From: Solitalea canadensis DSM 3403
GTDB lineage: Bacteria; Bacteroidota; Bacteroidia; Sphingobacteriales; Sphingobacteriaceae
Direction of reading: 5' to 3'
NCBI RefSeq assembly: GCF_000242635.2
Contig: NC_017770.1
Span: 3,112,669-3,176,668, forward strand
Length of the DNA stretch: 64,000 nt
The number at the start of each line of letters is the position of its first letter. Positions within the stretch are counted from its first letter, which is position 1. Made by a program: the position numbers and the translations under genes. Shown piece after piece: positions 1 through 64,000 of the stretch. The notes beneath the pieces were generated by a model. That model was not told the origin of the DNA. It saw only the letters and a program-made list of their open reading frames with translations, and did not search any database.

Positions 1-994
1 TGAATGCATAGATTTTTCCGCGATAATCATCAGGTAGGAATAATTCCTTAAACTCATTCGCATAAAATCCCGAACTGTTATATGAATTATATTCAACAGT
101 TTGACTCATTAATAAAATGTTGGATTTAGCATTAGAAGCATAATCGTATCGGAAACCAACAAAGTCATTTTTACCGGGAAGGAAGTTATTGTAATCTGTT
201 ACCAGATCCCTTACCGACGAATTTAACACCAATGCTTTATCGGATGCTTCGATACACGCTTCCCACTCTCCTTTGTATAATTTCACGCGTGATAAAAAAG
301 CGTAAGCAGCTGCTTTAGAAAAGTGATATTTCTTGGTATTTCCTTCAACCGATGTTGACGTTGAGATCAAATCATCGTTAATTAATTCAATACCACTCTG
401 AAGGTCGCTCTCTATATATTCATACACCTTAGCAACTGTTTCGCGTGGAAAATCTTCTTGCTGAGCATTTCCAACCTCCTGTTTATAAGGAACTCCTAAA
501 TCTGTTGAAGCTGTTGCCGGGTCATAATGCTTTGCAAACAAGTTCACCAACATAAAATGGCAGTACGCTCTAACCAAATAAGCTTCACCTAGAACTGATC
601 TCTTAAGAGGAGAATCTTTGGTGATATTATTTAAGCCTTCAATGGCTACATTGGCAACATTAATATTATTATAATAACTCTGCCATGACTTCTCAGGACC
701 AATTGGTAAGTTCAGATCATAACCGTCTGACCATGTATAAAAAGGTTTGAGCCATGAAACCAATGTAGGCTGATTGAATGAAGGATAATCGTAATATTTA
801 AGATTATCAGTCATTAACTCTGTAAAAACATAGTTGGCCTGTGGATATGCCGGCACGATCATCGCCTGGTAATCTTCAACGGACTGAGGACTTACGCGTG
901 AATCTGGTAATTCATTCAAAAAATCTTTACACCCGGTGTTTCCGATCATCAAAGCCAGTGAAAAGGCAATAATTTGTATATATTTCTTTTTCAT
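1..994 (-). CDS. SusD/RagB-family outer-membrane lipoprotein (3' end outside window)
   Basis: The gene starts at the ATG complementary to 992-994 and is still open at base 1, so about 331 N-terminal residues are visible and the C-terminus is missing only because of the window edge. It begins with a signal peptide (MKKKYIQIIAFSLALMIGNT) followed by Gly-Cys, so it is probably a lipoprotein anchored on Cys22. The helical SusD-like pattern follows (LKRSVLGEAYLVRAYCHFML, later KKYHFSKAAAYAFLSRVKLY, typical TPR-type SusD segments). SusD proteins sit on the cell surface and cap a SusC TonB-dependent pore to capture a glycan or other nutrient. It lies 10 bp downstream of the susC-like gene in the same direction, the normal pair order. 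The substrate cannot be told from the sequence. Confidence 0.93.
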   Translation of the reverse strand, partial: MKKKYIQIIAFSLALMIGNTGCKDFLNELPDSRVSPQSVEDYQAMIVPAYPQANYVFTELMTDNLKYYDYPSFNQPTLVSWLKPFYTWSDGYDLNLPIGPEKSWQSYYNNINVANVAIEGLNNITKDSPLKRSVLGEAYLVRAYCHFMLVNLFAKHYDPATASTDLGVPYKQEVGNAQQEDFPRETVAKVYEYIESDLQSGIELINDDLISTSTSVEGNTKKYHFSKAAAYAFLSRVKLYKGEWEACIEASDKALVLNSSVRDLVTDYNNFLPGKNDFVGFRYDYASNAKSNILLMSQTVEYNSYNSSGFYANEFKELFLPDDYRGKIYAF

Positions 995-1004
995 TTTTTT
1001 CTGA

Positions 1005-4000
1005 TTAAAAGTCAACGGATAAGCCTAATGACACAGTTTTAGGCAATGGTACACTTGTTCCGCTAACTAAAGCTTCCGGATCTTGTCCTTTCAGTTTCTG
1101 ATCTGCCCATACATAAATATTCTGAGCCAATGCCTGAAGCGATGCTGATTTTACACCAATGCGTTTTAACACATAGGATGGCAATGCATAGCTTAAAGAG
1201 ATATTTTTCAGACGGATAAATGACCCGTTCGCAACTCTGATGTCGCTACGGTTATAATTAGCAATAGGGTCTGCATTTTTCAAACGCCAGTAGTCATAAG
1301 TTTCCTGATCTAAAATGCGAGGAATTGTAGTGTACTGTTCGTCACCCGGGGTAGTCCAACGACTTGCCAGATCTTTGCTTAACGCGGTTGCATCATCATA
1401 ATATGGTGCATAGAAAGGCAGCAGGCGAATTTTGTTTCCGTATGCGTAAGTAAATAGTACAGAAAGACTTAAAGACTTGTACTTAAAACTATTAGTAATA
1501 CCACCGGAACCTAAAGGGTCACGGCTACCTTCATATTTTAACGTACCGGTACTGGTTTCATACTTATTGATAAGAGTTGTTACATTACCATCTTTATCAT
1601 AAAATGTAGGTAAACCCTCATTGCTCAAACCGGCAAACTGAAACGAGTACAAACCATTTAAAGGTCTTCCAATCATAGCACTTCCGGCATCACCCGTTGC
1701 TTGCATCACTGTTTGATTGAAATAAGCATCCAACACTTTATTCTTATTATAACCCCAGGTTACGATCGCATTCCAGCTTAAGTCTTTCACAATCGATGCA
1801 CGATAATTAAGTGTCACCTCGAATCCTGAGTTACGCATACTCGCCCAGTTAACTACTTTTTGAACATAACCTGTTACATATGAAGATGGAACGGTACCAA
1901 TCAGGTCGAAATTCTCACGATCATAATACTCGATCGTTCCTGTTAAACGATTAAAAAATCCAAAATCGAGGCCCACGTTATAAGCATGCTCTTTTTCCCA
2001 TTTCAAATCAGGGTTATCCGGAGAGGCGATATTAAGCGTACTTTCATTGGCTTCATTATCAAAACGATTAGTTTTGCCGTAATACACCAACATCTCAGAA
2101 CTACCAATGTTATTCACGTTACCACGTAAACCATAAGAAGTTCGAAGCTTCAACAAGTTTATCCATGTAGCCTGTTCAAGGAAATTCTCTTTATCAATAT
2201 TCCATGCAGCACTTAACTGCCACGTTGGGAAAAATTTAAAACGTTGAGATTTACCCATTTTATTGGAACCATCTGAACGCAATGATGCAGAAAAGTTGTA
2301 CCTGTCGTGTAATGTATAATCAGAATTCACAAACCATGAAAATTCATTATTGATACTTTGATTAGCAGAGTAATAAGAGCCCCCTGCTAACAGGTCACGC
2401 TGTACTGCACGATAATCAGGTGATGCAACTTTTCCTCTGTAATATTCATATCCATAACCGTTTGTTGTGCTTGATTCATACTTGCGGTGACGAACTTCTG
2501 TACCAACTAATATATTAAAGGCATGTTCTGTTCCAATTGTAGGCTTCCAATTAAAGGAATTTCTGAAGGTATAGAAAGTACCCTGCGTCTCATTCATATA
2601 CAATAAACCTCCACGTGGCATTACCGAAATCGGATATTGGTCGTCATCGTTCGGGTCATTATATAAGTATGGATTTGAGTTTCTGATATCATTGTTATCC
2701 ATAGCTCTATAAGCCTGGGCTGTATTGGAAAGCTCAGTAACAATATGATCACTCGCAGCAGTAGTTAAACGACCTGATACTAATGAATTGAAATTCAGAT
2801 TTTTTAATACTTTATATTCCAGATCACCCTGAACTTTGATTTCACGGGTTTTCATATTAAAAAAGTTATTCTGAAGCTCATGAATGATATTAAACGGAGC
2901 GTAATTACTTAAGTAATATTCTAAGTCACCCGTTTTATCATAAGGACGCATTGCACGGCTTGTACTCATTGCGTATGAATATGGGTTTAGATCATATTCA
3001 CGGGATACAACGCCATTATCACTCGATGCATTGGCTGCACCAAATACTTTTTGATCACGAGAAGAACCAAATAATGTGGTGGTGATCTGTAACTTCTTAT
3101 TTATATTATAATTGGCTTTAATATTACCTGTATAACGATTGGTATTTTGCCCTTCAGTTTGCCCGTTATCTTTATAGAATGACAATGAAGTATAATACTG
3201 AGCCTGATCATTACCTGACGAGAAGCTTAAACTATGCTCCTGAGTAATCGAATTATGAAACAATTCTTTAAACCAATCAGTATTCTGCATTTTATATTCG
3301 CGCATCAATTGGTTATAGCGATCATCAGTAATGTCTTTTCTCGCCCACTGCGTATAAAGCTTTCCGAAAGCTCCGTAAGAATTATTCATTGAAACCAGAT
3401 TAATCTGATTTTTAGCATATAACTCTTCCGAAAACTCGAGCCGCTCTTTAGAATTCATTACATTGAAATCTAAGATCGAGGGAATCATCGACAGTGTCGT
3501 ATTGTTACGGTAATTAATGCTTATGTCGCCCTTTTTACCTTTTTTAGTGGTAATTACGATCACACCATTTACCGCCTGTGTACCATACATGGCTGTTGCC
3601 GAAGCATCTTTCAGGAATTGAATATCTTCAATATCATTTGGGTTTAATCCACTGATGGCAGAACTTAACAGATTGTTAGCGTCACCACTATATAGCTGAT
3701 TAGGATTTACATTAACAATATCGTCCAAAACAACACCATCTACTACCCAAAGAGGTTCTTTATTGCCAATAATTGATGAACTTCCACGGATACGGATCTT
3801 GGCCTTTGATCCGAATGTGCCTGAAGTGTTTTCTACCGAAACGCCGGCAACTTGCCCCTGAAGCATTTTCCCTACATCAGGCATTGCCAATTCTTTGATA
3901 CGATCTGAACTGATTTTACCAACTGAACCTGTAAACGTGCGTTTGTTCATATTTTGGTAACCGGTTACAACAACATCCTTCAATTGTGTAACCTCTGTTG

Positions 4001-4631
4001 CTAACGATATATTAAATTCTGATTTTGAACCTATTGCAATTTCTTGTTTTTGAAACCCGGCCATTGAAAAAACAAGAGTTTTAGCGTCATCAGGAATACT
4101 TAACTGAAAAAGACCATTTCCGTCGGTTGAAACACCTACCGATGGTTTCTCTTTCAGAAACACACTTACACCAGGTAATGACTGTCCGTCATCTTTGCTG
4201 GTAACTTTACCCTTAATAATCCTGTTTACTGCATTCTTTTCAGTCTCATTTACAGTTATTGACGTTTCAGTACTACGTTTCAGCACAATCAGATTGTTTT
4301 GAACCGTGTACGATAAATGATAAGGACTTAACAAAGTAGTAAGCACTTGTTCTAATGGCTCGTCCTTTACATCAATGCTGACGGTTTTGGTTGAATTAAT
4401 GTCATCAACACTGTAAAAAAAACTATACGATGAGTTTCTTTGAATCTTGTGTAAAGCAGTTTCTAAATCTGCGTTTTTAAGTTTTAAACTTATGTTTCCT
4501 GTTTGTGAGTACACATTTGCCGAAAGCTGCATTGTCGCAATCAGGATCAGCAAGAAGGATAGTTTCATTGTTCGAAATAAAAGTTTACTTCTTCCCGTGG
4601 AAGGGAAAAACCATTTTCGTTTTTTATTCAT
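1005..4631 (-). CDS. SusC/RagA-family TonB-dependent outer-membrane transporter with STN domain
   Basis: 1208 residues, ATG start. In order: an N-terminal signal segment (about 1-43, ending NVYSQ), a secretin/TonB N-terminal (STN) domain at about 48-118, a carboxypeptidase-regulatory-like domain at about 138-220 (IIKGKVTSKDDGQSLPGVSV), a plug domain from about 230 with the usual KDASATAMYGTQAVNGVI and VIVITTKKGK signatures, then a large beta-barrel to the C-terminus. It is the outer-membrane pore of a SusCD complex importing an unknown ligand with TonB energy. The STN domain marks it as a transducer that signals through FecR to an ECF sigma factor, and both are encoded immediately upstream (4737-6702). 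It reads in the same direction as fecR and susD. Confidence 0.96.
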   Translation of the reverse strand: MNKKRKWFFPSTGRSKLLFRTMKLSFLLILIATMQLSANVYSQTGNISLKLKNADLETALHKIQRNSSYSFFYSVDDINSTKTVSIDVKDEPLEQVLTTLLSPYHLSYTVQNNLIVLKRSTETSITVNETEKNAVNRIIKGKVTSKDDGQSLPGVSVFLKEKPSVGVSTDGNGLFQLSIPDDAKTLVFSMAGFQKQEIAIGSKSEFNISLATEVTQLKDVVVTGYQNMNKRTFTGSVGKISSDRIKELAMPDVGKMLQGQVAGVSVENTSGTFGSKAKIRIRGSSSIIGNKEPLWVVDGVVLDDIVNVNPNQLYSGDANNLLSSAISGLNPNDIEDIQFLKDASATAMYGTQAVNGVIVITTKKGKKGDISINYRNNTTLSMIPSILDFNVMNSKERLEFSEELYAKNQINLVSMNNSYGAFGKLYTQWARKDITDDRYNQLMREYKMQNTDWFKELFHNSITQEHSLSFSSGNDQAQYYTSLSFYKDNGQTEGQNTNRYTGNIKANYNINKKLQITTTLFGSSRDQKVFGAANASSDNGVVSREYDLNPYSYAMSTSRAMRPYDKTGDLEYYLSNYAPFNIIHELQNNFFNMKTREIKVQGDLEYKVLKNLNFNSLVSGRLTTAASDHIVTELSNTAQAYRAMDNNDIRNSNPYLYNDPNDDDQYPISVMPRGGLLYMNETQGTFYTFRNSFNWKPTIGTEHAFNILVGTEVRHRKYESSTTNGYGYEYYRGKVASPDYRAVQRDLLAGGSYYSANQSINNEFSWFVNSDYTLHDRYNFSASLRSDGSNKMGKSQRFKFFPTWQLSAAWNIDKENFLEQATWINLLKLRTSYGLRGNVNNIGSSEMLVYYGKTNRFDNEANESTLNIASPDNPDLKWEKEHAYNVGLDFGFFNRLTGTIEYYDRENFDLIGTVPSSYVTGYVQKVVNWASMRNSGFEVTLNYRASIVKDLSWNAIVTWGYNKNKVLDAYFNQTVMQATGDAGSAMIGRPLNGLYSFQFAGLSNEGLPTFYDKDGNVTTLINKYETSTGTLKYEGSRDPLGSGGITNSFKYKSLSLSVLFTYAYGNKIRLLPFYAPYYDDATALSKDLASRWTTPGDEQYTTIPRILDQETYDYWRLKNADPIANYNRSDIRVANGSFIRLKNISLSYALPSYVLKRIGVKSASLQALAQNIYVWADQKLKGQDPEALVSGTSVPLPKTVSLGLSVDF

Positions 4632-4706
4632 ACTTTCGTATAGTTAAATAGTGTTAACAATGCGCATAAATCCCATTGACCGATGGGCATGCGTGTACTT
4701 AGCTCG

Positions 4707-4738
4707 AACGGAGAGTGTGACCGCACTTTCCGTTTTTT
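4707..4738. terminator. Hairpin between fecR and susC
   Basis: An inverted repeat (AACGGAGAGTGTG / GCACTTTCCGTT, two G-T wobbles, 3-nt loop) is followed by a T-run on the plus strand. It sits directly after the fecR stop codon. In the minus-strand direction of fecR-susC transcription the T-run precedes the stem, so it is more likely an mRNA 3'-end or processing hairpin than a full terminator for fecR. Confidence 0.5.
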
Positions 4739-5897
4739 ATTGCACGTTTATTTTATTCTGACTGATTCTGAATTTTACTTTCCCTGTATTTTCCAACACC
4801 TGAATTATTCGATCATAAGGCTCACTTTTGCTTATCGTTCCGTTAAACTCAAGCTTCTTTAAGCCTTCATTGGCAAAGTCTATTTCGAGACCGTACCAAC
4901 GCGATATATCATTCATAATATCTTCTAAACGCTGGTGTTCGAATACGAACTTTCCTTCTTTCCAGGCGATTACCGGATTTATCTCAACTGCCTTCACATC
5001 TATTTGACCGCTAGATACATAATATGCAGATTGATAACCCGGTGACAACATTGCCGACTGAGATGCATCAGTAGTACTAACCACCTTTGCTTTACCACTA
5101 ACCAATGTTGTAAGCACCTTTGAGTCTTTTTGATAAGACTTAATATTAAATGAAGTACCTAAATCTTCTACTGCAACCCCGTTAGTTTTTACAAGAAACG
5201 GTTGTTGGGCGTTATGCTTAACTTCAAAAAAAGCTTCGCCATCCAATGTTACTTCCCTGTTTTTTCCTGAGAATTCAACCGGATAGGTAAACGTTGTCCC
5301 TGCGTTTAACCAAACAATTGATCCGTCTGAAAGAACGATTTTAAAATCTCGTTGCGAAGGCACTACAATGGTGTGCATTTGAGTAGCATTCTCTCCTTCT
5401 TTCGCATAAACCAACTCCTGATCGTCACTTGTAGAAACGATAGTTCCATTATCTACCTTCTGAACTTCGTCCAGATTGATCTTCTTTCCTTCAGAAGTAA
5501 GAAGGATCACTCCATTGGGAGTTTTTGATACTGCCACGACACTCTCCTTTGGATTCTTCTGCTTACTTTTAAAATAAAAAACAACTCCAATCATTAAAGG
5601 AATAGCTAAAATGGCTACATATTTTTGCCATGAATACATTTTACGAATCGATTGACCGTCAATCTGGATACGTTCCATTAATTCATTTAAATGATATTCT
5701 GTTTCGAGAGCATCAGCCTGCTCGAGCCGTTTGTTCAGCCCCGCTTGCTGCATAAATTGTTGGTAGAACTTCTGATTCTCTGCATTGACAGATCGCCATT
5801 GTTCTAATTCCAACATTTCCTCGTCAGTAATTTCGCCCAACACTTTACGTGATAAAAGCTCACTTACCCGAAGATTTGTGAAAGTTTGGTTTGTCAT
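4737..5897 (-). CDS. FecR-family anti-sigma factor
   Basis: 386 residues, ATG start. A cytoplasmic N-terminal region of about 90 residues is followed by one membrane segment (about 93-109, YVAILAIPLMIGVVFYF). The periplasmic FecR domain follows at about 175-258 (IVLSDGSIVWLNAGTTFTYP, then LDGEAFFEV and VEDLGTSFNIKSY), and a C-terminal DUF4974-type domain at about 310-385. FecR proteins hold an ECF sigma factor at the inner membrane until the STN domain of a loaded TonB receptor signals to them. The receptor is the next gene downstream (1005-4631) and the sigma factor is divergent upstream (6103-6702), so the whole switch is here. Confidence 0.96.
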   Translation of the reverse strand: MTNQTFTNLRVSELLSRKVLGEITDEEMLELEQWRSVNAENQKFYQQFMQQAGLNKRLEQADALETEYHLNELMERIQIDGQSIRKMYSWQKYVAILAIPLMIGVVFYFKSKQKNPKESVVAVSKTPNGVILLTSEGKKINLDEVQKVDNGTIVSTSDDQELVYAKEGENATQMHTIVVPSQRDFKIVLSDGSIVWLNAGTTFTYPVEFSGKNREVTLDGEAFFEVKHNAQQPFLVKTNGVAVEDLGTSFNIKSYQKDSKVLTTLVSGKAKVVSTTDASQSAMLSPGYQSAYYVSSGQIDVKAVEINPVIAWKEGKFVFEHQRLEDIMNDISRWYGLEIDFANEGLKKLEFNGTISKSEPYDRIIQVLENTGKVKFRISQNKINVQ

Positions 5898-5924
5898 TTC
5901 TTACTTTTATGGTCTTTACAGATA

Positions 5925-5956
5925 CAAGACACTTAGGGATAAAAAACGGGTAGTAT
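5925..5956 (-). promoter_or_regulatory. Possible ECF-sigma-dependent promoter of fecR-susCD
   Basis: Read on the minus strand, the fecR leader has the blocks TACCCGTTTTTTATCCC and, just downstream, AAGTGTCTTGTAT, about 30 bases before the start codon. I have seen a T-rich tract followed by a GTGTCTT-like block in front of other fecR operons of this group. Calling it the target of the neighbouring ECF sigma is inference from position and resemblance. Confidence 0.35.
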
Positions 5957-6102
5957 TTTTTTTAAATAAATTTCATCTTATCTTAACCCAACCAAACAAT
6001 TAATCACCCTACGAAGGTTTTACCAAAATAAATTTTATGCTGTGTACTTGTAAATTTTAAATTTATAGTATCTTGGCGCCCTATTTTCTGCTCTCGAAAT
6101 AG

Positions 6103-6702
6103 ATGATCTTCCCGAAAGATCAGATCGACCAAAACAAAAAAAGTGTAATTAACAGCGTGAGCAGGAAAGAAGAGACAATTAATTTTAAGGAGATTTATAG
6201 AACGTATTTTAATTCATTAGTAAACTTTACCCAACGTTTTATTGGTGAGTATGATGCTTCTGTTGATATTGTTCAGGAAACTTTTATCAGTTTATGGAAT
6301 AGAGGTGAAGAGTTAAGTGAGGTGGAATCAGTTAAATCCTTTTTATATACAACTGCCAGAAATAAATCACTTAATCACTTAAGGCATCTAAAGATTCGCG
6401 ACAAGTACTATCAGGAGGAATTGTTAGAAAAAGAAAACAACGTTTTTTACGAACATTCTTTAATAGAAGAAGAAACTTATCGTTTGATTATTAAGGTTAT
6501 CCAAGAAAACTTGAACGAACAATGCCAGAAGGTATTAAAGCTTAGCTTAAAAGGAGCCAAAAACCATGAGGTAGCTGATCTTCTTCACATCTCAGTTAAC
6601 ACCGTAAAATACCACAAAAAGAATGCTTACAAGGTGTTGAAATTAAAACTACAGGATATTTATCTATGGGGAGCTTTTATTTATTTGTTCACCCGATCAT
6701 AG
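6103..6702 (+). CDS. ECF-subfamily RNA polymerase sigma-70 factor
   Basis: 199 residues, ATG start. Region 2 is at about 25-95 (FNSLVNFTQRFIGEYDASVDI then VQETFISLWNR), a spacer follows, and region 4 with its helix-turn-helix is at about 130-185 (VLKLSLKGAKNHEVADLLHIS, VNTVKYHKKNA). It should direct RNA polymerase to the fecR-susCD operon when released by FecR. It is divergent from fecR with about 205 bp between them. The roughly 25 residues before region 2 are unusually polar, and a slightly later start cannot be excluded. Confidence 0.94.
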   Translation: MIFPKDQIDQNKKSVINSVSRKEETINFKEIYRTYFNSLVNFTQRFIGEYDASVDIVQETFISLWNRGEELSEVESVKSFLYTTARNKSLNHLRHLKIRDKYYQEELLEKENNVFYEHSLIEEETYRLIIKVIQENLNEQCQKVLKLSLKGAKNHEVADLLHISVNTVKYHKKNAYKVLKLKLQDIYLWGAFIYLFTRS

Positions 6703-6720
6703 TTTCACAAAGAGACATAA

Positions 6721-6765
6721 AGCAAAAAGAGCTGTCCCGGTTAAACCGGGACAGCTCTTTTTGCT
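6721..6765. terminator. Bidirectional rho-independent terminator
   Basis: A perfect 22-bp inverted repeat (arm AGCAAAAAGAGCTGTCCCGG plus TT) with a one-base centre. The GC-rich core is flanked by A- and T-runs, so it can stop transcription of the sigma gene from the left and of the TPR gene from the right. Confidence 0.95.
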
Positions 6766-6785
6766 TTGTTTTCCTTTTTCAGAAA

Positions 6786-7346
6786 TTACATTCTCTTGCG
6801 GCCTTGGTAGCTTTGCATACCAACTTTTTGCATACCCACCATGCCCATTTGTTGCTGCATCATTTTGATCTGCTCAGTCAACATTTTATTTTTATCAAGT
6901 TTCTTAGCTTCCGCTAATAAATTTTGGGCCTCACGCTTATTTCCTTTACTCATTGCAACTCCGGCTAAACTTAATTTTGCCATTGCAATATCATGATCCA
7001 TTCGTAAACCGATAGCCAAGGCCTTCTTATAGTATTTTTCTGCCTGGAAAATGCTTTTCTGAGATTCACATGTTCCAACTAAAAAGTAATAATAAGCTTG
7101 CTGTCCTTTCAACAAAACAGATTCCGGATTTTTAATACGCTTTAAAAAATAATACGCTTTATCAAGATTGTTTTTTCTCAGATAGAAAAATGCGGCAACC
7201 ATGTTCTCATTACGGAAAAACACTAAAACAAAAATCGCTGAGAATAAAATAGCCAAAAGGCCCCACGCAATCTGTCCGATAACAAAAAGATAAATTGCAA
7301 GAATAAACGCGATAACGCCTAAAGCTAAACGAGAATACTTTAACAT
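6786..7346 (-). CDS. Membrane-anchored TPR protein, function unknown
   Basis: 186 residues, ATG start. Two hydrophobic segments lie close to the N-terminus (about 8-25 and 27-45) with a very short turn between them, so the protein is probably hairpin-anchored in the inner membrane. The rest is helical with TPR-like repeats (YYFLVGTCESQKSIFQAEKY at about 85-105, DHDIAMAKLSLAGVAMSKGN at about 117-136). The C-terminus is Met/Gln/Gly-rich (QQQMGMVGMQKVGMQ). TPR domains mediate protein-protein contacts; no enzyme motif is seen. It faces the sigma gene across a shared terminator and is monocistronic. I do not recognise a named family. Confidence 0.8.
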   Translation of the reverse strand: MLKYSRLALGVIAFILAIYLFVIGQIAWGLLAILFSAIFVLVFFRNENMVAAFFYLRKNNLDKAYYFLKRIKNPESVLLKGQQAYYYFLVGTCESQKSIFQAEKYYKKALAIGLRMDHDIAMAKLSLAGVAMSKGNKREAQNLLAEAKKLDKNKMLTEQIKMMQQQMGMVGMQKVGMQSYQGRKRM

Positions 7347-7518
7347 GTATTAATAAGTTACTAAATTGTAAATCACCAGTTTTAAGTTGTACCCTAAAAC
7401 GAGGTGCAAAATTAATAAAAAAACTAAAGTCCTTCAGTGTTTTGAAGGACTTAGTTAATATTTTGTTTATAAGCATTAAATAAAGCCTTATCCCTTAACT
7501 AACGGGACAAAAACTTGC

Positions 7519-9957
7519 TTAAAATATGTTAGGAAAACGAACCGGATCCACTTCACTCATCATCTCATAAACCGTTTCAACTACATCTTCAATATTAGGT
7601 TTTGAGAAATAGTCGCCATCCGAACCATAAGCCGGACGGTGTTCACGAGCGGTAAGTGTACGAGGTTCTGAATCTAAATAACGGAATCCTTTCTGCTCCT
7701 CAACCACTTTTTGCAACATAAATGCAGTAGCTCCTCCAGGCATATCTTCATCTAAGAATAATACGCGGTTGGTTTTCTTCAATGATTCAACAATTGAATG
7801 ATCAATATCAAACGGCAGCAATGTTTGTACATCGATTAGTTCCACTGAAATACCTAATTCTGCTAACTGATGAACAGCTTCATCAGCCACACGAACACAT
7901 GATCCGTAAGTAACCAATGTAAGATCTGAACCTTCACGCAGCACCTCTGGTTTACCTAATGAAACTGTGAATTCGCCAATATTAGCTGGTAACTTTTCTT
8001 TCAAACGGTAGCCATTTAAACATTCAATTACAATTGCAGGTTCATCAGCACGTAACAAAACGTTATACATACCCGCAGCTTGCATCATATTTCGAGGCAC
8101 ACACAAATGCATACCACGTATAGCATTAATCAATACACCGATTGGAGAACCTGCATGCCAGATTCCTTCTAAACGATGCCCACGTGAACGAATGATCAAC
8201 GGCGCTTTTTGACCACGTTTAGTACGGTATGTTAACGACGAAAGATCATCTGCCAACGGCTGTAATCCGTAATAAATATAATCCAGGTACTGAATTTCAG
8301 CAATTGGACGTAAACCACGCATTGCCAATCCAATTCCCTGACCTACAATAGTAGCTTCACGAATACCGGTATCAAAAATGCGGTGCTCTCCAAATTTTTC
8401 CTGTAATCCGGCAAAACCCTGATTCACATCTCCGATCTTTCCTACGTCTTCGCCAAAAGCAACTAAACGAGGGTCACGAGAGAAATTAGCTTCAAAGCAA
8501 GCCTGTAATACTTCACGACCATCAACAGTTTTTGGCGTTTCAGGAAATTCGGCTTTAACCTCAACAATGTTTAACGGAGATTCGGCAGTATTGCTGAATA
8601 AATACGTATTGTATCGATCGTAATTTGCTTCTTTAGCCTCATTGAACCAATTGATCAATTTATCTCTACCCGAGATTTTTTCATTGCGAACAATGCGCAG
8701 TACACGACGCAATGCCGACAACACATCTTTACGTGATGGATCGATTGCAGATCGTAATGCATTTTTATAATACTTCACATCTGCCGAATATTGGCTTTGT
8801 GATTCAATTTCTTCGAAAATTGTCACTACTTCAGCAATCTCTTGCTTAATAGGTGCGTTAAATTCAGCCCAAGCTTGTTTTTGGATTTCACGTATGTAGC
8901 GTTTTGCTTCCTCTTCAATGCCATCTAACTCTTCATCGGTAGCAACTGCAGATTCCAGGATCCACTCACGCATTTTTTTAATACAGTCGTGATTAGCTTC
9001 CCACTCCAAACGCTCTTTACTTTTATACCGTTCATGCGAACCAGAGGTTGAGTGTCCCTGAGGCTGAGTAACTTCCTGCACATGCACCAACACCGGAATA
9101 TGATGTGTACGGCACATCGAAGCCGCTGTTTCGTAAGCTTCAACCAGGCCAGCGTAATCCCAACCTTTTACGCGAATGATCTCAAAGCCTTCGCCTTTTT
9201 CATCGCGCTGAAATCCTTTTAATAATTCGGAAATATTTTGCTTTGTAGTCTGATATTTCTGGCTTACTGATATCCCATAACCATCATCCCAAACAGACAT
9301 TAACATAGGTACTTGCAACACTCCCGCAGCATTTAACGCTTCAAAGAAATGTCCTTCTGAAGTACTTGCATCACCAATGGTTCCAAAAGCGATTTCGTTA
9401 CCATTATTGGAGAAATGCGTCATGTACGACAACTCTTTGTTCTCGCGATATAGTTTTGAAGCCTGTGCCAAACCAACCAAACGAATCATCTGTCCTGCTG
9501 TACATGAAATATCAGCCGAAGAGTTTTTCATTTGGGTAAGATTGTTCCAGTTTCCATTGTCATCCAAACTGCGTGTTCCGAAGTGGCAAGTCATACCACG
9601 ACCTGCTGTTGAGCTTTCAGCTTTTACATCGGCATGTGCGTATAACTGAGCAAAAAATTCCTTGATGGTGTACATACCTGCCGCAAAGTGGAAGGTTTGG
9701 TCACGATAGTATCCCGATCGAAAATCGCCTTCTTTGAAAACTTTCGCCATCGCAATTTGAGCAAGCTCTTTGCCATCACCAAAAATTCCGAATTTAGCTT
9801 TACCGGTAAGCACTTCTTTCCGGCCCAACAAACTTGCCTGACGACTCTCCTGAGCCAGTCTGTAGTCGGTGAGAACTTCGCGCTTAAACTCTTCAAAGCT
9901 AAGCTCCTTATTCTCTAATAAAGATGTAACCATGTGTTCTTTCTCGCTAATCATCAT
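7519..9957 (-). CDS. Fused alpha/beta E1 of a branched-chain-type 2-oxoacid dehydrogenase
   Basis: About 812 residues. The N-terminal half is E1 alpha (thiamine diphosphate module around GDASTSEGHFFEALNAAG and SVWDDGYGISV). The C-terminal half is E1 beta (VAFGEDVGKIGDVNQGFAGL, AEIQYLDYIYYG, and a transketolase C-terminal domain near LTLVTYGSCVRVADEAV). Such fusions decarboxylate branched-chain or related 2-oxoacids and pass the acyl group to a lipoyl E2. No E2 is encoded here, but an E3 lies at 60708-62117. The frame is open seven codons further, to a TTG at 9976-9978. That TTG is part of a TATTTTTG promoter box, so I use the first ATG of the pair at 9957/9954. The exact substrate is uncertain. 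Confidence 0.93.
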   Translation of the reverse strand: MMISEKEHMVTSLLENKELSFEEFKREVLTDYRLAQESRQASLLGRKEVLTGKAKFGIFGDGKELAQIAMAKVFKEGDFRSGYYRDQTFHFAAGMYTIKEFFAQLYAHADVKAESSTAGRGMTCHFGTRSLDDNGNWNNLTQMKNSSADISCTAGQMIRLVGLAQASKLYRENKELSYMTHFSNNGNEIAFGTIGDASTSEGHFFEALNAAGVLQVPMLMSVWDDGYGISVSQKYQTTKQNISELLKGFQRDEKGEGFEIIRVKGWDYAGLVEAYETAASMCRTHHIPVLVHVQEVTQPQGHSTSGSHERYKSKERLEWEANHDCIKKMREWILESAVATDEELDGIEEEAKRYIREIQKQAWAEFNAPIKQEIAEVVTIFEEIESQSQYSADVKYYKNALRSAIDPSRKDVLSALRRVLRIVRNEKISGRDKLINWFNEAKEANYDRYNTYLFSNTAESPLNIVEVKAEFPETPKTVDGREVLQACFEANFSRDPRLVAFGEDVGKIGDVNQGFAGLQEKFGEHRIFDTGIREATIVGQGIGLAMRGLRPIAEIQYLDYIYYGLQPLADDLSSLTYRTKRGQKAPLIIRSRGHRLEGIWHAGSPIGVLINAIRGMHLCVPRNMMQAAGMYNVLLRADEPAIVIECLNGYRLKEKLPANIGEFTVSLGKPEVLREGSDLTLVTYGSCVRVADEAVHQLAELGISVELIDVQTLLPFDIDHSIVESLKKTNRVLFLDEDMPGGATAFMLQKVVEEQKGFRYLDSEPRTLTAREHRPAYGSDGDYFSKPNIEDVVETVYEMMSEVDPVRFPNIF

Positions 9958-9975
9958 AAGGGTTAAATTGGAGGG

Positions 9976-9983
9976 CAAAAATA
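9976..9983 (-). promoter_or_regulatory. TAnnTTTG promoter box of the E1 gene
   Basis: Minus strand reads TATTTTTG, an exact match to the Bacteroidota -7 consensus TAnnTTTG, 18 bases before the ATG at 9957. No clear -33 TTG is seen at the expected spacing. Confidence 0.6.
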
Positions 9984-10380
9984 AGAAAAATCAACGGCTT
10001 AAAGTATAATGATCATCAGACCGCAATTTTTATCTTCTTTTAATGCCCTGATATGAATATAACGCGAATTATTTATTCTTCGCTTGTTGAATCTGCTATT
10101 TCCTCAAATTTCCTGCAGTTTAATTAATCATTTTTTTAAGTTATATTAGTAGATACAATTGCTATTCTTTCCTTTCTCCCGGTAAATTAAACAGCTATTG
10201 AAGATAAAAAGACTCACTAACGACAATTTTCACCATGTTTAAATGATTGCGAAATGTGCTTTTAATAAGTCGGAAATGCATTTTTGTGCATTTTCATAAT
10301 TAAACTGTTACAATTATAAACCTGATACAATGCAACCATTTGCAAAAGACCAGCGTTTAAACATTAAAATACGTTGGTAT
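9984..10380. other. AT-rich intergenic stretch
   Basis: About 400 bases between the divergent E1 and DUF1573 genes. No ORF, RNA gene or long repeat is visible. There is one short hairpin near 10275-10296 (AAATGCA / TGCATTT) of unknown meaning. Confidence 0.5.
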
Positions 10381-10388
10381 TATATTTG
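10381..10388 (+). promoter_or_regulatory. TAnnTTTG promoter box of the DUF1573 gene
   Basis: TATATTTG, an exact match to TAnnTTTG, about 60 bases before the ATG. A -33 element is not obvious. Confidence 0.55.
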
Positions 10389-10448
10389 AACATTTTTGTA
10401 TAATTACGACGTTAATACAACTAAAGAGACAACAAAAAAATCGACAAC

Positions 10449-10844
10449 ATGAAAAAGTTATTATTGTTAGGTTTAATACTTTTTGCAGGTGCTAACCTTG
10501 CAAAAGCGCAGTCAGCAGAGTTTAAATTTGAGAAAGAAGTACATGACTTTGGTAAAATCAAAGAAGGCGTTGTAGCTACTTATGATTTCAAATTTACCAA
10601 CGTAGGAGATGAGCCATTAATCATTACTAATGTTACTGCTCCTTGCGGATGTACAGTTCCTAAATGGACTAAAGAACCTGTAAAAAAAGGTGAAACAGGT
10701 ATCGTTACTGTTTCTTACAATAGTGCAGGTCGTCCAATGCCATTTAACAAAAACGTAACTATTACTTCAAATACTAAAACACCTACAAAGGTGCTTTACA
10801 TTAAAGGTGAAGTTGAACCAGCGACCAAACCTGCCGGAAAATAA
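10449..10844 (+). CDS. Secreted DUF1573-domain protein
   Basis: 131 residues, ATG start. A signal peptide is at 1-20 (MKKLLLLGLILFAGANLAKA). One immunoglobulin-like DUF1573 domain follows: FEKEVHDFGKIKEGVVATYD, then EPLIITNVTAPCGCTVPKW, where the CGC motif is characteristic, then GEVEP at the end. The family is common in Bacteroidota and resembles ASPM/SPD-2/Hydin beta domains. It is exported and probably periplasmic or surface-associated, with no known enzymatic role. It has its own promoter and is closed by a terminator at 10875-10906. Confidence 0.92.
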   Translation: MKKLLLLGLILFAGANLAKAQSAEFKFEKEVHDFGKIKEGVVATYDFKFTNVGDEPLIITNVTAPCGCTVPKWTKEPVKKGETGIVTVSYNSAGRPMPFNKNVTITSNTKTPTKVLYIKGEVEPATKPAGK

Positions 10845-10874
10845 TTCCAGCATTTGGATTTCGTATTTAATATT

Positions 10875-10906
10875 AAAAAAATCCTCTGCGGTGCAGAGGA
10901 TTTTTT
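10875..10906. terminator. Rho-independent terminator after the DUF1573 gene
   Basis: Arms AAAAAATCCTCTGC and GCAGAGGATTTTTT with a GGT loop. The T-run ends at the first base of the next gene's promoter box. Confidence 0.93.
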
Positions 10907-10913
10907 ATTTTTG
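10906..10913 (+). promoter_or_regulatory. TAnnTTTG box overlapping a terminator, upstream of the aminotransferase
   Basis: TATTTTTG matches TAnnTTTG exactly and lies only five bases before the ATG at 10919. If used, transcription would begin at or next to the start codon, giving a leaderless or nearly leaderless mRNA. The next in-frame ATG is codon 11 (10949). Confidence 0.5.
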
Positions 10914-10918
10914 GGGCA

Positions 10919-12151
10919 ATGCCAAAAATATCATCCAAAGGGCTGCAAATGCCTGCCTCTCCCATTCGCAAATTGACACCTTATGCTGAGAAAGCTAAGC
11001 GTGATGGAAAAATTGTATACCATTTAAATATCGGACAACCCGATATCGAAACTCCCGCCGGAATGATCGATGCCATAAAAAACATCGATTTTAAAGTTTG
11101 GGCCTATACCCAATCTGAAGGAACTCCAGAATACCGTAAAAAACTTACAGAATATTATGTAAAAAATGGTTATTCCATCACTCCTGAAGACATTCTGGTT
11201 ACAGACGGAGGCTCTGAGGCCCTTACGATCGCAATCAGCGCCTGTATGGATCATGGAGAAGAAGTAATTGTTCCTGAACCCTTTTATGCCAACTATAACG
11301 CGTTCACTTGTTTAGCAGATGTAGTGGTAAAACCTATTCGTTCAACGATTGAAACTGGTTTTGCCTTACCTCCTATCAGTGAGTTTGAGCGCATGATCAC
11401 ACCTAAGACCAAGGCCATATTGATCTGTAGTCCGAATAACCCTACCGGATATCTTTACTCACGTGAAGAATTGGAAGAGTTAAAACGATTAGTATTGAAA
11501 TATGATCTGTTCCTAATTAGTGACGAAGCCTACCGTGAGTTTTGCTATGACGGAAAAAAATTCATCTCCCCTGGTCATTTAGAGGGTTTAGAAGATCATT
11601 TTATTATGATTGATACCGTTTCTAAACGCTATAGTGCATGCGGTGCTCGCTTAGGCGCTTTGGTAACCCGAAATAAAGAAGTGTTTGCCTCTGCTTTAAA
11701 GTATGCTCAGGCTAGATTGGCTCCTCCTGCGGTGGCTCAAATTGCAGCAACAGCGGCTGTTGACACCCCTCAATCGTATTTTGATGAGGTTATTAAGGAA
11801 TATACTGAACGCCGTAATTTACTGGTTAGTTCATTAAATAAAATGGAAGGGGTTTATTGTCCTAACCCTGGTGGTGCATTCTATGCAGTAGTGCGCTTAC
11901 CAATTGACGACAGTGACCGTTTTTGTGAGTGGATCCTCGACAAATTCTCTTATGAAAATCAAACGGTAATGATGGCACCTGCCACAGGATTTTATTCAAC
12001 TGCCGGCGGAGGAAGAAATGAAGTTCGCATGGCTTACGTCATCAATCAGGAGCATCTCAAGAAAGCTATGATTTGTTTGGAAAAAGCACTATTGGAATAT
12101 CCAGGTAGAATGTTAGATAATTTGAAAACAAACACTATACTTGCATCATAA
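10919..12151 (+). CDS. PLP-dependent aminotransferase, fold type I (AspC/class I-II)
   Basis: 410 residues. It has the class I/II landmarks: YHLNIGQPDIETP near residue 34, substrate-side SPNNPTG (171-177), the cofactor Asp in ISDEAY (D202, Y205), PLP-binding Lys236 in SKRYSACGARLG, and a C-terminal Arg region in GGGRNEVRMAY. It transfers the amino group between an amino acid (aspartate- or aromatic-type) and a 2-oxo acid; the exact substrate is not decidable. The sequence before codon 11 (MPKISSKGLQ) is conserved in relatives as I know them, so I keep the first ATG even though a promoter box is only five bases away. Confidence 0.94.
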   Translation: MPKISSKGLQMPASPIRKLTPYAEKAKRDGKIVYHLNIGQPDIETPAGMIDAIKNIDFKVWAYTQSEGTPEYRKKLTEYYVKNGYSITPEDILVTDGGSEALTIAISACMDHGEEVIVPEPFYANYNAFTCLADVVVKPIRSTIETGFALPPISEFERMITPKTKAILICSPNNPTGYLYSREELEELKRLVLKYDLFLISDEAYREFCYDGKKFISPGHLEGLEDHFIMIDTVSKRYSACGARLGALVTRNKEVFASALKYAQARLAPPAVAQIAATAAVDTPQSYFDEVIKEYTERRNLLVSSLNKMEGVYCPNPGGAFYAVVRLPIDDSDRFCEWILDKFSYENQTVMMAPATGFYSTAGGGRNEVRMAYVINQEHLKKAMICLEKALLEYPGRMLDNLKTNTILAS

Positions 12152-12170
12152 TTATCTATAAAATCTACTT

Positions 12171-12665
12171 ATGAACTTTAAAAAAATCTTAGCTTTTTTG
12201 CCTATTGCATTGTGTTTATTAATTGTTTTCGGAGGTCTTTCAATGAGTGGTTGTAAACAGGATACTGTTTACGTAACCAAAATAGATACTCTTGTTTCCT
12301 ATAAACTTCCAAATGAAGGTCCCGGAAGTACTGCTACTATTGCTGGTAAATGGATGTGTAATACCGACTTTACTGTAGATGGTGTTTGCACCAATTTTAC
12401 CGGTTGGGATTTTATTAACCATGGCTTACCCTATGGTGTAGAAATTAATCAAAAAGGTGAAGGTCAGTATTTTGACCTAGCGCAGTTCAGTGGTTATAAA
12501 TTATTTGATATTGCATACGATAAAGAGTCTGGCACAATTGCCATGATTCAAACAAACCCACCTTATAAAGCCGTTTATGCAGGAAAAGTTGTCGAAAACA
12601 GAATCAAGGGTACTTGGTACGATGGCAGCGGAAATCAAGGTGACTTTGAATGGATTAAGAAGTAG
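12171..12665 (+). CDS. Predicted lipoprotein of unknown function
   Basis: 164 residues, ATG start 19 bp after the aminotransferase, so possibly cotranscribed. A hydrophobic N-terminus (LAFLPIALCLLIVFGGLSM) leads to SGC, a plausible lipobox with Cys28. The rest looks like a small beta-rich domain (GKWMCNTDFTVDGVCTNFTG, and IKGTWYDGSGNQGDFEWIKK at the end), reminiscent of lipocalin-like or DUF2147-like barrels by its GTW...G..F.W pattern. That resemblance is only visual. I do not recognise the family. Confidence 0.8.
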   Translation: MNFKKILAFLPIALCLLIVFGGLSMSGCKQDTVYVTKIDTLVSYKLPNEGPGSTATIAGKWMCNTDFTVDGVCTNFTGWDFINHGLPYGVEINQKGEGQYFDLAQFSGYKLFDIAYDKESGTIAMIQTNPPYKAVYAGKVVENRIKGTWYDGSGNQGDFEWIKK

Positions 12666-12687
12666 CCTGAATTACACCAAAATTCAT

Positions 12688-12730
12688 AAAAAAACGTCCT
12701 TGTAGAGTCATTACAAGGACGTTTTTTTAT
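12688..12730. terminator. Rho-independent terminator
   Basis: Stem ACGTCCTTGTA / TACAAGGACGT flanked by an A-run and a run of eight T, 25 bases after the lipoprotein stop codon. Confidence 0.93.
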
Positions 12731-12869
12731 TATCCCTGCATTTCTCCCCAAAAGATTTGTTTTTGTTTTAATATATTAGAGTTTACAAAGGACATTCTAC
12801 CCAAAAACTTAAGGAAACAGACAGTTTATCACTACGACCAATTTTCTTGTAAAATCAATACTACTAATT

Positions 12870-13592
12870 ATGGAGTCAAAAAATAAGATTGCAAGAATTG
12901 CCGGACTACTTTATCTGATCGTTGTACTTGCCGGCATATTCAGCTTAATGTATGTTCCATCTAAGGTTATTGTCTGGAACGATCCGTCAGCAACTTATAC
13001 CAATATTTTAAATTCTGAATCTCTCTTCAGATTAGGTATTGTGGCTGGTGTAATTTGTTATACAGCTTTTCTGGTTTTACCCCTTGTACTTTATAAATTA
13101 CTTAGTTCGGTTAATAAAACCTATGCTGTAGCAATGGTGGTACTGGCTATAATAAGCGTACCATTATCGTTAGTAAATCTATTGAATAAGGTGAACATCT
13201 TGACTCTAATTCGAAGGGCTGATTACATGAAAGTATTTGACACTAGCAAAATACAAGCAGAAGTATTACTCTATCTGGATTTCTACAACAATGGACTTAA
13301 AATCACCTCCATATTCTGGGGTCTTTGGCTACTTCCCTTTGGTTATTTGGTATTCAAATCAGGTTTTCTGCCTAAAATAATAGGCATTTTATTGATGGTG
13401 GGTTGTTTCGGCTATTTGATAAATTTCTTAGGTGGATTTCTATTTCAACATTATAAGGATCTCGGAATTTCTACTTTTATTTCACTACCCGCTACAATTG
13501 GAGAAATTGGAATTTGCTTTTGGCTTTTAATAATAGGAATAAAGCATAAAAAAGAGCCTCAAGTATCAGTTAATAGTCTACCTACACTTTAA
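12870..13592 (+). CDS. DUF4386-family integral membrane protein
   Basis: 240 residues, ATG start. It opens with the typical ARIAGLLYLIVVLAGIFSLM segment and has about six hydrophobic helices (near 10-28, 52-75, 84-105, 140-160, 168-190, 200-222). The loop after helix 1 carries the ATYTNILNSESLFRLGIVAG pattern of DUF4386 proteins. Function is unknown for the family. The next gene begins at the base after its stop codon, so the two are very probably translationally coupled. Confidence 0.88.
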   Translation: MESKNKIARIAGLLYLIVVLAGIFSLMYVPSKVIVWNDPSATYTNILNSESLFRLGIVAGVICYTAFLVLPLVLYKLLSSVNKTYAVAMVVLAIISVPLSLVNLLNKVNILTLIRRADYMKVFDTSKIQAEVLLYLDFYNNGLKITSIFWGLWLLPFGYLVFKSGFLPKIIGILLMVGCFGYLINFLGGFLFQHYKDLGISTFISLPATIGEIGICFWLLIIGIKHKKEPQVSVNSLPTL

Positions 13593-13916
13593 ATGTCCAT
13601 GAAAAACCCTACGATCTTAGAAGATTTCAAAATTAATGTAAAGTTTAAACTATCAGCATTATGGGTTTCTGTAATGTTTTGCTATATATATGGTGATTTC
13701 TTTTCCTTATTTGTTCCGGGGCGTATCGAAAATTTAATGAATGGTAATTCGGGAGCGGGCTCAACTACTCCGATAAAGATACTGATGTTTGCCATTCTAA
13801 TGACACTACCTTCTCTTATGGTATTCCTTTCCCTGGCATTAAGACCTAAAATAAACCGATGGATCATCATCATAATGGGTTTATTTTATACGATTGTTAT
13901 GATTTTGGTAGGATGA
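13593..13916 (+). CDS. Small three-helix membrane protein (DUF6326-like)
   Basis: 107 residues. The ATG follows the DUF4386 stop codon without a gap; a second ATG two codons on (13599) is an alternative start. Sequence such as EDFKINVKFKLSALWVSVMF and CYIYGDFFSLFVPGRIENLM resembles the DUF6326 family from memory. Hydrophobic segments lie near 22-42, 60-80 and 88-106. Function unknown. The pairing with DUF4386 suggests a small membrane-protein operon. Confidence 0.8.
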   Translation: MSMKNPTILEDFKINVKFKLSALWVSVMFCYIYGDFFSLFVPGRIENLMNGNSGAGSTTPIKILMFAILMTLPSLMVFLSLALRPKINRWIIIIMGLFYTIVMILVG

Positions 13917-13988
13917 TGTTTCTGTTGAACAATTTGAAGTGATCGCAGGTGCAATCACTTCAAATTTATACTAAACCTATTTAAATTA

Positions 13989-15350
13989 TTAACTATTGGA
14001 TACACATTTAAAAGCCGCCGTAAATGGTTCCGGTTCGTATTCCAATGTTCCAGGTATCAGAAAATAAGCTGTACCGCTAATCGTACCTTCTATTATTGCA
14101 AATCCTTCATTGGTTTCGGACTTCTTAAATGAACTGATTTTGACCTCACCATTACTAAAGTGCTTGTTGCCTTCCTCATCAAACCAGTATGTTCTACCAA
14201 GAGTTTTTCTGTTAAGGTTGTCAAAAAAGGCTCCTTCAACATCTTCATTAAAACTGAAATTATAAGAACCTTCTGCTCCGGTAAAACCCCTATTAACATT
14301 TACAATTAATCCTTGAGCATAATTTGAAGGATCATTTTCATCCAAAAAGTCAATCATAGAAATATGGAGCGAATTTGGAGATGTATTCGCAGTAGCTTGT
14401 GCAGAGTTTGCTCCTAATGCCGATTTTATATAATTATCCTGAATTATCTTAACCGATTCACTTAAGCGGACTGTTTTTGTTCCAAGCTTAACGTTTACAG
14501 CTAATGACACAGGATTTTCTGAAGGTAGGTAGAGTGGGGCCTGATACATTCCGGAATAAGCAGGATCAGAATGGGCAGCGTCAGAAATGTTGCCAACCTC
14601 CTCATCTCCTCCTTCTATGTCGTTTGCAAACCAGGCAATAATACCACCTTCTTCAAGTTTTAATGGTCTTAAGCCTCCGACTGCCAGCCAGGTATCTTCC
14701 GGATAATTGTTTTTCATTAATGTTTCTACTCCCCAAACCTGGATCTTTATGGGCTGTAATGGCACAATATGGTTGTCGGTTGGAGAAATTACCAGATTCA
14801 TTTCTACCGAAGCAATAACGGAAAAGTCTCTTTTTACGTTAAACTTGCCCATTGTTATAGAAACAGTCCGGTTAGTTTCGTCGATCTGAGCACCTGATTT
14901 TGCAATCCAGATTCTATTACTCAGATCCTGGTAGGCAAGTTTCGGGCCTGCCATTGTAGCAAATTCTTTTTCGCCGAGTTTTAGCTTAATGGTGGAATTG
15001 CCTATTTCCTTTCCGGTAACAACACGATAGGCTTTTGCGACACCATTAGGAGATTTATTAGTTATAGGCTGAATGGTTATTTCAGTTGATTCTGAAAGTG
15101 CACCAGCAGGTATGACCAAAGAAAAAGCCTTGTCCTCTGATTGTATCGTCCCACCGTCTTTTCCAATTGTTGCTGTAACCCCAGCTCCATTGGGTGCGCC
15201 AATTTCTGTGGGATCACCTGTACCTACAGGTTCCTCAACTTCGGGTTCTTTATCAATAATTTTGTCATCGTCTTTTTTGCAAGCATTAAATAAGAGCGAG
15301 CATAAGACAAGTAGCCCAAACAGGAGGGTCTTGTTAAGTTTGTTGTTCAT
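13989..15350 (-). CDS. Lipoprotein with N-terminal ZU5-like domain
   Basis: 453 residues, ATG start. A lipoprotein signal (LLFGLLVLCSLLFNAC, Cys24) is followed by an Asp/Glu-rich linker, then a ZU5-like beta domain at about 58-175 (TIGKDGGTIQSEDKAFSLVI then PAGALSESTEITIQPI). The remaining 275 residues are beta-rich and not recognised; they include a region at 305-400 with a FDEEGNKHFSNGEVKI segment. It is a clear relative of the gene at 30483-31799: same signal type, same GG-I-S...IPAGAL block, same ending FxxAFK/GAFK. It is probably anchored on the outer membrane. No partner gene is evident. Confidence 0.85.
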   Translation of the reverse strand: MNNKLNKTLLFGLLVLCSLLFNACKKDDDKIIDKEPEVEEPVGTGDPTEIGAPNGAGVTATIGKDGGTIQSEDKAFSLVIPAGALSESTEITIQPITNKSPNGVAKAYRVVTGKEIGNSTIKLKLGEKEFATMAGPKLAYQDLSNRIWIAKSGAQIDETNRTVSITMGKFNVKRDFSVIASVEMNLVISPTDNHIVPLQPIKIQVWGVETLMKNNYPEDTWLAVGGLRPLKLEEGGIIAWFANDIEGGDEEVGNISDAAHSDPAYSGMYQAPLYLPSENPVSLAVNVKLGTKTVRLSESVKIIQDNYIKSALGANSAQATANTSPNSLHISMIDFLDENDPSNYAQGLIVNVNRGFTGAEGSYNFSFNEDVEGAFFDNLNRKTLGRTYWFDEEGNKHFSNGEVKISSFKKSETNEGFAIIEGTISGTAYFLIPGTLEYEPEPFTAAFKCVSNS

Positions 15351-15382
15351 GGTGTTTAGTTATTTAGATATTAATCAGGTAG

Positions 15383-15796
15383 TTAACGTTGTTTATACGT
15401 CAGGTTTCTGTTAAAAATCAATAACGTAGCTCCAAGCATAAAAAGTATGGACTCTATTATAATCCATTGACTCCCAAACCCTCCAAGTGGACCGTTAACA
15501 AGAATGGTAATTAGTCTCGACAGTGCGTATGAAAACCAAAACAGGGTCAGAAATTGCACCGCAACTATCGCTCTATGAATTAAAAGATAACCTAAACTAA
15601 TTACGATTGTTAAACCAACACCACCATAAATACCTCTTATAGAGCTTATTGCATCATTGTTTGTTAAACTTACACGCACAAGATCCATAGTAGCCTGCGG
15701 GTTAAAAAGTGACAAAAGGCTTACAGAGGTTAAGCCCAGAATTGAAATACCAACAAAGAGATTGTTGCCGATTTTAATTGCTTTTTGTGTTGTCAT
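15383..15796 (-). CDS. DUF4345-family membrane protein
   Basis: 137 residues, ATG start. Four predicted helices (about 12-30, 53-70, 77-97, 108-128) and the family-like motif SSIRGIYGGVGLTIVISLGY. Members are small membrane proteins without a known role. It lies 32 bp upstream of the lipoprotein gene in the same direction and 70 bp downstream of a Crp-type regulator, so all three may be one unit. Confidence 0.8.
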   Translation of the reverse strand: MTTQKAIKIGNNLFVGISILGLTSVSLLSLFNPQATMDLVRVSLTNNDAISSIRGIYGGVGLTIVISLGYLLIHRAIVAVQFLTLFWFSYALSRLITILVNGPLGGFGSQWIIIESILFMLGATLLIFNRNLTYKQR

Positions 15797-15865
15797 TGTC
15801 TTAAAATTTTTACTTAAGACAAAGCTAGGTCGGATGTAAAAGATAAAACTTGGTAATTACCAAGA

Positions 15866-16459
15866 TTAAATTTTAACTGTGTTCATGAGTTTGCTGAAGT
15901 TAGTAGGATCGATACCCAGGTAGTTGGCTAAATATTTCTGCGGAACATATTGCAGGATGTGAGGACTACGTTTTAACAGTTTCCTGAATTTGTCTTCCGA
16001 CGAAAAACATTGAAGCTCAACAAGTCTTTCTAAAAGTCCACTTATTACATAATTTGTGGCTCTTCTTGTGAACTCTTCAAATTCCGGAAATTGTTTTACC
16101 ATTGCATTATACTGGTTGTAAGTTGTTTTTAAGAGTACTGAATTAGTCAGTGTTTCAAAATAGTACTTTGAGGGCGATTGAAGTAAAAAAGAATCCAACA
16201 CACCGGAAAAAGAATAAGGGTAGGAAAATATAAGGGTGGCTTCTCTGTTATGTTCATCAAAGTAATATACCCGTTGAACCCCATCAACAACAAAATAGAG
16301 ATGTTTCTCAACCTGTTCTGGTTCAGAAATAATCGTTTTCCGTTTAATATCTACCACTTCCCAAATACCTGCAATAGCATTCCAGGTTTCATCTGGTAAG
16401 GTAATATTTTGACTAAGTATAATCTTCTTTATATGTTGTGTAAACGCTGAGGCTCCCAT
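15866..16459 (-). CDS. Crp/Fnr-family transcriptional regulator
   Basis: 197 residues, ATG start. An N-terminal cyclic-nucleotide-binding-like beta barrel (about 25-125; KHLYFVVDGVQRVYYFDEHN, EATLIFSYPYSFSGVLDSFL) is followed by a helical linker and a short C-terminal HTH (QYVPQKYLANYLGIDPTNFS). The canonical cAMP-binding PRTA/RS cassette is not apparent, as is common for Bacteroidota members, so the ligand is unknown. It precedes the DUF4345 and lipoprotein genes in the same direction. Confidence 0.9.
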   Translation of the reverse strand: MGASAFTQHIKKIILSQNITLPDETWNAIAGIWEVVDIKRKTIISEPEQVEKHLYFVVDGVQRVYYFDEHNREATLIFSYPYSFSGVLDSFLLQSPSKYYFETLTNSVLLKTTYNQYNAMVKQFPEFEEFTRRATNYVISGLLERLVELQCFSSEDKFRKLLKRSPHILQYVPQKYLANYLGIDPTNFSKLMNTVKI

Positions 16460-16487
16460 CTTTCTTAGGTAAAGGTTTTTATCTATG

Positions 16488-16916
16488 TTATTTCAATTTA
16501 GTGCTGCTAATTTCTTCTTTGCTAACTTTTGCTTCCAACTCGTTAGTATCAATTTCTTTATAAGCATCATCCATATCTTTAAATGCCCATGAGGCCATCG
16601 CTTCTATTACCGGAAGCAAACCTTTTCCGGCTTTGCTAAGTTTATAGGTAACAAAGGGAGGTACAACAGGTTTAGCTTCTCTGATGATTAACCTGTCTGC
16701 TTCTAATTGCTTTAAGTGTTGTATAAGTACTTTTTCAGTAATTGCAGGAATGGCTCTTTTCAATTCACCATAGCGCTTATCGCCAGTTGATAAATGATAA
16801 ATAATGATTGGTTTCCAATAACCACCAATCTTTTCCATAACATAGGTAACCGGGCAATTGGCTAAAGCATATTGCTTATTTTCCTGTATGGTCGAAGATT
16901 CTTTAATTGCTGTCAT
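16488..16916 (-). CDS. HxlR-family winged-helix transcriptional regulator
   Basis: 142 residues, ATG start. The HxlR domain is at about 18-110 and opens with ANCPVTYVMEKIGGYWKPII (the Cys is often the redox or aldehyde sensor in this family). LSTGDKRYGELKRAIPAITE and KVLIQHLKQLEADRLIIREA follow, and the domain ends LPVIEAMASWAF. It should repress the divergent NmrA-type gene in response to an electrophile or similar signal. A paired direct repeat and overlapping divergent promoters lie between the two genes (16932-16970). Confidence 0.93.
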   Translation of the reverse strand: MTAIKESSTIQENKQYALANCPVTYVMEKIGGYWKPIIIYHLSTGDKRYGELKRAIPAITEKVLIQHLKQLEADRLIIREAKPVVPPFVTYKLSKAGKGLLPVIEAMASWAFKDMDDAYKEIDTNELEAKVSKEEISSTKLK

Positions 16917-16931
16917 TGTACATACTTCAGG

Positions 16932-16957
16932 GTAAGTACTTGTTAAAAAGTAAGTAC
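16932..16957. promoter_or_regulatory. Probable HxlR operator: paired GTAAGTAC repeats
   Basis: GTAAGTAC occurs at 16932-16939 and again at 16950-16957, 18 bp apart start to start (nearly two helical turns). Each copy contains the palindrome GTAC. The pair lies between the hxlR start codon and both promoter boxes, the expected place for an autoregulated HxlR site. Confidence 0.7.
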
Positions 16958-16964
16958 AAATATA
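16957..16964 (-). promoter_or_regulatory. TAnnTTTG box of hxlR
   Basis: Minus strand reads TATATTTG, a full match to TAnnTTTG. A TTG on the same strand at about 16978-16980 or in the CAAAA run just beyond could be the -33 part. It shares two bases with the plus-strand box of the neighbour. Confidence 0.6.
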
Positions 16965-16970
16965 CTTTTG
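16963..16970 (+). promoter_or_regulatory. TAnnTTTG box of the NmrA-type gene
   Basis: TACTTTTG, a full match, with TTG at 16940-16942 exactly 20 bases upstream, which fits the Bacteroidota -33/-7 spacing. The -33 element lies inside the repeat pair, so HxlR binding would block it. Confidence 0.7.
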
Positions 16971-16995
16971 TTTTCATCAACAAAACAAAAATAAA

Positions 16996-17874
16996 ATGAA
17001 ATTTACTATAACAGGCTCTTTAGGAAACATTGGGAATCCGTTGACCCAATTATTAGTAGCTGCAGGACATAAAGTTATTGTAGTTAGCAGTTCGGCGGAT
17101 AGAACAGCTGCCATAGAAGCGTTAGGTGCACAGGCAGCTATCGGCTCTGTTAGCGATGCGCTGTTTTTAAAGGATGCATTCAATAGGGCTGACGCAGTTT
17201 TTGCGATGACTCCTCCAAATATGGGCGGTCAGGATGTAATTGCCAACACAATACAAGCTGGAAAAGCGCTTGCCTCAGCTATCCGAGAAGCTGGTGTAAA
17301 ACGGGTAGTGATGTTGAGCAGTGTTGGCGCCGACCTGCCTGGCGGTAACGGCCCTATCGCAAGCTTGCACAACATCGAAAAGCTTTACAACGAACTACCC
17401 AATGTGAGTATTACCTTTTTGCGTGCGGGTTACTTTTATACTAATTTTTACAATGATATACCATTGATTAAAGGAATGGGCATTATAGGTTCCAACTTTC
17501 CGGCAACTACGCGTATCCCTCTCGTACATCCCAATGATATTGCTGCTGCCGTGGCAGAAGAATTGCAAAAAACGACCACAGGCAAAAATGTTCGCTATAT
17601 AGTAAGTGATGTTCGTACACCTGCGGACCTTGCAAAGGTTTTGGGTACTGCTATTGGCAAATCTGAATTGCCGTGGGTGGAGTTTACTGACGAGCAGTCG
17701 TTACAAGGTTTGATGCAAGCTGGATTGCCTGAAGAAATCGCCAAACTATACACCGAAATGGGTACAGGATTCAGAAGCGGAAAAATTCAGGCCGATTTTG
17801 AGCTTAATGATTCACCCGTAACGGGAGCAACCAAACTGGAGGAGTTTGCTCAACAATTTGCCTCAAAATTTTAA
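16996..17874 (+). CDS. NmrA-like NAD(P)-binding protein (atypical short-chain reductase)
   Basis: 292 residues, ATG start. The N-terminal Rossmann motif is FTITGSLGNIGNPLTQLLVA, with GxxGxxG-like spacing. Further features are AVFAMTPPNMGGQDV, the strand VKRVVMLSSVGADLPGGNGP, and an atypical active-site region HNIEKLYNELPNVSITFLRA without the usual YxxxK. It is closest to the NmrA / quinone-oxidoreductase-2-type redox sensors that are often paired with HxlR regulators. The probable role is reduction or sensing of quinones or other electrophiles. Confidence 0.88.
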   Translation: MKFTITGSLGNIGNPLTQLLVAAGHKVIVVSSSADRTAAIEALGAQAAIGSVSDALFLKDAFNRADAVFAMTPPNMGGQDVIANTIQAGKALASAIREAGVKRVVMLSSVGADLPGGNGPIASLHNIEKLYNELPNVSITFLRAGYFYTNFYNDIPLIKGMGIIGSNFPATTRIPLVHPNDIAAAVAEELQKTTTGKNVRYIVSDVRTPADLAKVLGTAIGKSELPWVEFTDEQSLQGLMQAGLPEEIAKLYTEMGTGFRSGKIQADFELNDSPVTGATKLEEFAQQFASKF

Positions 17875-17920
17875 GACAAAATCAAAGGTTATTTAACTGA
17901 GCTTAAGATTTTTCGCAACA

Positions 17921-17950
17921 AAAAGCCTCATTCTACATGAATGGGGCTTT
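17921..17950. terminator. Hairpin after the NmrA-type gene
   Basis: AAAGCCTCATTC / GAATGGGGCTTT with one G-T pair and a 5-base loop lies between the convergent NmrA and PPK2 genes. The T-run is short (three), so termination may be partial. Confidence 0.7.
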
Positions 17951-18016
17951 GGAATGTCCATATTCAAGTCCTCTCAAAAACAATTACAAGAGAATACTCC
18001 AAATCATGAGGAGATT

Positions 18017-18859
18017 TTAATATAACTCGCGGATGTATTTATAAGGATAGTCGGGATCTACATAATTTCCAGGCTCCTGTCTTTTAGGCAATTTTACCTT
18101 TGCATGGTGGATACTTTTATAGGGCACCATACTTAACAGGTGGGTAATAATATTCAGCCTTACTTTCTTTTTATCATCCGAATGCGCTACAAACCAGGGT
18201 GCGTGATTGGTATCGGTCGCCAAAAACATTTCATCCCTGGCACGGGAATAATCATACCAACGACTGTATGATTTTAGATCCATTGGTGAAAGCTTCCAGG
18301 TTTTTCTTCCATCTCCGATACGTGATTTGAGCCTGATCGTTTGTTCTTTCTGGCTAACCTCCATCCAGTATTTTATAAGAATAATACCTGAATCAACAAT
18401 GGCCTTTTCTACCAGAGGAACCACTTTTAAGAATTTTTTTGAGGCTTCTTCCGTACAAAAACCCATCACACGCTCAACTCCTGCACGATTATACCAGCTG
18501 CGATCGAATATCACAATCTCCCCTGCTGCCGGCAAATAGGGAAGATAACGTTGAATATACATCTGGCTTTTTTCCCGCTCTGTGGGAGCTGTTAATGCAA
18601 CTATCCGGAAAACGCGCGGACTTACCCGTTCAGTGATGGCTTTTATCGTGCCTCCTTTACCGGCTCCGTCACGACCTTCGAAGATAATGCATATTTTAAG
18701 CCCTTTGTCTTTAACCCAGTCTTGCAGTTTAACAAGTTCAACATGTAGTCTGGAGAGCTCCTTCTCATATTCCTTAGCCTTCATCTTTTCCGTTTCCGGT
18801 ACACTTTTCCCTTTTTTTTCGTCTTCCTCGTTTTTCGATTTCTTTGTCTTAGTTTTCAT
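18017..18859 (-). CDS. ppk2: Polyphosphate kinase 2 (PPK2 class I type)
   Basis: 280 residues, ATG start. It is a single-domain PPK2: Walker A FEGRDGAGKGGTIKAI (60-75), the lid region RVFRIVALTAPTEREKSQ, Walker B FDRSWYNRAGVERVMGF (118-134), and ending VDPDYPYKYIRELY. These enzymes move phosphate between polyphosphate and nucleoside diphosphates, usually making NTPs from polyphosphate. The first 30 residues are highly charged and probably disordered. It is followed upstream by the SulP gene in the same direction with a 49-bp gap, so the two are possibly cotranscribed. Confidence 0.96.
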   Translation of the reverse strand: MKTKTKKSKNEEDEKKGKSVPETEKMKAKEYEKELSRLHVELVKLQDWVKDKGLKICIIFEGRDGAGKGGTIKAITERVSPRVFRIVALTAPTEREKSQMYIQRYLPYLPAAGEIVIFDRSWYNRAGVERVMGFCTEEASKKFLKVVPLVEKAIVDSGIILIKYWMEVSQKEQTIRLKSRIGDGRKTWKLSPMDLKSYSRWYDYSRARDEMFLATDTNHAPWFVAHSDDKKKVRLNIITHLLSMVPYKSIHHAKVKLPKRQEPGNYVDPDYPYKYIRELY

Positions 18860-18908
18860 AAGTTCATCTATTAAAATGTCTTGAAAATTTAATATCTGTA
18901 TTCAGAAT

Positions 18909-20606
18909 TTAACCATTGGTGATTTCCTGGTATTTCTTTACAGCGAGCTCAACATTAAAGTACATTCGTTCCCTTCCCAACTTCTTTCCCAACTCCGAAC
19001 GATTGATAACATTTAACACTTCCGTATTAAGCCCAGCCAACCAAACTGATGTTCCTTCACTGCTAAGCCTCTTCTCTGCTTCAATCAACATTTTTAATGC
19101 CGTATACTCCAGGTCTGGTACACCACTGAAATCGAGAATTAGCACACGAGGACTAATATTTGCAAGAAATGGCCGGATTTTTTCTCCAAACTGAGCGGCA
19201 TTTAAAAAGAACACACGCCCTTCAGGCCGCAGAATCAACAATCCCGGAAAAGTTTCATCTTCCGGATGCTCCTTTGATTGCGGACGAAAAACATTGGTAC
19301 CCGGTTTTCGTCCAAGTACGTGAAGTGCAGGATCAACAATTTGTTGAGCCAAAGCAATAAGGGAAACAATAATGGCCACAATAATGCCTTTAAGTGTACC
19401 TAACAGCACAACTGCTACCAGTGCCGACACAGCCCAAATGAACTCAGTCCGTCTTACATTAAGAATTACTCGAAAATCTTTAGGTTGTATCAGTCCGATT
19501 GAATACACAATAACAACAGCAGCGAGTGTTGCTTGCGGCATCAAGCCCAGAAGGGGTGCAAGTAGAATCATTGTTAATAATGTTATGCCAGCTGTTACCA
19601 GGGAAGCCATTGGAGAGCGAGCGCCAGCAATACGGTTTACTGCTGTTTGCGATGTTCCTCCACCCGAAGGCATTGCACCAAAAAAGGAACTACCTACATT
19701 TGCCAAACCCGTAGCTAATAGCTCTTTGTTTGTATAAATAATTGGCTCCTCCCCTTTAGCAAAAGCCCTTCCTGCCGCAATTGTTTCAGTGAAACTCATC
19801 AAGGCAATACCTAAAGCTCCAGGCCATAATTGTTGAGCAAGTGCAAAATTGGGCAACTCAATATCTGGCAGTCCACGAGGAATAAAACCCACTTGTTCAA
19901 TACCATAATTATACAAATGAAAGATACCCATTCCGGCAATACCTGCCGCCACTACAATAAGGGGTGCCGGGGCCTTTGGAAGATAATGTTCTAAACCGAT
20001 TAGTAAAAAAATCATAACTACCCCTATTATAATGGTAGCTAATGAACTGTGCGGTATGAACTCAACAATGGAGACTAAATTATGTATGAATGTACCTTTA
20101 ATGAAGTGAATGCCTAGTAATTTCGGGATCTGATCGAGTATAATAACAAGTCCTATTCCTGCTTTAAATCCAATTAATACAGGCTCTGAAATAAAATTAG
20201 CAATAAAGCCCAGGCGTAGCAGTGAGGCCAGTAAAAGGATGAAACCGACCAATAATGTTAACGTAACTAACACTGTCATTACTGATAGATTTGCAGCATT
20301 TATATTCGAAAGTTCCGCACCGGTAAGAATAGCCAATGTTGTTGTTGTACTTACGCTCAATACACGTGAACAGCCGAATAATGCATAGATTATCATCGGA
20401 AACAATACTGTATACAAACCAATCTGAACAGGTAAACCGGCAACGGTAGCATAAGCCATAGCCTTGGGTATTACCACCGCAGCAGTAATTGATCCGGCTG
20501 TGAGATCATATTTGAGGTACGCTTTACTATAGGATGAAATCCATTCGGGTACCATATTTACTTTTTGAGCATTACCGTTAATTGCGGACTCTTTCCTTGT
20601 GTTCAT
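18909..20606 (-). CDS. SulP-family anion transporter with STAS domain
   Basis: 565 residues, ATG start. About ten or more membrane segments occupy 25-420 (AYLKYDLTAGSITAAVVIPK, AMAYATVAGLPVQIGLY, ALFGCSRVLSVSTTTTLAIL are classical SulP signatures). A C-terminal cytoplasmic STAS domain follows at about 445-560 (FPGLLILRPEGRVFFLNAAQ, RVLILDFSGVPDLEYTALKM). SulP proteins carry sulfate, bicarbonate or other anions across the inner membrane. A sulfate role would fit the sulfation genes 35 kb away, but nothing in the sequence decides the substrate. Confidence 0.94.
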   Translation of the reverse strand: MNTRKESAINGNAQKVNMVPEWISSYSKAYLKYDLTAGSITAAVVIPKAMAYATVAGLPVQIGLYTVLFPMIIYALFGCSRVLSVSTTTTLAILTGAELSNINAANLSVMTVLVTLTLLVGFILLLASLLRLGFIANFISEPVLIGFKAGIGLVIILDQIPKLLGIHFIKGTFIHNLVSIVEFIPHSSLATIIIGVVMIFLLIGLEHYLPKAPAPLIVVAAGIAGMGIFHLYNYGIEQVGFIPRGLPDIELPNFALAQQLWPGALGIALMSFTETIAAGRAFAKGEEPIIYTNKELLATGLANVGSSFFGAMPSGGGTSQTAVNRIAGARSPMASLVTAGITLLTMILLAPLLGLMPQATLAAVVIVYSIGLIQPKDFRVILNVRRTEFIWAVSALVAVVLLGTLKGIIVAIIVSLIALAQQIVDPALHVLGRKPGTNVFRPQSKEHPEDETFPGLLILRPEGRVFFLNAAQFGEKIRPFLANISPRVLILDFSGVPDLEYTALKMLIEAEKRLSSEGTSVWLAGLNTEVLNVINRSELGKKLGRERMYFNVELAVKKYQEITNG

Positions 20607-20822
20607 ACTTTTATAAACGCATACTAGTAAAGGGAAGAATTATCTTTTTGTAGGACGGATAGTCCTTATAATTTAACGAAAAAAGGAATAATTAGCAAGA
20701 GTGGTATTCTTGTCTCAAAAAGGCAGATAAGGAAGTTGAACAACTAAATTTTCAACGTCATAGAAATTATCACGCTGAAGGAGTAAAATGTATTATCAAA
20801 TAAACCAGAAGTGCGTTTGACC

Positions 20823-21242
20823 TCAATTAATTCTTGTCCATATTTCTGTTCTTCCAAGCCAGCTAAATCCAATATATCCTCTCAATTTTAGAGTTTTCTT
20901 GTCTGTAAGCGAAAGAATACAATTGTATGTTTTCCCATTGTTGGGGTCATACACCATGCCCCCTTTCCATTGATTCTCACCATCAAATTTGAATTCTTTG
21001 AGGATAATTAATCCGATTAATGAGTTTTTCCTTCTAATGGGTTCCGGATTATTAATATCATACTGTTCTTTGCCAGTTCCTCCTTTAATACTTCCATAAT
21101 ATTTATTGCCTCTTCTATAAATAACTATTTGACCTGATTGGTCAGCTGTTAGCCAGGTACCCGTGATAGTGTCATCAATAAGTGATTGCGCATTTATGTC
21201 TATGGTCAGACATACCAATATTAAGAGCAGAATCTTTTTCAT
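20823..21242 (-). CDS. Secreted DUF2147-family protein
   Basis: 139 residues, ATG start. A signal peptide is at 1-18 (MKKILLLILVCLTIDINA). A DUF2147 domain follows: ITGTWLTADQSGQIVIYRRG, a GSIKGG turn, KGGMVYDPNNGKTYNCILSL and a terminal LRGYIGFSWLGRTEIWTRIN. The family is periplasmic and of unknown function, with a lipocalin-like small barrel predicted. A 216-bp AT-rich gap without visible features separates it from the SulP gene. Confidence 0.9.
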   Translation of the reverse strand: MKKILLLILVCLTIDINAQSLIDDTITGTWLTADQSGQIVIYRRGNKYYGSIKGGTGKEQYDINNPEPIRRKNSLIGLIILKEFKFDGENQWKGGMVYDPNNGKTYNCILSLTDKKTLKLRGYIGFSWLGRTEIWTRIN

Positions 21243-21335
21243 ATTTTTTAAATATTAAATTATCCCAATCTACTGATGGAGAATCAGGTATCTACTGCCT
21301 GTAACAGCAACATGTAATACCCTGCACTCTGCCTA

Positions 21336-21962
21336 TTAGGAGTGGGTAATAAACTTAAAATCGCATTTACTACAGCCCGTGACTAAGGTGTTTTCTCTTT
21401 TAAATACTGTACTCCATTGGGCTGCCAGTTTATAATCGGCATTGCAAAAGGCTACTGTGCATAATTGAGCGGCGTTGTTTCTTTTAAGGTAGTCACTTAC
21501 CGGACATTGAATTACATCAAATGAGTACACACCACCCTTTGATTTTATATTTTCCCGTTTGAAGGGTGCTGTCCACAAAAGATTCCAAAGAATTTGATTG
21601 ATGTAAGCAATTCTTTTTGCCGGTGTAGAACGGACAAAATACGTCAGCTGATTGAGTGCAATTCCCAGAGGTTGAGCTATTTTCCATACCACGTTTTCAG
21701 TGAGCTGATAGGCTTCATCTTTTGTGAGTCCAGCTTTTTGAGCCGCCATGAAAAGTAGAAGGCTTTTTTTCGTCAATCTCATCATAAACCAATGCCCAAA
21801 TGATTGTATCCGTTGACTGCCTTTAATTTTTTTCATCAATTGGTATTCTTTTATCAAACGATTCCCGTTTGCATCCGGAAGATTTCTTGCAGCTATCAGA
21901 ATCGCTTTTTTAAACGAGTAATTGAAGAAGAAAATAGATTGAATTAACTTAAGTGAAATCAT
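21336..21962 (-). CDS. L-2-amino-thiazoline-4-carboxylate hydrolase-like protein
   Basis: 208 residues, ATG start. The C-terminal half has the pattern of the ATC-hydrolase family: FDVIQCPVSDYLKRNNAAQL, CTVAFCNADYKLAAQWS, VFKRENTLVTGCSKCDFKF. The conserved Cys, the Cys-x-x-Asp and the final CDF motif are all present. The named enzyme opens a thiazoline ring on the way to cysteine, but most family members are untested, so the substrate is unknown. The N-terminal 60 residues include a basic, partly hydrophobic helix. Confidence 0.72.
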   Translation of the reverse strand: MISLKLIQSIFFFNYSFKKAILIAARNLPDANGNRLIKEYQLMKKIKGSQRIQSFGHWFMMRLTKKSLLLFMAAQKAGLTKDEAYQLTENVVWKIAQPLGIALNQLTYFVRSTPAKRIAYINQILWNLLWTAPFKRENIKSKGGVYSFDVIQCPVSDYLKRNNAAQLCTVAFCNADYKLAAQWSTVFKRENTLVTGCSKCDFKFITHS

Positions 21963-22010
21963 AGCAGGATACTCCTTATTGTGCGATTTAATATTCGAAT
22001 CAGCATGCTG

Positions 22011-22047
22011 AGCGGAGTCGAGGTGTTTAGCACTTGCTCGACTTCGC
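22011..22047. repeat. REP-like imperfect palindrome
   Basis: GCGGAGTCGAG and CTCGACTTCGC pair with one mismatch around a 15-base loop. GAGTCGAG/CTCGACTTCGC-type elements recur between genes in many Bacteroidota genomes. Only one copy is seen in this window. Confidence 0.5.
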
Positions 22048-22111
22048 CCATTACTGTTATTGATAATCCGCAGATTTGTTTCTTATCAATTTCTAAATAG
22101 TTCTTAATCCG

Positions 22112-22584
22112 TTACCCGAAGCGAAATGAACTCAGTATGAATATTAACAGGAAGAAAAACAATTGCAGCCCGTTAAAAGACAGTAATCGCTTCTTAACCT
22201 TCATTATTGTTGATTGATCAACCTGTTGCAGCGAAAGTATTTTTCGAAAATTAATCATTGCGGGTCTGCCGATGAGCAGTTGGTTTAAAATAATAAGCGC
22301 AATCAGTATGAGCTTCAGCGTAAACCAAGGCAGGTGCATCACTGTGCCGTGATAGCCAATCATCATGACAACACCTCCTATGATGACTACTATTGCTCCT
22401 ATGATTGCAACATAGGATACCTCGCAGTAGCTTCTAAGATCATCTTTGCTTGATCTTTTTTACAGGACAATAATTCAAAAGAATGCAGGTAAACAACAAG
22501 ACTTGCTATTGTAATACCTATCATCAGGGTAATACCTGCCAGATGCAGGACAAGCCCGCTTTTTATCATTATATAAGGTTCCAT
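22112..22584 (-). pseudogene. Small four-helix membrane protein, broken by a frameshift
   Basis: Two adjacent frames together give one protein of about 156 residues. The first part starts at the ATG complementary to 22582-22584 (MIKSGLVLHLAGITLMIGIT, then ASLVVYLHSFELL) and ends prematurely at about 22399 after ATARYPMLQS. The second continues in another frame as AIIGAIVVIIGGVVMMIGYH, then LPWFTLKLILIALIILNQLL, to 22112. The joined product has the layout of the small CopD/DUF2269-like family: hydrophobic helix, charged loop, helix, GG/MM turn, and a final basic tail. One missing base near 22405-22415 would restore the frame. It may be a real mutation or a sequencing error. Confidence 0.72.
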
Positions 22585-22639
22585 TATTGACAGTTTTAAT
22601 AGTGAATGTGAAAATTTATTAAAAGCAGTTTAGCACAGG

Positions 22640-23128
22640 TTATACTGTAGCCTTTGCAGGCATTTTATACACTCTAATCAAGTAGTAAATTAGGGCAGCA
22701 GCTACAAAAAATTGAAGGACGCCTGTACTTTCAAATATGAAATCATTAGGGGTTTCATAAGTAGGAGCAGGAAAAAAGTGCCTCCATGTATCGAATGGCA
22801 TTCCTGAAAAGTACAAAATGTCTTTTAGTACATGATTGTATAAGCCCTCAAATATTCCTATGACTAATCCAAAAAAGATGAAGTCGATTAAGGTGTAAAG
22901 AATAAGAAAAATCCGTTTCTTATACCGGTTATACAAATACAAGAAAATCAGACAGATCAAGAGAGTAATACCTCCATTTACACCAACATCCTTTCTCCAT
23001 GGGGTATTATAAACTTCAGCCCCGTAGAAATGATGAAAGGCAGTAACAATAAAGACTGCTGATGTAGCAAAGAAAGAAGTTCGTATAAGACTGCTTTGAG
23101 AGTTTGCGGTTGCTAATTGATAGTCCAT
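22640..23128 (-). CDS. Four-helix membrane protein of unknown function, divergent from TetR
   Basis: About 162 residues (MDYQLATANSQSSLIRTSFF...). Hydrophobic segments are near 18-36, 53-70, 78-98 and 133-153. A loop contains HHFYGAEVYNTPW, and a second acidic loop carries PAPTYETPNDFIFE. The frame is open upstream to a TTG at 23213-23215. That TTG is exactly the -33 element of the promoter (TTG-N21-TATATTTG), so the ATG at 23128 is the sensible start. I do not recognise the family. Divergence from a TetR repressor, with an operator-like palindrome in the leader, suggests it is the repressor's target. Confidence 0.8.
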   Translation of the reverse strand: MDYQLATANSQSSLIRTSFFATSAVFIVTAFHHFYGAEVYNTPWRKDVGVNGGITLLICLIFLYLYNRYKKRIFLILYTLIDFIFFGLVIGIFEGLYNHVLKDILYFSGMPFDTWRHFFPAPTYETPNDFIFESTGVLQFFVAAALIYYLIRVYKMPAKATV

Positions 23129-23146
23129 AACTAAATTTGTTTTATT

Positions 23147-23158
23147 GAACAATTGTTC
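23147..23158. promoter_or_regulatory. Palindromic operator, probable TetR site
   Basis: Perfect 12-bp palindrome GAACAATTGTTC. It lies between the promoter box of the membrane gene (23184-23191, minus) and its start codon at 23128, where bound repressor would block transcription. Confidence 0.6.
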
Positions 23159-23183
23159 GTTAATGAATAAATGTTTACTTTGG

Positions 23184-23191
23184 CAAATATA
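23184..23191 (-). promoter_or_regulatory. TAnnTTTG box with matching -33 TTG
   Basis: Minus strand TATATTTG. TTG at 23213-23215 is 21 bases upstream on the same strand. It drives the membrane gene ending at 22640, with a leader of about 50 bases. Confidence 0.65.
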
Positions 23192-23272
23192 ACGATGATC
23201 TATTGGTACAGACAAGACACAAAAACGATGATCTGTCTGAAATTGTACAAAACCTATTAAAGAGTTCAGAAA

Positions 23273-23851
23273 ATGAAAAGCTATAGCAATGTGCCCTCGA
23301 GAGAAGATCGGCGTACACAGAAAACAAAAAAGTCGTTAGCAGATGCGATAAAAGAATTGATACTGGAAAAAGAATATGATGAAATCACGATCCAGGAAAT
23401 TATTGACCGGGCAAATGTGGGCCGCAGCACATTCTATACGCATTACGAAAGTAAAGAGCAACTTTTAGTAGGAAACATTAATTTTCAGGAGACACTTAAT
23501 AACACACCGGATGATGATGAGAACTACCCCTTGGGAATTAATATTTCGTATTTATTTAACCATACCAAGGAGCATATACTTCTTTATAAAGCAATGTCAG
23601 GCAACAGGAGCATTGATATTCTGGGCAATTATTTTATGGAACTCTGCTCTACTAAGATCATTGACCATTTGAATCGACAACCTTCTTTTAAGGAAAAAAA
23701 TCAACAAATGCTTCATTATAAAGCAGAAGCTGCTGCTGGTGGTATTATACGCATGATGTTTAAATGGCTGTCGGATGGAGCAACTATACCTTCCGAGGAA
23801 ATGATTACTTATTCGAAAAAAATTCTGAGTGATTTTTTTGCAGAGGAATAA
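23273..23851 (+). CDS. TetR/AcrR-family transcriptional regulator
   Basis: 192 residues, ATG start. The N-terminal DNA-binding domain is at about 12-60 (RRTQKTKKSLADAIKELILE, YDEITIQEIIDRANVGRSTF, YTHYESKEQLL). A helical ligand domain with no recognisable specificity follows (HTKEHILLYKAMSGN, EAAAGGIIRMMFKWLSDG). It resembles the TetR_C_33-type regulators common in Firmicutes and Bacteroidota. It probably represses the divergent membrane gene through the palindrome at 23147-23158. Confidence 0.92.
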   Translation: MKSYSNVPSREDRRTQKTKKSLADAIKELILEKEYDEITIQEIIDRANVGRSTFYTHYESKEQLLVGNINFQETLNNTPDDDENYPLGINISYLFNHTKEHILLYKAMSGNRSIDILGNYFMELCSTKIIDHLNRQPSFKEKNQQMLHYKAEAAAGGIIRMMFKWLSDGATIPSEEMITYSKKILSDFFAEE

Positions 23852-23884
23852 TAAAAATAATTATCTGAAAGATGGTCCGTAAAA

Positions 23885-23928
23885 CAAAACACCCTTGTAA
23901 ATAACTGATTTACAAGGGTGTTTTTTGT
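23885..23928. terminator. Rho-independent terminator after tetR
   Basis: Arms AACACCCTTGTAAAT and ATTTACAAGGGTGTT with a 5-base loop and T-run. The same arms occur again at 35562-35597. Confidence 0.92.
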
Positions 23929-23932
23929 TTTA

Positions 23933-23948
23933 TTGTGGAGCTGGAGGG
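23933..23948. repeat. Copy of the ssrA 3' end (candidate attachment-site remnant)
   Basis: TTGTGGAGCTGGAGGG is identical to 29913-29928, the discriminator end and acceptor/T-arm of the tmRNA gene, in the same orientation. Similarity then fades (TATGAGGTCGAAC against ATTCGAAC). No tmRNA body is attached. Together with ssrA it brackets about 6 kb. Confidence 0.55.
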
Positions 23949-24233
23949 TATGAGGTCGAACTTTTATTGAGTATTGAAGTTAATAAAGACAATTCACGAT
24001 CCTCAACTATTAATTTATAAGCATTCCATTGGCTATTTGAGATAACGCTGAGAAATCATTTCAATCATAATAGTAAATAAATTGGAGTAAAAGTATTGCT
24101 ATCTTCGCCTGAAGAAAAGCCAACTAATTGCACAAATCCAACCCCAAAAAGTTGTATTGAAGCAATTTTATGTCTGACGTAAAGGAGCTTCAATAATTAT
24201 AAACCTTACTAATTACCAAAAGAATTAGAATGA

Positions 24234-25361
24234 ATGGATAAGATTAATTTATTAATTATTGTGACTGTGATCTCCTTGTTCATTTCATTATTTCTTGCAT
24301 TTTTTCTGCTTACAGTTAAAACAAAACACAAGATAAGTAATTCTCTTTTTGCTATTTTTCTAATAATAACTGCTATAGATGTTAGCGGAACTTTATTCAA
24401 CTTAATAGCTGATAGTCCTTCAAATCTGGGAATGCTAAGAAATTCATTTGCTTTCTTACAACTTCCTGTTTTTTATCTATATATATTATCTGTTTGTTAT
24501 TCCGATTTTAAGTTTAAATCCCAATATTTAATACATCTGCTTCCATTTTTAATTGCGAATGTAATTTTATTACCTCGTTTTTATACTGTAGATGTCGCTT
24601 CTAAAATTAAATTTCTTAAAAATTATCAAAGTATGATAGAACTGCAGTTCAATCATATTCTTTTTCATATTCAGGTAGTTGTATATATTATTGCTGTCTT
24701 TATGTTATTAAGGAAAGCAAAAAAACTATATCTTGAAAATTATGCAGGCGCGTGTGTTAATTCCTATAATTGGTTGTTTCAATTTACGGTTGTACTCACT
24801 ATTTTATTTTTAGTCGCCTTTTTAAAAAACATCTTTAAATTTTCTGATTACCCATACATCTCTGAATGGATAAAAATTGGACTTTTGGTATTTCAGCTCC
24901 TTATTTTTTGTTGGTATTTATTTAAAGCATTAAACAATCCCGGTTTATTTAGGAATATCGATTCAAAACTAAAACTTGTAAAGGATATAATTTCTGAAGA
25001 AAAAAAGAGTGAACAATTAGCAGTAAATGATGAAGAATTGTTGAAATTAAAGAAGTATATGGTAGAAGAAAAGCCATTTCTTAATCCTTCTGTAACAATT
25101 CAAGATATTTCGAATGACCTTGAAATTCCTGTTCGAGAATTATCTCTTTTAATTAATCATAAATTAGGGCAGCATTTTTACGATTTTATTAATGCCTATC
25201 GAATAGAGAGTGCTATGGATATTTTAAAAGATGTTACAAAAAGTAAGTTAACTGTTTTAGAAATTCTATATCACATAGGTTTTAATTCAAAATCTTCTTT
25301 CAATACGGCTTTTAAAAAACATACGGGTAATACACCAACTGCTTACCGTAAAAGTTTGTAA
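24234..25361 (+). CDS. Membrane-bound AraC-family regulator
   Basis: 375 residues, ATG start. The first 230 residues hold about seven hydrophobic helices (first at 4-27, LLIIVTVISLFISLFLAFFL), the layout of the integral-membrane AraC regulators of Bacteroidota. The C-terminal HTH_18 domain is at about 280-375 (VTIQDISNDLEIPVRELSLL, FYDFINAYRIESAMDILKD, IGFNSKSSFNTAFKKHTGNT). Codon use is noticeably more AT-rich than in the surrounding housekeeping genes. It precedes the serine hydrolase in the same direction by about 140 bp and may control it. The signal sensed through the membrane part is unknown. Confidence 0.9.
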   Translation: MDKINLLIIVTVISLFISLFLAFFLLTVKTKHKISNSLFAIFLIITAIDVSGTLFNLIADSPSNLGMLRNSFAFLQLPVFYLYILSVCYSDFKFKSQYLIHLLPFLIANVILLPRFYTVDVASKIKFLKNYQSMIELQFNHILFHIQVVVYIIAVFMLLRKAKKLYLENYAGACVNSYNWLFQFTVVLTILFLVAFLKNIFKFSDYPYISEWIKIGLLVFQLLIFCWYLFKALNNPGLFRNIDSKLKLVKDIISEEKKSEQLAVNDEELLKLKKYMVEEKPFLNPSVTIQDISNDLEIPVRELSLLINHKLGQHFYDFINAYRIESAMDILKDVTKSKLTVLEILYHIGFNSKSSFNTAFKKHTGNTPTAYRKSL

Positions 25362-25503
25362 AACAATAGTTTGTAATTATTCGTACTTCTTCTTTAAATT
25401 ACTCGTACTCATTTTTTGAAACAAATGCGTTCGACTATTTTTATTCGGTCGCATAGCATTTATACCCTCCACATATTTGTATCGAAATAAAAAACACGAT
25501 ACA

Positions 25504-26562
25504 ATGAAAACTTCATTAAACTTTTTAGCAGTGCTTTTATTAATAAGCACCTTTTCTTTTGGACAAGACATCACCAAAAAGATTGATTCAATAATAAAGG
25601 ATAGTTATCAGAAAAATCCTGATATAGGTATTAGCGTCGGGTTTATTAAAAATAGTGAAGAATACTATACAGCATACGGTAAGTTGAATGCAGAAAGTCA
25701 AATGGAAATTAATAGAAATTCCCTATTCGAAATTGCCTCTATCACTAAAATTTTAACCTCAAATTTAATTGCACAAGCGGTTATTGATCATAAAATAAAA
25801 ACAGATGATTATATAGACGACTTTCTTCCCAAAGCGTATGTATTACATGCAAATCTTAAAAACAAAATAAAAATTTCGGACCTGGCGTCTCATCAATCAG
25901 GTTTACCTGATATAGATTTTGGAAAGTTAATAGAATTAGATCCGCAACAGCCAGTAAATAGCGTAACTGAACAAACACTGGCAGCTATTATCAATAATTG
26001 TATTGAACTAAAAGATTATGGCAAATATCGTTATTCAACGATTGGATATACTTTGCTAGGACAAATATTAGAAAAGGTGTATGGCAAGAGTTATGATGAA
26101 ATTATCAGAAGCAAAATAATAAAGCCGCTAAATATGACTAATACATTAACAAAAGATTTTAATGTAAAAAACAGAACAGTTGGTCATAATCCAAATGGTG
26201 GTATTCAGGAGTTTTTTAAATGGAATATTACAGCATCTGCCGGACTAGTAAAATCGAATGCTTCTGATATGGTTACCTATTTAAAAGCAGTCTTAAATAA
26301 CGAAACAGCAATAGGTAAAGCAGCCGTTATTACGGAAAAAATCTTTTATAAAGATGAAAAGAGAGAAATGGGATTAGGAACAAACATCGTAACGGATGAG
26401 AAAAATACAATTTATTTAAAAACAGGAGATTCTATGGGACAATCTTCGATTATATGTTACAATAGAACTCAAAATTGGGGTATTATAATACTTCTGGACC
26501 AGAGGAACTCAAAAATGAGACAAAACCTGTTGAATCAAATTTATGATACAGTCTTGAAATAA
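25504..26562 (+). CDS. Secreted serine hydrolase, beta-lactamase class C / PBP4* family
   Basis: About 352 residues. It starts at the ATG at 25504 with signal peptide MKTSLNFLAVLLLISTFSFG. An upstream TTG at 25477 lies in a CATATTTG promoter-like box and is rejected. The catalytic set of the family is visible: SxxK as ASITK (about residue 65-70), the Tyr motif YRYSTIGYTLLGQILEKVYG (YST in place of YxN), and a late KTGD, equivalent to the K-T/S-G box (LKTGDSMGQSS). Members hydrolyse peptides or esters or act as D-aminopeptidases; true beta-lactamase activity is not implied. It is closed by a terminator at 26609-26650. Confidence 0.9.
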   Translation: MKTSLNFLAVLLLISTFSFGQDITKKIDSIIKDSYQKNPDIGISVGFIKNSEEYYTAYGKLNAESQMEINRNSLFEIASITKILTSNLIAQAVIDHKIKTDDYIDDFLPKAYVLHANLKNKIKISDLASHQSGLPDIDFGKLIELDPQQPVNSVTEQTLAAIINNCIELKDYGKYRYSTIGYTLLGQILEKVYGKSYDEIIRSKIIKPLNMTNTLTKDFNVKNRTVGHNPNGGIQEFFKWNITASAGLVKSNASDMVTYLKAVLNNETAIGKAAVITEKIFYKDEKREMGLGTNIVTDEKNTIYLKTGDSMGQSSIICYNRTQNWGIIILLDQRNSKMRQNLLNQIYDTVLK

Positions 26563-26608
26563 ATCCACGAAATAATGAAAAGTACTATTTGCTAATTCTT
26601 ACGTACAA

Positions 26609-26650
26609 GCCCTGATAGCTTTAACGCTGTCAGGGCATTTTATTTTTATT
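26609..26650. terminator. Rho-independent terminator after the serine hydrolase gene
   Basis: GCCCTGATAGC / GCTGTCAGGGC (one G-T pair, 6-base loop) followed by ATTTTATTTTTATT. Confidence 0.85.
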
Positions 26651-26749
26651 GAGTTGTGTAAAATGTCGGAAAGCATAATAAAGACATTTTTTGGTGGATT
26701 AAGACTTAACTACTGTTCCAGATAATCGACCGCAAATGCTGCCCAGTCA

Positions 26750-26875
26750 TTACTGATATTCCGTTTCAACTTTTTGTATCAGTTGCTCAAGTGCCTGATT
26801 GCAATTACAGTTAGGTGTTTGTCCCTATGATGAATAGGGTGTTATTAAGGCTATAACTAAAATTATTCTTTTCAT
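26750..26875 (-). pseudogene. Decayed remnant of a secreted protein gene (S41-peptidase-like N-terminus)
   Basis: From the ATG complementary to 26873-26875 the frame reads MKRIILVIALITPYSS, an in-frame stop, then GQTPNCNCNQALEQLIQKVE and TEYQ before another stop. Just downstream in a second frame is SNDWAAFAVDYLEQ and a stop (to about 26710). A signal peptide followed by a C-x-C and an LEQLIQKVExEY helix resembles the start of Bacteroidota S41-family proteins. It looks like a gene reduced to its two ends by internal deletion. The 382-bp interval 26563-26944 otherwise holds only the terminator. Confidence 0.5.
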
Positions 26876-26944
26876 TGAAAATGTATTGCTGGGAAAAGTG
26901 CTAAAATTATAAAAATGTAAAGCCTAAAAGTCACTATGTCATTT

Positions 26945-29641
26945 CTACCTGGCTCTGCTATTTTCATTTTCCAGAGATGAATTTCTACTCCGTGGTCCTT
27001 TCACCGCACTATCCGCAAACCTGTAGGTAAAGTTAAGCCTCACCTGGCGCGATTCATAATAACCATAGTTCCTTAAGTAAAAGCCTTCATAGCTTTGCAA
27101 AGAGTTCGATTGGTTTCCTTTATAAATATCATTTACAACCATTCTAAATGTTGCCCTTTCTTTCATGAACTTTCGTTGGAGCCCGATATCCACCTGGCTG
27201 ACCGCACGGGCTATTTCATTAGCCCCAATAAGCCTTTTACTATTAAAAGATCCTGAAAGTTCTGCCGTGAATTTATAAGGTAATTTAAATGTCTGCTGTA
27301 GATTCATACGAGAGGTAGTTCGCTTCAAATTGAAATTTCTGAACTGGTCAAACGCGACGATGTTATGTACCCGATAAACAGTACCGTTAAAACTCAGATT
27401 CCACCAGTTATTCACAGTCAAATTTTGCGTCAGGGATAGCGCAATGTTTTTTTGAATTCCCAGATTTAATGGTCTAAAAATAACTATTGAACTACCAGGA
27501 AGGCCATCATTTACACGAGTGCTGTATTGGTCGGTATGAGCATATGTAAGTCCGACGATGGATGAGCTTTTATAAACATATTGTAGGGTCGCTCTATGAG
27601 TCATTTGAGGCAGAAGGTCAGGATTTCCCTGCCAGTAAGAGACATCATCCAACAAGTAAACAAACGGATTCAGATCCGGATAAGAGGGACGATCAATTCG
27701 TCTGGAGTACGCAAGGGAAACTCCAGAGTTTTTATTTGCTTGAACCGATACACTAAAGGACGGGAAGAAATTGGTATAATTTCTTGGAATTTTTTCCATG
27801 TTCTCTATCTCGCTTTTCCTATATCGTAATACTCCGCCTGATGATGTGTTCTCCACACGTAAACCTCCCTGAAGGGCCCACTTCCCTAAACTCTTCTTAT
27901 AATTAATATAGATACTGGTAACTCGTTCAGTATATTTAAATGTGCTGGTCCTGCCCTCATCCACTACGTCACCGGTTGGCGTCCTACGATAAAATCGAGC
28001 GTCGTTATCAGACACTATATCTGAATATTTAGCTCCGGTCTCAAGTTTTCCATTAAATAAATTGGTATTGTAATCAAACTTCAAACCTTTGAGATCTATG
28101 TCGATATCATTTAATGAGTGGTAAAGATTCTCGCTTAAAACAATATCAATATTACTGGTGTAAACATTTGATTGTCGGTTAGCATTACCCTTATCAAACG
28201 TCCCATAATCCAAATCGAAATTAATTACGCGGCCAATGGTATCTTCATATTTATAGTTTACATTAGCAGTATACCGCATGGTTTTCTGTTGGTAATAGTC
28301 GTTTTCAGCATCTAAAACCTGGTCGATCTCCTTAACCGTACCCTGTCCAATATTCGTTTTGGTTTGAGTTAACCCTCCTCCAAAAATTGAGGAGGCATTT
28401 AATAATACCCCGATGGTGTTCTTTTTGTTGATGTCATAATCGAACCCTAAACGTGAGCCCATAGTCATGCGCTTATCGGTATCATCTGTATGGCTGTCAA
28501 ACATCTTGTCTTCCTGGATTCGGTATGAATCATAGACATATGTCCGATATCCTAAAAAATGATTATAGCTTCCAAATACATTGGTTTTGTTCTTTCTGTA
28601 ATTAAATGAAATGTCCTGAACATGTTTTAATGTTTCGCCATAGGTAAGTCCACTGGTTAACGTTCCGTTGAAACCTTTGAATTGTGTTTTAGTGGTTTTT
28701 ATATTTATCATACCCGCCGCGCCAGATGCATCATACTTTGCGCTTGGGCTATTAATCATTTCGAAAGATTTGATACTGGACGATGGCATAGATTTAAGAA
28801 GGTCGATCAATTCTGCTCCTGACAGATAGGTTTGCTTGCCATCTATCGTAATCATTGTGCCTGCTTTACCATTCAGCATTATAGTTCTTTCATTGTCAAT
28901 GTAGACGCCCGGTGCCTTCCTCAAGGCCTCGAATGCGCTAACGCCTTGAGCATCTATGCTTTTTGTTACGTTGTAAACAATGGCATTTGGTTCAATGGTT
29001 ATCAAATCTCTTTGGCCTTGAACTACTACTTCTTTTAAATTATGGGTTGATGGTGCTAATGCAATCACTCCAAAGTCTTTATTTTGAAGATCAAATGGTG
29101 CTGCCGTAAAATCTTTATATCCAAAACAAGATACTTTTAAAGTATACTTCCCTGCAGCAGAATAAGACATTTTAAATTCTCCCAGGCTGTCTGTGTAAGC
29201 TTGGAAAACGCCTTTGTTTTCTGTGTTAAGTAAAGCAATAGTTGCGAATGTCAATGGAGCCTTTGTCTCATCTATGACACGGCCTTGTAAGATTTTTGTG
29301 GTCGGCTGGATGTTAGGGGCTGGTGCTAACTCAATCACGCCAAAGTCCTTATCTACCGAATCAACTATCTCTGAAATATAATTATTGTACCCGGAATGCG
29401 ATATAAAAAGAGTGGAATTTCCTCTGATGGATTTTGACAGATTAAAATGCCCTAGGCTGTCAGTGGTGGCTTTCAAGACATCTTTTTTATCCTTGTCAAT
29501 TATAGTAATACTGGCAGATCGCACCGGCGCTTTATGCTCATCAATAACCTGACCTTTTAAATTTCTAACAACCGCCTGACAAAAAGTGTCAGCGCTGTTA
29601 AAGAGAAATAATAAAACTAGAAGAGTAACTATTTTTTTCAT
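26945..29641 (-). CDS. TonB-dependent outer-membrane receptor (OMP_b-brl_3 type) with two regulatory-like domains
   Basis: About 898 residues from the ATG at 29641 (MKKIVTLLVLLFLFNSADTF, a clear signal peptide). The frame stays open to an ATG at 29869, but those 76 extra residues have no signal and begin inside the ssrA terminator hairpin, so I reject that start. Two successive carboxypeptidase-regulatory-like beta domains (LKGQVIDEHKAPVRSASI; LQGRVIDETKAPLTFATI) are followed by a plug-like region (VSAFEALRKAPGVYIDNE, MPSSSIKSFEMINSPSAKYD) and a large barrel ending LNFTYRFADS. The duplicated N-terminal domain is unusual. Ligand unknown; no SusD partner is present. Confidence 0.9.
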   Translation of the reverse strand: MKKIVTLLVLLFLFNSADTFCQAVVRNLKGQVIDEHKAPVRSASITIIDKDKKDVLKATTDSLGHFNLSKSIRGNSTLFISHSGYNNYISEIVDSVDKDFGVIELAPAPNIQPTTKILQGRVIDETKAPLTFATIALLNTENKGVFQAYTDSLGEFKMSYSAAGKYTLKVSCFGYKDFTAAPFDLQNKDFGVIALAPSTHNLKEVVVQGQRDLITIEPNAIVYNVTKSIDAQGVSAFEALRKAPGVYIDNERTIMLNGKAGTMITIDGKQTYLSGAELIDLLKSMPSSSIKSFEMINSPSAKYDASGAAGMINIKTTKTQFKGFNGTLTSGLTYGETLKHVQDISFNYRKNKTNVFGSYNHFLGYRTYVYDSYRIQEDKMFDSHTDDTDKRMTMGSRLGFDYDINKKNTIGVLLNASSIFGGGLTQTKTNIGQGTVKEIDQVLDAENDYYQQKTMRYTANVNYKYEDTIGRVINFDLDYGTFDKGNANRQSNVYTSNIDIVLSENLYHSLNDIDIDLKGLKFDYNTNLFNGKLETGAKYSDIVSDNDARFYRRTPTGDVVDEGRTSTFKYTERVTSIYINYKKSLGKWALQGGLRVENTSSGGVLRYRKSEIENMEKIPRNYTNFFPSFSVSVQANKNSGVSLAYSRRIDRPSYPDLNPFVYLLDDVSYWQGNPDLLPQMTHRATLQYVYKSSSIVGLTYAHTDQYSTRVNDGLPGSSIVIFRPLNLGIQKNIALSLTQNLTVNNWWNLSFNGTVYRVHNIVAFDQFRNFNLKRTTSRMNLQQTFKLPYKFTAELSGSFNSKRLIGANEIARAVSQVDIGLQRKFMKERATFRMVVNDIYKGNQSNSLQSYEGFYLRNYGYYESRQVRLNFTYRFADSAVKGPRSRNSSLENENSRAR

Positions 29642-29857
29642 GCTGTTTTTATCAGTTGGAATCCGATGCTCAGGCTTTTTCCAGGTAAAAGTTTTTGCTC
29701 TATTAATTCCGTTTATATTCTTATTCCGAATGTCCGAATTTGTTAAAAGCAGATGTATTTTGGCTGAATATAGATTGTGCTTAATTCTATTTTCAGTAAG
29801 TGTTGTGGACGCTGAAAGTAAGAAATTACGAACAAAAAACGGAAGCATGGGGAAATA

Positions 29858-29892
29858 AAAAAGCCTCATTCAGTTATGAACAAGGCTTTTAG
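29858..29892 (-). terminator. Terminator of ssrA
   Basis: Minus strand AAAAGCCTTGTTCAT ... ATGAATGAGGCTTTTTTATTT forms a hairpin (AAAAGCCT / AGGCTTTT core) with a T-rich tail about 25 bases after the tmRNA 3' end. Confidence 0.75.
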
Positions 29893-29914
29893 CGTTTAAA
29901 ACAATTCTTTTTTG

Positions 29915-30309
29915 TGGAGCTGGAGGGATTCGAACCCTCGTCCAAACATGGGACCTGATGCGCCTTCTACATGCTTAGTTGGTGTTTAATTTTCGATCGT
30001 AACCTGCCCGCCTACAGGCTAATTACAACTTAGCTTCTTAAATTGTCGGGTTAGCTGCGAAGCGTTACTAACCTTATTCCTTCTTTTCTGTGCCCCCGAG
30101 TCGGACGCGGAAGGCTTGCGCTTCCGGGGAACATCTTGCCTCCCACACTATGCGGGATAAAAGTGATCTTTACATCTGTAAAAATTACGCAGCAAGAGCG
30201 TAGTTATTTTCGCCGTTTATAGATTGAGGATTTTCTTTTACAGGCACTTCCCACAACGCCTGGCATGCTTACACACAAATCTTCCACCCTGTCAATTCCG
30301 GTCAGCCCC
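29915..30309 (-). ncRNA. ssrA: Transfer-messenger RNA (tmRNA)
   Basis: The 5' end is GGGGCTGACCGGAATTGACA, the tmRNA hallmark (complement of 30290-30309). The 3' end is GGTTCGAATCCCTCCAGCTC followed by CA. The acceptor stem GGGGCTG/CAGCTCC pairs fully with one G-U. The CCA is not encoded. The tag reading frame is at 30185-30214. tmRNA with SmpB rescues ribosomes stalled on broken mRNA and marks the nascent chain for proteolysis. The length of about 395 nt is normal. Pseudoknot-type GC-rich hairpins are visible downstream of the tag (for example near 30103-30135). Confidence 0.97.
30185..30214 (-). other. tmRNA proteolysis-tag reading frame
   Basis: Codons GGC GAA AAT AAC TAC GCT CTT GCT GCG TAA encode GENNYALAA and stop, the tag ending typical of Bacteroidota. 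Confidence 0.93.
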
Positions 30310-30375
30310 TGTGTATAAAGGGTTACAAAGATACAAAACTAACAATGCATTACAAAGTGTTTGTATTCCTTATTA

Positions 30376-30400
30376 GGACGAGGGTTCGAGTCCCTCCAGC
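30376..30400 (+). repeat. Inverted second copy of the ssrA 3' end
   Basis: GGACGAGGGTTCGAGTCCCTCCAGC (25 bases) matches 24 of 25 bases of the tmRNA T-arm/acceptor region, on the opposite strand, 67 bp beyond the tmRNA 5' end. It forms a T-stem-loop alone; no tRNA or tmRNA body precedes it. Confidence 0.6.
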
Positions 30401-30482
30401 ACTACGTAATTTAAGAAATACGTAGTTCTACAGAGAAATTGGCCTTATGTATAAAGGAATTTTGTTCTTTAAATAAGGGCAT

Positions 30483-31799
30483 ATGAAAAAAATAACAACT
30501 AAAGGGAAGAGTATATATATAATTATCATACTAATTGCTATTTCGCTCTCTTCCTGTAAAAAACCAATTGATTCAGAAATCGAAAAACCGGAAGACAATT
30601 CTGGTGCAGTTTCCAAACCTGTGGGACGGTCAAAGGGTGAAACCTATTTTGAAGCCGTAGGTCCTGAAGGTGGAGTTATCAAAAGTCCGGATGGGCGCAT
30701 CGAAATTACCATACCGCAGGGTGCATTAACTACTTTAACAGAAATTGGCATTGAACCTATTGAAAATACCAACCCGGGAGGCATTGGAAACGGCTTTCGC
30801 CTTACCCCACACGGTCAGCAGTTTAAAAAAAGTGTCACCGTTAGTTTCTCCTATAATGGCAGCGAAAGTCGAATAAGCTCAGAAAAAGCTATTCAGCTTG
30901 CTTACCAGGACGAAAAAGGTGTTTGGCGCTGTGCCGGTGATGTAACTCAAGATGCGGTAAACAAAAAAGTTTCTATAAAAACGACTCATTTTAGCGACTG
31001 GAGCTTTATCGCCACAATGGAGCTTACCCCTTCCATTTCAACAGTTGCACTGGGAGAAAAAGTAAACCTAAAAGCTATTAAGTATATATTTCCTGATACG
31101 GAAGATGGATTAGTTCCTCTTGGTTACCCTGAAACCGGTATGGGCGAACCTGATAAACTGGATTCCAAATACATTGTAAAGTGGACGCTCTCGGGCCCTG
31201 GCTCCTTAACAAGCAACGGAAATGAAGCGGTGTATACCGCTCCTACGACTAAACCTGCCAACAAAACGGCAACGGTAACGGTAGAAATTAATGTTAACGG
31301 GAAACAGGTATTATTGATCGGAACTATTTACATCATTGAAGGCGCACTTCAGTTAAGTTTTGATGATGGCCCATGGACCACTTACCCTGCAATGGCGGCA
31401 AAGATGGAGGAAAATAAATACAGTATTGGTAATATCATGCTCTCTACTGATCAACCTCAGATCTCTGTATTATTTTCATCATCAGCAGCCAAAGTTAACA
31501 ACACCTTTTTCTGGGATATGCTTACCGGTGGTGATGAAGCTACCGTGTTCGAATATTTTGAACCAGGCCGGGAACATGTTTACGCTTCCGTTTATCAGAA
31601 GGCTGAGCATGAAACCATTGATAGCCCTGGAATCCTGACCGTTAAAGAAGAAACAATTGATGGAAAGAAATTCCTTACCGGCATGTTTGTTATAGCACGT
31701 GCAGGTTATTTTGAAATTTCTATAGATGGCGATCAATTAAAGACAAGTAAGATTGTGGGTGCATTTAAAGTTCCATTGAGTACTGTAAACATACCCTAA
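30483..31799 (+). CDS. Lipoprotein with N-terminal ZU5-like domain (paralogue of 13989-15350)
   Basis: 438 residues, ATG start. A lipoprotein signal (IIIILIAISLSSC, Cys25) is followed by a polar linker and a ZU5-like domain at about 58-165 (VGPEGGVIKSPDGRIEITIP, QGALTTLTEIGIEPIENTNP). A beta domain then includes an Ig-like stretch (KWTLSGPGSLTSNGNEAVYT, APTTKPANKTATVTVEINV) and an unrecognised C-terminal domain ending KIVGAFKVPLSTV. The first two domains align with the lipoprotein at 13989-15350. It is probably a surface or periplasmic outer-membrane lipoprotein; role unknown. It lies just outside the ssrA-flanked segment. Confidence 0.84.
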   Translation: MKKITTKGKSIYIIIILIAISLSSCKKPIDSEIEKPEDNSGAVSKPVGRSKGETYFEAVGPEGGVIKSPDGRIEITIPQGALTTLTEIGIEPIENTNPGGIGNGFRLTPHGQQFKKSVTVSFSYNGSESRISSEKAIQLAYQDEKGVWRCAGDVTQDAVNKKVSIKTTHFSDWSFIATMELTPSISTVALGEKVNLKAIKYIFPDTEDGLVPLGYPETGMGEPDKLDSKYIVKWTLSGPGSLTSNGNEAVYTAPTTKPANKTATVTVEINVNGKQVLLIGTIYIIEGALQLSFDDGPWTTYPAMAAKMEENKYSIGNIMLSTDQPQISVLFSSSAAKVNNTFFWDMLTGGDEATVFEYFEPGREHVYASVYQKAEHETIDSPGILTVKEETIDGKKFLTGMFVIARAGYFEISIDGDQLKTSKIVGAFKVPLSTVNIP

Positions 31800-31857
31800 T
31801 CTCCTCAGACTACCTATTAAAAAACGGTTTTAAAAAACCGGCAATTCTATACATCAG

Positions 31858-31889
31858 ACGATCGGCAACAACGCTGATCGTTCTTTTTA
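31858..31889. terminator. Rho-independent terminator
   Basis: ACGATCGGC / GCTGATCGT (one G-T) with a 6-base loop, then TCTTTTTATTTTT, about 60 bases after the lipoprotein gene. Confidence 0.8.
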
Positions 31890-31993
31890 TTTTTAGACAA
31901 CTTATTCAAACCTCCATTATTTATTGCACAACTTCTTTATTTCCTCCATTCATTTGTAACCAAAATAATATCCTAACTAACAAATACTAAGCA

Positions 31994-32001
31994 TATTTTT
32001 G
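31994..32001 (+). promoter_or_regulatory. TAnnTTTG box of the M16 peptidase gene
   Basis: TATTTTTG, full match, 36 bases before the ATG. A -33 TTG is not at the usual spacing. Confidence 0.5.
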
Positions 32002-32037
32002 GTTCGATTTAATCTTTAACCAAATTTTATTCACTTT

Positions 32038-34974
32038 ATGAAAGTTAGAGCACTGCTACTATTCGTAGCATTTGCCTGTACCTTTCAATTTGCCTTTTCG
32101 CAAGGTAACTATGAATGGAAACAGGCTTCGGCAGCCGGTTACGCGTACAAGTATGTAACCAATGATCCCATGCAAACACGCTTTTACACACTTAAAAATG
32201 GATTGCGTGTAATCTTAAGTGTCAACAACAAAGAACCTCGCATTGCAACCAAAATTGCAGTAAGGGCCGGTAGCAATACCGATCCGAAGGCTCATACCGG
32301 TTTGGCACATTACCTTGAGCATTTATTGTTTAAGGGAACTGATAAGTACGGTTCTTTAGACTGGGCTAAAGAAAAACCGTTGTTAGATAAAATTGAAGCA
32401 TTGTATGAGCAATACAATACCACTACCGATGAAGGCAAGCGCGCAGAAATCTACAAAGAGATCGACCGTGTTTCAGGTGAAGCTTCAAAGTATGCCATTG
32501 CCAATGAATACGACAAATTAATGTCGTCAATGGGCTCTCAGGGTACCAATGCGCACACCTGGGTAGAAGAAACTGTTTACGAAGAAGATATTCCATCCAA
32601 TGCGTTGGATAAATTCTTAACCGTTCAGGCGGAGCGTTTCCGTTATCCTGTATTCCGTATATTTCATACAGAATTAGAGGCCGTTTACGAAGAGAAAAAC
32701 CGCGGTTTGGATAATGATGGTAATAAAATTAGCGAAGCTATGCATTACTATTTATTCCCTACCCATAACTATGGTCAGCAAACTACCATTGGTACTATTG
32801 ATCACCTTAAAAATCCTTCGCTGAAAGCTATTCGTGAGTATTATAACAAATACTACGTGCCTAACAATATCGCCATCATTATGGCCGGTGATTTCAATCC
32901 TGATGAAGTAATCAAAAAGATTGATCAACAATTTGCTTACATGAAGGCGAAGCCAGTTCAGGAATATAAGCCTGCACCTGAAAAGCCTATGACAGCACCA
33001 ATTGTTAAAGATATCTATGGACCCAGCGCTGAAAACATGCGCATCTGTTATAGAAGTCCCGCTGAAGGTACGCATGATGCGTTAATGCTTGATCTTATCT
33101 CCAGCATCTTAAGTAATGGCAAAGCAGGTTTAATGGACCTTAACCTTAACAAGCAACAAAAGCTGCAAGGTGCCGGAGCAGGAATGCGCCAGTACAAAGA
33201 TTACGGTATTTTCATTTTATCGGGAAGTCCAAAACAAGGTCAAACACTTGAACAAGTAAAAGACCTATTAATCTCTCAATTAGCACAACTGAAAAAAGGT
33301 GATTTTGATGAGTCATTGATCAAAGCAGTAGTTGCTAATGCAAAACTTGGTGAAATTCAGGGTTTAGAAGGCAATGGAAACAGAGCTGAAGCCTTGATGA
33401 CTGCATTCATCCAGAATAAAGGAGACGGCTGGGACAAAAGTGTTTCGTGGTTGGATGATCAGGCTAAAATTACCAAACAGCAGGTAGTTGACTTTGCCAA
33501 TAAGTTTTTCACAGATAACTATGTGGCGCTTTATAAGCGTAAGGGAGAAGATAAGAACATCTTAAAAGTAGAAAAACCATCTATTACTCCGGTTGAAACA
33601 AACGCAGGTAAACAATCAGCATTTGTAACGATGGTTAACAATATGCCTGCTACAGTTGTACAGCCTCAGTGGATGGACTTTGATAAGGATATTGAAAAAA
33701 GCAAGGTTGGTACTGCAGAGGTATTGTACACACAAAATAAAGCCAACCAACTGTATCGCTTGTATTACAGATTTGATATGGGTGGATGGAATAATAAGTT
33801 GCTTCCACTGGCCTTCTCTTATCTTTCATTCCTTGGAACTGATAAATATTCAGCAGAGCAAATCAGCAAAGAGTATTATACCATTGCCAGCAACTTTAAT
33901 GTAGGTGCCAACAACGAAGAAAGCTCAGTAACCATTACCGGTTTACAGGAAAACTTCGATAAGGCTGTTTCATTATTTGAGCATATCATTAAAAACTGTA
34001 AGGCTGATGAGAACGCCCTTGCCTCTTTAAAAGGTCGTATCCTAAAATCGCGTTCTGATGCCAAACTTAATAAAGGATCCATTTTAAAAGGTCTTTCGAG
34101 CTATGCTGCGTATGGTGCGAAAAATCCCTTCAATTACACATTAAGCGATCAGGAGATTGCAAGTATTACCGCACAACAGTTGGTTGATATATTGCATGAC
34201 TTAATGAATTATAAGCATACCGTAATTTATTATGGACCTGAATCATTGGGTAAATTCACCACTACGCTGGCCGCACTGCATGCATTGCCATCGACATTTA
34301 AAGAGGTTACGCCGGCTATTAAGTTTTCGCGCACGGTGCAAAACAGCAACCAGGTATTATTTGCCAATTATGACATGGTACAGTCGGAGGTTTATTGGTT
34401 ACGTAATACTTCAACCTATAATGCCGACAAACAACCGGTAATTGATCTATTCAATGGCTATTTTGGAGGAGGAATGGGTTCTATCGTTTTCCAAACCATT
34501 CGCGAATCAAAAGCATTGGCGTATTCAACTTTTGCCAGCTACAATACACCAGCTAGGAAGGATGAACCCTATACGGTTATGGCTTACGTTGGCTGTCAGG
34601 CTGATAAAATGAATGATGCCCTAAAAGGCATGAATGATTTATTGAACAATCTTCCGCAGGTAAACAAAAACTTTGAATCGGCAAAATTGAGTGAGAAAAA
34701 AGATATTGAAACTGAACGTATTACTCAGGACGGGGTTATTTTCTCCTACCTTGCTGCCAAGAAAAAAGGATTAAACTACGACCCTCGTAAAAAGGAGTAT
34801 GAAGCTTTAGATAAAATCAGTCTGGAGGATATTACGAAATTCCATCAAGAAGAATTAGCCAACAAAGCCTACACTTATTGTGTGGTGGCTTCTGATAAAA
34901 AGGTTAATATGGACGACTTGAAAAGTACAGGAGAGTTGAAGGTGTTAACACTTGAAGAGATTTTTGGTTATTAA
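32038..34974 (+). CDS. Secreted M16-family zinc metallopeptidase (insulinase-like), full-length two-half protein
   Basis: 978 residues, ATG start, signal peptide 1-21 (ending FQFAFSQ). The inverted zinc motif HYLEH is at residues 91-95 in GLAHYLEHLLFKG. The expected downstream acidic helix (LEAVYEEKNRGLDNDGNK) supplies the third ligand. An M16 C-terminal domain follows (YYNKYYVPNNIAIIMAGDFN), then a second, catalytically silent half (about 540-978) ending with a second M16C domain (FGGGMGSIVFQTIRESKALA). It is a clam-shell peptidase degrading peptides in the periplasm. It is monocistronic with strong flanking terminators. Confidence 0.95.
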   Translation: MKVRALLLFVAFACTFQFAFSQGNYEWKQASAAGYAYKYVTNDPMQTRFYTLKNGLRVILSVNNKEPRIATKIAVRAGSNTDPKAHTGLAHYLEHLLFKGTDKYGSLDWAKEKPLLDKIEALYEQYNTTTDEGKRAEIYKEIDRVSGEASKYAIANEYDKLMSSMGSQGTNAHTWVEETVYEEDIPSNALDKFLTVQAERFRYPVFRIFHTELEAVYEEKNRGLDNDGNKISEAMHYYLFPTHNYGQQTTIGTIDHLKNPSLKAIREYYNKYYVPNNIAIIMAGDFNPDEVIKKIDQQFAYMKAKPVQEYKPAPEKPMTAPIVKDIYGPSAENMRICYRSPAEGTHDALMLDLISSILSNGKAGLMDLNLNKQQKLQGAGAGMRQYKDYGIFILSGSPKQGQTLEQVKDLLISQLAQLKKGDFDESLIKAVVANAKLGEIQGLEGNGNRAEALMTAFIQNKGDGWDKSVSWLDDQAKITKQQVVDFANKFFTDNYVALYKRKGEDKNILKVEKPSITPVETNAGKQSAFVTMVNNMPATVVQPQWMDFDKDIEKSKVGTAEVLYTQNKANQLYRLYYRFDMGGWNNKLLPLAFSYLSFLGTDKYSAEQISKEYYTIASNFNVGANNEESSVTITGLQENFDKAVSLFEHIIKNCKADENALASLKGRILKSRSDAKLNKGSILKGLSSYAAYGAKNPFNYTLSDQEIASITAQQLVDILHDLMNYKHTVIYYGPESLGKFTTTLAALHALPSTFKEVTPAIKFSRTVQNSNQVLFANYDMVQSEVYWLRNTSTYNADKQPVIDLFNGYFGGGMGSIVFQTIRESKALAYSTFASYNTPARKDEPYTVMAYVGCQADKMNDALKGMNDLLNNLPQVNKNFESAKLSEKKDIETERITQDGVIFSYLAAKKKGLNYDPRKKEYEALDKISLEDITKFHQEELANKAYTYCVVASDKKVNMDDLKSTGELKVLTLEEIFGY

Positions 34975-35007
34975 TTAAATAACCGCGAATATCGTTATTA
35001 TGTTATT

Positions 35008-35041
35008 GCAGCTGGATGTTAATATCCAGCTGCTTTTTTTT
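35008..35041. terminator. Rho-independent terminator after the M16 gene
   Basis: Perfect 10-bp stem GCAGCTGGAT / ATCCAGCTGC, 6-base loop, then eight T. Confidence 0.96.
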
Positions 35042-35069
35042 AATTAAAACTTGTTGATAACGCGTTAAC

Positions 35070-35375
35070 CTAAATGGTAACTCCTTCATCCACAATCCGC
35101 AGCCATTCCTGATGTCTTTTTAGGTATGCTACTACAAGTGGACAAAGTGGAACTAGTTTGTAATTGTTCTTTTCGATGTAATCCAATGTTTTTTCAATGA
35201 TGGCAGTAGCAGCACCTCTCCCTTCCAATTCTTTCGGGGCTTCCGTATGTATTAGCCATATTTTTCCGTTTTTTTCTTTATAATCGATAAATGCTGTGTA
35301 ACCTTCAACAGTCATTTCAAACCGATGAGAAGTTTCATTTTTTACCAGCTCAAGGTTTATATATTCTTCTTTCAT
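35070..35375 (-). CDS. Small GNAT-type N-acetyltransferase (YjdJ/NATD1-like)
   Basis: 101 residues, ATG start. A minimal GNAT fold: FIDYKEKNGKIWLIHTEAPK, the acetyl-CoA loop ELEGRGAATAIIEKTLDYIE (R/Q-x-x-G-x-A equivalent GRGAA), and the final PLCPLVVAYLKRHQEW, which is diagnostic for this short subfamily. The acetyl acceptor is unknown. It is monocistronic and converges with the M16 gene. Confidence 0.9.
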   Translation of the reverse strand: MKEEYINLELVKNETSHRFEMTVEGYTAFIDYKEKNGKIWLIHTEAPKELEGRGAATAIIEKTLDYIEKNNYKLVPLCPLVVAYLKRHQEWLRIVDEGVTI

Positions 35376-35675
35376 ATTTATTGAAATTAAGAGAGGATTT
35401 ATGGATATAAAATTAATACCGGAACAGGTGTGTTTCCAATAATATAGATTAAGAAAATTAAGTTAAGCAAATAAGGATAAATAAGCAGCCAATAACTAAA
35501 AATAGCCCTATTCATAAACAAATAAGGTTCTTTCGTTTTAAAAAAATCAACAGCCTAATAAAACACCCTTGTAAATAGTTGAATTTACAAGGGTGTTGTA
35601 TTGCGTGACCATTCCTGTATCAAAATGTCTAATTCTTAACACTTAATCCAAATAGAAAAAGACGATAGAACGAGA
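35376..35675. other. Intergenic stretch with one terminator hairpin
   Basis: About 300 AT-rich bases between the GNAT gene start and the DoxX-like gene end. Only the hairpin at 35562-35597 is recognisable. Confidence 0.5.
35562..35597. terminator. Terminator hairpin, second copy of the tetR-type sequence
   Basis: AACACCCTTGTAAAT / ATTTACAAGGGTGTT with a 6-base loop. Both arms are identical to those at 23888-23922. On the minus strand it follows the DoxX-like gene and has an A/T flank. Confidence 0.8.
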
Positions 35676-36089
35676 TTAAGTTAGCGCTGTTTTGGCTAAT
35701 GAACCTGAATTTTGAGTAACACTTTGGGATAGTTTTGCCAAAGAAAAAGCACCTATAGCCATTGCCAAATCGCGTACAGCTACATCCAAATAGTTTCCAC
35801 TGGCAAGCAAACTTAAAGCAATCAAAACCAACCAGGCACATACCAGGTAAGCTCCTTTTTGAGGGTTTATAAAAACAAGAATCCCTGCTACAATTTCTAT
35901 CACCCCTACTATCATCATAAATACATGAGCACTAAAAGGTAGCATAGCTTCTAATGAAGGATGTAAGTATTTAGACCAGTCCGTTAATAAATTCGTAAAT
36001 TTATCAGCCCCGGCTACAATTGGGATAATTCCATAACTGAACTTCAATAGCGTTTGAACTCCAGTTAATGTTTTGCTCGAATGTTCCAT
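35676..36089 (-). CDS. DoxX-like four-helix membrane protein
   Basis: 137 residues, ATG start. Four hydrophobic segments (about 14-32, 53-75, 80-99, 104-120). It opens LLKFSYGIIPIVAGADKFTN with a following helix VFMMIVGVIEIVAGILVFIN, as in DoxX-type proteins. No cofactor motif is seen. It is divergent from an ECF sigma gene across a region with GTAACC/GGTTAC repeats and could be its target. Confidence 0.78.
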   Translation of the reverse strand: MEHSSKTLTGVQTLLKFSYGIIPIVAGADKFTNLLTDWSKYLHPSLEAMLPFSAHVFMMIVGVIEIVAGILVFINPQKGAYLVCAWLVLIALSLLASGNYLDVAVRDLAMAIGAFSLAKLSQSVTQNSGSLAKTALT

Positions 36090-36118
36090 ATTATTTTTGA
36101 TTTATATCCATTAGAGAG

Positions 36119-36168
36119 TCGTAACCTCAAAAGGGTTACAAAATTTAATTGATAAATTGTTGTAACCT
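36119..36168. promoter_or_regulatory. GTAACC/GGTTAC inverted-repeat cluster between doxX-like and sigma genes
   Basis: Three half-sites occur within 50 bp: GTAACC (36121), GGTTAC (36134) and TGTAACC (36161). The outer parts form the inverted repeat AAAAGGGTTACAAAATTT / AAATTGTTGTAACCTTTT. This could be an operator or an ECF promoter -35 set shared by the divergent genes. Confidence 0.45.
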
Positions 36169-36214
36169 TTTAGCCATTTAATACTCTATAAGCATATTCC
36201 TATTTCGTTTTTTT

Positions 36215-36865
36215 ATGATAACAAAAAAGCAAATCGATAATAACACCTTAAGCGATGAGGAAATTGTGAAAAGGATCGTAAATGGAGAAAGTTACCTATA
36301 TGAGCACTTGATGCGTAAATTCAACCTTCGTTTATTTAGGATCAGCATGTCAATTATAAATGATGAAATGGAGGCTGATGACGTTATGCAAACTGCTTAT
36401 ATCAACGCTTATATGCAACTTTCCAATTTTCAACACAAATCAAGTTTTAGTACCTGGCTTACACGAATTTTGATCAACGAAAGTTTGTTGCATAAAAAGA
36501 GAAAACTAAAACAAACGCAACTATTGGCAGCTCAAACAGATAATGAATACAGTAATGATAATCCACTAAGAAGGCTCATGAACAAGGAACTGAAAGTAAT
36601 TCTTGAAAAAGCTGTTTCTACCTTGCCCGAGAAATACAGACTAGTGTTTGTAATGCGAGAAATAGAAGAGATGAGTGTTAATGAAACAATGGAAATCCTG
36701 AACCTGGGCGAATCGAATGTAAAAGTCCGTTTAAACAGAGCTAAAGAAATGCTGCGAAGCGAGTTGAGCATCTATTATAAAACAAATGAGGTTTTCGAGT
36801 TTAATCTTATTCGATGTGACCGAGTAGTGAATTTTGTTATGAATAAGATTAATAAAGAAAGTTAA
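36215..36865 (+). CDS. ECF-subfamily RNA polymerase sigma factor
   Basis: 216 residues, ATG start. Region 2 is at about 30-95 (YLYEHLMRKFNLRLFRISMS, EMEADDVMQTAYINAYMQLS, FSTWLTRILINESLLHKKR) and region 4 at about 135-190 (TLPEKYRLVFVMREIEEMSV, NLGESNVKVRLNRAKEMLR). A 25-residue C-terminal tail (EVFEFNLIRCDRVVNFVMNK) extends beyond region 4 and contains one Cys; it resembles the tail of sigma factors that work without a classical anti-sigma. No anti-sigma gene follows, and no FecR/SusC pair is adjacent, so it is a different class from the one at 6103. Confidence 0.92.
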   Translation: MITKKQIDNNTLSDEEIVKRIVNGESYLYEHLMRKFNLRLFRISMSIINDEMEADDVMQTAYINAYMQLSNFQHKSSFSTWLTRILINESLLHKKRKLKQTQLLAAQTDNEYSNDNPLRRLMNKELKVILEKAVSTLPEKYRLVFVMREIEEMSVNETMEILNLGESNVKVRLNRAKEMLRSELSIYYKTNEVFEFNLIRCDRVVNFVMNKINKES

Positions 36866-37166
36866 CGTTTATAGCATACCCCTCCCCTTCAGACAGGATT
36901 AAAACTAAATCTGTCATCAATAGAAAGAAACTTCTTTCATCTGGTTATACCATCTATATAAACTCCAAATAATCAGCACCTACGGTTCAATCAGCAAAAA
37001 ACCGTAACTTGTATTGAGGCTTTAAATACCATTTTCTTAACATAAAAATTCTTGCCTCCTTTTTACTGTCAGCTTATTCATCAAAAAAATATTCATTCAT
37101 TTAGAATCAATCTAAACAATAGTTATAATTAAATGTTAAAGATTATAGATTACTGAATTACCTGAT
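36866..37166. other. Leader region of the suf operon
   Basis: About 300 bases without a gene. A 7-bp inverted repeat GAAAGAA/TTCTTTC with a 2-base centre at 36923-36938 is a possible operator. No TAnnTTTG box or Fur/IscR-type site could be assigned confidently. Confidence 0.4.
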
Positions 37167-38618
37167 ATGAGCACTAACAATAAAGATCTAATTACGGAAA
37201 TCACCGGTTCGGAATATAAATATGGGTTTTATACCGATATAGAAATGGAATTTGCGCCAAATGGATTGAATGAAGACATCATTCGCTTTATTTCTGCCAA
37301 AAAAAATGAACCAGAATTTATGCTTGAATGGCGTTTAAAGGCCTTCCATTATTGGCAAACGATTGAAGAACCAAGGTACTGGCCTAACATTACCTATCCA
37401 GAGATCGATTACCAGGCCATCAGCTATTTTGCTGCTCCTAAACAACCGAAGAAATACAACAGTTTAGATGAAGTGGATCCTGTTTTAAAAGCAACCTTTG
37501 AAAAGCTGGGAATTTCTTTGGAAGAGCAAAAACGATTTGCAGGTGTGGCCGTAGACGCGGTATTTGATTCGGTTTCCATTGCTACCACTTTTAAAGAAAA
37601 ACTGAAAGATGCTGGCGTTATCTTCTGCTCAATCAGCGAAGCAATTCAAGAACACCCGGAATTGATAAAGAAATACATGGGAACAGTGGTGCCGCTCACT
37701 GATAATTTCTTTGCTTCATTAAACTCAGCCGTATTTACCGATGGGTCATTTGTGTATGTTCCAAAGGGAGTACGCTGCCCGATGGAGTTATCTACTTATT
37801 TCAGGATCAACGCTGAAAACACCGGACAGTTTGAACGGACTTTAATTATTGCGGATGAAGGTGCTTATGTGAGTTACCTGGAAGGCTGTACCGCTCCTAT
37901 GCGTGATGAAAACCAGCTTCATGCAGCTGTAGTGGAACTTATTGCGCTCGATAATGCGGAAATAAAATATTCAACTGTACAGAATTGGTACCCGGGAGAC
38001 AAAGATGGTAAAGGTGGAATTTTCAACTTCGTTACCAAACGGGGAATCTGTTCAGGTAAAAACTCAAAAATCTCCTGGACACAGGTAGAAACCGGATCCG
38101 CTATTACCTGGAAATACCCTAGCGTTATTTTAAAAGGGGATAATTCTATTGGAGAGTTTTACTCAATAGCTGTAACCAATAACATGCAACAGGCCGATAC
38201 AGGAACAAAAATGATTCACCTGGGCTCCAACACGCGTAGTCGCATTATTTCAAAAGGTATTGCCGCCGGAAAAAGCAATAATACTTACCGGGGACTGGTT
38301 AGAGCAGCCAAAAAAGCGGACAATGTGCGTAATTACACCCAATGTGATTCATTGCTGATAGGCGATAAATGTGGCGCTCATACTTTTCCATACATCGAAA
38401 CTAAAAACAACACAGCTCATATTGAGCACGAGGCCACTACCTCCAAAATTGGGGATGATCAATTATTCTATTGCAATCAGCGAGGAATCGGCCCTGAAGA
38501 AGCTGTAGGGTTGATTGTAAACGGTTATTGTCGGGAAGTGTTAAATCAATTACCGATGGAATTTGCAGTTGAAGCCCAAAAACTATTAGCCGTAAGTCTG
38601 GAAGGAAGTGTTGGATAA
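37167..38618 (+). CDS. sufB: Fe-S cluster scaffold protein SufB
   Basis: 483 residues, ATG start, full length. SufB signatures: [80 protein letters not shown] and the ending [20 protein letters not shown]. With SufC and SufD it forms the SufBC2D scaffold on which sulfur from SufS/SufE and iron are assembled. It is the first gene of a six-gene operon (sufB-C-D-S-E and a DUF59 gene), all on the plus strand with short gaps. Confidence 0.98.
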
Positions 38619-38683
38619 TGCTCAATGGGAGCTATGAGATCAGCAGTATTGCTTTAATTAACTAATCTAAAATCAGTTCTGAA

Positions 38684-39445
38684 ATGCTGAAAATTAAAAA
38701 TCTGAAAGCCGGTATTGGCGACAAAGAAATATTAAAAGGAATTAGCCTTGAAGTGAAGCCAGGAGAAATTCATGCCATTATGGGACCCAATGGGTCGGGA
38801 AAAAGCACGTTGGCTTCTGTATTGGCCGGACGAGAAACCTATGAAGTAACAGGTGGTTCAGTGTATTTTAACGATCAAAACCTGCTGGACTTGGCACCAG
38901 AGGAGCGGGCAAGAGAAGGGATTTTTTTGGCCTTCCAATATCCTGTTGAAATTCCCGGAGTAAGTTCTACTGTCTTTTTGAAAACTGCCCTGAATGAAGT
39001 ACGAAAACATAAAGGATTAGAACCTTTGGATGCAGTAGAGTTTCTTAAACTACTAAAAGAGAAAATGAAATTTGTGGAGATCGACAAAGCATTACTTAGT
39101 CGTTCTTTAAACGAAGGGTTTTCGGGAGGTGAGAAAAAGCGAAATGAAATTTTCCAAATGGCCCTGCTCGACCCTAAACTGGCCATTCTTGATGAAACCG
39201 ATTCTGGACTGGATATTGATGCTTTAAAATTGGTCGCGAATGGCGTTAACAAATTGCGTAATAAGGATAACGCATTCATTGTGATTACTCACTATCAGCG
39301 GCTACTGGAATATATTGTTCCTGATTTTGTACATGTGTTGCACCAAGGGAAAATTGTAAGATCTGGCACTAAGGAGCTTGCTTTAGAATTAGAAGAAAAA
39401 GGATATGACTGGCTTAAAGATGAAGTTCTAGCTGATCCTAAGTAA
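38684..39445 (+). CDS. sufC: Fe-S assembly ATPase SufC
   Basis: 253 residues, ATG start. ABC-type ATPase: Walker A GPNGSGKST, the signature SRSLNEGFSGGEKKRNEIFQ (SGGE) and Walker B LAILDETDSGLDIDAL, all characteristic of SufC rather than a transporter. It powers conformational change of the SufBCD scaffold. It lies 65 bp downstream of sufB and 26 bp upstream of sufD. Confidence 0.98.
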   Translation: MLKIKNLKAGIGDKEILKGISLEVKPGEIHAIMGPNGSGKSTLASVLAGRETYEVTGGSVYFNDQNLLDLAPEERAREGIFLAFQYPVEIPGVSSTVFLKTALNEVRKHKGLEPLDAVEFLKLLKEKMKFVEIDKALLSRSLNEGFSGGEKKRNEIFQMALLDPKLAILDETDSGLDIDALKLVANGVNKLRNKDNAFIVITHYQRLLEYIVPDFVHVLHQGKIVRSGTKELALELEEKGYDWLKDEVLADPK

Positions 39446-39471
39446 CCCTTAATCTGTAATTTTTACTAAAT

Positions 39472-40770
39472 ATGATTACCACAGAGCTAACTGATATAAA
39501 ATCGAAAGTAATAGCATGGTTTGAGTCTTTGCCTGTTGATCTGGCAAATGCAGAACAGCGTAAAACTGCTTTGTCTAATTTTCTGGAAGGAGGCTTCCCT
39601 ACTATTAAAAATGAGGATTGGAAATACACGAGCGTCAACAAAATTGTAAACATTCCGTACGAGCTCACAACAACTTCAACTGGTAGTTTTACACAAAAAG
39701 AGCTGTCGCAGTTTCCGTTTACTAACCTTGATGTCTACTACCAAGTATTTATCAATGGTCATTATAATGCCCGGCTTTCCAACTTTCCTAGCACAGAGAA
39801 CGGACTTACTATTTCTCATTTAAGTGATCCTGCAGCAAAGGAACTAGCAAACAAATATTTCAATACGGTGGCCAAAAATGATTCAGGTTTTGCATCACTT
39901 AACACCGCATTGACTACCGATGGTACCCTTATCCATCTTTCACCGGGAAAGAATTTAGACAAGCCTTTATTCCTGGTATTTATTGCCGATTCAAGGATTG
40001 AAACGCCCTTAATTCAGCCTAGAAATATAATTGTGGCCGAAAAAAATAATGAGCTGCAACTGGTTGAACTCTTTCTATCCATAGGCGAAAATCAAAGCCT
40101 GACCAATTCGATAACCGAAGTTCTTTGTGGAGAAAATGCACATATCGACTACACAAAAATTCATCTGGAGGGTGACAATAATTATCATGTTGCTACCACT
40201 CAATTCGAGTTGCTTAGGGATGCGTCTGTTTCTTCACATACGTTAAGTATTGATGGGGGCTTTATCCGAAATAACCTGAATTTTGTATTGAAGGATAAAA
40301 ACTGCAATGTTTTACTCAATGGAATTTACCTTCCCAATAGGCAGCAGTTTATGGACAATCATACATTGGTTGATCATGCATCGCCCGAGTGTTATAGCAA
40401 TGAACTCTATAAAGGTATTGTAAACGATAGTGGAACAGCTGTTTTCAATGGCAAAATCATGGTACGGCGCGATGCACAAAAAACCAACGCTTACCAGCGA
40501 AATATGAACATGTTGTTAAGTACGGAAGGCAGTGTGAACACCAAACCTCAACTGGAAATTTTTGCTGATGATGTGCGATGTACGCACGGGGCAACAACAG
40601 GACAAATTGATGAAGAAGCTGTTTTTTACCTTCGGTCGAGAGGACTTTCAGCAGAAAATGCCAAAACACTGTTGATGAATGCCTTTGCCGATGAAATTAT
40701 AGAGCACCTTAAAGTGGAGGATATCAAAAAAAAGTTAAAGAAATTGATATCGGCTAAATTAACCCAATAG
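39472..40770 (+). CDS. sufD: Fe-S cluster assembly protein SufD
   Basis: 432 residues, ATG start. A SufB-paralogous right-handed beta-helix with typical SufD features: FPTIKNEDWKYTSVNKIVNI near the N-terminus, FMDNHTLVDHASPECYSNEL, YKGIVNDSGTAVFNGKIMV, FADDVRCTHGATTGQIDEEA (with the conserved Cys and His) and VFYLRSRGLS. It pairs with SufB and SufC. It is slightly more divergent than SufB, as usual. Confidence 0.97.
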   Translation: MITTELTDIKSKVIAWFESLPVDLANAEQRKTALSNFLEGGFPTIKNEDWKYTSVNKIVNIPYELTTTSTGSFTQKELSQFPFTNLDVYYQVFINGHYNARLSNFPSTENGLTISHLSDPAAKELANKYFNTVAKNDSGFASLNTALTTDGTLIHLSPGKNLDKPLFLVFIADSRIETPLIQPRNIIVAEKNNELQLVELFLSIGENQSLTNSITEVLCGENAHIDYTKIHLEGDNNYHVATTQFELLRDASVSSHTLSIDGGFIRNNLNFVLKDKNCNVLLNGIYLPNRQQFMDNHTLVDHASPECYSNELYKGIVNDSGTAVFNGKIMVRRDAQKTNAYQRNMNMLLSTEGSVNTKPQLEIFADDVRCTHGATTGQIDEEAVFYLRSRGLSAENAKTLLMNAFADEIIEHLKVEDIKKKLKKLISAKLTQ

Positions 40771-40785
40771 ATGACATAAGTGAAG

Positions 40786-42027
40786 ATGAAAGACCAGCTA
40801 ATTGAATCTAAATTTAACGTGGAGGCCATCAGAAAGGTATTTCCGGTACTAAACCAGGAGATAAACGGTTATCCCTTGATCTATTTTGATAATGCCGCAA
40901 CCTCTCAAAAACCCCAGCAAGTAACAGACGTGCTTCTGCGTTACTATCATACCGATAATGCAAATATCCACAGAGGCATACATACTTTAGCCGAAAGGGC
41001 AACCAGTGCCTTTGAAGAAACACGGGAAGCTGTAAAAGATTTTATTCATGCTGCGGAAGTTGAAGAGATCATTTTTACTAAAGGCACTACTGAAGGAATC
41101 AATCTTGTTGCACAAACATTTGGCAAGGCTAACCTGATAGAAGGAGATGAAGTGATTATTTCAACCATGGAACATCACTCCAATATTGTTCCCTGGCAAA
41201 TGATCTGTAATGAAAAAGGTGCCAAACTCAAAATACTTCCTATTACCAATGAAGGTGAACTGATTTGGGAGACTGCAGAGCAATTGATTACGTCGAAAAC
41301 CAAAATCGTAGCTCTAGTTTTTGCCTCGAACTCGTTGGGTTCAATAAATCCTGTTCAAAAAATAATTGAATTGGCCCATAATGCGGGAGCAAAAGTATTG
41401 TTGGATGCCGCTCAGGCAGCCGCTCACCTCGAAATAGATGTACAGAAATTGGATTGCGATTTCCTGGTATTTTCCGGACATAAAATTTATGGACCTACTG
41501 GTGTTGGCGTATTATATGGAAAAAGGGCGCTACTAGAGGCGATGCCTCCTTACCAGGGTGGCGGTGAAATGATTCAGGAGGTAACTTTTGAGAAAACCAC
41601 CTATAATGAACTTCCTTATAAATTCGAAGCCGGAACTCCCAATATTGCCGATGTAATTGCTTTGCAAGCTGCCATCCATTTTATCAATAAAATTGGAAAG
41701 GAGGTGATTGCCAAACATGAGCACCGCCTGATGGTTCGTGCAACGGAAGGATTAAAAAGAATTCCTGAAATTAAGTTGATTGGAACAACCAAAAACAAAA
41801 TAGGTATTGTTTCATTTCTAATAGAGGGTATGCATCACTTAGATGTAGGTATTGTGCTTGATGCCAAAGGGATAGCGATACGAACCGGTCATCACTGCAC
41901 ACAACCTCTTATGAATTTCCTTAAGATTGAGGGTACCTGCCGGGCTTCATTTGCAGTTTATAATACCGAACAGGAAGTTGATTTCTTTTTAGAAAGCGTA
42001 GCCCGAATTGTTGCAAGGAGGAAATGA
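40786..42027 (+). CDS. sufS: Cysteine desulfurase SufS
   Basis: About 413 residues, starting at ATG 40786. A GTG two codons earlier (40780) is an alternative. Class V aminotransferase fold: ATSQKPQQVTDVLLRYYHTD, TMEHHSNIVPWQMICNEKGA, the PLP lysine in SGHKIYGPTGVGVLYGK, and the persulfide cysteine in RTGHHCTQPLMN. It takes sulfur from cysteine and hands it to SufE. Its stop codon overlaps the first sufE ATG (ATGA). Confidence 0.97.
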   Translation: MKDQLIESKFNVEAIRKVFPVLNQEINGYPLIYFDNAATSQKPQQVTDVLLRYYHTDNANIHRGIHTLAERATSAFEETREAVKDFIHAAEVEEIIFTKGTTEGINLVAQTFGKANLIEGDEVIISTMEHHSNIVPWQMICNEKGAKLKILPITNEGELIWETAEQLITSKTKIVALVFASNSLGSINPVQKIIELAHNAGAKVLLDAAQAAAHLEIDVQKLDCDFLVFSGHKIYGPTGVGVLYGKRALLEAMPPYQGGGEMIQEVTFEKTTYNELPYKFEAGTPNIADVIALQAAIHFINKIGKEVIAKHEHRLMVRATEGLKRIPEIKLIGTTKNKIGIVSFLIEGMHHLDVGIVLDAKGIAIRTGHHCTQPLMNFLKIEGTCRASFAVYNTEQEVDFFLESVARIVARRK

Positions 42028-42467
42028 AAATGCATAAAACCGTAAACGACATACAAGAAGAGATAATCGATGAGTTTTCATTTTTAGGAGACGATAGAGA
42101 AAGTGCTGTTTTCTACATGATGGAGCTGGGAAATAAGCTTGCACCTCTTGATGATCGCTATAAAACAGAGGAATTCATAGTGAAAGGCTGCCAATCAAAG
42201 GTATGGTTGACAACTGACTTTACGGATGGCAAAGTCATCTTTAAAGCCGACAGTAATACGGAAATCACTAAAGGTTTGATCAGTATGTTGATACGTATCT
42301 GGAGCGAGCGAACACCTGAAGAAATCATCAATACTGATTTATATTTTATAGATAAGATTGGGATGAAAAACATGGTGGGTTCGCAGCGCTCGAATGGGTT
42401 TGCAGCGATGATTAAACTAATGAAATCATACGCTCTGGCCTACCAAACCAAAGAACGGGTAAATTAG
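42024..42467 (+). CDS. sufE: Sulfur-transfer protein SufE
   Basis: 147 residues from the overlapping ATG; a second ATG at 42030 is a real alternative. The strong Shine-Dalgarno-like AAGGAGG at 42015-42021 lies 2 bases from the first and 8 from the second, which favours the second. SufE features: IQEEIIDEFSFLGDDRESAV, the active Cys in EFIVKGCQSKVWL, and GLISMLIRIWSERTPEEI. It accepts persulfide from SufS and delivers it to SufB. Confidence 0.96.
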   Translation: MKMHKTVNDIQEEIIDEFSFLGDDRESAVFYMMELGNKLAPLDDRYKTEEFIVKGCQSKVWLTTDFTDGKVIFKADSNTEITKGLISMLIRIWSERTPEEIINTDLYFIDKIGMKNMVGSQRSNGFAAMIKLMKSYALAYQTKERVN

Positions 42468-42515
42468 CCTTTAGGGATTAATCCACTTGTCATACTTTAA
42501 CAAAATACTTTCGAC

Positions 42516-42845
42516 ATGGAAACCAATTCAAAAAAAACATTTGTGGAAGTTCAGCTCGAAGCTATTGCCGCTGTGCAAACCTGCTACGATCCGGAAATCT
42601 CTGTAAACATTTACGAACTGGGCTTGATCTATGAAATAAACGTCTCGGTAGATCTGGATGTTCAAGTGATCATGACATTAACCTCTGCTTTCTGCCCAGC
42701 AGCTCAAACATTGCCACTAGAAGTTCAACATAAGATAGAAGCTATTGAAGGTGTAAAAACTGTAACTGTTGAAATGACTTTCGATCCTCCATGGACACAA
42801 GATATGATGAGTGAAGCAGCTAAACTGGAGCTAGGTCTTTTGTAA
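42516..42845 (+). CDS. DUF59/MIP18-like Fe-S assembly accessory protein
   Basis: 109 residues, ATG start. A single DUF59 domain: TCYDPEISVNIYELGLIYEI, the cysteine motif LTSAFCPAAQTLPLEVQ, and VEMTFDPPWTQDMMSEAAKL. Such proteins close many suf operons and help deliver clusters to target proteins. It lies 48 bp after sufE and is followed by a strong terminator. Confidence 0.94.
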   Translation: METNSKKTFVEVQLEAIAAVQTCYDPEISVNIYELGLIYEINVSVDLDVQVIMTLTSAFCPAAQTLPLEVQHKIEAIEGVKTVTVEMTFDPPWTQDMMSEAAKLELGLL

Positions 42846-42932
42846 AAGTAGCTATAATGAAGGACGATTGATATTGTTACCGATCTATTGCCCCGATAGA
42901 GACATCTTAAATTGGCAACTTGAGTCTAATTA

Positions 42933-42978
42933 AAAACGGAAAAGCCTTATTCAATAATGAATAAGGCTTTTCCGTTTT
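42933..42978. terminator. Bidirectional terminator between suf operon and porP
   Basis: A 21-bp perfect inverted repeat (arm AAAACGGAAAAGCCTTATTC plus A) with a 4-base loop, flanked by A- and T-runs. Confidence 0.95.
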
Positions 42979-42995
42979 AATTAGGTGTAGATTTA

Positions 42996-43907
42996 TTACC
43001 TGCTTTTTGTAAACAGAGAAATCTTCATGTTCAATGATAAGTTACCATCTGTATACGTTCTTAATGCTTTAGTTTCAGATGTATACAATGCAAGCAATTG
43101 TATTCTTGAAAGCATGTTAACGCCAAGACCTACCGTATAACTCTTTGTTGAGTGATAAATAGCCTGAATATCAGCCAGGTTACTAGCAACCTTAACATTT
43201 ACGCCTGCATCCCAAATATCGGTATTGCCTTTTACCATGGTGTATGAAAGCTTTGGCTCAATACTGCTTAGCTCTTCTCCCATATTAATTTTATAGGATG
43301 CAGCTGAATAAAGAACCGAGCGATCGATGGTACTGTAGGTTTCTTTCACAATGTAATTGCGAATGGTAGGCATAGCCGCCTGCAGTGTTAATCCACTACC
43401 TGTGTAAGCAATACCAAAATCACCGTCCATATAAGCTCCTCTGGAGTTATACTCCTGTAGTGAAGGGTCGTTCTGATCTCCATCCACCTCGTTAATCGGT
43501 AAACTGTTATTTTCAACAGCTGCCGATAGACCAAAGTGTAATGTTTGTCCGTCACCACCTACAGGTAAGTGGTAGGCATATGATAATGCCACACGTGTTT
43601 TAGTTAACAGCCCCGCTTTTTGGTTCGATAAATTAAGACCTAACCCTACTCTTTTACCTAAATTATAATCGGCAGTAAGCAATTTATTCACCGAAGAGCC
43701 CGGCATATCATCATACTGTTTATTATATGACAGGTTTAAATTCAAACTTGAATCTATACCGGCCATTGCCGCATTTGCCTGGTATTGGTTAAAGAAAAAT
43801 TGAGCCGGACCAGGGTTACGTTGTGCCTGGGCGGAATAGGTAATTCCGCCAAGTAACAAGGTTAGTAAGATCAGCTGTTTGCTTATATTTTTTGTTAATG
43901 ATTTCAT
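42996..43907 (-). CDS. PorP/SprF-family type IX secretion outer-membrane protein
   Basis: 303 residues, ATG start. A signal peptide (about 1-28, ending TYSAQAQ) is followed by the family pattern PAQFFFNQYQANAAMAGID, LNLNLSYNKQYDDMPGSSVN and a barrel ending LSLNMKISLF. PorP/SprF proteins are 14-strand-type outer-membrane partners required for surface attachment of the large T9SS cargo encoded next to them. It starts 11 bp after the giant adhesin gene on the same strand, so it is cotranscribed, and it is presumably that protein's dedicated anchor. Confidence 0.94.
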   Translation of the reverse strand: MKSLTKNISKQLILLTLLLGGITYSAQAQRNPGPAQFFFNQYQANAAMAGIDSSLNLNLSYNKQYDDMPGSSVNKLLTADYNLGKRVGLGLNLSNQKAGLLTKTRVALSYAYHLPVGGDGQTLHFGLSAAVENNSLPINEVDGDQNDPSLQEYNSRGAYMDGDFGIAYTGSGLTLQAAMPTIRNYIVKETYSTIDRSVLYSAASYKINMGEELSSIEPKLSYTMVKGNTDIWDAGVNVKVASNLADIQAIYHSTKSYTVGLGVNMLSRIQLLALYTSETKALRTYTDGNLSLNMKISLFTKSR

Positions 43908-43918
43908 GTCTGATTCCG

Positions 43919-46900
43919 TTAGTCGCGAACAATGGTGATATAACCTTTATACAATTTTGAACCATTACCTAAATCAATGATATAATAATAGGTGTCTTCA
44001 TGTAGAGGTTCCCCATTAATGGTTCCATCCCACTCATTTAAATACCCTGATTTAGTATAGATCATTCGTCCTGCTTTGTCAAATATTTTGACAAGGTTGT
44101 TAGGATAGCTTTCAATGTTTCTAACTAGCCATTTATCATTGTATCCATCGCCATTAGGAGTAATAACATTGGTAGCATTAAGTTTGAAATCTTCAACCAC
44201 CTCAATTGTTATCGATTGCTCAACAACACATCCCTTAGCATTATATCCCTTCACTGAATAAGTTGTTGTTTGCATAGGGCGAACCTGTACCATCGGATCA
44301 TTTTTACTACCTATAATTCCGTCCACGTTTGCCCACTCGTAAGTAGTTGCATTACCTACCGCAGAAAGTTCAACTATGTCTCCTTTGGATATTTTCAATG
44401 AGGACACATTGCTCTTAACCGTAAAGATTGGTAATGCATTTACCGTTAGCTTAAATGATTGTTCAGCAAGATCAACTCCCCCATTAGCTACACCTCCATT
44501 GTCTTTTACGCTTACTTTAACAATTGCATCACCAACAGCGTTTGGAGCCAACACATAGCGAATAGTGGCTTTTCCGTTACTACCCTTAACAATTACAAGC
44601 TTGTCAAAGATGTTTCTATCAGACTGGATACTTAAGGTATAAGTTTGACCAGATTCAGGTCCGGCACTAATTCCAGTAACCGCAATTTGTTCTTCACCGG
44701 TAGTATGACAAAGTTCTTTATCACTTAGCGGATCAATTGTAGGTTTTTCGTTCACATCGTTAATCGTGATTACGAAAGTTTTCTCTAACCAAATATTACT
44801 TTGCGTGGTTGATCGAACACGAATATTAAATGTTGATTTTTGTTCAAAATCAAAGCTTCCTACTGTATTGATCGCATTACCATTAATAACAAATAATGCA
44901 TTATCGGTATCGCCAGAACCCGGTACTAACGAATAAGTATACGTTGCAGCAGGATTTCCTGATGTACTGCTCAATGAACCGGCAGATGATCCTGCAGGTC
45001 TGTTCTCATAAAGAGTAGCAGTCGCTAATATAATATCCGTTGGTGCCGCAGCTTTTACCTTCATCGTACCACCCACATAAGTAATGGTATAGTTGGTTGA
45101 TACTGCTCCATTAGCTGTAATAGTGTAATCACCCGTCAAGCTTGCTGACGTTGCTGTGGTCGAAACAGCAGGTTGTGCTGTTAGGCTATTATTATCATCA
45201 CCGTTTGCAAAGCCATTATAACTAACAGTTAAAGCAGGAACTGCATCACCTTCAAACATTTCTTTATTATCAGCAGTAATTGTCAACTGTTTAGGAGTGA
45301 TGGCAAAATTATCACCAACATAACTAATAGCATAGTTAGCGCCTGCACTTAAGCTTCCCTGGTTAATTGCATAAGTTGCAACATTTTCACCCGAAGTTCT
45401 AGCTAAAGCTCCTGTAAATGAATCTCCGGCAGCTAACGGGCCACCTGTAGTAATGCTATAAGCTAAAACAGGATCAGCTGAGCCATACTCTTTTGTTTGT
45501 CCGGCTGTTGCAGTTACTGTAATTGCTTTGGCTGTAATATCTCCGGAAACAGTGAATGTATTAAGAACATAATTGTTATTATCAGCTCCAGATAAAACTA
45601 AACCATTAATTGTAACAGGCTTAGCAACACCTACATCCTTTGAATTATACCTAGCAGAAGCATACTGTACCTGAACATCATCCGTTCCGACTAAACCATT
45701 TGCTGCGGTGAAGCCATTAAAGTTAACTACCGCTAAATCAGTTCCATCGTACACTTTACTGATTATTCCTGCAGTCGCAGTAATAGGTTTTGCAGTGATT
45801 TCACCAGTAGTAGTTGCACTGGTAGTGGTTAAGGTATAATAGTCTTTTTGCAAACCTGAAAGAACAAAACCATTTACAGTTATAGTTTTGCCAGCCCCTG
45901 TATTTTTATTATCATACTGAGCTGTTCCGGTAACAGTTACATCATCTGCTCCTACTAAACCATTTAACTGATAATTTGTAACTACAAGACTAGCTTGAGC
46001 ATCACCATTATATTGTTTTGTGATTACAGGAGCTGCATTTAACGATACTGTAATATCCTTACGGTTAATCGTTAACGTAGCTGTTGTAGATGCTGCAAGA
46101 TGATTTGCATCAGCAGCCTGTGCAGCTGTTATCGTAACCACACCCGGTTTATGAATAGTAACGGTACTACCAGTTATCGATGCGATTGTGGCATCACTAC
46201 TTGCATATGAAAATGCCCCTGTACTATTAGATGTTGGTGCATTTAGTGCAAAGTCAACATCTCCGTAGTTTTTGGTTAAAGTAGCAAATCCGCTTAATGT
46301 TGCTGGCTCGATAATACTGAATGTTTCAGTATGAATACATCCATTAGCATCGGTTACTGTTACCGTATAAGCTCCGGCAGCAAGACCTGATGCAGTTGCG
46401 CCAGTTCCACCGCTTGGTGCCCATGAATAGGTATAGGTTCCTGTACCACCTGTTACATTAACCGTTGCAGAACCATCATTACCACCTGCTGAACTAACAT
46501 TATTTTGTGACGTACTTGCAGCTAATATAGTTGGCTCAGTAATCATGAAGCTTTGGGTTGTAAAACAACCATTAGCATCAGTTACCGTTACCGTATAAGT
46601 TCCGGCAGTAAGACCTGTTGCTGTTGCAGCAGTACCTCCGCTTGGCGCCCATGCATACGTATAAATTCCGGTACCTCCGGTTACATTAACCGTTGCGCTT
46701 CCATTTGAACCACCATTACAACTCACATTTGTCTGCGATCCGGCAATAGCCACTAAAGCAGCTGGTTCGGTAATTGTAAAGCTCTGGGTTGCTGTACAAC
46801 CATTCGCGTCTGTTACCGTTATGGTATAGGTTCCAGCGGCAAGACCTGATGCGGTTGCAGCAGTTCCTCCACTTGGAGCCCATGCATAAGTATAAGTTCC

Positions 46901-49900
46901 GGTACCTCCTGTTACGTTTACGGTTGCAGAACCATTGCTTCCACCGTTACAAGATACATTGGTTTGTGATCCTGCTGAAGCAACTAATAAAGTTGGTTCG
47001 GTAATGGTGAAGCTTTGAGTGGTTGTACAACTGTTCGCATCGGTTACTGTTACTGTATAAGTTCCGGCTGCAAGTCCGGATGCGGTTGCAGCTGTTCCTC
47101 CGCTTGGAGCCCATGAATAAGTATATGCTCCAGTACCTCCGGTTACATTAACTGTTGCGCTTCCGTTTGACCCACCGTTACAGCTCACATTTGTTTGTGC
47201 TCCGACAGAAGCTACCAATGAAGCTGGTTCGGTAATGGTGAAGCTTTGAGTTGTTGTACAACTGTTTGCATCGGTTACCGTTACTGTATAGGTTCCCGCA
47301 GCAAGACCTGATGCAGTTGCAGCAGTACCTCCGCTTGGTGCCCAACTATAGTTATAGCCAGGAGTTCCTCCCGTTACACTCACCGTTGCCGTTCCGTTTG
47401 CTCCGCCGTTACAGCTTACATTCGTTTGAGAATTTGCCGTAGCCACTAACGCAGAAGGCTGAGTAATGGTGAAGCTTTGTGTATCGGTACATCCGTTTGC
47501 ATCGGTTACCGTTACGGTATAAGTTCCGGCAGTAAGACCTGTTGCTGTTGCAGCAGTGCCTCCACTTGGTGCCCATGAATAAGTATAGGTTCCGGTTCCT
47601 CCTGTTACGGCAACTGTAGCCGATCCGGTTGCAGAACCATTACAAGCAATATTGGTTTGTGCACTAGCTGTTGCATTTAATACCGCTGGCTCAGTAATGG
47701 TGAAGCTTTGAGTTGTTGTACAACTGTTCGCATCCGTTACCGTTACTGTATACGTTCCAGCTGCAAGACCGCTTGCTGTTGCTGCAGTGCCTCCGCTTGG
47801 TGCCCATGCATAAGTATAAGTTCCGGTACCTCCTGTTACGTTTACGGTTGCAGAACCATTGCTTCCACCGTTACAAGATACATTGGTTTGTGATCCTGCT
47901 GAAGCAACTAATAAAGTTGGTTCGGTAATGGTGAAGCTTTGAGTGGTTGTACAACTGTTCGCATCGGTTACTGTTACTGTATAAGTTCCGGCTGCAAGTC
48001 CGGATGCGGTTGCAGCTGTTCCTCCGCTTGGAGCCCATGAATAAGTATATGCTCCAGTACCTCCGGTTACATTAACTGTTGCGCTTCCGTTTGACCCACC
48101 GTTACAGCTCACATTTGTTTGTGCTCCGACAGAAGCTACCAATGAAGCTGGTTCGGTAATGGTGAAGCTTTGAGTTGTTGTACAACTGTTTGCATCGGTT
48201 ACCGTTACTGTATAGGTTCCCGCAGCAAGACCTGATGCAGTTGCAGCAGTACCTCCGCTTGGTGCCCAACTATAGTTATAGCCAGGAGTTCCTCCCGTTA
48301 CACTAACCGTTGCCGTTCCGTTTGCTCCGCCGTTACAGCTTACATTCGTTTGAGAATTTGCCGTAGCCACTAACGCAGAAGGCTGAGTAATGGTGAAGCT
48401 TTGTGTATCGGTACATCCGTTTGCATCGGTTACCGTTACGGTATAAGTTCCGGCAGTAAGACCTGTTGCTGTTGCAGCAGTGCCTCCACTTGGTGCCCAT
48501 GAATAAGTATAGGTTCCGGTTCCTCCTGTTACGGCAACTGTAGCCGATCCGGTTGCAGAACCATTACAAGCAATATTGGTTTGTGCACTAGCTGTTGCAT
48601 TTAATACCGCTGGCTCAGTAATGGTGAAGCTTTGAGTTGTTGTACAACTGTTCGCATCCGTTACCGTTACTGTATACGTTCCAGCTGCAAGACCGCTTGC
48701 TGTTGCTGCAGTGCCTCCGCTTGGTGCCCATGAATAAGTATATCCAGCAGTTCCTCCGGTTACAGCAACTGTTGCAGTTCCGTTTGTTCCACCGTTACAA
48801 GATACATTCGTTTGTGCTCCCGCTGAAGCTACTAATGAAGCAGGTTCGGTAATAGTGAAGCTTTGAGTGGTTGTACAAGTGTTCGCATCGGTTACTGTTA
48901 CCGTATAAGTTCCGGCTGCAAGACCTGTTGCTGTTGCAGCAGTGCCTCCGCTTGGAGCCCATGAATAGGTATATGCTCCAGTACCCCCGGTTACATTAAC
49001 TGTTGCGCTTCCGTTTGCTCCGCCGTTACAGCTCACATTTGTTTGCGCTCCTACTGAAGCTACCAACGAAGCTGGTTCGGTAATGGTAAAGCTTTGTGTT
49101 GTAGTACATCCATTTGCATCGGTTACTGTTACCGTATAGGTTCCCGCAGCAAGGCCTAATGCAGTTGCAGCAGTACCTCCGCTTGGTGCCCAACTATAAG
49201 TATAACCAGGTGTTCCTCCTGTTACGTTAACTTTTGCAGTTCCGTTTGCCCCTGCATGACAGCTTACATTCGTTTGTGTACCAGCTGAAGCGATTAAAGC
49301 TGAAGGCTGCGTAATGGTGAAGCTTTGTGTATCGGTACATCCGTTTGCATCGGTTACCGTTACGGTATATGTTCCGGCAGTAAGACCTGTTGCGGTTGCA
49401 GCAGTGCCTCCACTTGGTGCCCATGAATAGGTATATGTTCCTGTACCTCCCGTAGCACTAACTGTTGCACTTCCGGTTGCTCCTCCATTACAAGCAATAT
49501 TTGTTTGTGCTACAGGCGTTGCATTTAAAACAGAAGGCTCAGTAATGGTGAAACTTTGAGTTGTAGTACAACTGTTCGCATCCGTTACCGTTACTGTATA
49601 CGTTCCGGCTGCAAGACCGCTTGCGGTTGCAGCAGTGCCTCCGCTTGGTGCCCAACTATAAGTATAGCCAGAAGTTCCTCCGGTTACATTAACTGTTGCA
49701 GTTCCGTTTGTTCCGCCATTACAGCTTACATTCGTTTGTGCTCCCGCTGAAGCTACTAATGAAGCAGGTTCGGTAATTGTGAAGCTTTGAGTTGTTGTAC
49801 AAGCGTTACCATCGGTTACTGTTACCGTATAGGTTCCGGTTGCGAGACCTGATGCTGTTGCACCAGTACCTCCGCTTGGAGCCCATGAATAGGTATATGC

Positions 49901-52900
49901 TCCAGTACCACCGGTTACATTAACTGTTGCGCTTCCGTTTGCTCCGCCATTACAGCTTACATTCGTTTGCGCTCCTACTGAAGCTACCAACGAAGCAGGT
50001 TCAGTAATGGTAAAGCTTTGGGTAGCTGTACATCCGTTTGCATCGGTTACCGTTACTGTATAGGTTCCCGCAGCAAGGCCTGATGCGGTTGCTCCAGTAC
50101 CTCCACTTGGTGCCCAACTATAGGTATAGCCAGGAGTTCCTCCCGTTACGTTAACTTTTGCAGTTCCGTTTGCCCCGCCGTTACAGCTTACGTTCATTTG
50201 TGTGCCAGCTGAAGCGATTAAAGCTGAAGGCTGAGTAATGGTGAAGCTTTGTGTATCGGTACATCCGTTTGCATCGGTTACCGTTACGGTATAAGTTCCG
50301 GTAGTAAGACCTGTTGCTGTTGCAGCAGTGCCTCCACTTGGTGCCCATGAATAAGTATAGCTTCCGGTTCCTCCGGTAGCACTAACTGTTGCGCTTCCGG
50401 TGGCAGAACCATTACAAGCAATGTTAGTTTGTGCTAAAGGTGTTGCTACTAAAGCTGCAGGCTCGGTAATAGTAAAGCTTTGGGTATCAGTACATCCGTT
50501 TGCATCGGTTACCGTTACGGTATACGTTCCCGCTGAAAGTCCTGTTGCGGTTGCTCCTGTGCCTCCGCTTGGTGCCCAACTATAAGTATAACTTGAAGTT
50601 CCTCCTGTTACATTAACCGTTGCACTTCCGTTTGTTCCGCCATTACAGCTTACATTCGTTTGTGCTCCGGCTGAAGCTACGAGTAAGGTTGGTTCTGTTA
50701 TCGTGAAGCTTTGAGTGGTTGTACAACTGTTCGCATCGGTTACCGTTACCGTATAGGTTCCAGCCGTAAGACCTGTTGCGGTTGCAGCAGTACCTCCGCT
50801 TGGAGCCCATGAATAAGTGTAACCTGAAGTTCCTCCTGTTACACTCACTGTTGCCGTTCCGTTTGCTCCGCCGTTACAGCTTACATCCGTTTTTGATCCG
50901 ACTGAAGCTACCAATGAAGTTGGTTCGGTAATAGTGAAGCTTTGTGTTGTAGTACAACTGTTAGCATCCGTTATTGTTACCGTATAGGTTCCAGCCGTGA
51001 GACCTGTTGCTGTTGCTGCAGTGCCTCCACTTGGTGCCCATGAGTAAGTATAAGTTCCTGTTCCGCCTGTTACACCAACTGTTGCGCTTCCTGTTGCATC
51101 TCCATTACAAGCAATGTTTGTTTGTGCGACAGGTGCTGCTACTAAAGCAGCTGGTTCTGTAATTGTGAAACTTTGGGTATCAGTACATCCATTCGCATCG
51201 GTTACCGTTACGGTATACGTTCCGGCAGTAAGACCTGTTGCTGTTGCAGCAGTACCTCCGCTTGGTGCCCATGAATACGTATAAGTTCCTGTTCCCCCCG
51301 TAGCGCTAACTGTTGCGCTTCCGGTTGCTCCTCCATTACAAGCAATATTGGTTTGTGAGACAGCGGTTGCACTTAATGCTGTTACTGGCTCTACAATAGT
51401 AAAGCTTTGAGTATCAGTACATGCGTTTGCATCGGTAACTGTAACCGTATATGTTCCGGCTGCTAGTCCTGTTGCTGTTGCAGCAGTTCCTCCGCTTGGT
51501 GCCCATGAGTAGGTATATCCAGCAGTTCCTCCTGTTACGCTAACTGTTGCAGTACCGTTTGCCCCACCGTTACAACTTACATTTGTTTGTGAAGCAGCCG
51601 TGGCTACTAAAGGTGATAAAGGCTGATTTACAGCAATAGATCTTGTAATCTGGCAAGAATTATTATCCGTTACTGTTACTGTATAAGTTCCCGTAGCAAG
51701 TCCTGATGCAGTTGCTGCAGTACCTCCACTTGGAGCCCATGAATAAGTATATGGTCCAGTTCCTCCTGAAGCCACTACCGTAGCAGTTCCGTTAGTTCCT
51801 CCATTACAGCTCACATCTGTTCGTGTAATGGTGCCATCCAATGCCGATAAAGGCTGATTTACAGTAACGGTTCTTGTTATCTGGCAAAGTTTGGAATCTC
51901 TTATTGTTACGGTATACGTTCCGGCTGCCAGACCTGTTGCTGTAGCATTTGAACCGCCACTAGGACTCCATGAATAAGTGTATGGGGGAGTTCCGCCTGA
52001 TGCCAAAACTGTAGCTGTTCCGTTAGCTCCTCCAAAACAACTTACATCTGTTTTTGATGCTGATGCTGTTAAAGCAGAAGGTTCAGTAATAAAGAAACTT
52101 TGAGTTGTACTACAGTTATTCGCATCTCTAACCGTTACGGTGTAACTCCCTGCAGGTAAACCTGATGCAGTTGCAGCAGTTCCTCCGCTTGGGGCCCAAC
52201 TATAAGTATAACCAGGAGTTCCTCCCGTTACATTAACTGTTGCTGTTCCATTTGCTCCTCCATTACAAGAAACATTGTTTATTGTTCCTGCAGAAGCAAC
52301 TAAAGCTGTTGGTTGGTTGATTGTAAAGTTTTTAGTTATAGATACTGAAGCAGCATCAGTGATTGTTACTGTATAACTTCCTGCTGCAAGATTTGAAGCA
52401 GTTGCTCCAGATCCTCCGCTAGGAGACCACGAATAGGCATAAGGAGGAGTACCTCCGGATGCAACTACACCGGCAGATCCCGTGGTTGCTCCATTACACA
52501 AAATATCTGTTTGTGAGGTAGTAGCTACCAGTGGTGGCGCTGTTACAGTAAAGACCGGATTATTACCTGGAAACTCTGTTCCATTAGGGTTAAGGTCTTT
52601 TACAGCTGCTTCATCTCCAGACCAATTTGCTGTATTACTAATGGCACTTAACAGCTGGGCTTTTGTACCAGACAACGTACCAGTATATACCATGTTATCA
52701 GCATGCAATGATACGCCTGTTAAAGCAAGAGCCGTTGTTCCGCTTGTTAACGAGGCTGGCAAATAAGAGGTTGTAGCTGAAACAGTTGCTCCGGCAGTAT
52801 TAAGCCAAACGCCATTTGTTCCGGTTGACCAGTTGGCAAATCCGTATATAAAAGAAGGAGATGCTTCTGATCCGGAATATATAAACCAATTATCACCTCC

Positions 52901-53299
52901 ACTTGCAATAGGGGCACCAGACCATCCGGAAGGGGTTACTGTTCCATAGGAACTTAATCCACCAGTGACTGCTCCGCCTGCTGCAATGGTTATTTTAATC
53001 AATGTACCCGCAGGAACAGTTGTTGTTATGCCCCAGGTAATTAAACCTTCAGCTACTGTGTTACTCTGATTAAAACCACCTGCTTCTAGCCACCCTTTGT
53101 CTGTTATATAAACAGTTTGACCAGCAGTAATGCTGGCCAAAGTAACAATAGCTATCTCATCATTAGTTCCATCAGAGTTTACACCTACAATGGCTATATC
53201 CCCTGATGTTATTTGTGCATTACTTTCTAAGGCAAAACAAATTGCACATAGAAAGAACACTGTGCTAAAGACTATAGAAAATAGACTGTTTTTTTTCAT
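43919..53299 (-). CDS. Giant T9SS-exported adhesin with 27 SprB repeats and type B sorting domain
   Basis: About 3126 residues. I use the ATG at 53299 (MKKNSLFSIVFSTVFFLCAI, signal peptide to about residue 29). The open TTG at 53362 lies inside the upstream gene and is rejected. Order: an N-terminal domain (about 30-250, GDIAIVGVNSDGTNDEIAIV, an LTD-like exported domain); 27 SprB repeats of about 77 residues (about 255-2335), each with GGTxxYTYSWAPSGGTAATA and two Cys; a Big-like and several YDG/MBG domains (about 2336-2755); a cadherin-like segment (FVITINDVNEKP); and a C-terminal gliding-motility/T9SS type B domain from about 3045 (NVITPNGDGYNDKWLV, ending YKGYITIVRD). It is probably a filamentous surface adhesin for gliding or attachment. 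Confidence 0.95.
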   Translation of the reverse strand: MKKNSLFSIVFSTVFFLCAICFALESNAQITSGDIAIVGVNSDGTNDEIAIVTLASITAGQTVYITDKGWLEAGGFNQSNTVAEGLITWGITTTVPAGTLIKITIAAGGAVTGGLSSYGTVTPSGWSGAPIASGGDNWFIYSGSEASPSFIYGFANWSTGTNGVWLNTAGATVSATTSYLPASLTSGTTALALTGVSLHADNMVYTGTLSGTKAQLLSAISNTANWSGDEAAVKDLNPNGTEFPGNNPVFTVTAPPLVATTSQTDILCNGATTGSAGVVASGGTPPYAYSWSPSGGSGATASNLAAGSYTVTITDAASVSITKNFTINQPTALVASAGTINNVSCNGGANGTATVNVTGGTPGYTYSWAPSGGTAATASGLPAGSYTVTVRDANNCSTTQSFFITEPSALTASASKTDVSCFGGANGTATVLASGGTPPYTYSWSPSGGSNATATGLAAGTYTVTIRDSKLCQITRTVTVNQPLSALDGTITRTDVSCNGGTNGTATVVASGGTGPYTYSWAPSGGTAATASGLATGTYTVTVTDNNSCQITRSIAVNQPLSPLVATAASQTNVSCNGGANGTATVSVTGGTAGYTYSWAPSGGTAATATGLAAGTYTVTVTDANACTDTQSFTIVEPVTALSATAVSQTNIACNGGATGSATVSATGGTGTYTYSWAPSGGTAATATGLTAGTYTVTVTDANGCTDTQSFTITEPAALVAAPVAQTNIACNGDATGSATVGVTGGTGTYTYSWAPSGGTAATATGLTAGTYTVTITDANSCTTTQSFTITEPTSLVASVGSKTDVSCNGGANGTATVSVTGGTSGYTYSWAPSGGTAATATGLTAGTYTVTVTDANSCTTTQSFTITEPTLLVASAGAQTNVSCNGGTNGSATVNVTGGTSSYTYSWAPSGGTGATATGLSAGTYTVTVTDANGCTDTQSFTITEPAALVATPLAQTNIACNGSATGSATVSATGGTGSYTYSWAPSGGTAATATGLTTGTYTVTVTDANGCTDTQSFTITQPSALIASAGTQMNVSCNGGANGTAKVNVTGGTPGYTYSWAPSGGTGATASGLAAGTYTVTVTDANGCTATQSFTITEPASLVASVGAQTNVSCNGGANGSATVNVTGGTGAYTYSWAPSGGTGATASGLATGTYTVTVTDGNACTTTQSFTITEPASLVASAGAQTNVSCNGGTNGTATVNVTGGTSGYTYSWAPSGGTAATASGLAAGTYTVTVTDANSCTTTQSFTITEPSVLNATPVAQTNIACNGGATGSATVSATGGTGTYTYSWAPSGGTAATATGLTAGTYTVTVTDANGCTDTQSFTITQPSALIASAGTQTNVSCHAGANGTAKVNVTGGTPGYTYSWAPSGGTAATALGLAAGTYTVTVTDANGCTTTQSFTITEPASLVASVGAQTNVSCNGGANGSATVNVTGGTGAYTYSWAPSGGTAATATGLAAGTYTVTVTDANTCTTTQSFTITEPASLVASAGAQTNVSCNGGTNGTATVAVTGGTAGYTYSWAPSGGTAATASGLAAGTYTVTVTDANSCTTTQSFTITEPAVLNATASAQTNIACNGSATGSATVAVTGGTGTYTYSWAPSGGTAATATGLTAGTYTVTVTDANGCTDTQSFTITQPSALVATANSQTNVSCNGGANGTATVSVTGGTPGYNYSWAPSGGTAATASGLAAGTYTVTVTDANSCTTTQSFTITEPASLVASVGAQTNVSCNGGSNGSATVNVTGGTGAYTYSWAPSGGTAATASGLAAGTYTVTVTDANSCTTTQSFTITEPTLLVASAGSQTNVSCNGGSNGSATVNVTGGTGTYTYAWAPSGGTAATASGLAAGTYTVTVTDANSCTTTQSFTITEPAVLNATASAQTNIACNGSATGSATVAVTGGTGTYTYSWAPSGGTAATATGLTAGTYTVTVTDANGCTDTQSFTITQPSALVATANSQTNVSCNGGANGTATVSVTGGTPGYNYSWAPSGGTAATASGLAAGTYTVTVTDANSCTTTQSFTITEPASLVASVGAQTNVSCNGGSNGSATVNVTGGTGAYTYSWAPSGGTAATASGLAAGTYTVTVTDANSCTTTQSFTITEPTLLVASAGSQTNVSCNGGSNGSATVNVTGGTGTYTYAWAPSGGTAATASGLAAGTYTITVTDANGCTATQSFTITEPAALVAIAGSQTNVSCNGGSNGSATVNVTGGTGIYTYAWAPSGGTAATATGLTAGTYTVTVTDANGCFTTQSFMITEPTILAASTSQNNVSSAGGNDGSATVNVTGGTGTYTYSWAPSGGTGATASGLAAGAYTVTVTDANGCIHTETFSIIEPATLSGFATLTKNYGDVDFALNAPTSNSTGAFSYASSDATIASITGSTVTIHKPGVVTITAAQAADANHLAASTTATLTINRKDITVSLNAAPVITKQYNGDAQASLVVTNYQLNGLVGADDVTVTGTAQYDNKNTGAGKTITVNGFVLSGLQKDYYTLTTTSATTTGEITAKPITATAGIISKVYDGTDLAVVNFNGFTAANGLVGTDDVQVQYASARYNSKDVGVAKPVTINGLVLSGADNNNYVLNTFTVSGDITAKAITVTATAGQTKEYGSADPVLAYSITTGGPLAAGDSFTGALARTSGENVATYAINQGSLSAGANYAISYVGDNFAITPKQLTITADNKEMFEGDAVPALTVSYNGFANGDDNNSLTAQPAVSTTATSASLTGDYTITANGAVSTNYTITYVGGTMKVKAAAPTDIILATATLYENRPAGSSAGSLSSTSGNPAATYTYSLVPGSGDTDNALFVINGNAINTVGSFDFEQKSTFNIRVRSTTQSNIWLEKTFVITINDVNEKPTIDPLSDKELCHTTGEEQIAVTGISAGPESGQTYTLSIQSDRNIFDKLVIVKGSNGKATIRYVLAPNAVGDAIVKVSVKDNGGVANGGVDLAEQSFKLTVNALPIFTVKSNVSSLKISKGDIVELSAVGNATTYEWANVDGIIGSKNDPMVQVRPMQTTTYSVKGYNAKGCVVEQSITIEVVEDFKLNATNVITPNGDGYNDKWLVRNIESYPNNLVKIFDKAGRMIYTKSGYLNEWDGTINGEPLHEDTYYYIIDLGNGSKLYKGYITIVRD
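46290..52535 (-). repeat. Coding tandem array of 27 SprB units (231-bp period)
   Basis: I count 27 successive units in the translated protein, most of exactly 77 codons. Units 10-25 (about 46722-50417) repeat in groups of four, giving a 924-bp higher-order period. For example GTAATGGTGAAGCTTTGTGT recurs at 47463, 48387 and 50235, each a multiple of 924 apart, with a near-identical copy at 49311. Confidence 0.93.
46878..48732 (-). repeat. Near-identical tandem duplication of 924 bp inside the SprB array
   Basis: About 46878-47808 and 47802-48732 read the same at offset 924. The one difference I found is C at 47381 against A at 48305. Identity ends at GCCCATGCATAAG versus GCCCATGAATAAG on the right side, and similarity drops left of 46878. 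It corresponds to units 18-21 and 22-25. Confidence 0.88.
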
Positions 53300-53327
53300 A
53301 ATAAATGTTAGGACAAAAACCAGGTTG

Positions 53328-53885
53328 TTAATTTCTAGAAGGATAGACTCCTTCAAGTGCAATACAGTAGTTCATTGCCAAATAAGGCTGCATATTATTA
53401 TGTGGTTGACTTCCACCTGCTATTCCTATCGTACTAACTACTGAGCCATTATTTAGTTGAATAGTTGGATTTGTAGCTACAAAGCCATTAGAAGGATCGC
53501 CGTTAATATCCATAACCCCACCAATAGAATTACCGGCAACTGGTGTATGTACATTAGCATCTCCTGCATTAACATTAAGAACAGAAGTAGCCACATGATT
53601 ATGTGCTGGCATTTCTGTTATAATTAAAGTGTGATGCTCTTCTCCACCTATTTCACCTATGTAATGATTAGACAAACCCGGGCCTTGACCTTGACCTATT
53701 GCCACCCTACCTTGCAAGTTCGGTAATGCAAAAGTTGTTTGGCCGTTTCCTCCATACGTAGTTCCTAATAAAGAGAAAAGTGCAGTGTTTGAAGAAATAG
53801 CTAAAAGTTGTCCATTACAAAGTGCCCATCCACGTGGTGCCCAAGGAAATCCAAAAAGTTGAATCTGTCCGACAAAAGGTTCCAT
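53328..53885 (-). CDS. Phage-tail-collar-domain protein (microcystin-dependent-protein-like)
   Basis: 185 residues, ATG start. The Tail_Collar domain is at about 5-62 (VGQIQLFGFPWAPRGWALCN, GQLLAISSNTALFSLLGTTY, GGNGQTTFALPNLQGRVAIG). A Gly-rich region with EIGGEEHHTLIITEMPAHNH follows, and the C-terminal signature is NNMQPYLAMNYCIALEGVYP. In phages the domain trimerises at fibre tips; stand-alone bacterial copies are common and uncharacterised. No signal peptide or other phage gene is nearby. The stop codon is only 28 bp from the giant adhesin ATG, so the two and porP/sprF look like one operon. Confidence 0.93.
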   Translation of the reverse strand: MEPFVGQIQLFGFPWAPRGWALCNGQLLAISSNTALFSLLGTTYGGNGQTTFALPNLQGRVAIGQGQGPGLSNHYIGEIGGEEHHTLIITEMPAHNHVATSVLNVNAGDANVHTPVAGNSIGGVMDINGDPSNGFVATNPTIQLNNGSVVSTIGIAGGSQPHNNMQPYLAMNYCIALEGVYPSRN

Positions 53886-54254
53886 ATAATTTATTATAGT
53901 TTAAATAGATTTATTATTAATAGCCTAAGTAGAATATGATCACTTCACAACATTTTATTTCTGTTTTAAAAAAATGTGAAAGGCGATATAGTTTTCACAA
54001 GAGAGAGAGTAATTCATTGTAATTCAATACAATATTAAAACTTATTTTTTAGTAGGCAAAAAATTCCACATGGGAAATTTTATATACAATTAGTACCTAT
54101 TTAATTACTGTCAGATAATCAGATAGTTAGACTAGTAAAATTTTATTAATAAAAAATAATAAAAGTCATTATTTATAAACAATTAGTAACTAAATCTTTA
54201 AAAACAAAAAAAATTATACTTTTACATCATAAAAATGAATATAACTTAATTAAA
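53886..54254. other. AT-rich divergent promoter region
   Basis: About 370 bases, strongly AT-rich, between the divergent tail-collar and metallophosphatase genes. A TACTTTTA (one mismatch to TAnnTTTG) at 54217-54224 may be the rightward promoter. A short palindromic pattern CAGATAATCAGATAG is at about 54112-54126. No ORF or RNA gene seen. Confidence 0.4.
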
Positions 54255-55172
54255 ATGACTAATAATCGCAGAAAATTTCTTCTAAATAGCGCTCTATTAT
54301 CGGGTACATTTTTCCTCAGCAATCCATTGAAAACTGTTGCTCAGATTACGAAACGAGCTAACGAATTGGAGAATATCCACGATACATTAACTATCTACCA
54401 TACGAATGATTTACATGGAGAGTTAGGAAATCAATTAAGTTCAAAAAATGGCTTATCTTTTATTAAGGGGAAATTATCTCAGAATGAAGATTCGGGTTTG
54501 ATGTTAGATGCAGGTGACTTTTTGAGTGGAACTGGTGATTTAAGTGCAGATAAAAAAATGATCGGTACTATGAATAATACCGGATACCATATTGCTACAT
54601 TAGGTAATAAGGAACTTGAAAACGGAGAGGAATATCTATCTGATTTGATTTCTTTTATGAATTTCAATTTAGTTAACTGCAACTATTCATTTAATAATTC
54701 TTCACTTACATCAAAAGTTAACCCGTATGTAATTTTTAAGTCAGGGAGAATGAAGATTGGTGTAACCGGAGTTGGGGCTGAGTTAACTAATAACAGTATT
54801 CATTTTAACAATCCGTATACCAGCGCAACAAAAGTGGCTACCTTATTAAAAAATGAGAAGCAATGCGATATTGTAATCTGCCTTTCTCATTTGGGTATGA
54901 ATTCAATGGGATTCAATAATAAAGATTTCGCTGCTGCCTCTGAAAATATAGATATCATCATCGGTGGACATGGTGAAAATGCACAACTAAATCCTTATGT
55001 ATTAAGAAATAAACTTAAGGAACAAGTTATTTTACGCCAGGGATTATCTAATGGTTCTATGTTAGGAAAAATGACCTTTAAGCATAATGATCAGAAAGAA
55101 GTAAGGGCTGTGGATTTCAGGAAATTCTTATCTGCTCCTAAAGCTTCTGTTGAATCGATTGTACAGGCATAG
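54255..55172 (+). CDS. 5'-nucleotidase/metallophosphatase-fold protein with altered catalytic residues
   Basis: 305 residues, ATG start. An N-terminal twin-arginine-like signal (NNRRKFLLNSALLSGTFFLS) suggests export by Tat. The metallophosphoesterase domain follows the UshA pattern: TNDLHGEL (50-57), LDAGDFLSG (84-92), LSHLG with His212. But the GNHEFD block is GNKELE (117-122), replacing the catalytic His and Asp of the dyad by Lys and Glu, and GGHTH is GGHGE, replacing the second His by Glu. The C-terminal nucleotide-binding domain is absent. It may be a pseudoenzyme or act on a different substrate. It is the first of four same-strand genes leading to APS kinase and PhyH. Confidence 0.85.
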   Translation: MTNNRRKFLLNSALLSGTFFLSNPLKTVAQITKRANELENIHDTLTIYHTNDLHGELGNQLSSKNGLSFIKGKLSQNEDSGLMLDAGDFLSGTGDLSADKKMIGTMNNTGYHIATLGNKELENGEEYLSDLISFMNFNLVNCNYSFNNSSLTSKVNPYVIFKSGRMKIGVTGVGAELTNNSIHFNNPYTSATKVATLLKNEKQCDIVICLSHLGMNSMGFNNKDFAAASENIDIIIGGHGENAQLNPYVLRNKLKEQVILRQGLSNGSMLGKMTFKHNDQKEVRAVDFRKFLSAPKASVESIVQA

Positions 55173-55186
55173 CAGTTCGTATTTGA

Positions 55187-55681
55187 ATGCATAAAGATAT
55201 CACCACTTTATTTGTCGATTTTCTAAAGGAAATTGGCATTGGTGTTTCATTTAAGTCAATAACGGAGCCTACAATTGTACCCGGGGTTACTATTCAAAAG
55301 GGAAGTGTGGTTATTGATCAGGAGCAACTTCTTTATCCGGGTGACATTTTACATGAAGCCGGACATATTGCTGTAATGCCTCCCGAGATCAGACCTACTT
55401 TAGATGGAACTCTTAATGATTGTGATTTGCATCGTGGAGGTGAATTGATGGCAATTGCCTGGTCGTATGCTGCCTGCATCCATTTAAAAATTGATCCTCA
55501 TATTGTTTTCCATGAATTTGGTTATAAAGATTCAGGTGCCAATTTAGTGGATAACTTCCAAAAGAAACAATTTGTTGGTGTTTCAACTTTACAATGGTGT
55601 GGCATGACGAATGATCCGACTTCTAATAAAGATCTTTCTCTTCCTATGTTTCCGATAATGAAATCATGGCTCAGACCTTAA
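55187..55681 (+). CDS. Unrecognised protein with HEAGH metallopeptidase-like motif
   Basis: 164 residues, ATG start, 14 bp after the previous gene. The clearest feature is DILHEAGHIAVMPPEIRP with HEAGH at 56-60, the zinc-binding HExxH of gluzincin peptidases. GGELMAIAWSYAACIHL follows, where Glu86 (26 residues after the second His) is placed like a third zinc ligand. No signal peptide, so it is cytoplasmic. Further His residues (HIVFHEFGY) could also bind metal. I do not recognise a family. Its position between an exported phosphatase-like protein and APS kinase suggests a processing or maturation role in the same system, but that is inference. Confidence 0.8.
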   Translation: MHKDITTLFVDFLKEIGIGVSFKSITEPTIVPGVTIQKGSVVIDQEQLLYPGDILHEAGHIAVMPPEIRPTLDGTLNDCDLHRGGELMAIAWSYAACIHLKIDPHIVFHEFGYKDSGANLVDNFQKKQFVGVSTLQWCGMTNDPTSNKDLSLPMFPIMKSWLRP

Positions 55682-55691
55682 AAGTTGCTGT

Positions 55692-56261
55692 ATGATAATT
55701 ATTCAGCTTACCGGACTTTCGGGATCAGGCAAAACTACTATTGCCACTTTAACAAAAGCTCAACTCACCTCGTTAGGTATAAAAACTGAAATTATTGATG
55801 GTGATACTTACCGGGAAACCTTGTGCAAAGATTTAGGGTTTTCAGAAGAAGACCGTAAAGAAAATATAAGAAGATTAGGGAACGTTGCTTATACGTTTGC
55901 CAAACAAGGGATTGTAAGTATTATTTCTGCTATTTCTCCTTTTGAAAGTAGCAGGCAGGAGTTAACCACCAACTATGGAGCCAAAATCGTTTGGATTAAT
56001 TGTCCATTAGCATTATTGATTGAAAGAGACACAAAAGGCTTATATCGTAAGGCGTTACTACCACAAGGTAATCCGGAAAGAATTGAAAATTTCACAGGCA
56101 TTAGTCAACAATACGACACACCCACAAAACCGGATCTGGTAATAACAACTGATTCCGAACCTAAAGAGGAATCTGCATCACGATTAACCAGCTATATTCT
56201 TAAAGAACTAAATTTGTTTAATTACCCAAATGTTCCTCTTTCAAAGGAGCTGTCATTATAA
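55692..56261 (+). CDS. cysC: Adenylyl-sulfate (APS) kinase
   Basis: 189 residues, ATG start, 10 bp after the HEAGH gene. P-loop QLTGLSGSGKTTIATL, then the CysC set: DGDTYRETLCKDLGFSEEDR, KENIRRLGNVAYTFAKQG, IISAISPFESSRQELTTNY, and ERDTKGLYRKA with FTGISQQYDTP. All substrate-binding signatures look intact. It phosphorylates APS to PAPS, the universal sulfate donor. There is no sulfate adenylyltransferase (cysD/N) here, and none of the reductive assimilation genes, so its local role is best explained by the sulfotransferase at 57391-58356. Confidence 0.95.
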   Translation: MIIIQLTGLSGSGKTTIATLTKAQLTSLGIKTEIIDGDTYRETLCKDLGFSEEDRKENIRRLGNVAYTFAKQGIVSIISAISPFESSRQELTTNYGAKIVWINCPLALLIERDTKGLYRKALLPQGNPERIENFTGISQQYDTPTKPDLVITTDSEPKEESASRLTSYILKELNLFNYPNVPLSKELSL

Positions 56262-56267
56262 TAATCA

Positions 56268-57287
56268 ATGAAAGAACTTATTGCAGATACCTTAGAAACA
56301 GGAAAAATACCTGCCTATCACTTAAAACGTTTCTGGAGCAAAACCATAAAAAAACGTGAAGGAACTATTGCACAAGATGCTTTTCTTGACGAATGGCAAT
56401 TAGATAGCTCTTTGTTAAATATTTTGAGCGTAGGAATTGAGCAAACGATTATTTATCTATACCACCATAACCCAAGCTTTGAAAAATTTGAGGATTGGAT
56501 TTTGGCACTAAATAATAACCAGTTATCGAGTGCTAAGATTGAGCAATTTAATGCTTCTATCTCAAAAGATAACACGCTTGAAACATCAAACATTTTAACG
56601 GATTATTTATTAACCGAAGCAGATCTTGCTTTCTGGAGGGAAAATGGTTATCTGATTATTCGTAATGCCATTGCTAAAGAAGACTGCGATGCAGTGATAA
56701 GTGCAATTTGTGAATTTATTCAGGTTGATTTAACTAATCCTTCAAGTTGGTATTATGATCATCCGGCCAAACAAGGAATTATGGTTCAACTCTTTCAGCA
56801 TCCCGCTTTGGAGAAAAATCGAAATTCCCAAAAAATCAGGTCTGTTTATGAACAGCTGTGGAACCGAAGTGATCTTTTTGTAAGTACTGACAGAGTAAGC
56901 TTTAACCCGCCTGAATGCGAATACTGGAAGTTTCCAGGACCAAAAATGCATTGGGATGTAAGTCTTGAGCTACCTATTCCATTTGGACTACAAGGCTTAT
57001 TATACTTGTCGGACACCCAAGCAAATCAGGGAGCTTTTACATTGGTCCCTGGCTTTCAAAATAAGATTGAAGCATGGATCAATAGCTTACCAGCGGGAGT
57101 TGATCCAAGATTTCTGAATCTACATGCATTAGGATCTGTACCAATTGCAGCCAATGCAGGTGATTTTATCGTTTGGCACCAGGCTCTCCCACATGGAAGC
57201 AGCCCAAATACGGCTAACTTACCACGTATGGTACAGTACATTAACTACGCACCTATTGATGCTGAAATAAAAACTGAATGGAAATAG
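56268..57287 (+). CDS. PhyH-family Fe(II)/2-oxoglutarate dioxygenase with N-terminal extension
   Basis: 339 residues, ATG start, 6 bp after cysC, so surely cotranscribed. The first about 110 residues form a helical extension (IADTLETGKIPAYHLKRFWS, LLNILSVGIEQTIIYLYHHN) that I do not recognise. The dioxygenase domain runs from about 112 to 335: FWRENGYLIIRNAIAKEDCD, the iron-binding HxD in GPKMHWDVSLE (His228, Asp230), QGLLYLSDTQANQGAFTLVP, the distal His309 in WHQALPHGSSPN, and Arg320 for 2-oxoglutarate. It should hydroxylate a small molecule or side chain. Confidence 0.9.
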   Translation: MKELIADTLETGKIPAYHLKRFWSKTIKKREGTIAQDAFLDEWQLDSSLLNILSVGIEQTIIYLYHHNPSFEKFEDWILALNNNQLSSAKIEQFNASISKDNTLETSNILTDYLLTEADLAFWRENGYLIIRNAIAKEDCDAVISAICEFIQVDLTNPSSWYYDHPAKQGIMVQLFQHPALEKNRNSQKIRSVYEQLWNRSDLFVSTDRVSFNPPECEYWKFPGPKMHWDVSLELPIPFGLQGLLYLSDTQANQGAFTLVPGFQNKIEAWINSLPAGVDPRFLNLHALGSVPIAANAGDFIVWHQALPHGSSPNTANLPRMVQYINYAPIDAEIKTEWK

Positions 57288-57390
57288 TTGAGTTAGCCGT
57301 TAGTGATTAACCGTAAGCTATTAGAGATTAATTGAAGTTGTAACAGGTTAATTAGCTGTTAGTAATTAGAAATTAACTAAAGTTGCCTGT
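57288..57390. repeat. Degenerate TTAG-type direct repeats between convergent operons
   Basis: TTAGCCGTTAGTGATTA (57293) recurs as TTAGCTGTTAGTAATTA (57352), and ATTAGAGATTAATTGAAGTT (57320) recurs as ATTAGAAATTAACTAAAGTT (57365). No strong terminator hairpin is seen here although two operons converge. Confidence 0.55.
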
Positions 57391-58356
57391 TCAATGATTT
57401 CTCAGTTGTTCAAGCTTATGGTAAAGTTCCATAGCATCAGGTAATCCAGATATAGATAACTCGGTTTCTTGCTTTTCAGCAAATGGCTTATCTGGAAATT
57501 TGGAATGGAAACCACTGCGCTCGGTAACCTTTTGCAGAAAATCATCTTCAAGGGTTAATTGAGTAGCTTTGGCTATTTTTTGTACCAGAGTTACCGGACC
57601 CTCATCATAATTAACAAGCTGAACACGCGGATCTGCTGCAGCTATTTCAAGGTATTTTTGCTGATATTTAATCAAAACCTTTACTAAATAAGCGTCTAAA
57701 TCTGCCGTTATAACATCATCCCGCTTAAACCCAAAAAGTTCGGGTTCAATAATGCCTGGTACCGCTTGCATTCCACGAAGTTTTTGATGCGATCTGATTA
57801 CTTCATCAGGTTTCCGGTAAAGTAAAATAAATGGAACATCCGGATAGAGGGATCGATACATCTCGTAAAAAAAGATATGCCAGCTATCCGTTTTTACAAA
57901 CAGGCATTCTTCATTAAAACGACGTTTTCCAACTAATGCAATATTCGCTTTTAATGCTTTTTTTACTTCTGGGGCAGTAATATGCGATTGTTTAAATGGG
58001 GATCGAAGTATTTCATCAAACAGAGGTACTTCTGCCAGCGATATCCAGTTTTCATTTAATCCCAATAATTGAGATAATAAAGTAGAACCGCATCGGGAAA
58101 CATGAAAGATTATTGCCGTCGGATGAATGGCATCCACTGTTTCTCCCTGCCAAATCAAGCTCTCATAATCGCTAACCGTTCTTATATATTTGGAGTTATT
58201 TGCAAGACTTTTACACTTACCTACTGTCTCATCAAAAAAAGGCTCAATAAATCTTTTATTTTCAAGATAAAGCCATTCAAACATCCATTCTTGTTGCTCA
58301 AACCTTAGCTTATACGGTATCCAATCCGCTATCGGGCACTTAGAAATAACACTCAT
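57391..58356 (-). CDS. PAPS-dependent sulfotransferase-family protein
   Basis: 321 residues; the ATG follows the beta-hydroxylase stop codon without a gap, so the two are coupled. The 5'-phosphosulfate-binding loop is FHVSRCGSTLLSQLL (84-98; SRCGSTL is the expected S/R-x-G-S-T). The 3'-phosphate element is LLYRKPDEVIRSHQK (179-192, with Arg181 and Ser189). The ending FHSKFPDKPFAEKQETELSI resembles bacterial sulfotransferase_3-like proteins. No signal peptide, so it acts in the cytoplasm. It transfers sulfate from PAPS to a hydroxyl; the acceptor is unknown, and the adjacent hydroxylase could provide it. Confidence 0.87.
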   Translation of the reverse strand: MSVISKCPIADWIPYKLRFEQQEWMFEWLYLENKRFIEPFFDETVGKCKSLANNSKYIRTVSDYESLIWQGETVDAIHPTAIIFHVSRCGSTLLSQLLGLNENWISLAEVPLFDEILRSPFKQSHITAPEVKKALKANIALVGKRRFNEECLFVKTDSWHIFFYEMYRSLYPDVPFILLYRKPDEVIRSHQKLRGMQAVPGIIEPELFGFKRDDVITADLDAYLVKVLIKYQQKYLEIAAADPRVQLVNYDEGPVTLVQKIAKATQLTLEDDFLQKVTERSGFHSKFPDKPFAEKQETELSISGLPDAMELYHKLEQLRNH

Positions 58357-59049
58357 TTAAACTGCAGAACTACGTAATTGATCGATTAATTGCCTGGCTG
58401 TATCAGTATCCATACGTTCCAGTTCCGTTATCATTTTTGCCATCGTTTCCGGATCCTGTTTTTTTGATTGCATTTGCTTTTCTAAATCGAAGCAATAACC
58501 GCTTTCCGCAAAAACCTCATCAGACCAATTATTCCGTTTACAGTCAATCACTAAATGTATCCGGTTAATTGTCCCCCTGTTGGCTACACTATGTGGCAAG
58601 CTAAAATTTGCATACCAACATTCTCCGGGCTTCATTCTCAAATCATTACTATTTACAATAAAGTCAACATCCGGATTTGTTTGAATAGGAATATGAAGTC
58701 GAAAATAGCCATCCGAATAACCCAACTCCTGATCAACATGGGTTTTTATAATACTTCCGGGAGTTAATGATAATAATCGTATTGCTTCTTTTTCACAATT
58801 GATGGATTCGATCACTTCTGCAAAGTAGGAACACTGCTGTAGCAACGCTGTGTCTTTATACTCAGCACCCGGATGTGCATTAGCATCCGTTATATTTCCA
58901 CTAATTGATCTTAAGGAAATGCTTTTCCAATCGCCATTATAATCCCTTTGATTAAAATGATCAGTCCAATTGAGCGAAAGGCACTTTTCCAAATCCTTAA
59001 CTAATTTGTCTTCATCAAAGAAAAAAGGCAAACGAAAAAAGTCATTCAT
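58357..59049 (-). CDS. Aspartyl/asparaginyl beta-hydroxylase-family dioxygenase
   Basis: 230 residues, ATG start. The Asp/Asn hydroxylase fold is clear: LLSLTPGSIIKTHVDQELGY with iron ligands His104 and Asp106, RLHIPIQTNPDVDFIVN, MKPGECWYANFSLPHSVANR with distal His153, and RIHLVIDCKRN with the 2-oxoglutarate-binding Arg163. It lacks any membrane anchor, unlike the eukaryotic enzyme. It hydroxylates the beta carbon of Asp/Asn (or a related position) in a peptide or small molecule. It is the first gene of a two-gene operon with the sulfotransferase, facing the cysC-phyH operon. Confidence 0.9.
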   Translation of the reverse strand: MNDFFRLPFFFDEDKLVKDLEKCLSLNWTDHFNQRDYNGDWKSISLRSISGNITDANAHPGAEYKDTALLQQCSYFAEVIESINCEKEAIRLLSLTPGSIIKTHVDQELGYSDGYFRLHIPIQTNPDVDFIVNSNDLRMKPGECWYANFSLPHSVANRGTINRIHLVIDCKRNNWSDEVFAESGYCFDLEKQMQSKKQDPETMAKMITELERMDTDTARQLIDQLRSSAV

Positions 59050-59165
59050 ACTTTGAAATTGAAGACCTAAAATAGAAAATAAATCTTAGTACGAATCATA
59101 ATTCTACAACACCAAAATTACCACTAAACCCACGGAAAACACCACTACCTGTCATAATTTGCTGG

Positions 59166-59173
59166 TACTTTTG
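59166..59173 (+). promoter_or_regulatory. TAnnTTTG box of the DUF983 gene
   Basis: TACTTTTG, full match, 25 bases before the ATG at 59198. The TTG at 59159 that would extend the reading frame lies upstream of this box, so it would not be transcribed from it. Confidence 0.55.
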
Positions 59174-59197
59174 TTATTAATAATAATTGATGATTGT

Positions 59198-59605
59198 ATG
59201 GCTATTTCGAAAACACAAGCGATTTTTCAGCAAAAATGCCCTCGCTGTCACGAAGGACATCTATTTGAACATCCTACCTATAGTTTTGGGTATCAGAAAA
59301 TGCATACCAATTGTCCGGTTTGTGGACTACGTTATGAAATTGAGCCGGGTTTCTTTTGGGGAGGTATGTACTTTAGTTATGCTCTTAATGTTGCACAGAG
59401 TGTAATTTTAGGCTTTGCTACTTACTTTATATTCGGTAACCCAACTGCCTGGGTTTACCTGACAATAATTATTGGAGGCATCTTTGTATTTATGCCGCTT
59501 AATTTCAGACTGGGACGAGTATTTATGCTACACTTATTCGGATCCATTGATTATGACCCTAAATACAGTAAAGGCAAGATCTTAAAACCCGCGGCAAATC
59601 AGTAA
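59198..59605 (+). CDS. DUF983-family zinc-ribbon membrane protein
   Basis: About 135 residues from ATG 59198 (MAISKTQAIFQQKCPRCHEG). Two CxxC pairs (CPRC near 14, CPVC near 43) form a zinc ribbon before two membrane segments (about 63-85 and 88-108). The family motif YEIEPGFFWGGMYFSYALNV and the tail RVFMLHLFGSIDYDPKY are present. DUF983 proteins are inner-membrane proteins without a proven role. Its stop codon overlaps the end of the convergent AraC gene by a few bases. Confidence 0.9.
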   Translation: MAISKTQAIFQQKCPRCHEGHLFEHPTYSFGYQKMHTNCPVCGLRYEIEPGFFWGGMYFSYALNVAQSVILGFATYFIFGNPTAWVYLTIIIGGIFVFMPLNFRLGRVFMLHLFGSIDYDPKYSKGKILKPAANQ

Positions 59606-60492
59606 CCGTTAAATGATTTTTTAAACTCTTCGGGTGTAAGGTTGGTATACTTCTTAAAAAACTTGGTAAAATAGGAGTTATCGGTAAACCCCAGACTGTA
59701 AGCTATTGTTGAAATACTTGCATCGAGGTTTACCAATTGCCTTTTTGCTTCCAAAACAATACGCTCTCTAATTATCTCTCCGGCCGATTTGTTTAACAGG
59801 TTTGAGCACAGCGTGTTTAAATGATTTGGAGTAATACTTAACATTTCTGCATAATCTTTGGGTAATTTATACTCACTATAATGCTGGTTTACCAACCTTC
59901 TAAATCTAAACAAAAGCTGCAGTCCGGGCTTCAACACATCCCCCGCTTTGTTTTTATTGTTTTCGGAACGTCCCGCGAGAATAAACAATGATAACATCAG
60001 CAATCGAACTTTATCCTTAGTAAATGGTCGGGTTACCTGTGTTTCATTTACTACCGACGAAAGCAGTTGAATAGCTTCTTTGAGTTCACTCTCATTAAAG
60101 GTAACGATATTCTCTCCTGTTACTCCTCCCAAAAAACTAAACCTTTCAAGGTAATGATCATCGGAAAGGAATGAATGAAACAGCTCTTCGGAAAAATTAA
60201 CGACATACCCGTCCAATTCTCCTTCAAATTCCCAACTATGAACCTGTCCGGGTATCATAAAATAAACCTGTCCGACTTCAACCGGAAACCGCTCAAAATC
60301 AATTGTATGAAAGCCAGCTCCTTTGGTAAACAACAATAAATGATAAAATGAATGACCGTGCGGTCGATGCAAATTGGGGTGTTTTTGGAGGTACAGGGAA
60401 AAAGGCTCAGCCATAATATCATCATGAAAATGATCGGAGCCCTTAATTGTACAAATATTATAAACAGGAAGTGTGTCCTTAACTTTTTGCAT
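59599..60492 (-). CDS. AraC-family transcriptional regulator with cupin sensor
   Basis: 297 residues, ATG start. An N-terminal cupin/AraC-binding domain (about 25-165; FYHLLLFTKGAGFHTIDFER, VGQVYFMIPGQVHSWEFEGE) is followed by two HTH motifs (KDYAEMLSITPNHLNTLCSN and STIAYSLGFTDNSYFTKFFK, then KYTNLTPEEFKKSF). Bacteroidota members with this layout usually control small transport or redox genes. The effector and targets are unknown; the gene is not near an obvious partner. Confidence 0.93.
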   Translation of the reverse strand: MQKVKDTLPVYNICTIKGSDHFHDDIMAEPFSLYLQKHPNLHRPHGHSFYHLLLFTKGAGFHTIDFERFPVEVGQVYFMIPGQVHSWEFEGELDGYVVNFSEELFHSFLSDDHYLERFSFLGGVTGENIVTFNESELKEAIQLLSSVVNETQVTRPFTKDKVRLLMLSLFILAGRSENNKNKAGDVLKPGLQLLFRFRRLVNQHYSEYKLPKDYAEMLSITPNHLNTLCSNLLNKSAGEIIRERIVLEAKRQLVNLDASISTIAYSLGFTDNSYFTKFFKKYTNLTPEEFKKSFNGY

Positions 60493-60569
60493 TGTTTACA
60501 AATATACCGCTATTGAGGTATTATTTATGGAGGGTTTTAGGTTCTTATAATGGACTGCACTCGAACTAT

Positions 60570-60667
60570 AACACACCCCCAGCCCCTCTCAAGAGGGGAA
60601 CCTCTCTGCGTAATGGATCAACGTAGTTGATCAAGATTCCCCTCTTGAGAGGGGTTAGGGGTGTGTT
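60570..60667. repeat. 98-bp nested palindromic element (MITE/REP-like)
   Basis: Outer arms of about 31 bp (start ACACACCCCCAGCCCCTCTC, end GAGAGGGGTTAGGGGTGTGT) match with one difference. Each arm contains its own palindrome (CCCCTCTCAAGAGGGG and CCCCTCTTGAGAGGGG). The centre carries a third hairpin GATCAAC/GTTGATC. It sits between the araC start and the lpdA stop. CCCCTCTCAAGAGGGG-type elements are dispersed in several Bacteroidota genomes. No transposase is inside. Confidence 0.8.
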
Positions 60668-60707
60668 ACTACCTGAAAGTAATTACTGATTAGCAGTCGA
60701 TTCCAAT

Positions 60708-62117
60708 CTAAAGATTCAATGCTCCTTGTCCTGACGCAATCAAATAAGCTTCTTTTAATGCCTCTGAATAAGTTGGATGTGCGTAAGAAATCCTGAACAT
60801 ATCTTCATCAGTAGTCTCATAATGCATGCTGATTACAGGCTGAGCGATAAGATCTGCGGCTCTTGGACCGATGATGTGCACTCCCAGAATCTCACCATAT
60901 TTAGGATCTGTCAGTACTTTTACAAAACCATCTGATTCCATTGCAGCTCGTGCTCTTCCGCTTGCCATAAAAGGAAATTTTCCGACATGATATTCGCTTC
61001 CCTGAGCTTTCAGTTCTTCTTCAGTAGCACCGACAGAAGCAACTTCCGGCCAGGTATAAACCACTCCTGGAATTAAGTTATGATTAATATGAGGTTTTTG
61101 TCCGTTGATGGTTTCAACTACAAACACTCCTTCTTCCTCTGCTTTATGTGCTAACATCGGCCCCTTAATTACATCTCCGATTGCATAAATATTTTCTTCA
61201 GCAGTTTGCAGTTTTTCATTGGTCTTGATTCGACCTTGTTCATCGGTTTCAATCTTCGTATTTTCCAATCCCAAGCCTACTGTATACGCTTTCCTCCCAA
61301 CAGCCACTAAGCAATAATCAGCTGTAATTTCATTTGGGTTGTTCTTGCTGTCAAGGTATTTAACGGTTACATTTTCACCATTGTTCTGCGCTGATTGAAC
61401 CTTATGACTTAGCTGTATATCGATACCCTCTTTGGCTAAAACCTTGTTTAACTCTTTCCCTAAGTCCCTGTCCATTGTCGGAATAAGACTATCTGCATAT
61501 TCCAATATGGTTACCTTAACTCCTATCCGGGCAAAAACAGAGGCCATCTCCACACCTACTACTCCACCTCCAATAATAACCATCGAATTTGGTTTCTCTT
61601 TCAATGAAAGTGATTCAGTTGAGGTGATGATTCTTTGTTTATCGATCTCAACTCCTTTAATGCTTGAAGGCTTAGAACCCGTAGCAATAATAAACCATTT
61701 GGCGCTCACCTTATTAGTGGTTTCCCTATTAACTATATTGATTTCTTTGTTATTAATAAATGTGGCAGTTCCCTGTAGCACCTCTATTTTGTTTTTCTTC
61801 ATCAGGTAATTAAGTCCGGAAACATTTTGTGCTACCACCTCACTTTTGCGGTTGATCATTTGCTCAAAATTCAAAGACATTGAGTTGATATCTATTCCAT
61901 GTGCTTTAAATTTGGTAATAGCAGCATGATAGTGTTCGGTACTATCAAGTAATGCTTTGGCCGGAATACAACCTACATTTGTGCAGGTTCCTCCAAGCGT
62001 TTTATATTTTTCAACAATAGCTGTTTTATACCCTAGCTGGGCAGCTCTAATTGCTGCAATATAGCCACCCGGTCCTGAACCAATGACTATAATATCGTAA
62101 GTTGATTGAGATTCCAT
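60708..62117 (-). CDS. lpdA: Dihydrolipoyl dehydrogenase (E3)
   Basis: 469 residues, ATG start, full length. FAD motif IVIGSGPGGYIAAIRAAQLG; redox disulfide GGTCTNVGCIPAKALL (Cys45, Cys50); NAD motif VIIGGGVVGVEMASVFARIG; second FAD stretch NIYAIGDVIKGPMLAHKAEE; and the active-site His-Glu near the C-terminus in SYAHPTYSEALKEA. It reoxidises lipoyl groups of E2 subunits (pyruvate, 2-oxoglutarate, branched-chain complexes) and the glycine cleavage H protein. It is the likely E3 for the E1 fusion at 7519-9957, though 50 kb away. Confidence 0.97.
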   Translation of the reverse strand: MESQSTYDIIVIGSGPGGYIAAIRAAQLGYKTAIVEKYKTLGGTCTNVGCIPAKALLDSTEHYHAAITKFKAHGIDINSMSLNFEQMINRKSEVVAQNVSGLNYLMKKNKIEVLQGTATFINNKEINIVNRETTNKVSAKWFIIATGSKPSSIKGVEIDKQRIITSTESLSLKEKPNSMVIIGGGVVGVEMASVFARIGVKVTILEYADSLIPTMDRDLGKELNKVLAKEGIDIQLSHKVQSAQNNGENVTVKYLDSKNNPNEITADYCLVAVGRKAYTVGLGLENTKIETDEQGRIKTNEKLQTAEENIYAIGDVIKGPMLAHKAEEEGVFVVETINGQKPHINHNLIPGVVYTWPEVASVGATEEELKAQGSEYHVGKFPFMASGRARAAMESDGFVKVLTDPKYGEILGVHIIGPRAADLIAQPVISMHYETTDEDMFRISYAHPTYSEALKEAYLIASGQGALNL

Positions 62118-62457
62118 TTATCTAGTTTTTCAATAATTACTTTCGGATAAACAGTTCTATGAGTAGAAATGAATTATAGAATAAGATAGGATTTTTATCT
62201 GAAATTTGAGCCGACCCGAAGAACAAAGCGATAGATCTGAAACGGTTTCGATTCTACTTAACAGCGACTTTAATCATGGGTAGTAATGAGTGACGATAAA
62301 GATCATTATGAAAACAATAATTGGCACCATCGCCTTATCAATTGTATCATTAATAGTTGGAGCTAACGGCCCTAAATATAAATTTCAAGTGAAAGAAGTT
62401 GTGTGGGTGATTAAACTGAATTAAGCGACCTAAAAGATTATAAAATAGGAACGCCTC
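62118..62457. other. Intergenic region upstream of lpdA and downstream of the sulfatase
   Basis: 340 bases with lpdA's leader on the left, one possible 38-codon ORF at 62308-62424 on the plus strand, and a weak hairpin at 62451-62476 at the sulfatase 3' end. No other feature is seen. Confidence 0.4.
62308..62424 (+). CDS. Possible small exported peptide, 38 residues
   Basis: An ATG-initiated frame gives MKTIIGTIALSIVSLIVGAN, then GPKYKFQVKEVVWVIKLN. The first 20 residues look like a signal peptide or single membrane helix, and the rest is a short basic tail. It is antisense to nothing and lies between two leftward genes. A weak terminator-like hairpin follows (62451-62476). Length and isolation make a chance ORF quite possible; I do not recognise it. 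Confidence 0.3.
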   Translation: MKTIIGTIALSIVSLIVGANGPKYKFQVKEVVWVIKLN

Positions 62458-62476
62458 TTAATTAGGAGGTGTTTTT
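62451..62476 (+). terminator. Weak terminator-like hairpin
   Basis: ACGCCTC / GAGGTGT (one G-T pair), 8-base loop, then TTTT. It overlaps the sulfatase stop codon on the other strand. Confidence 0.4.
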
Positions 62477-63867
62477 GATTCCTTATCCATCAACTGTTCC
62501 ATCTCCTTAACAATAGCAGGATATTGCGCTGATAAATCAGTTGTTTCTCCAATATCTTTTAAAAGGTCGTACAACTCTGTACGAATCGGCTGTGAAGCTT
62601 TATAAAATCGAACAGCTTTCCAGTTTCCACTCCGTACAGCTTGCTTAAATCCCCCTTCATTAAACTCCCAATACAAACTTGAGTGTTGTGGTTGAGGTTT
62701 AGAAATTAATGCAGGGATAAAAGAAATACCATCTTTTGGAGAAACATTATCCAAACCACTTATCTCGACAACCGTTGGCAATATATCCCAAAACGCACCG
62801 GCATAGGAAGATATGGAACCAGGCTTTATGTGATTGTTCCACCTTACAATAAATGGAACCCGAATGCCTCCTTCATACAGATCTCTTTTAATGCCGCGCA
62901 ATGGACCACTACTCTTAAAAAAAGTAGTGGCGTCCGTCATTTTGCGACCACCTTCTATATGCGTTCCATTATCGCTGGTAAAAACAACAATGGTATTCTT
63001 GTCGATCCCATAGGCCTTTAATTGTTGCATTATTTGTCCTACATAATCATCCATGCTGGTGATCATAGCCGCATAAGCTGCTTTGGGGTAAGGTTGTTGC
63101 CCATAATGCAGACCAGCTGGCTGCGCTATTTCAGGTGCAAACTTACTGCTACCATCCTTGTTCAAATAAAGTTGCAAGTACTTTTCCGGAACCTTGAGTT
63201 CGGCATGTGGTAAGGTGTATGACACGTATAAAAAGAAAGGATGCTTTTTGTTTTTTTGAATGAACTGCAAGGCCGACTGTGTGAATAACTCATTCACGTA
63301 CACAGTTGAATCGATCATCTCTTTTTTTGATTCGCCATTTTCTATTTTCCAAAGATGATCTGTCTGTTGAAAATGGCCTTCCACATGGTGCAAATGACCT
63401 ACAAAGAAATCCCAGCCTTTTTTCTCGGGCGCACCGGATGTTCCCTGTAAACCCAAGCCCCATTTACCCACCATTCCATTTACATAACCTGCCTGTTTCA
63501 GGTACTGCGACAGGGTACTATCTTGCTGACGCAATGGAAGTTCATCATTGCCTTTGATAAAAGCATGGCCTGTGTGTTGCCCCGTCATCAAACTGGCTCT
63601 GGACGGTGCGCATACTGTACTTCCGGCGTAAAAATCAGTAAAACGCATACCCTGGTTTGCCAGTTGATCAATATTAGGCGTTTTAATGAGCTGCTGACCA
63701 TAACACCCTAAATCTCCATATCCCATATCGTCAGCTAGTATAAATATGATATTAGGTTTTTCTTTTGAGCGTAAATCTTGAGAGAAAAGACAGAAAGGTG
63801 AAAAGCAAGAAAAGAATATAAAGGTCCGAATGAGGTTTATCTTTAGTTTAAGCGTGATTACTTTCAT
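62458..63867 (-). CDS. Secreted type I sulfatase (alkaline-phosphatase superfamily)
   Basis: 469 residues, ATG start, signal peptide (about 1-29, FIFFSCFSPFCLFSQ). It has the sulfatase metal site NIIFILADDMGYGDLGCYG and the formylglycine motif CAPSR (Cys86-Arg90) in TVCAPSRASLMTGQ, so activity needs conversion of Cys86 by a formylglycine-generating or anSME enzyme, not seen here. Further markers are NGMVGKWGLGLQG, FTSDNGTHIEGG and LRGIKRDLYEGGIRVPFI. It removes sulfate from glycans or other esters in the periplasm. Neighbours give no substrate. Confidence 0.95.
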   Translation of the reverse strand: MKVITLKLKINLIRTFIFFSCFSPFCLFSQDLRSKEKPNIIFILADDMGYGDLGCYGQQLIKTPNIDQLANQGMRFTDFYAGSTVCAPSRASLMTGQHTGHAFIKGNDELPLRQQDSTLSQYLKQAGYVNGMVGKWGLGLQGTSGAPEKKGWDFFVGHLHHVEGHFQQTDHLWKIENGESKKEMIDSTVYVNELFTQSALQFIQKNKKHPFFLYVSYTLPHAELKVPEKYLQLYLNKDGSSKFAPEIAQPAGLHYGQQPYPKAAYAAMITSMDDYVGQIMQQLKAYGIDKNTIVVFTSDNGTHIEGGRKMTDATTFFKSSGPLRGIKRDLYEGGIRVPFIVRWNNHIKPGSISSYAGAFWDILPTVVEISGLDNVSPKDGISFIPALISKPQPQHSSLYWEFNEGGFKQAVRSGNWKAVRFYKASQPIRTELYDLLKDIGETTDLSAQYPAIVKEMEQLMDKESKTPPN

Positions 63868-64000
63868 GATAATTTTCTTTTACTAAGGTACTATAAGCGC
63901 TCTTTACTAACCTTTAACACCTAATAAGCATTGAAATCGTTGTGCGATTTAAAATAACTCAAAAAAAGCCTAATAGTGCAATAAACACAGTTTGGTGAAT

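Follow-up and report, generated by a model that had tools for sequence, protein, structure and literature searches.

Within the window analysed here, a stretch of 64,000 nucleotides, a single gene encodes a long type IX surface protein whose SprB stalk has, with a probability of roughly 0.87, grown by successive four-unit tandem duplications through out-of-register exchange. The array is a higher-order repeat in which units four apart are more alike than neighbours, and its period, the nested ages of its blocks, an exact duplicate and a chimeric junction unit can all be read in it. Since the seam of the newest block is still readable in one domain, the length of the protein probably changes in four-domain steps. 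The proposal of an earlier note on this DNA, that the array grew by unequal recombination of four-unit blocks, thus finds strong support in the one-switch chimera of unit 21 and in a duplication of 924 bp plus a 7-bp tract.

The SprB-repeat gene and its carrier

The open reading frame at 43919-53362 on the minus strand encodes 3147 aa when opened at the TTG at 53362; the ATG at 53299 (residue 22), ahead of a signal-like stretch, would be the likelier start (Table 1). The domain order comprises a signal peptide, an N-terminal domain, 27 SprB repeats (PF13573), YDG and MBG domains and a type-B C-terminal sorting domain. The SprB repeat profile matched 27 stretches with 888.9 bits (curated cut-off, 28), and the sorting domain was recognized by TIGR04131 (67.8 bits; cut-off, 35) and CHU_C (83; cut-off, 27). 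Structure prediction for one unit pair gave a confident fold (pLDDT 97.5), in which the SprB units are predicted to be immunoglobulin-like beta-sandwiches. A comparison of 462 aa of the array with the sequences of solved structures returned weak matches to phage decoration and neck proteins alone (best E, 0.00083).

Table 1. Features of the SprB-repeat locus, in window coordinates
Feature	Position	Strand	Remark
PorP/SprF-family outer membrane protein gene	42996..43907	-	profile match; without cysteine
Giant type IX secretion substrate gene	43919..53299	-	with the likelier ATG start
C-terminal stalk and type-B sorting domain	43922..46303	-	YDG, MBG and other domains
Array of 27 SprB units	46304..52540	-	76-78 aa each
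Four-unit group 1 (units 10-13)	49535..50458	-	
Four-unit group 2 (units 14-17)	48611..49534	-	
Four-unit group 3 (units 18-21)	47687..48610	-	
Four-unit group 4 (units 22-25)	46763..47686	-	
Newest tandem duplication, first copy	47802..48732	-	931 bp at lag 924, one mismatch
Newest tandem duplication, second copy	46878..47808	-	
Sole difference between newest copies	48305..48305	-	GTT; GTG at 47381; both Val
Unit 21, a chimera	47687..47917	-	5' part as unit 25, 3' part as unit 17
7-bp tract common to units 17, 21 and 25	47802..47808	-	contains the switch

The adjacent gene product matches TIGR03519 (141.3 bits; cut-off, 90.55) and is likely the dedicated carrier and anchor of the SprB-repeat protein. 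The latter shows all three features examined for membership in the SprB-repeat, type-B T9SS surface proteins, and it is probably exposed at the surface. The earlier note had spoken of SprB units and of a filament; the protein has SprB repeats, a type-B sorting domain and a PorP/SprF neighbour, but its identity with the gliding filament SprB is not established, as the 303-aa carrier contains no cysteine at all and its C-terminal tail thus lacks the twin cysteines expected of a carrier of SprB proper. In Flavobacterium johnsoniae, SprB movement is reported to require the C-terminal twin-cysteine motif of SprF (PMC12635249), and a gliding role of the protein studied here is unproven because its carrier has no cysteine. 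The best match of the source genome to the GldJ profile reached 369 bits, below the cut-off of 458.2, with another stretch at 64 bits; matches were found in all four genomes of the genus, none above the cut-off, and 2 of 14 control genomes also matched below it.

Order and age of the units

That units 10-25 fall into four sets of four repeating every 924 bp, as described earlier, is confirmed by the identities between units, which average 92.1% for lag 4, 86.0% for lag 8 and 84.3% for lag 12 but 75.2-78.5% for the remaining lags up to 13. The array is real, but the span first given for it, 46722-50417, requires a 41-bp shift, units 10-25 lying at 46763-50458. The four-type order holds through all of them. 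Units 10, 14, 18 and 22 carry NIACNGxATGSATV and end in TITQP, followed by SAL; units 11, 15, 19 and 23 are of the NGGANGTA type, with the variant CHAGANGTA in unit 15; units 12, 16, 20 and 24 contain GAY; and units 13, 17, 21 and 25 form the fourth type. A marker 20-mer recurs exactly at 47463, 48387, 49311 and 50235, spaced by 924 bp as claimed. With up to four mismatches on both strands it occurs at 21 places, and because 17 of these are inexact (1-4 mismatches) the marker alone is weak evidence; we rejected it as proof of the period.

For units 5-26, the lag-4 mean was at most 83.3% when the units were put in random order 20,000 times, so that no shuffle reached the observed 87.9%, and a second statistic for an order of k = 4 was as high in none of 1,000 shuffles. 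When the newest block (units 22-25) was left out, the lag-4 excess was 6.9 points, equalled in 1 of 5,000 shuffles. Tandem Repeats Finder reported only the 231-bp unit, its maximum period of 500 having excluded the longer one. The four-fold order reaches partly into units 6-9, where the A-type unit 7 occupies a B place, and the most diverged units are the outer ones (1, 3, 4 and 27).

A unit phylogeny, proposed earlier as a check, recovered most of the four-fold grouping, the four groups needing 3 changes on the tree against 11.4 in shuffles. Types A and B are firm (support 99/96 and 96/95), whereas type C is weak (55/74) and type D, which needs two changes, is not a single clade.

The blocks differ in age. 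Groups 18-21 and 22-25 are 97.4% identical and groups 10-13 and 14-17 90.9%, while both of the latter share 86.5-88.1% with group 18-21. Divergence between the older blocks is considerable (pS 0.22-0.37), so that much of the array has long been stable and duplication events are rare; the stretch 46878-48732 alone looks freshly duplicated.

The newest block and the mode of growth

Unit 21 fits a single switch between its two parents at all 48 informative sites inside the unit and at all 124 that lie no more than 350 bp from the switch, and it also ranked best among 8,754 triples scanned for chimeras. The parents are 82% identical around the 7-bp tract. The switch marks the seam of the four-unit unequal exchange that created the newest block.

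Based on these observations, we propose that in each duplication units four apart exchanged out of register, which would add an in-frame segment of four units (924 bp, 308 aa). Such pairing would be favoured by the 88-100% identity of units four apart in the recent part, against about 77% for neighbours, and because units four apart match better, the register would maintain itself. The exchange may have taken place between sister copies by homologous recombination and not by slippage or template switching, and the stalk would project from the surface. Length variation within the species would then come mainly in four-unit steps in the youngest stretch. In a neutral exchange model, higher orders (2-11) arose in 57-130 of 150 arrays across 18 settings.

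The most serious competing account, although an unlikely one, is that the blocks arose during replication, when slippage or template switching independent of RecA occurred at short matches, instead of by homologous crossover. The junction tracts are indeed short, 7 bp here and 10 bp in a second case, and 7 bp is short for classical homologous recombination, which counts against our reading. The two sides of the switch nevertheless come from units of one type and meet at matching positions within the unit with the frame kept, as whole-unit pairing easily explains. Slippage guided by this similarity would leave an identical trace, and the two routes cannot be told apart from the sequence. The second case (L103), in another genome, combines a 1710-bp lag with a 1720-bp run and the 10-bp tract, with 1 of 400 sites off; its parents are only 43% identical in an ungapped comparison, which makes it less clean evidence.

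Quite improbable is an array freely variable between cells as a length-switching device. It has precedents in periscope proteins (PMC8201768) and in the reported range of 35 to 88 units among F. psychrophilum strains (PMC8400371), but free shuffling would give more uniformity than the 84-91% identity of most groups and the synonymous divergence noted above, and only one duplication is fresh.

We consider it highly improbable that selection keeps the four-unit order, the types differing in job or setting a structural register as in the super-repeats of giant muscle proteins. Protein change between groups is constrained (pN/pS 0.10-0.25), and long SprB-repeat proteins of two other genomes keep a collinear seven-unit order. 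However, third codon positions show the largest lag contrast, with 84% identity for lag 4 and 54-62% for lags indivisible by 4, compared with 96% and 86-87% at positions 1 and 2, as expected from shared history rather than from selection for four protein types. The four types also belong to one domain family, with Cys66 and Cys15 each present in 26 of 27 units. Moreover, orders of 2, 3, 4, 5 or 7 occur in other SprB arrays and the likeliest counterpart within the genus lacks a significant four-fold order, so the number four is not fixed by function. It is scarcely credible that faulty assembly produced the newest block and that the true array has three groups: assemblies do miscount repeats such as these 931-bp copies with one difference, but that difference exists, the genome is a single contig and the four-fold order survives without the block.

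The genus counterpart, in genome G002, has 10 SprB units against 27 here (four-fold order, 145 of 1,000 shuffles), which leaves an ancestral four-unit order in the genus unsupported. Its orthology is imperfect, the flanks being split between two G002 loci: the right-hand flank (collar gene, APS kinase and the gene at 56268) adjoins the one at 3.40 Mb, while the left-flank aminotransferase and the best carrier match (72%) adjoin that at 2.08 Mb, where no SprB unit was found in a 1376-aa protein. Measured in the same way, a second SprB array of the source genome (54 units) gave no significant higher order (335 of 1,000 shuffles), yet large near-identical segments occur in it. When five arrays were compared, the best match of all 27 units fell within their own array. 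The seven-unit arrays were compared unit to unit, since interruptions blur simple-modulus phases, which worked less well. Searching named genomes with a single carrier protein found nothing, whereas an alignment of six carriers found 15 loci, none of which entered the array counts. Many arrays of relatives run into contig ends.

Returning to growth by out-of-register exchange, a more general register locking in SprB-repeat adhesins, to which we give even odds, would confine exchange to units k apart once neighbours have diverged. Stalk length would then be quantized within a species, with the quantum drifting between lineages: four domains (924 bp) here and seven (1710 bp) in an SprB-repeat protein of 7,000 residues that belongs to another family.

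Relation to known systems

The array is a clean new example of a process already known, and the most recent growth junction of this giant bacterial adhesin is readable to within 7 bases. This readability turns the general idea of unequal exchange into a prediction, namely that length alleles differ by 924 bp and carry type-matched chimeric seams. Short-read assemblies of such genes may miscount units.

The protein resembles SprB, the gliding adhesin of F. johnsoniae, in its SprB repeats, type-B sorting domain and PorP/SprF-family neighbour gene, but it has a YDG/MBG stalk and a carrier without the twin-cysteine tail, and its 3147 aa compare with a reported 669 kDa for SprB (PMC9143113). Another Bacteroidota repeat protein, the gliding motility-associated protein of F. 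psychrophilum, is described as strain-dependent in length across five strains (PMC8400371). Among bacterial folds, those of GhpA, the grappling hook protein of Aureispira (9flw, 9flp and 9flv; TM 0.58-0.63), come closest to the predicted unit pair, a likeness that comes from fold comparison and not from a sequence search. Periscope proteins, as described in PMC8201768, likewise place folded tandem domains, variable in number, in a surface stalk; in contrast, the repeating DNA unit of highest identity here is the four-domain block.

Domain repeats are reported to expand by multi-domain blocks, seven domains at once in nebulin (PMC1553488), and here too several domains were duplicated in mid-array, visible as an autocorrelation peak. 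Unlike nebulin, this is a bacterial gene without exons, in which the chimera at the youngest junction can still be read. The higher-order repeats described for alpha-satellite DNA share the diverged monomers, the similar blocks and the greatest divergence in the outer units, whereas the array described here is protein-coding, short and contained within one bacterial gene.

Four-unit order and the newest duplication

Units 10-25 of the SprB array are organized as four groups of four, as the earlier note had proposed. Unit identity reached maxima at lags of 4, 8 and 12 units (92, 86 and 84%, respectively) over a floor of 75-79%, and none of 20,000 random unit orders attained the lag-4 mean of units 5-26. 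The order survives removal of the newest block, units 22-25 (1 of 5,000 shuffles was as high). For lag 4 vs the lags that are not multiples of 4, identity was 84% vs 54-62% at third codon positions and 96% vs 86-87% at positions 1 and 2; this far larger contrast at third positions fits a shared descent of the blocks, not selective maintenance of four domain types. The unit tree supported the four-fold grouping in part: among the types, i.e., the four places in the group, A and B were firm and C was weak, while D (units 13, 17, 21 and 25), which contains the chimeric unit 21, did not form one clade. The likening of the array to satellite DNA is fair.

At a lag of 924 bp, we identified a 931-bp run with a single mismatch, a synonymous GTT/GTG difference. 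When an exchange within h bases of shared sequence creates a tandem duplication of length P, the resulting run measures P + h; the observed run corresponds to 924 + 7. The junction is located in unit 21, whose 5′ part is that of unit 25 and whose 3′ part is that of unit 17. Within the unit, 25 and then 23 informative sites, and 44 and then 80 when 350 bp on either side were included, showed zero exceptions to one switch. Among the 8,754 parent-child triples scanned, the one with unit 21 as the child of units 25 and 17 also ranked first. Thus, the exchange was type-matched and in frame, with the two units joined at corresponding positions; this seam and the 924 + 7 run strongly support the suggestion that the array grew by unequal recombination of four-unit blocks.

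The older blocks differ by 9-16%, with pS of 0.22-0.37 and pN/pS of 0.18-0.22, indicating that the earlier events are old and that the domains are under purifying selection. The most diverged units are outer ones (1, 3, 4 and 27), as expected if exchange acts in the middle of the array. The variation in length among strains that the earlier note anticipated is a good and precise prediction from the sequence: given the age of the remaining units, it would be expected chiefly as one 924-bp block gained or lost in 46878-48732.

Higher orders in other SprB arrays

We surveyed 57 ORFs with at least eight units from 76 sources, i.e., the window and 75 loci taken from the top of hit lists, which are therefore not a random sample. 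A higher order was defined as an excess of at least 5 points over both neighbouring lags that no more than 10 of 1,000 shuffles equalled or exceeded. Such orders (2, 3, 4, 5 or 7) were present in 13 ORFs, representing 11 loci in 10 genomes when the fragments of one locus are counted once, and absent by this definition from the other 44. The peak at 10 in an 80-unit array (genome G001) is a multiple of its order 2. Depending on which of 18 settings was used, 57-130 of 150 arrays in neutral exchange models developed higher orders (2-11), counted without shuffle control.

Among the 44 ORFs without such an order was one from the genome to which the window belongs, with a 54-unit array (335 of 1,000 shuffles as high). 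Its locus (L039, 2784500-2804400) encodes a 6062-aa protein in which segments of 800-940 bp recur nearly identically at lags of 2097, 2565 and 4662, a patchwork with no single clear order. A second giant ORF of this genome (L041, 889000-908900; 7560 aa) consists of near-identical 1050-bp blocks, with a 4554-bp run and 20 mismatches at lag 1050. An SprB array on contig 35 of genome G003 (L054) has orders 2 and 4 and is broken into many frames; these frameshifts may be repeat assembly errors or decay.

In a 7,000-residue protein of genome G544 (L103), seven units were recently duplicated (lag 1710, run 1720, 3 mismatches); units 32-38 and 39-45 are 99-100% identical. For the most part, the two copies correspond to one shared set of units in a G559 protein (L109). 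One switch fits the junction with 1 of 400 sites off, but the parents are just 43% identical when compared without gaps. The seven-unit order occurs in both proteins, whose units are collinear between genomes, and each carries a separate recent seven-unit duplication.

The likely counterpart of the giant gene in a congeneric species (G002, 3.40 Mb locus, 1991 aa) has 10 SprB units vs 27 and seven MBG_2 stretches vs two, and the shuffle test detected no significant higher order in its array. One flank of the window gene points to this locus and the other to a second G002 locus without detected SprB units; thus, the orthology is partial. The counterpart likewise has a collar-domain-like gene upstream. 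In a giant ORF elsewhere in G002 (L053, 1759500-1779400), the blocks fall into two families (1077 and 996 bp), and near-identical runs extend over 5117 and 4173 bp.

Expansion of several domains at once is reported to be frequent in domain repeats, by seven in nebulin (PMC1553488), and unit numbers of 35, 55, 69, 87 and 88 are given for strains of a F. psychrophilum gliding motility-associated protein (PMC8400371). Among the top 10-20 open-licence titles listed per search, none concerned higher-order repeats in SprB-type arrays.

The giant protein at the cell surface

The window belongs to a 5.2-Mb genome on one single contig. The giant protein combines its 27 SprB repeats with YDG, MBG and type-B T9SS sorting domains, and its gene overlaps the collar-domain gene only in a TTG-started extension.

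Giant gene and its neighbours (window positions)
Feature	Position	Strand	Remark
Giant gene	43919-53362	minus	3147 codons; likelier ATG start at 53299
PorP/SprF-family gene	42996-43907		adjoins giant gene
Phage-collar-domain gene	53328-53885		just upstream of giant gene

A unit pair was confidently predicted as two all-beta domains (pLDDT 97.5, pTM 0.83), with 15 solved-structure matches at E <=0.001, the best being phage Hoc, the Aureispira grappling-hook protein GhpA and Ig-type proteins. Cys15 and Cys66 are both present in 25 of the 27 units and nearly invariant among 79 unit pairs, and a disulphide within each domain is likely from the sequence. One conserved cysteine is missing solely in the outermost units (Cys66 in unit 1, Cys15 in unit 27). 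Each domain of such size contributes a few nanometres, which for one four-unit block would amount to perhaps 15 nm.

The functional frame for such stalks is that of the periscope proteins (PMC8201768). PorP-like carriers are described as anchoring type-B proteins (PMC9143113), and SprB movement in F. johnsoniae is reported to require the twin-cysteine tail of SprF (PMC12635249). The genome also encodes a GldJ-like protein, whose match score lies below the cut-off. The likely carrier, the PorP/SprF-family protein, contains zero cysteines, in contrast to the twin-cysteine tail described for F. johnsoniae SprF. The giant protein is thus at least as likely to form a surface stalk that is stationary or moves slowly as to act as a gliding filament.
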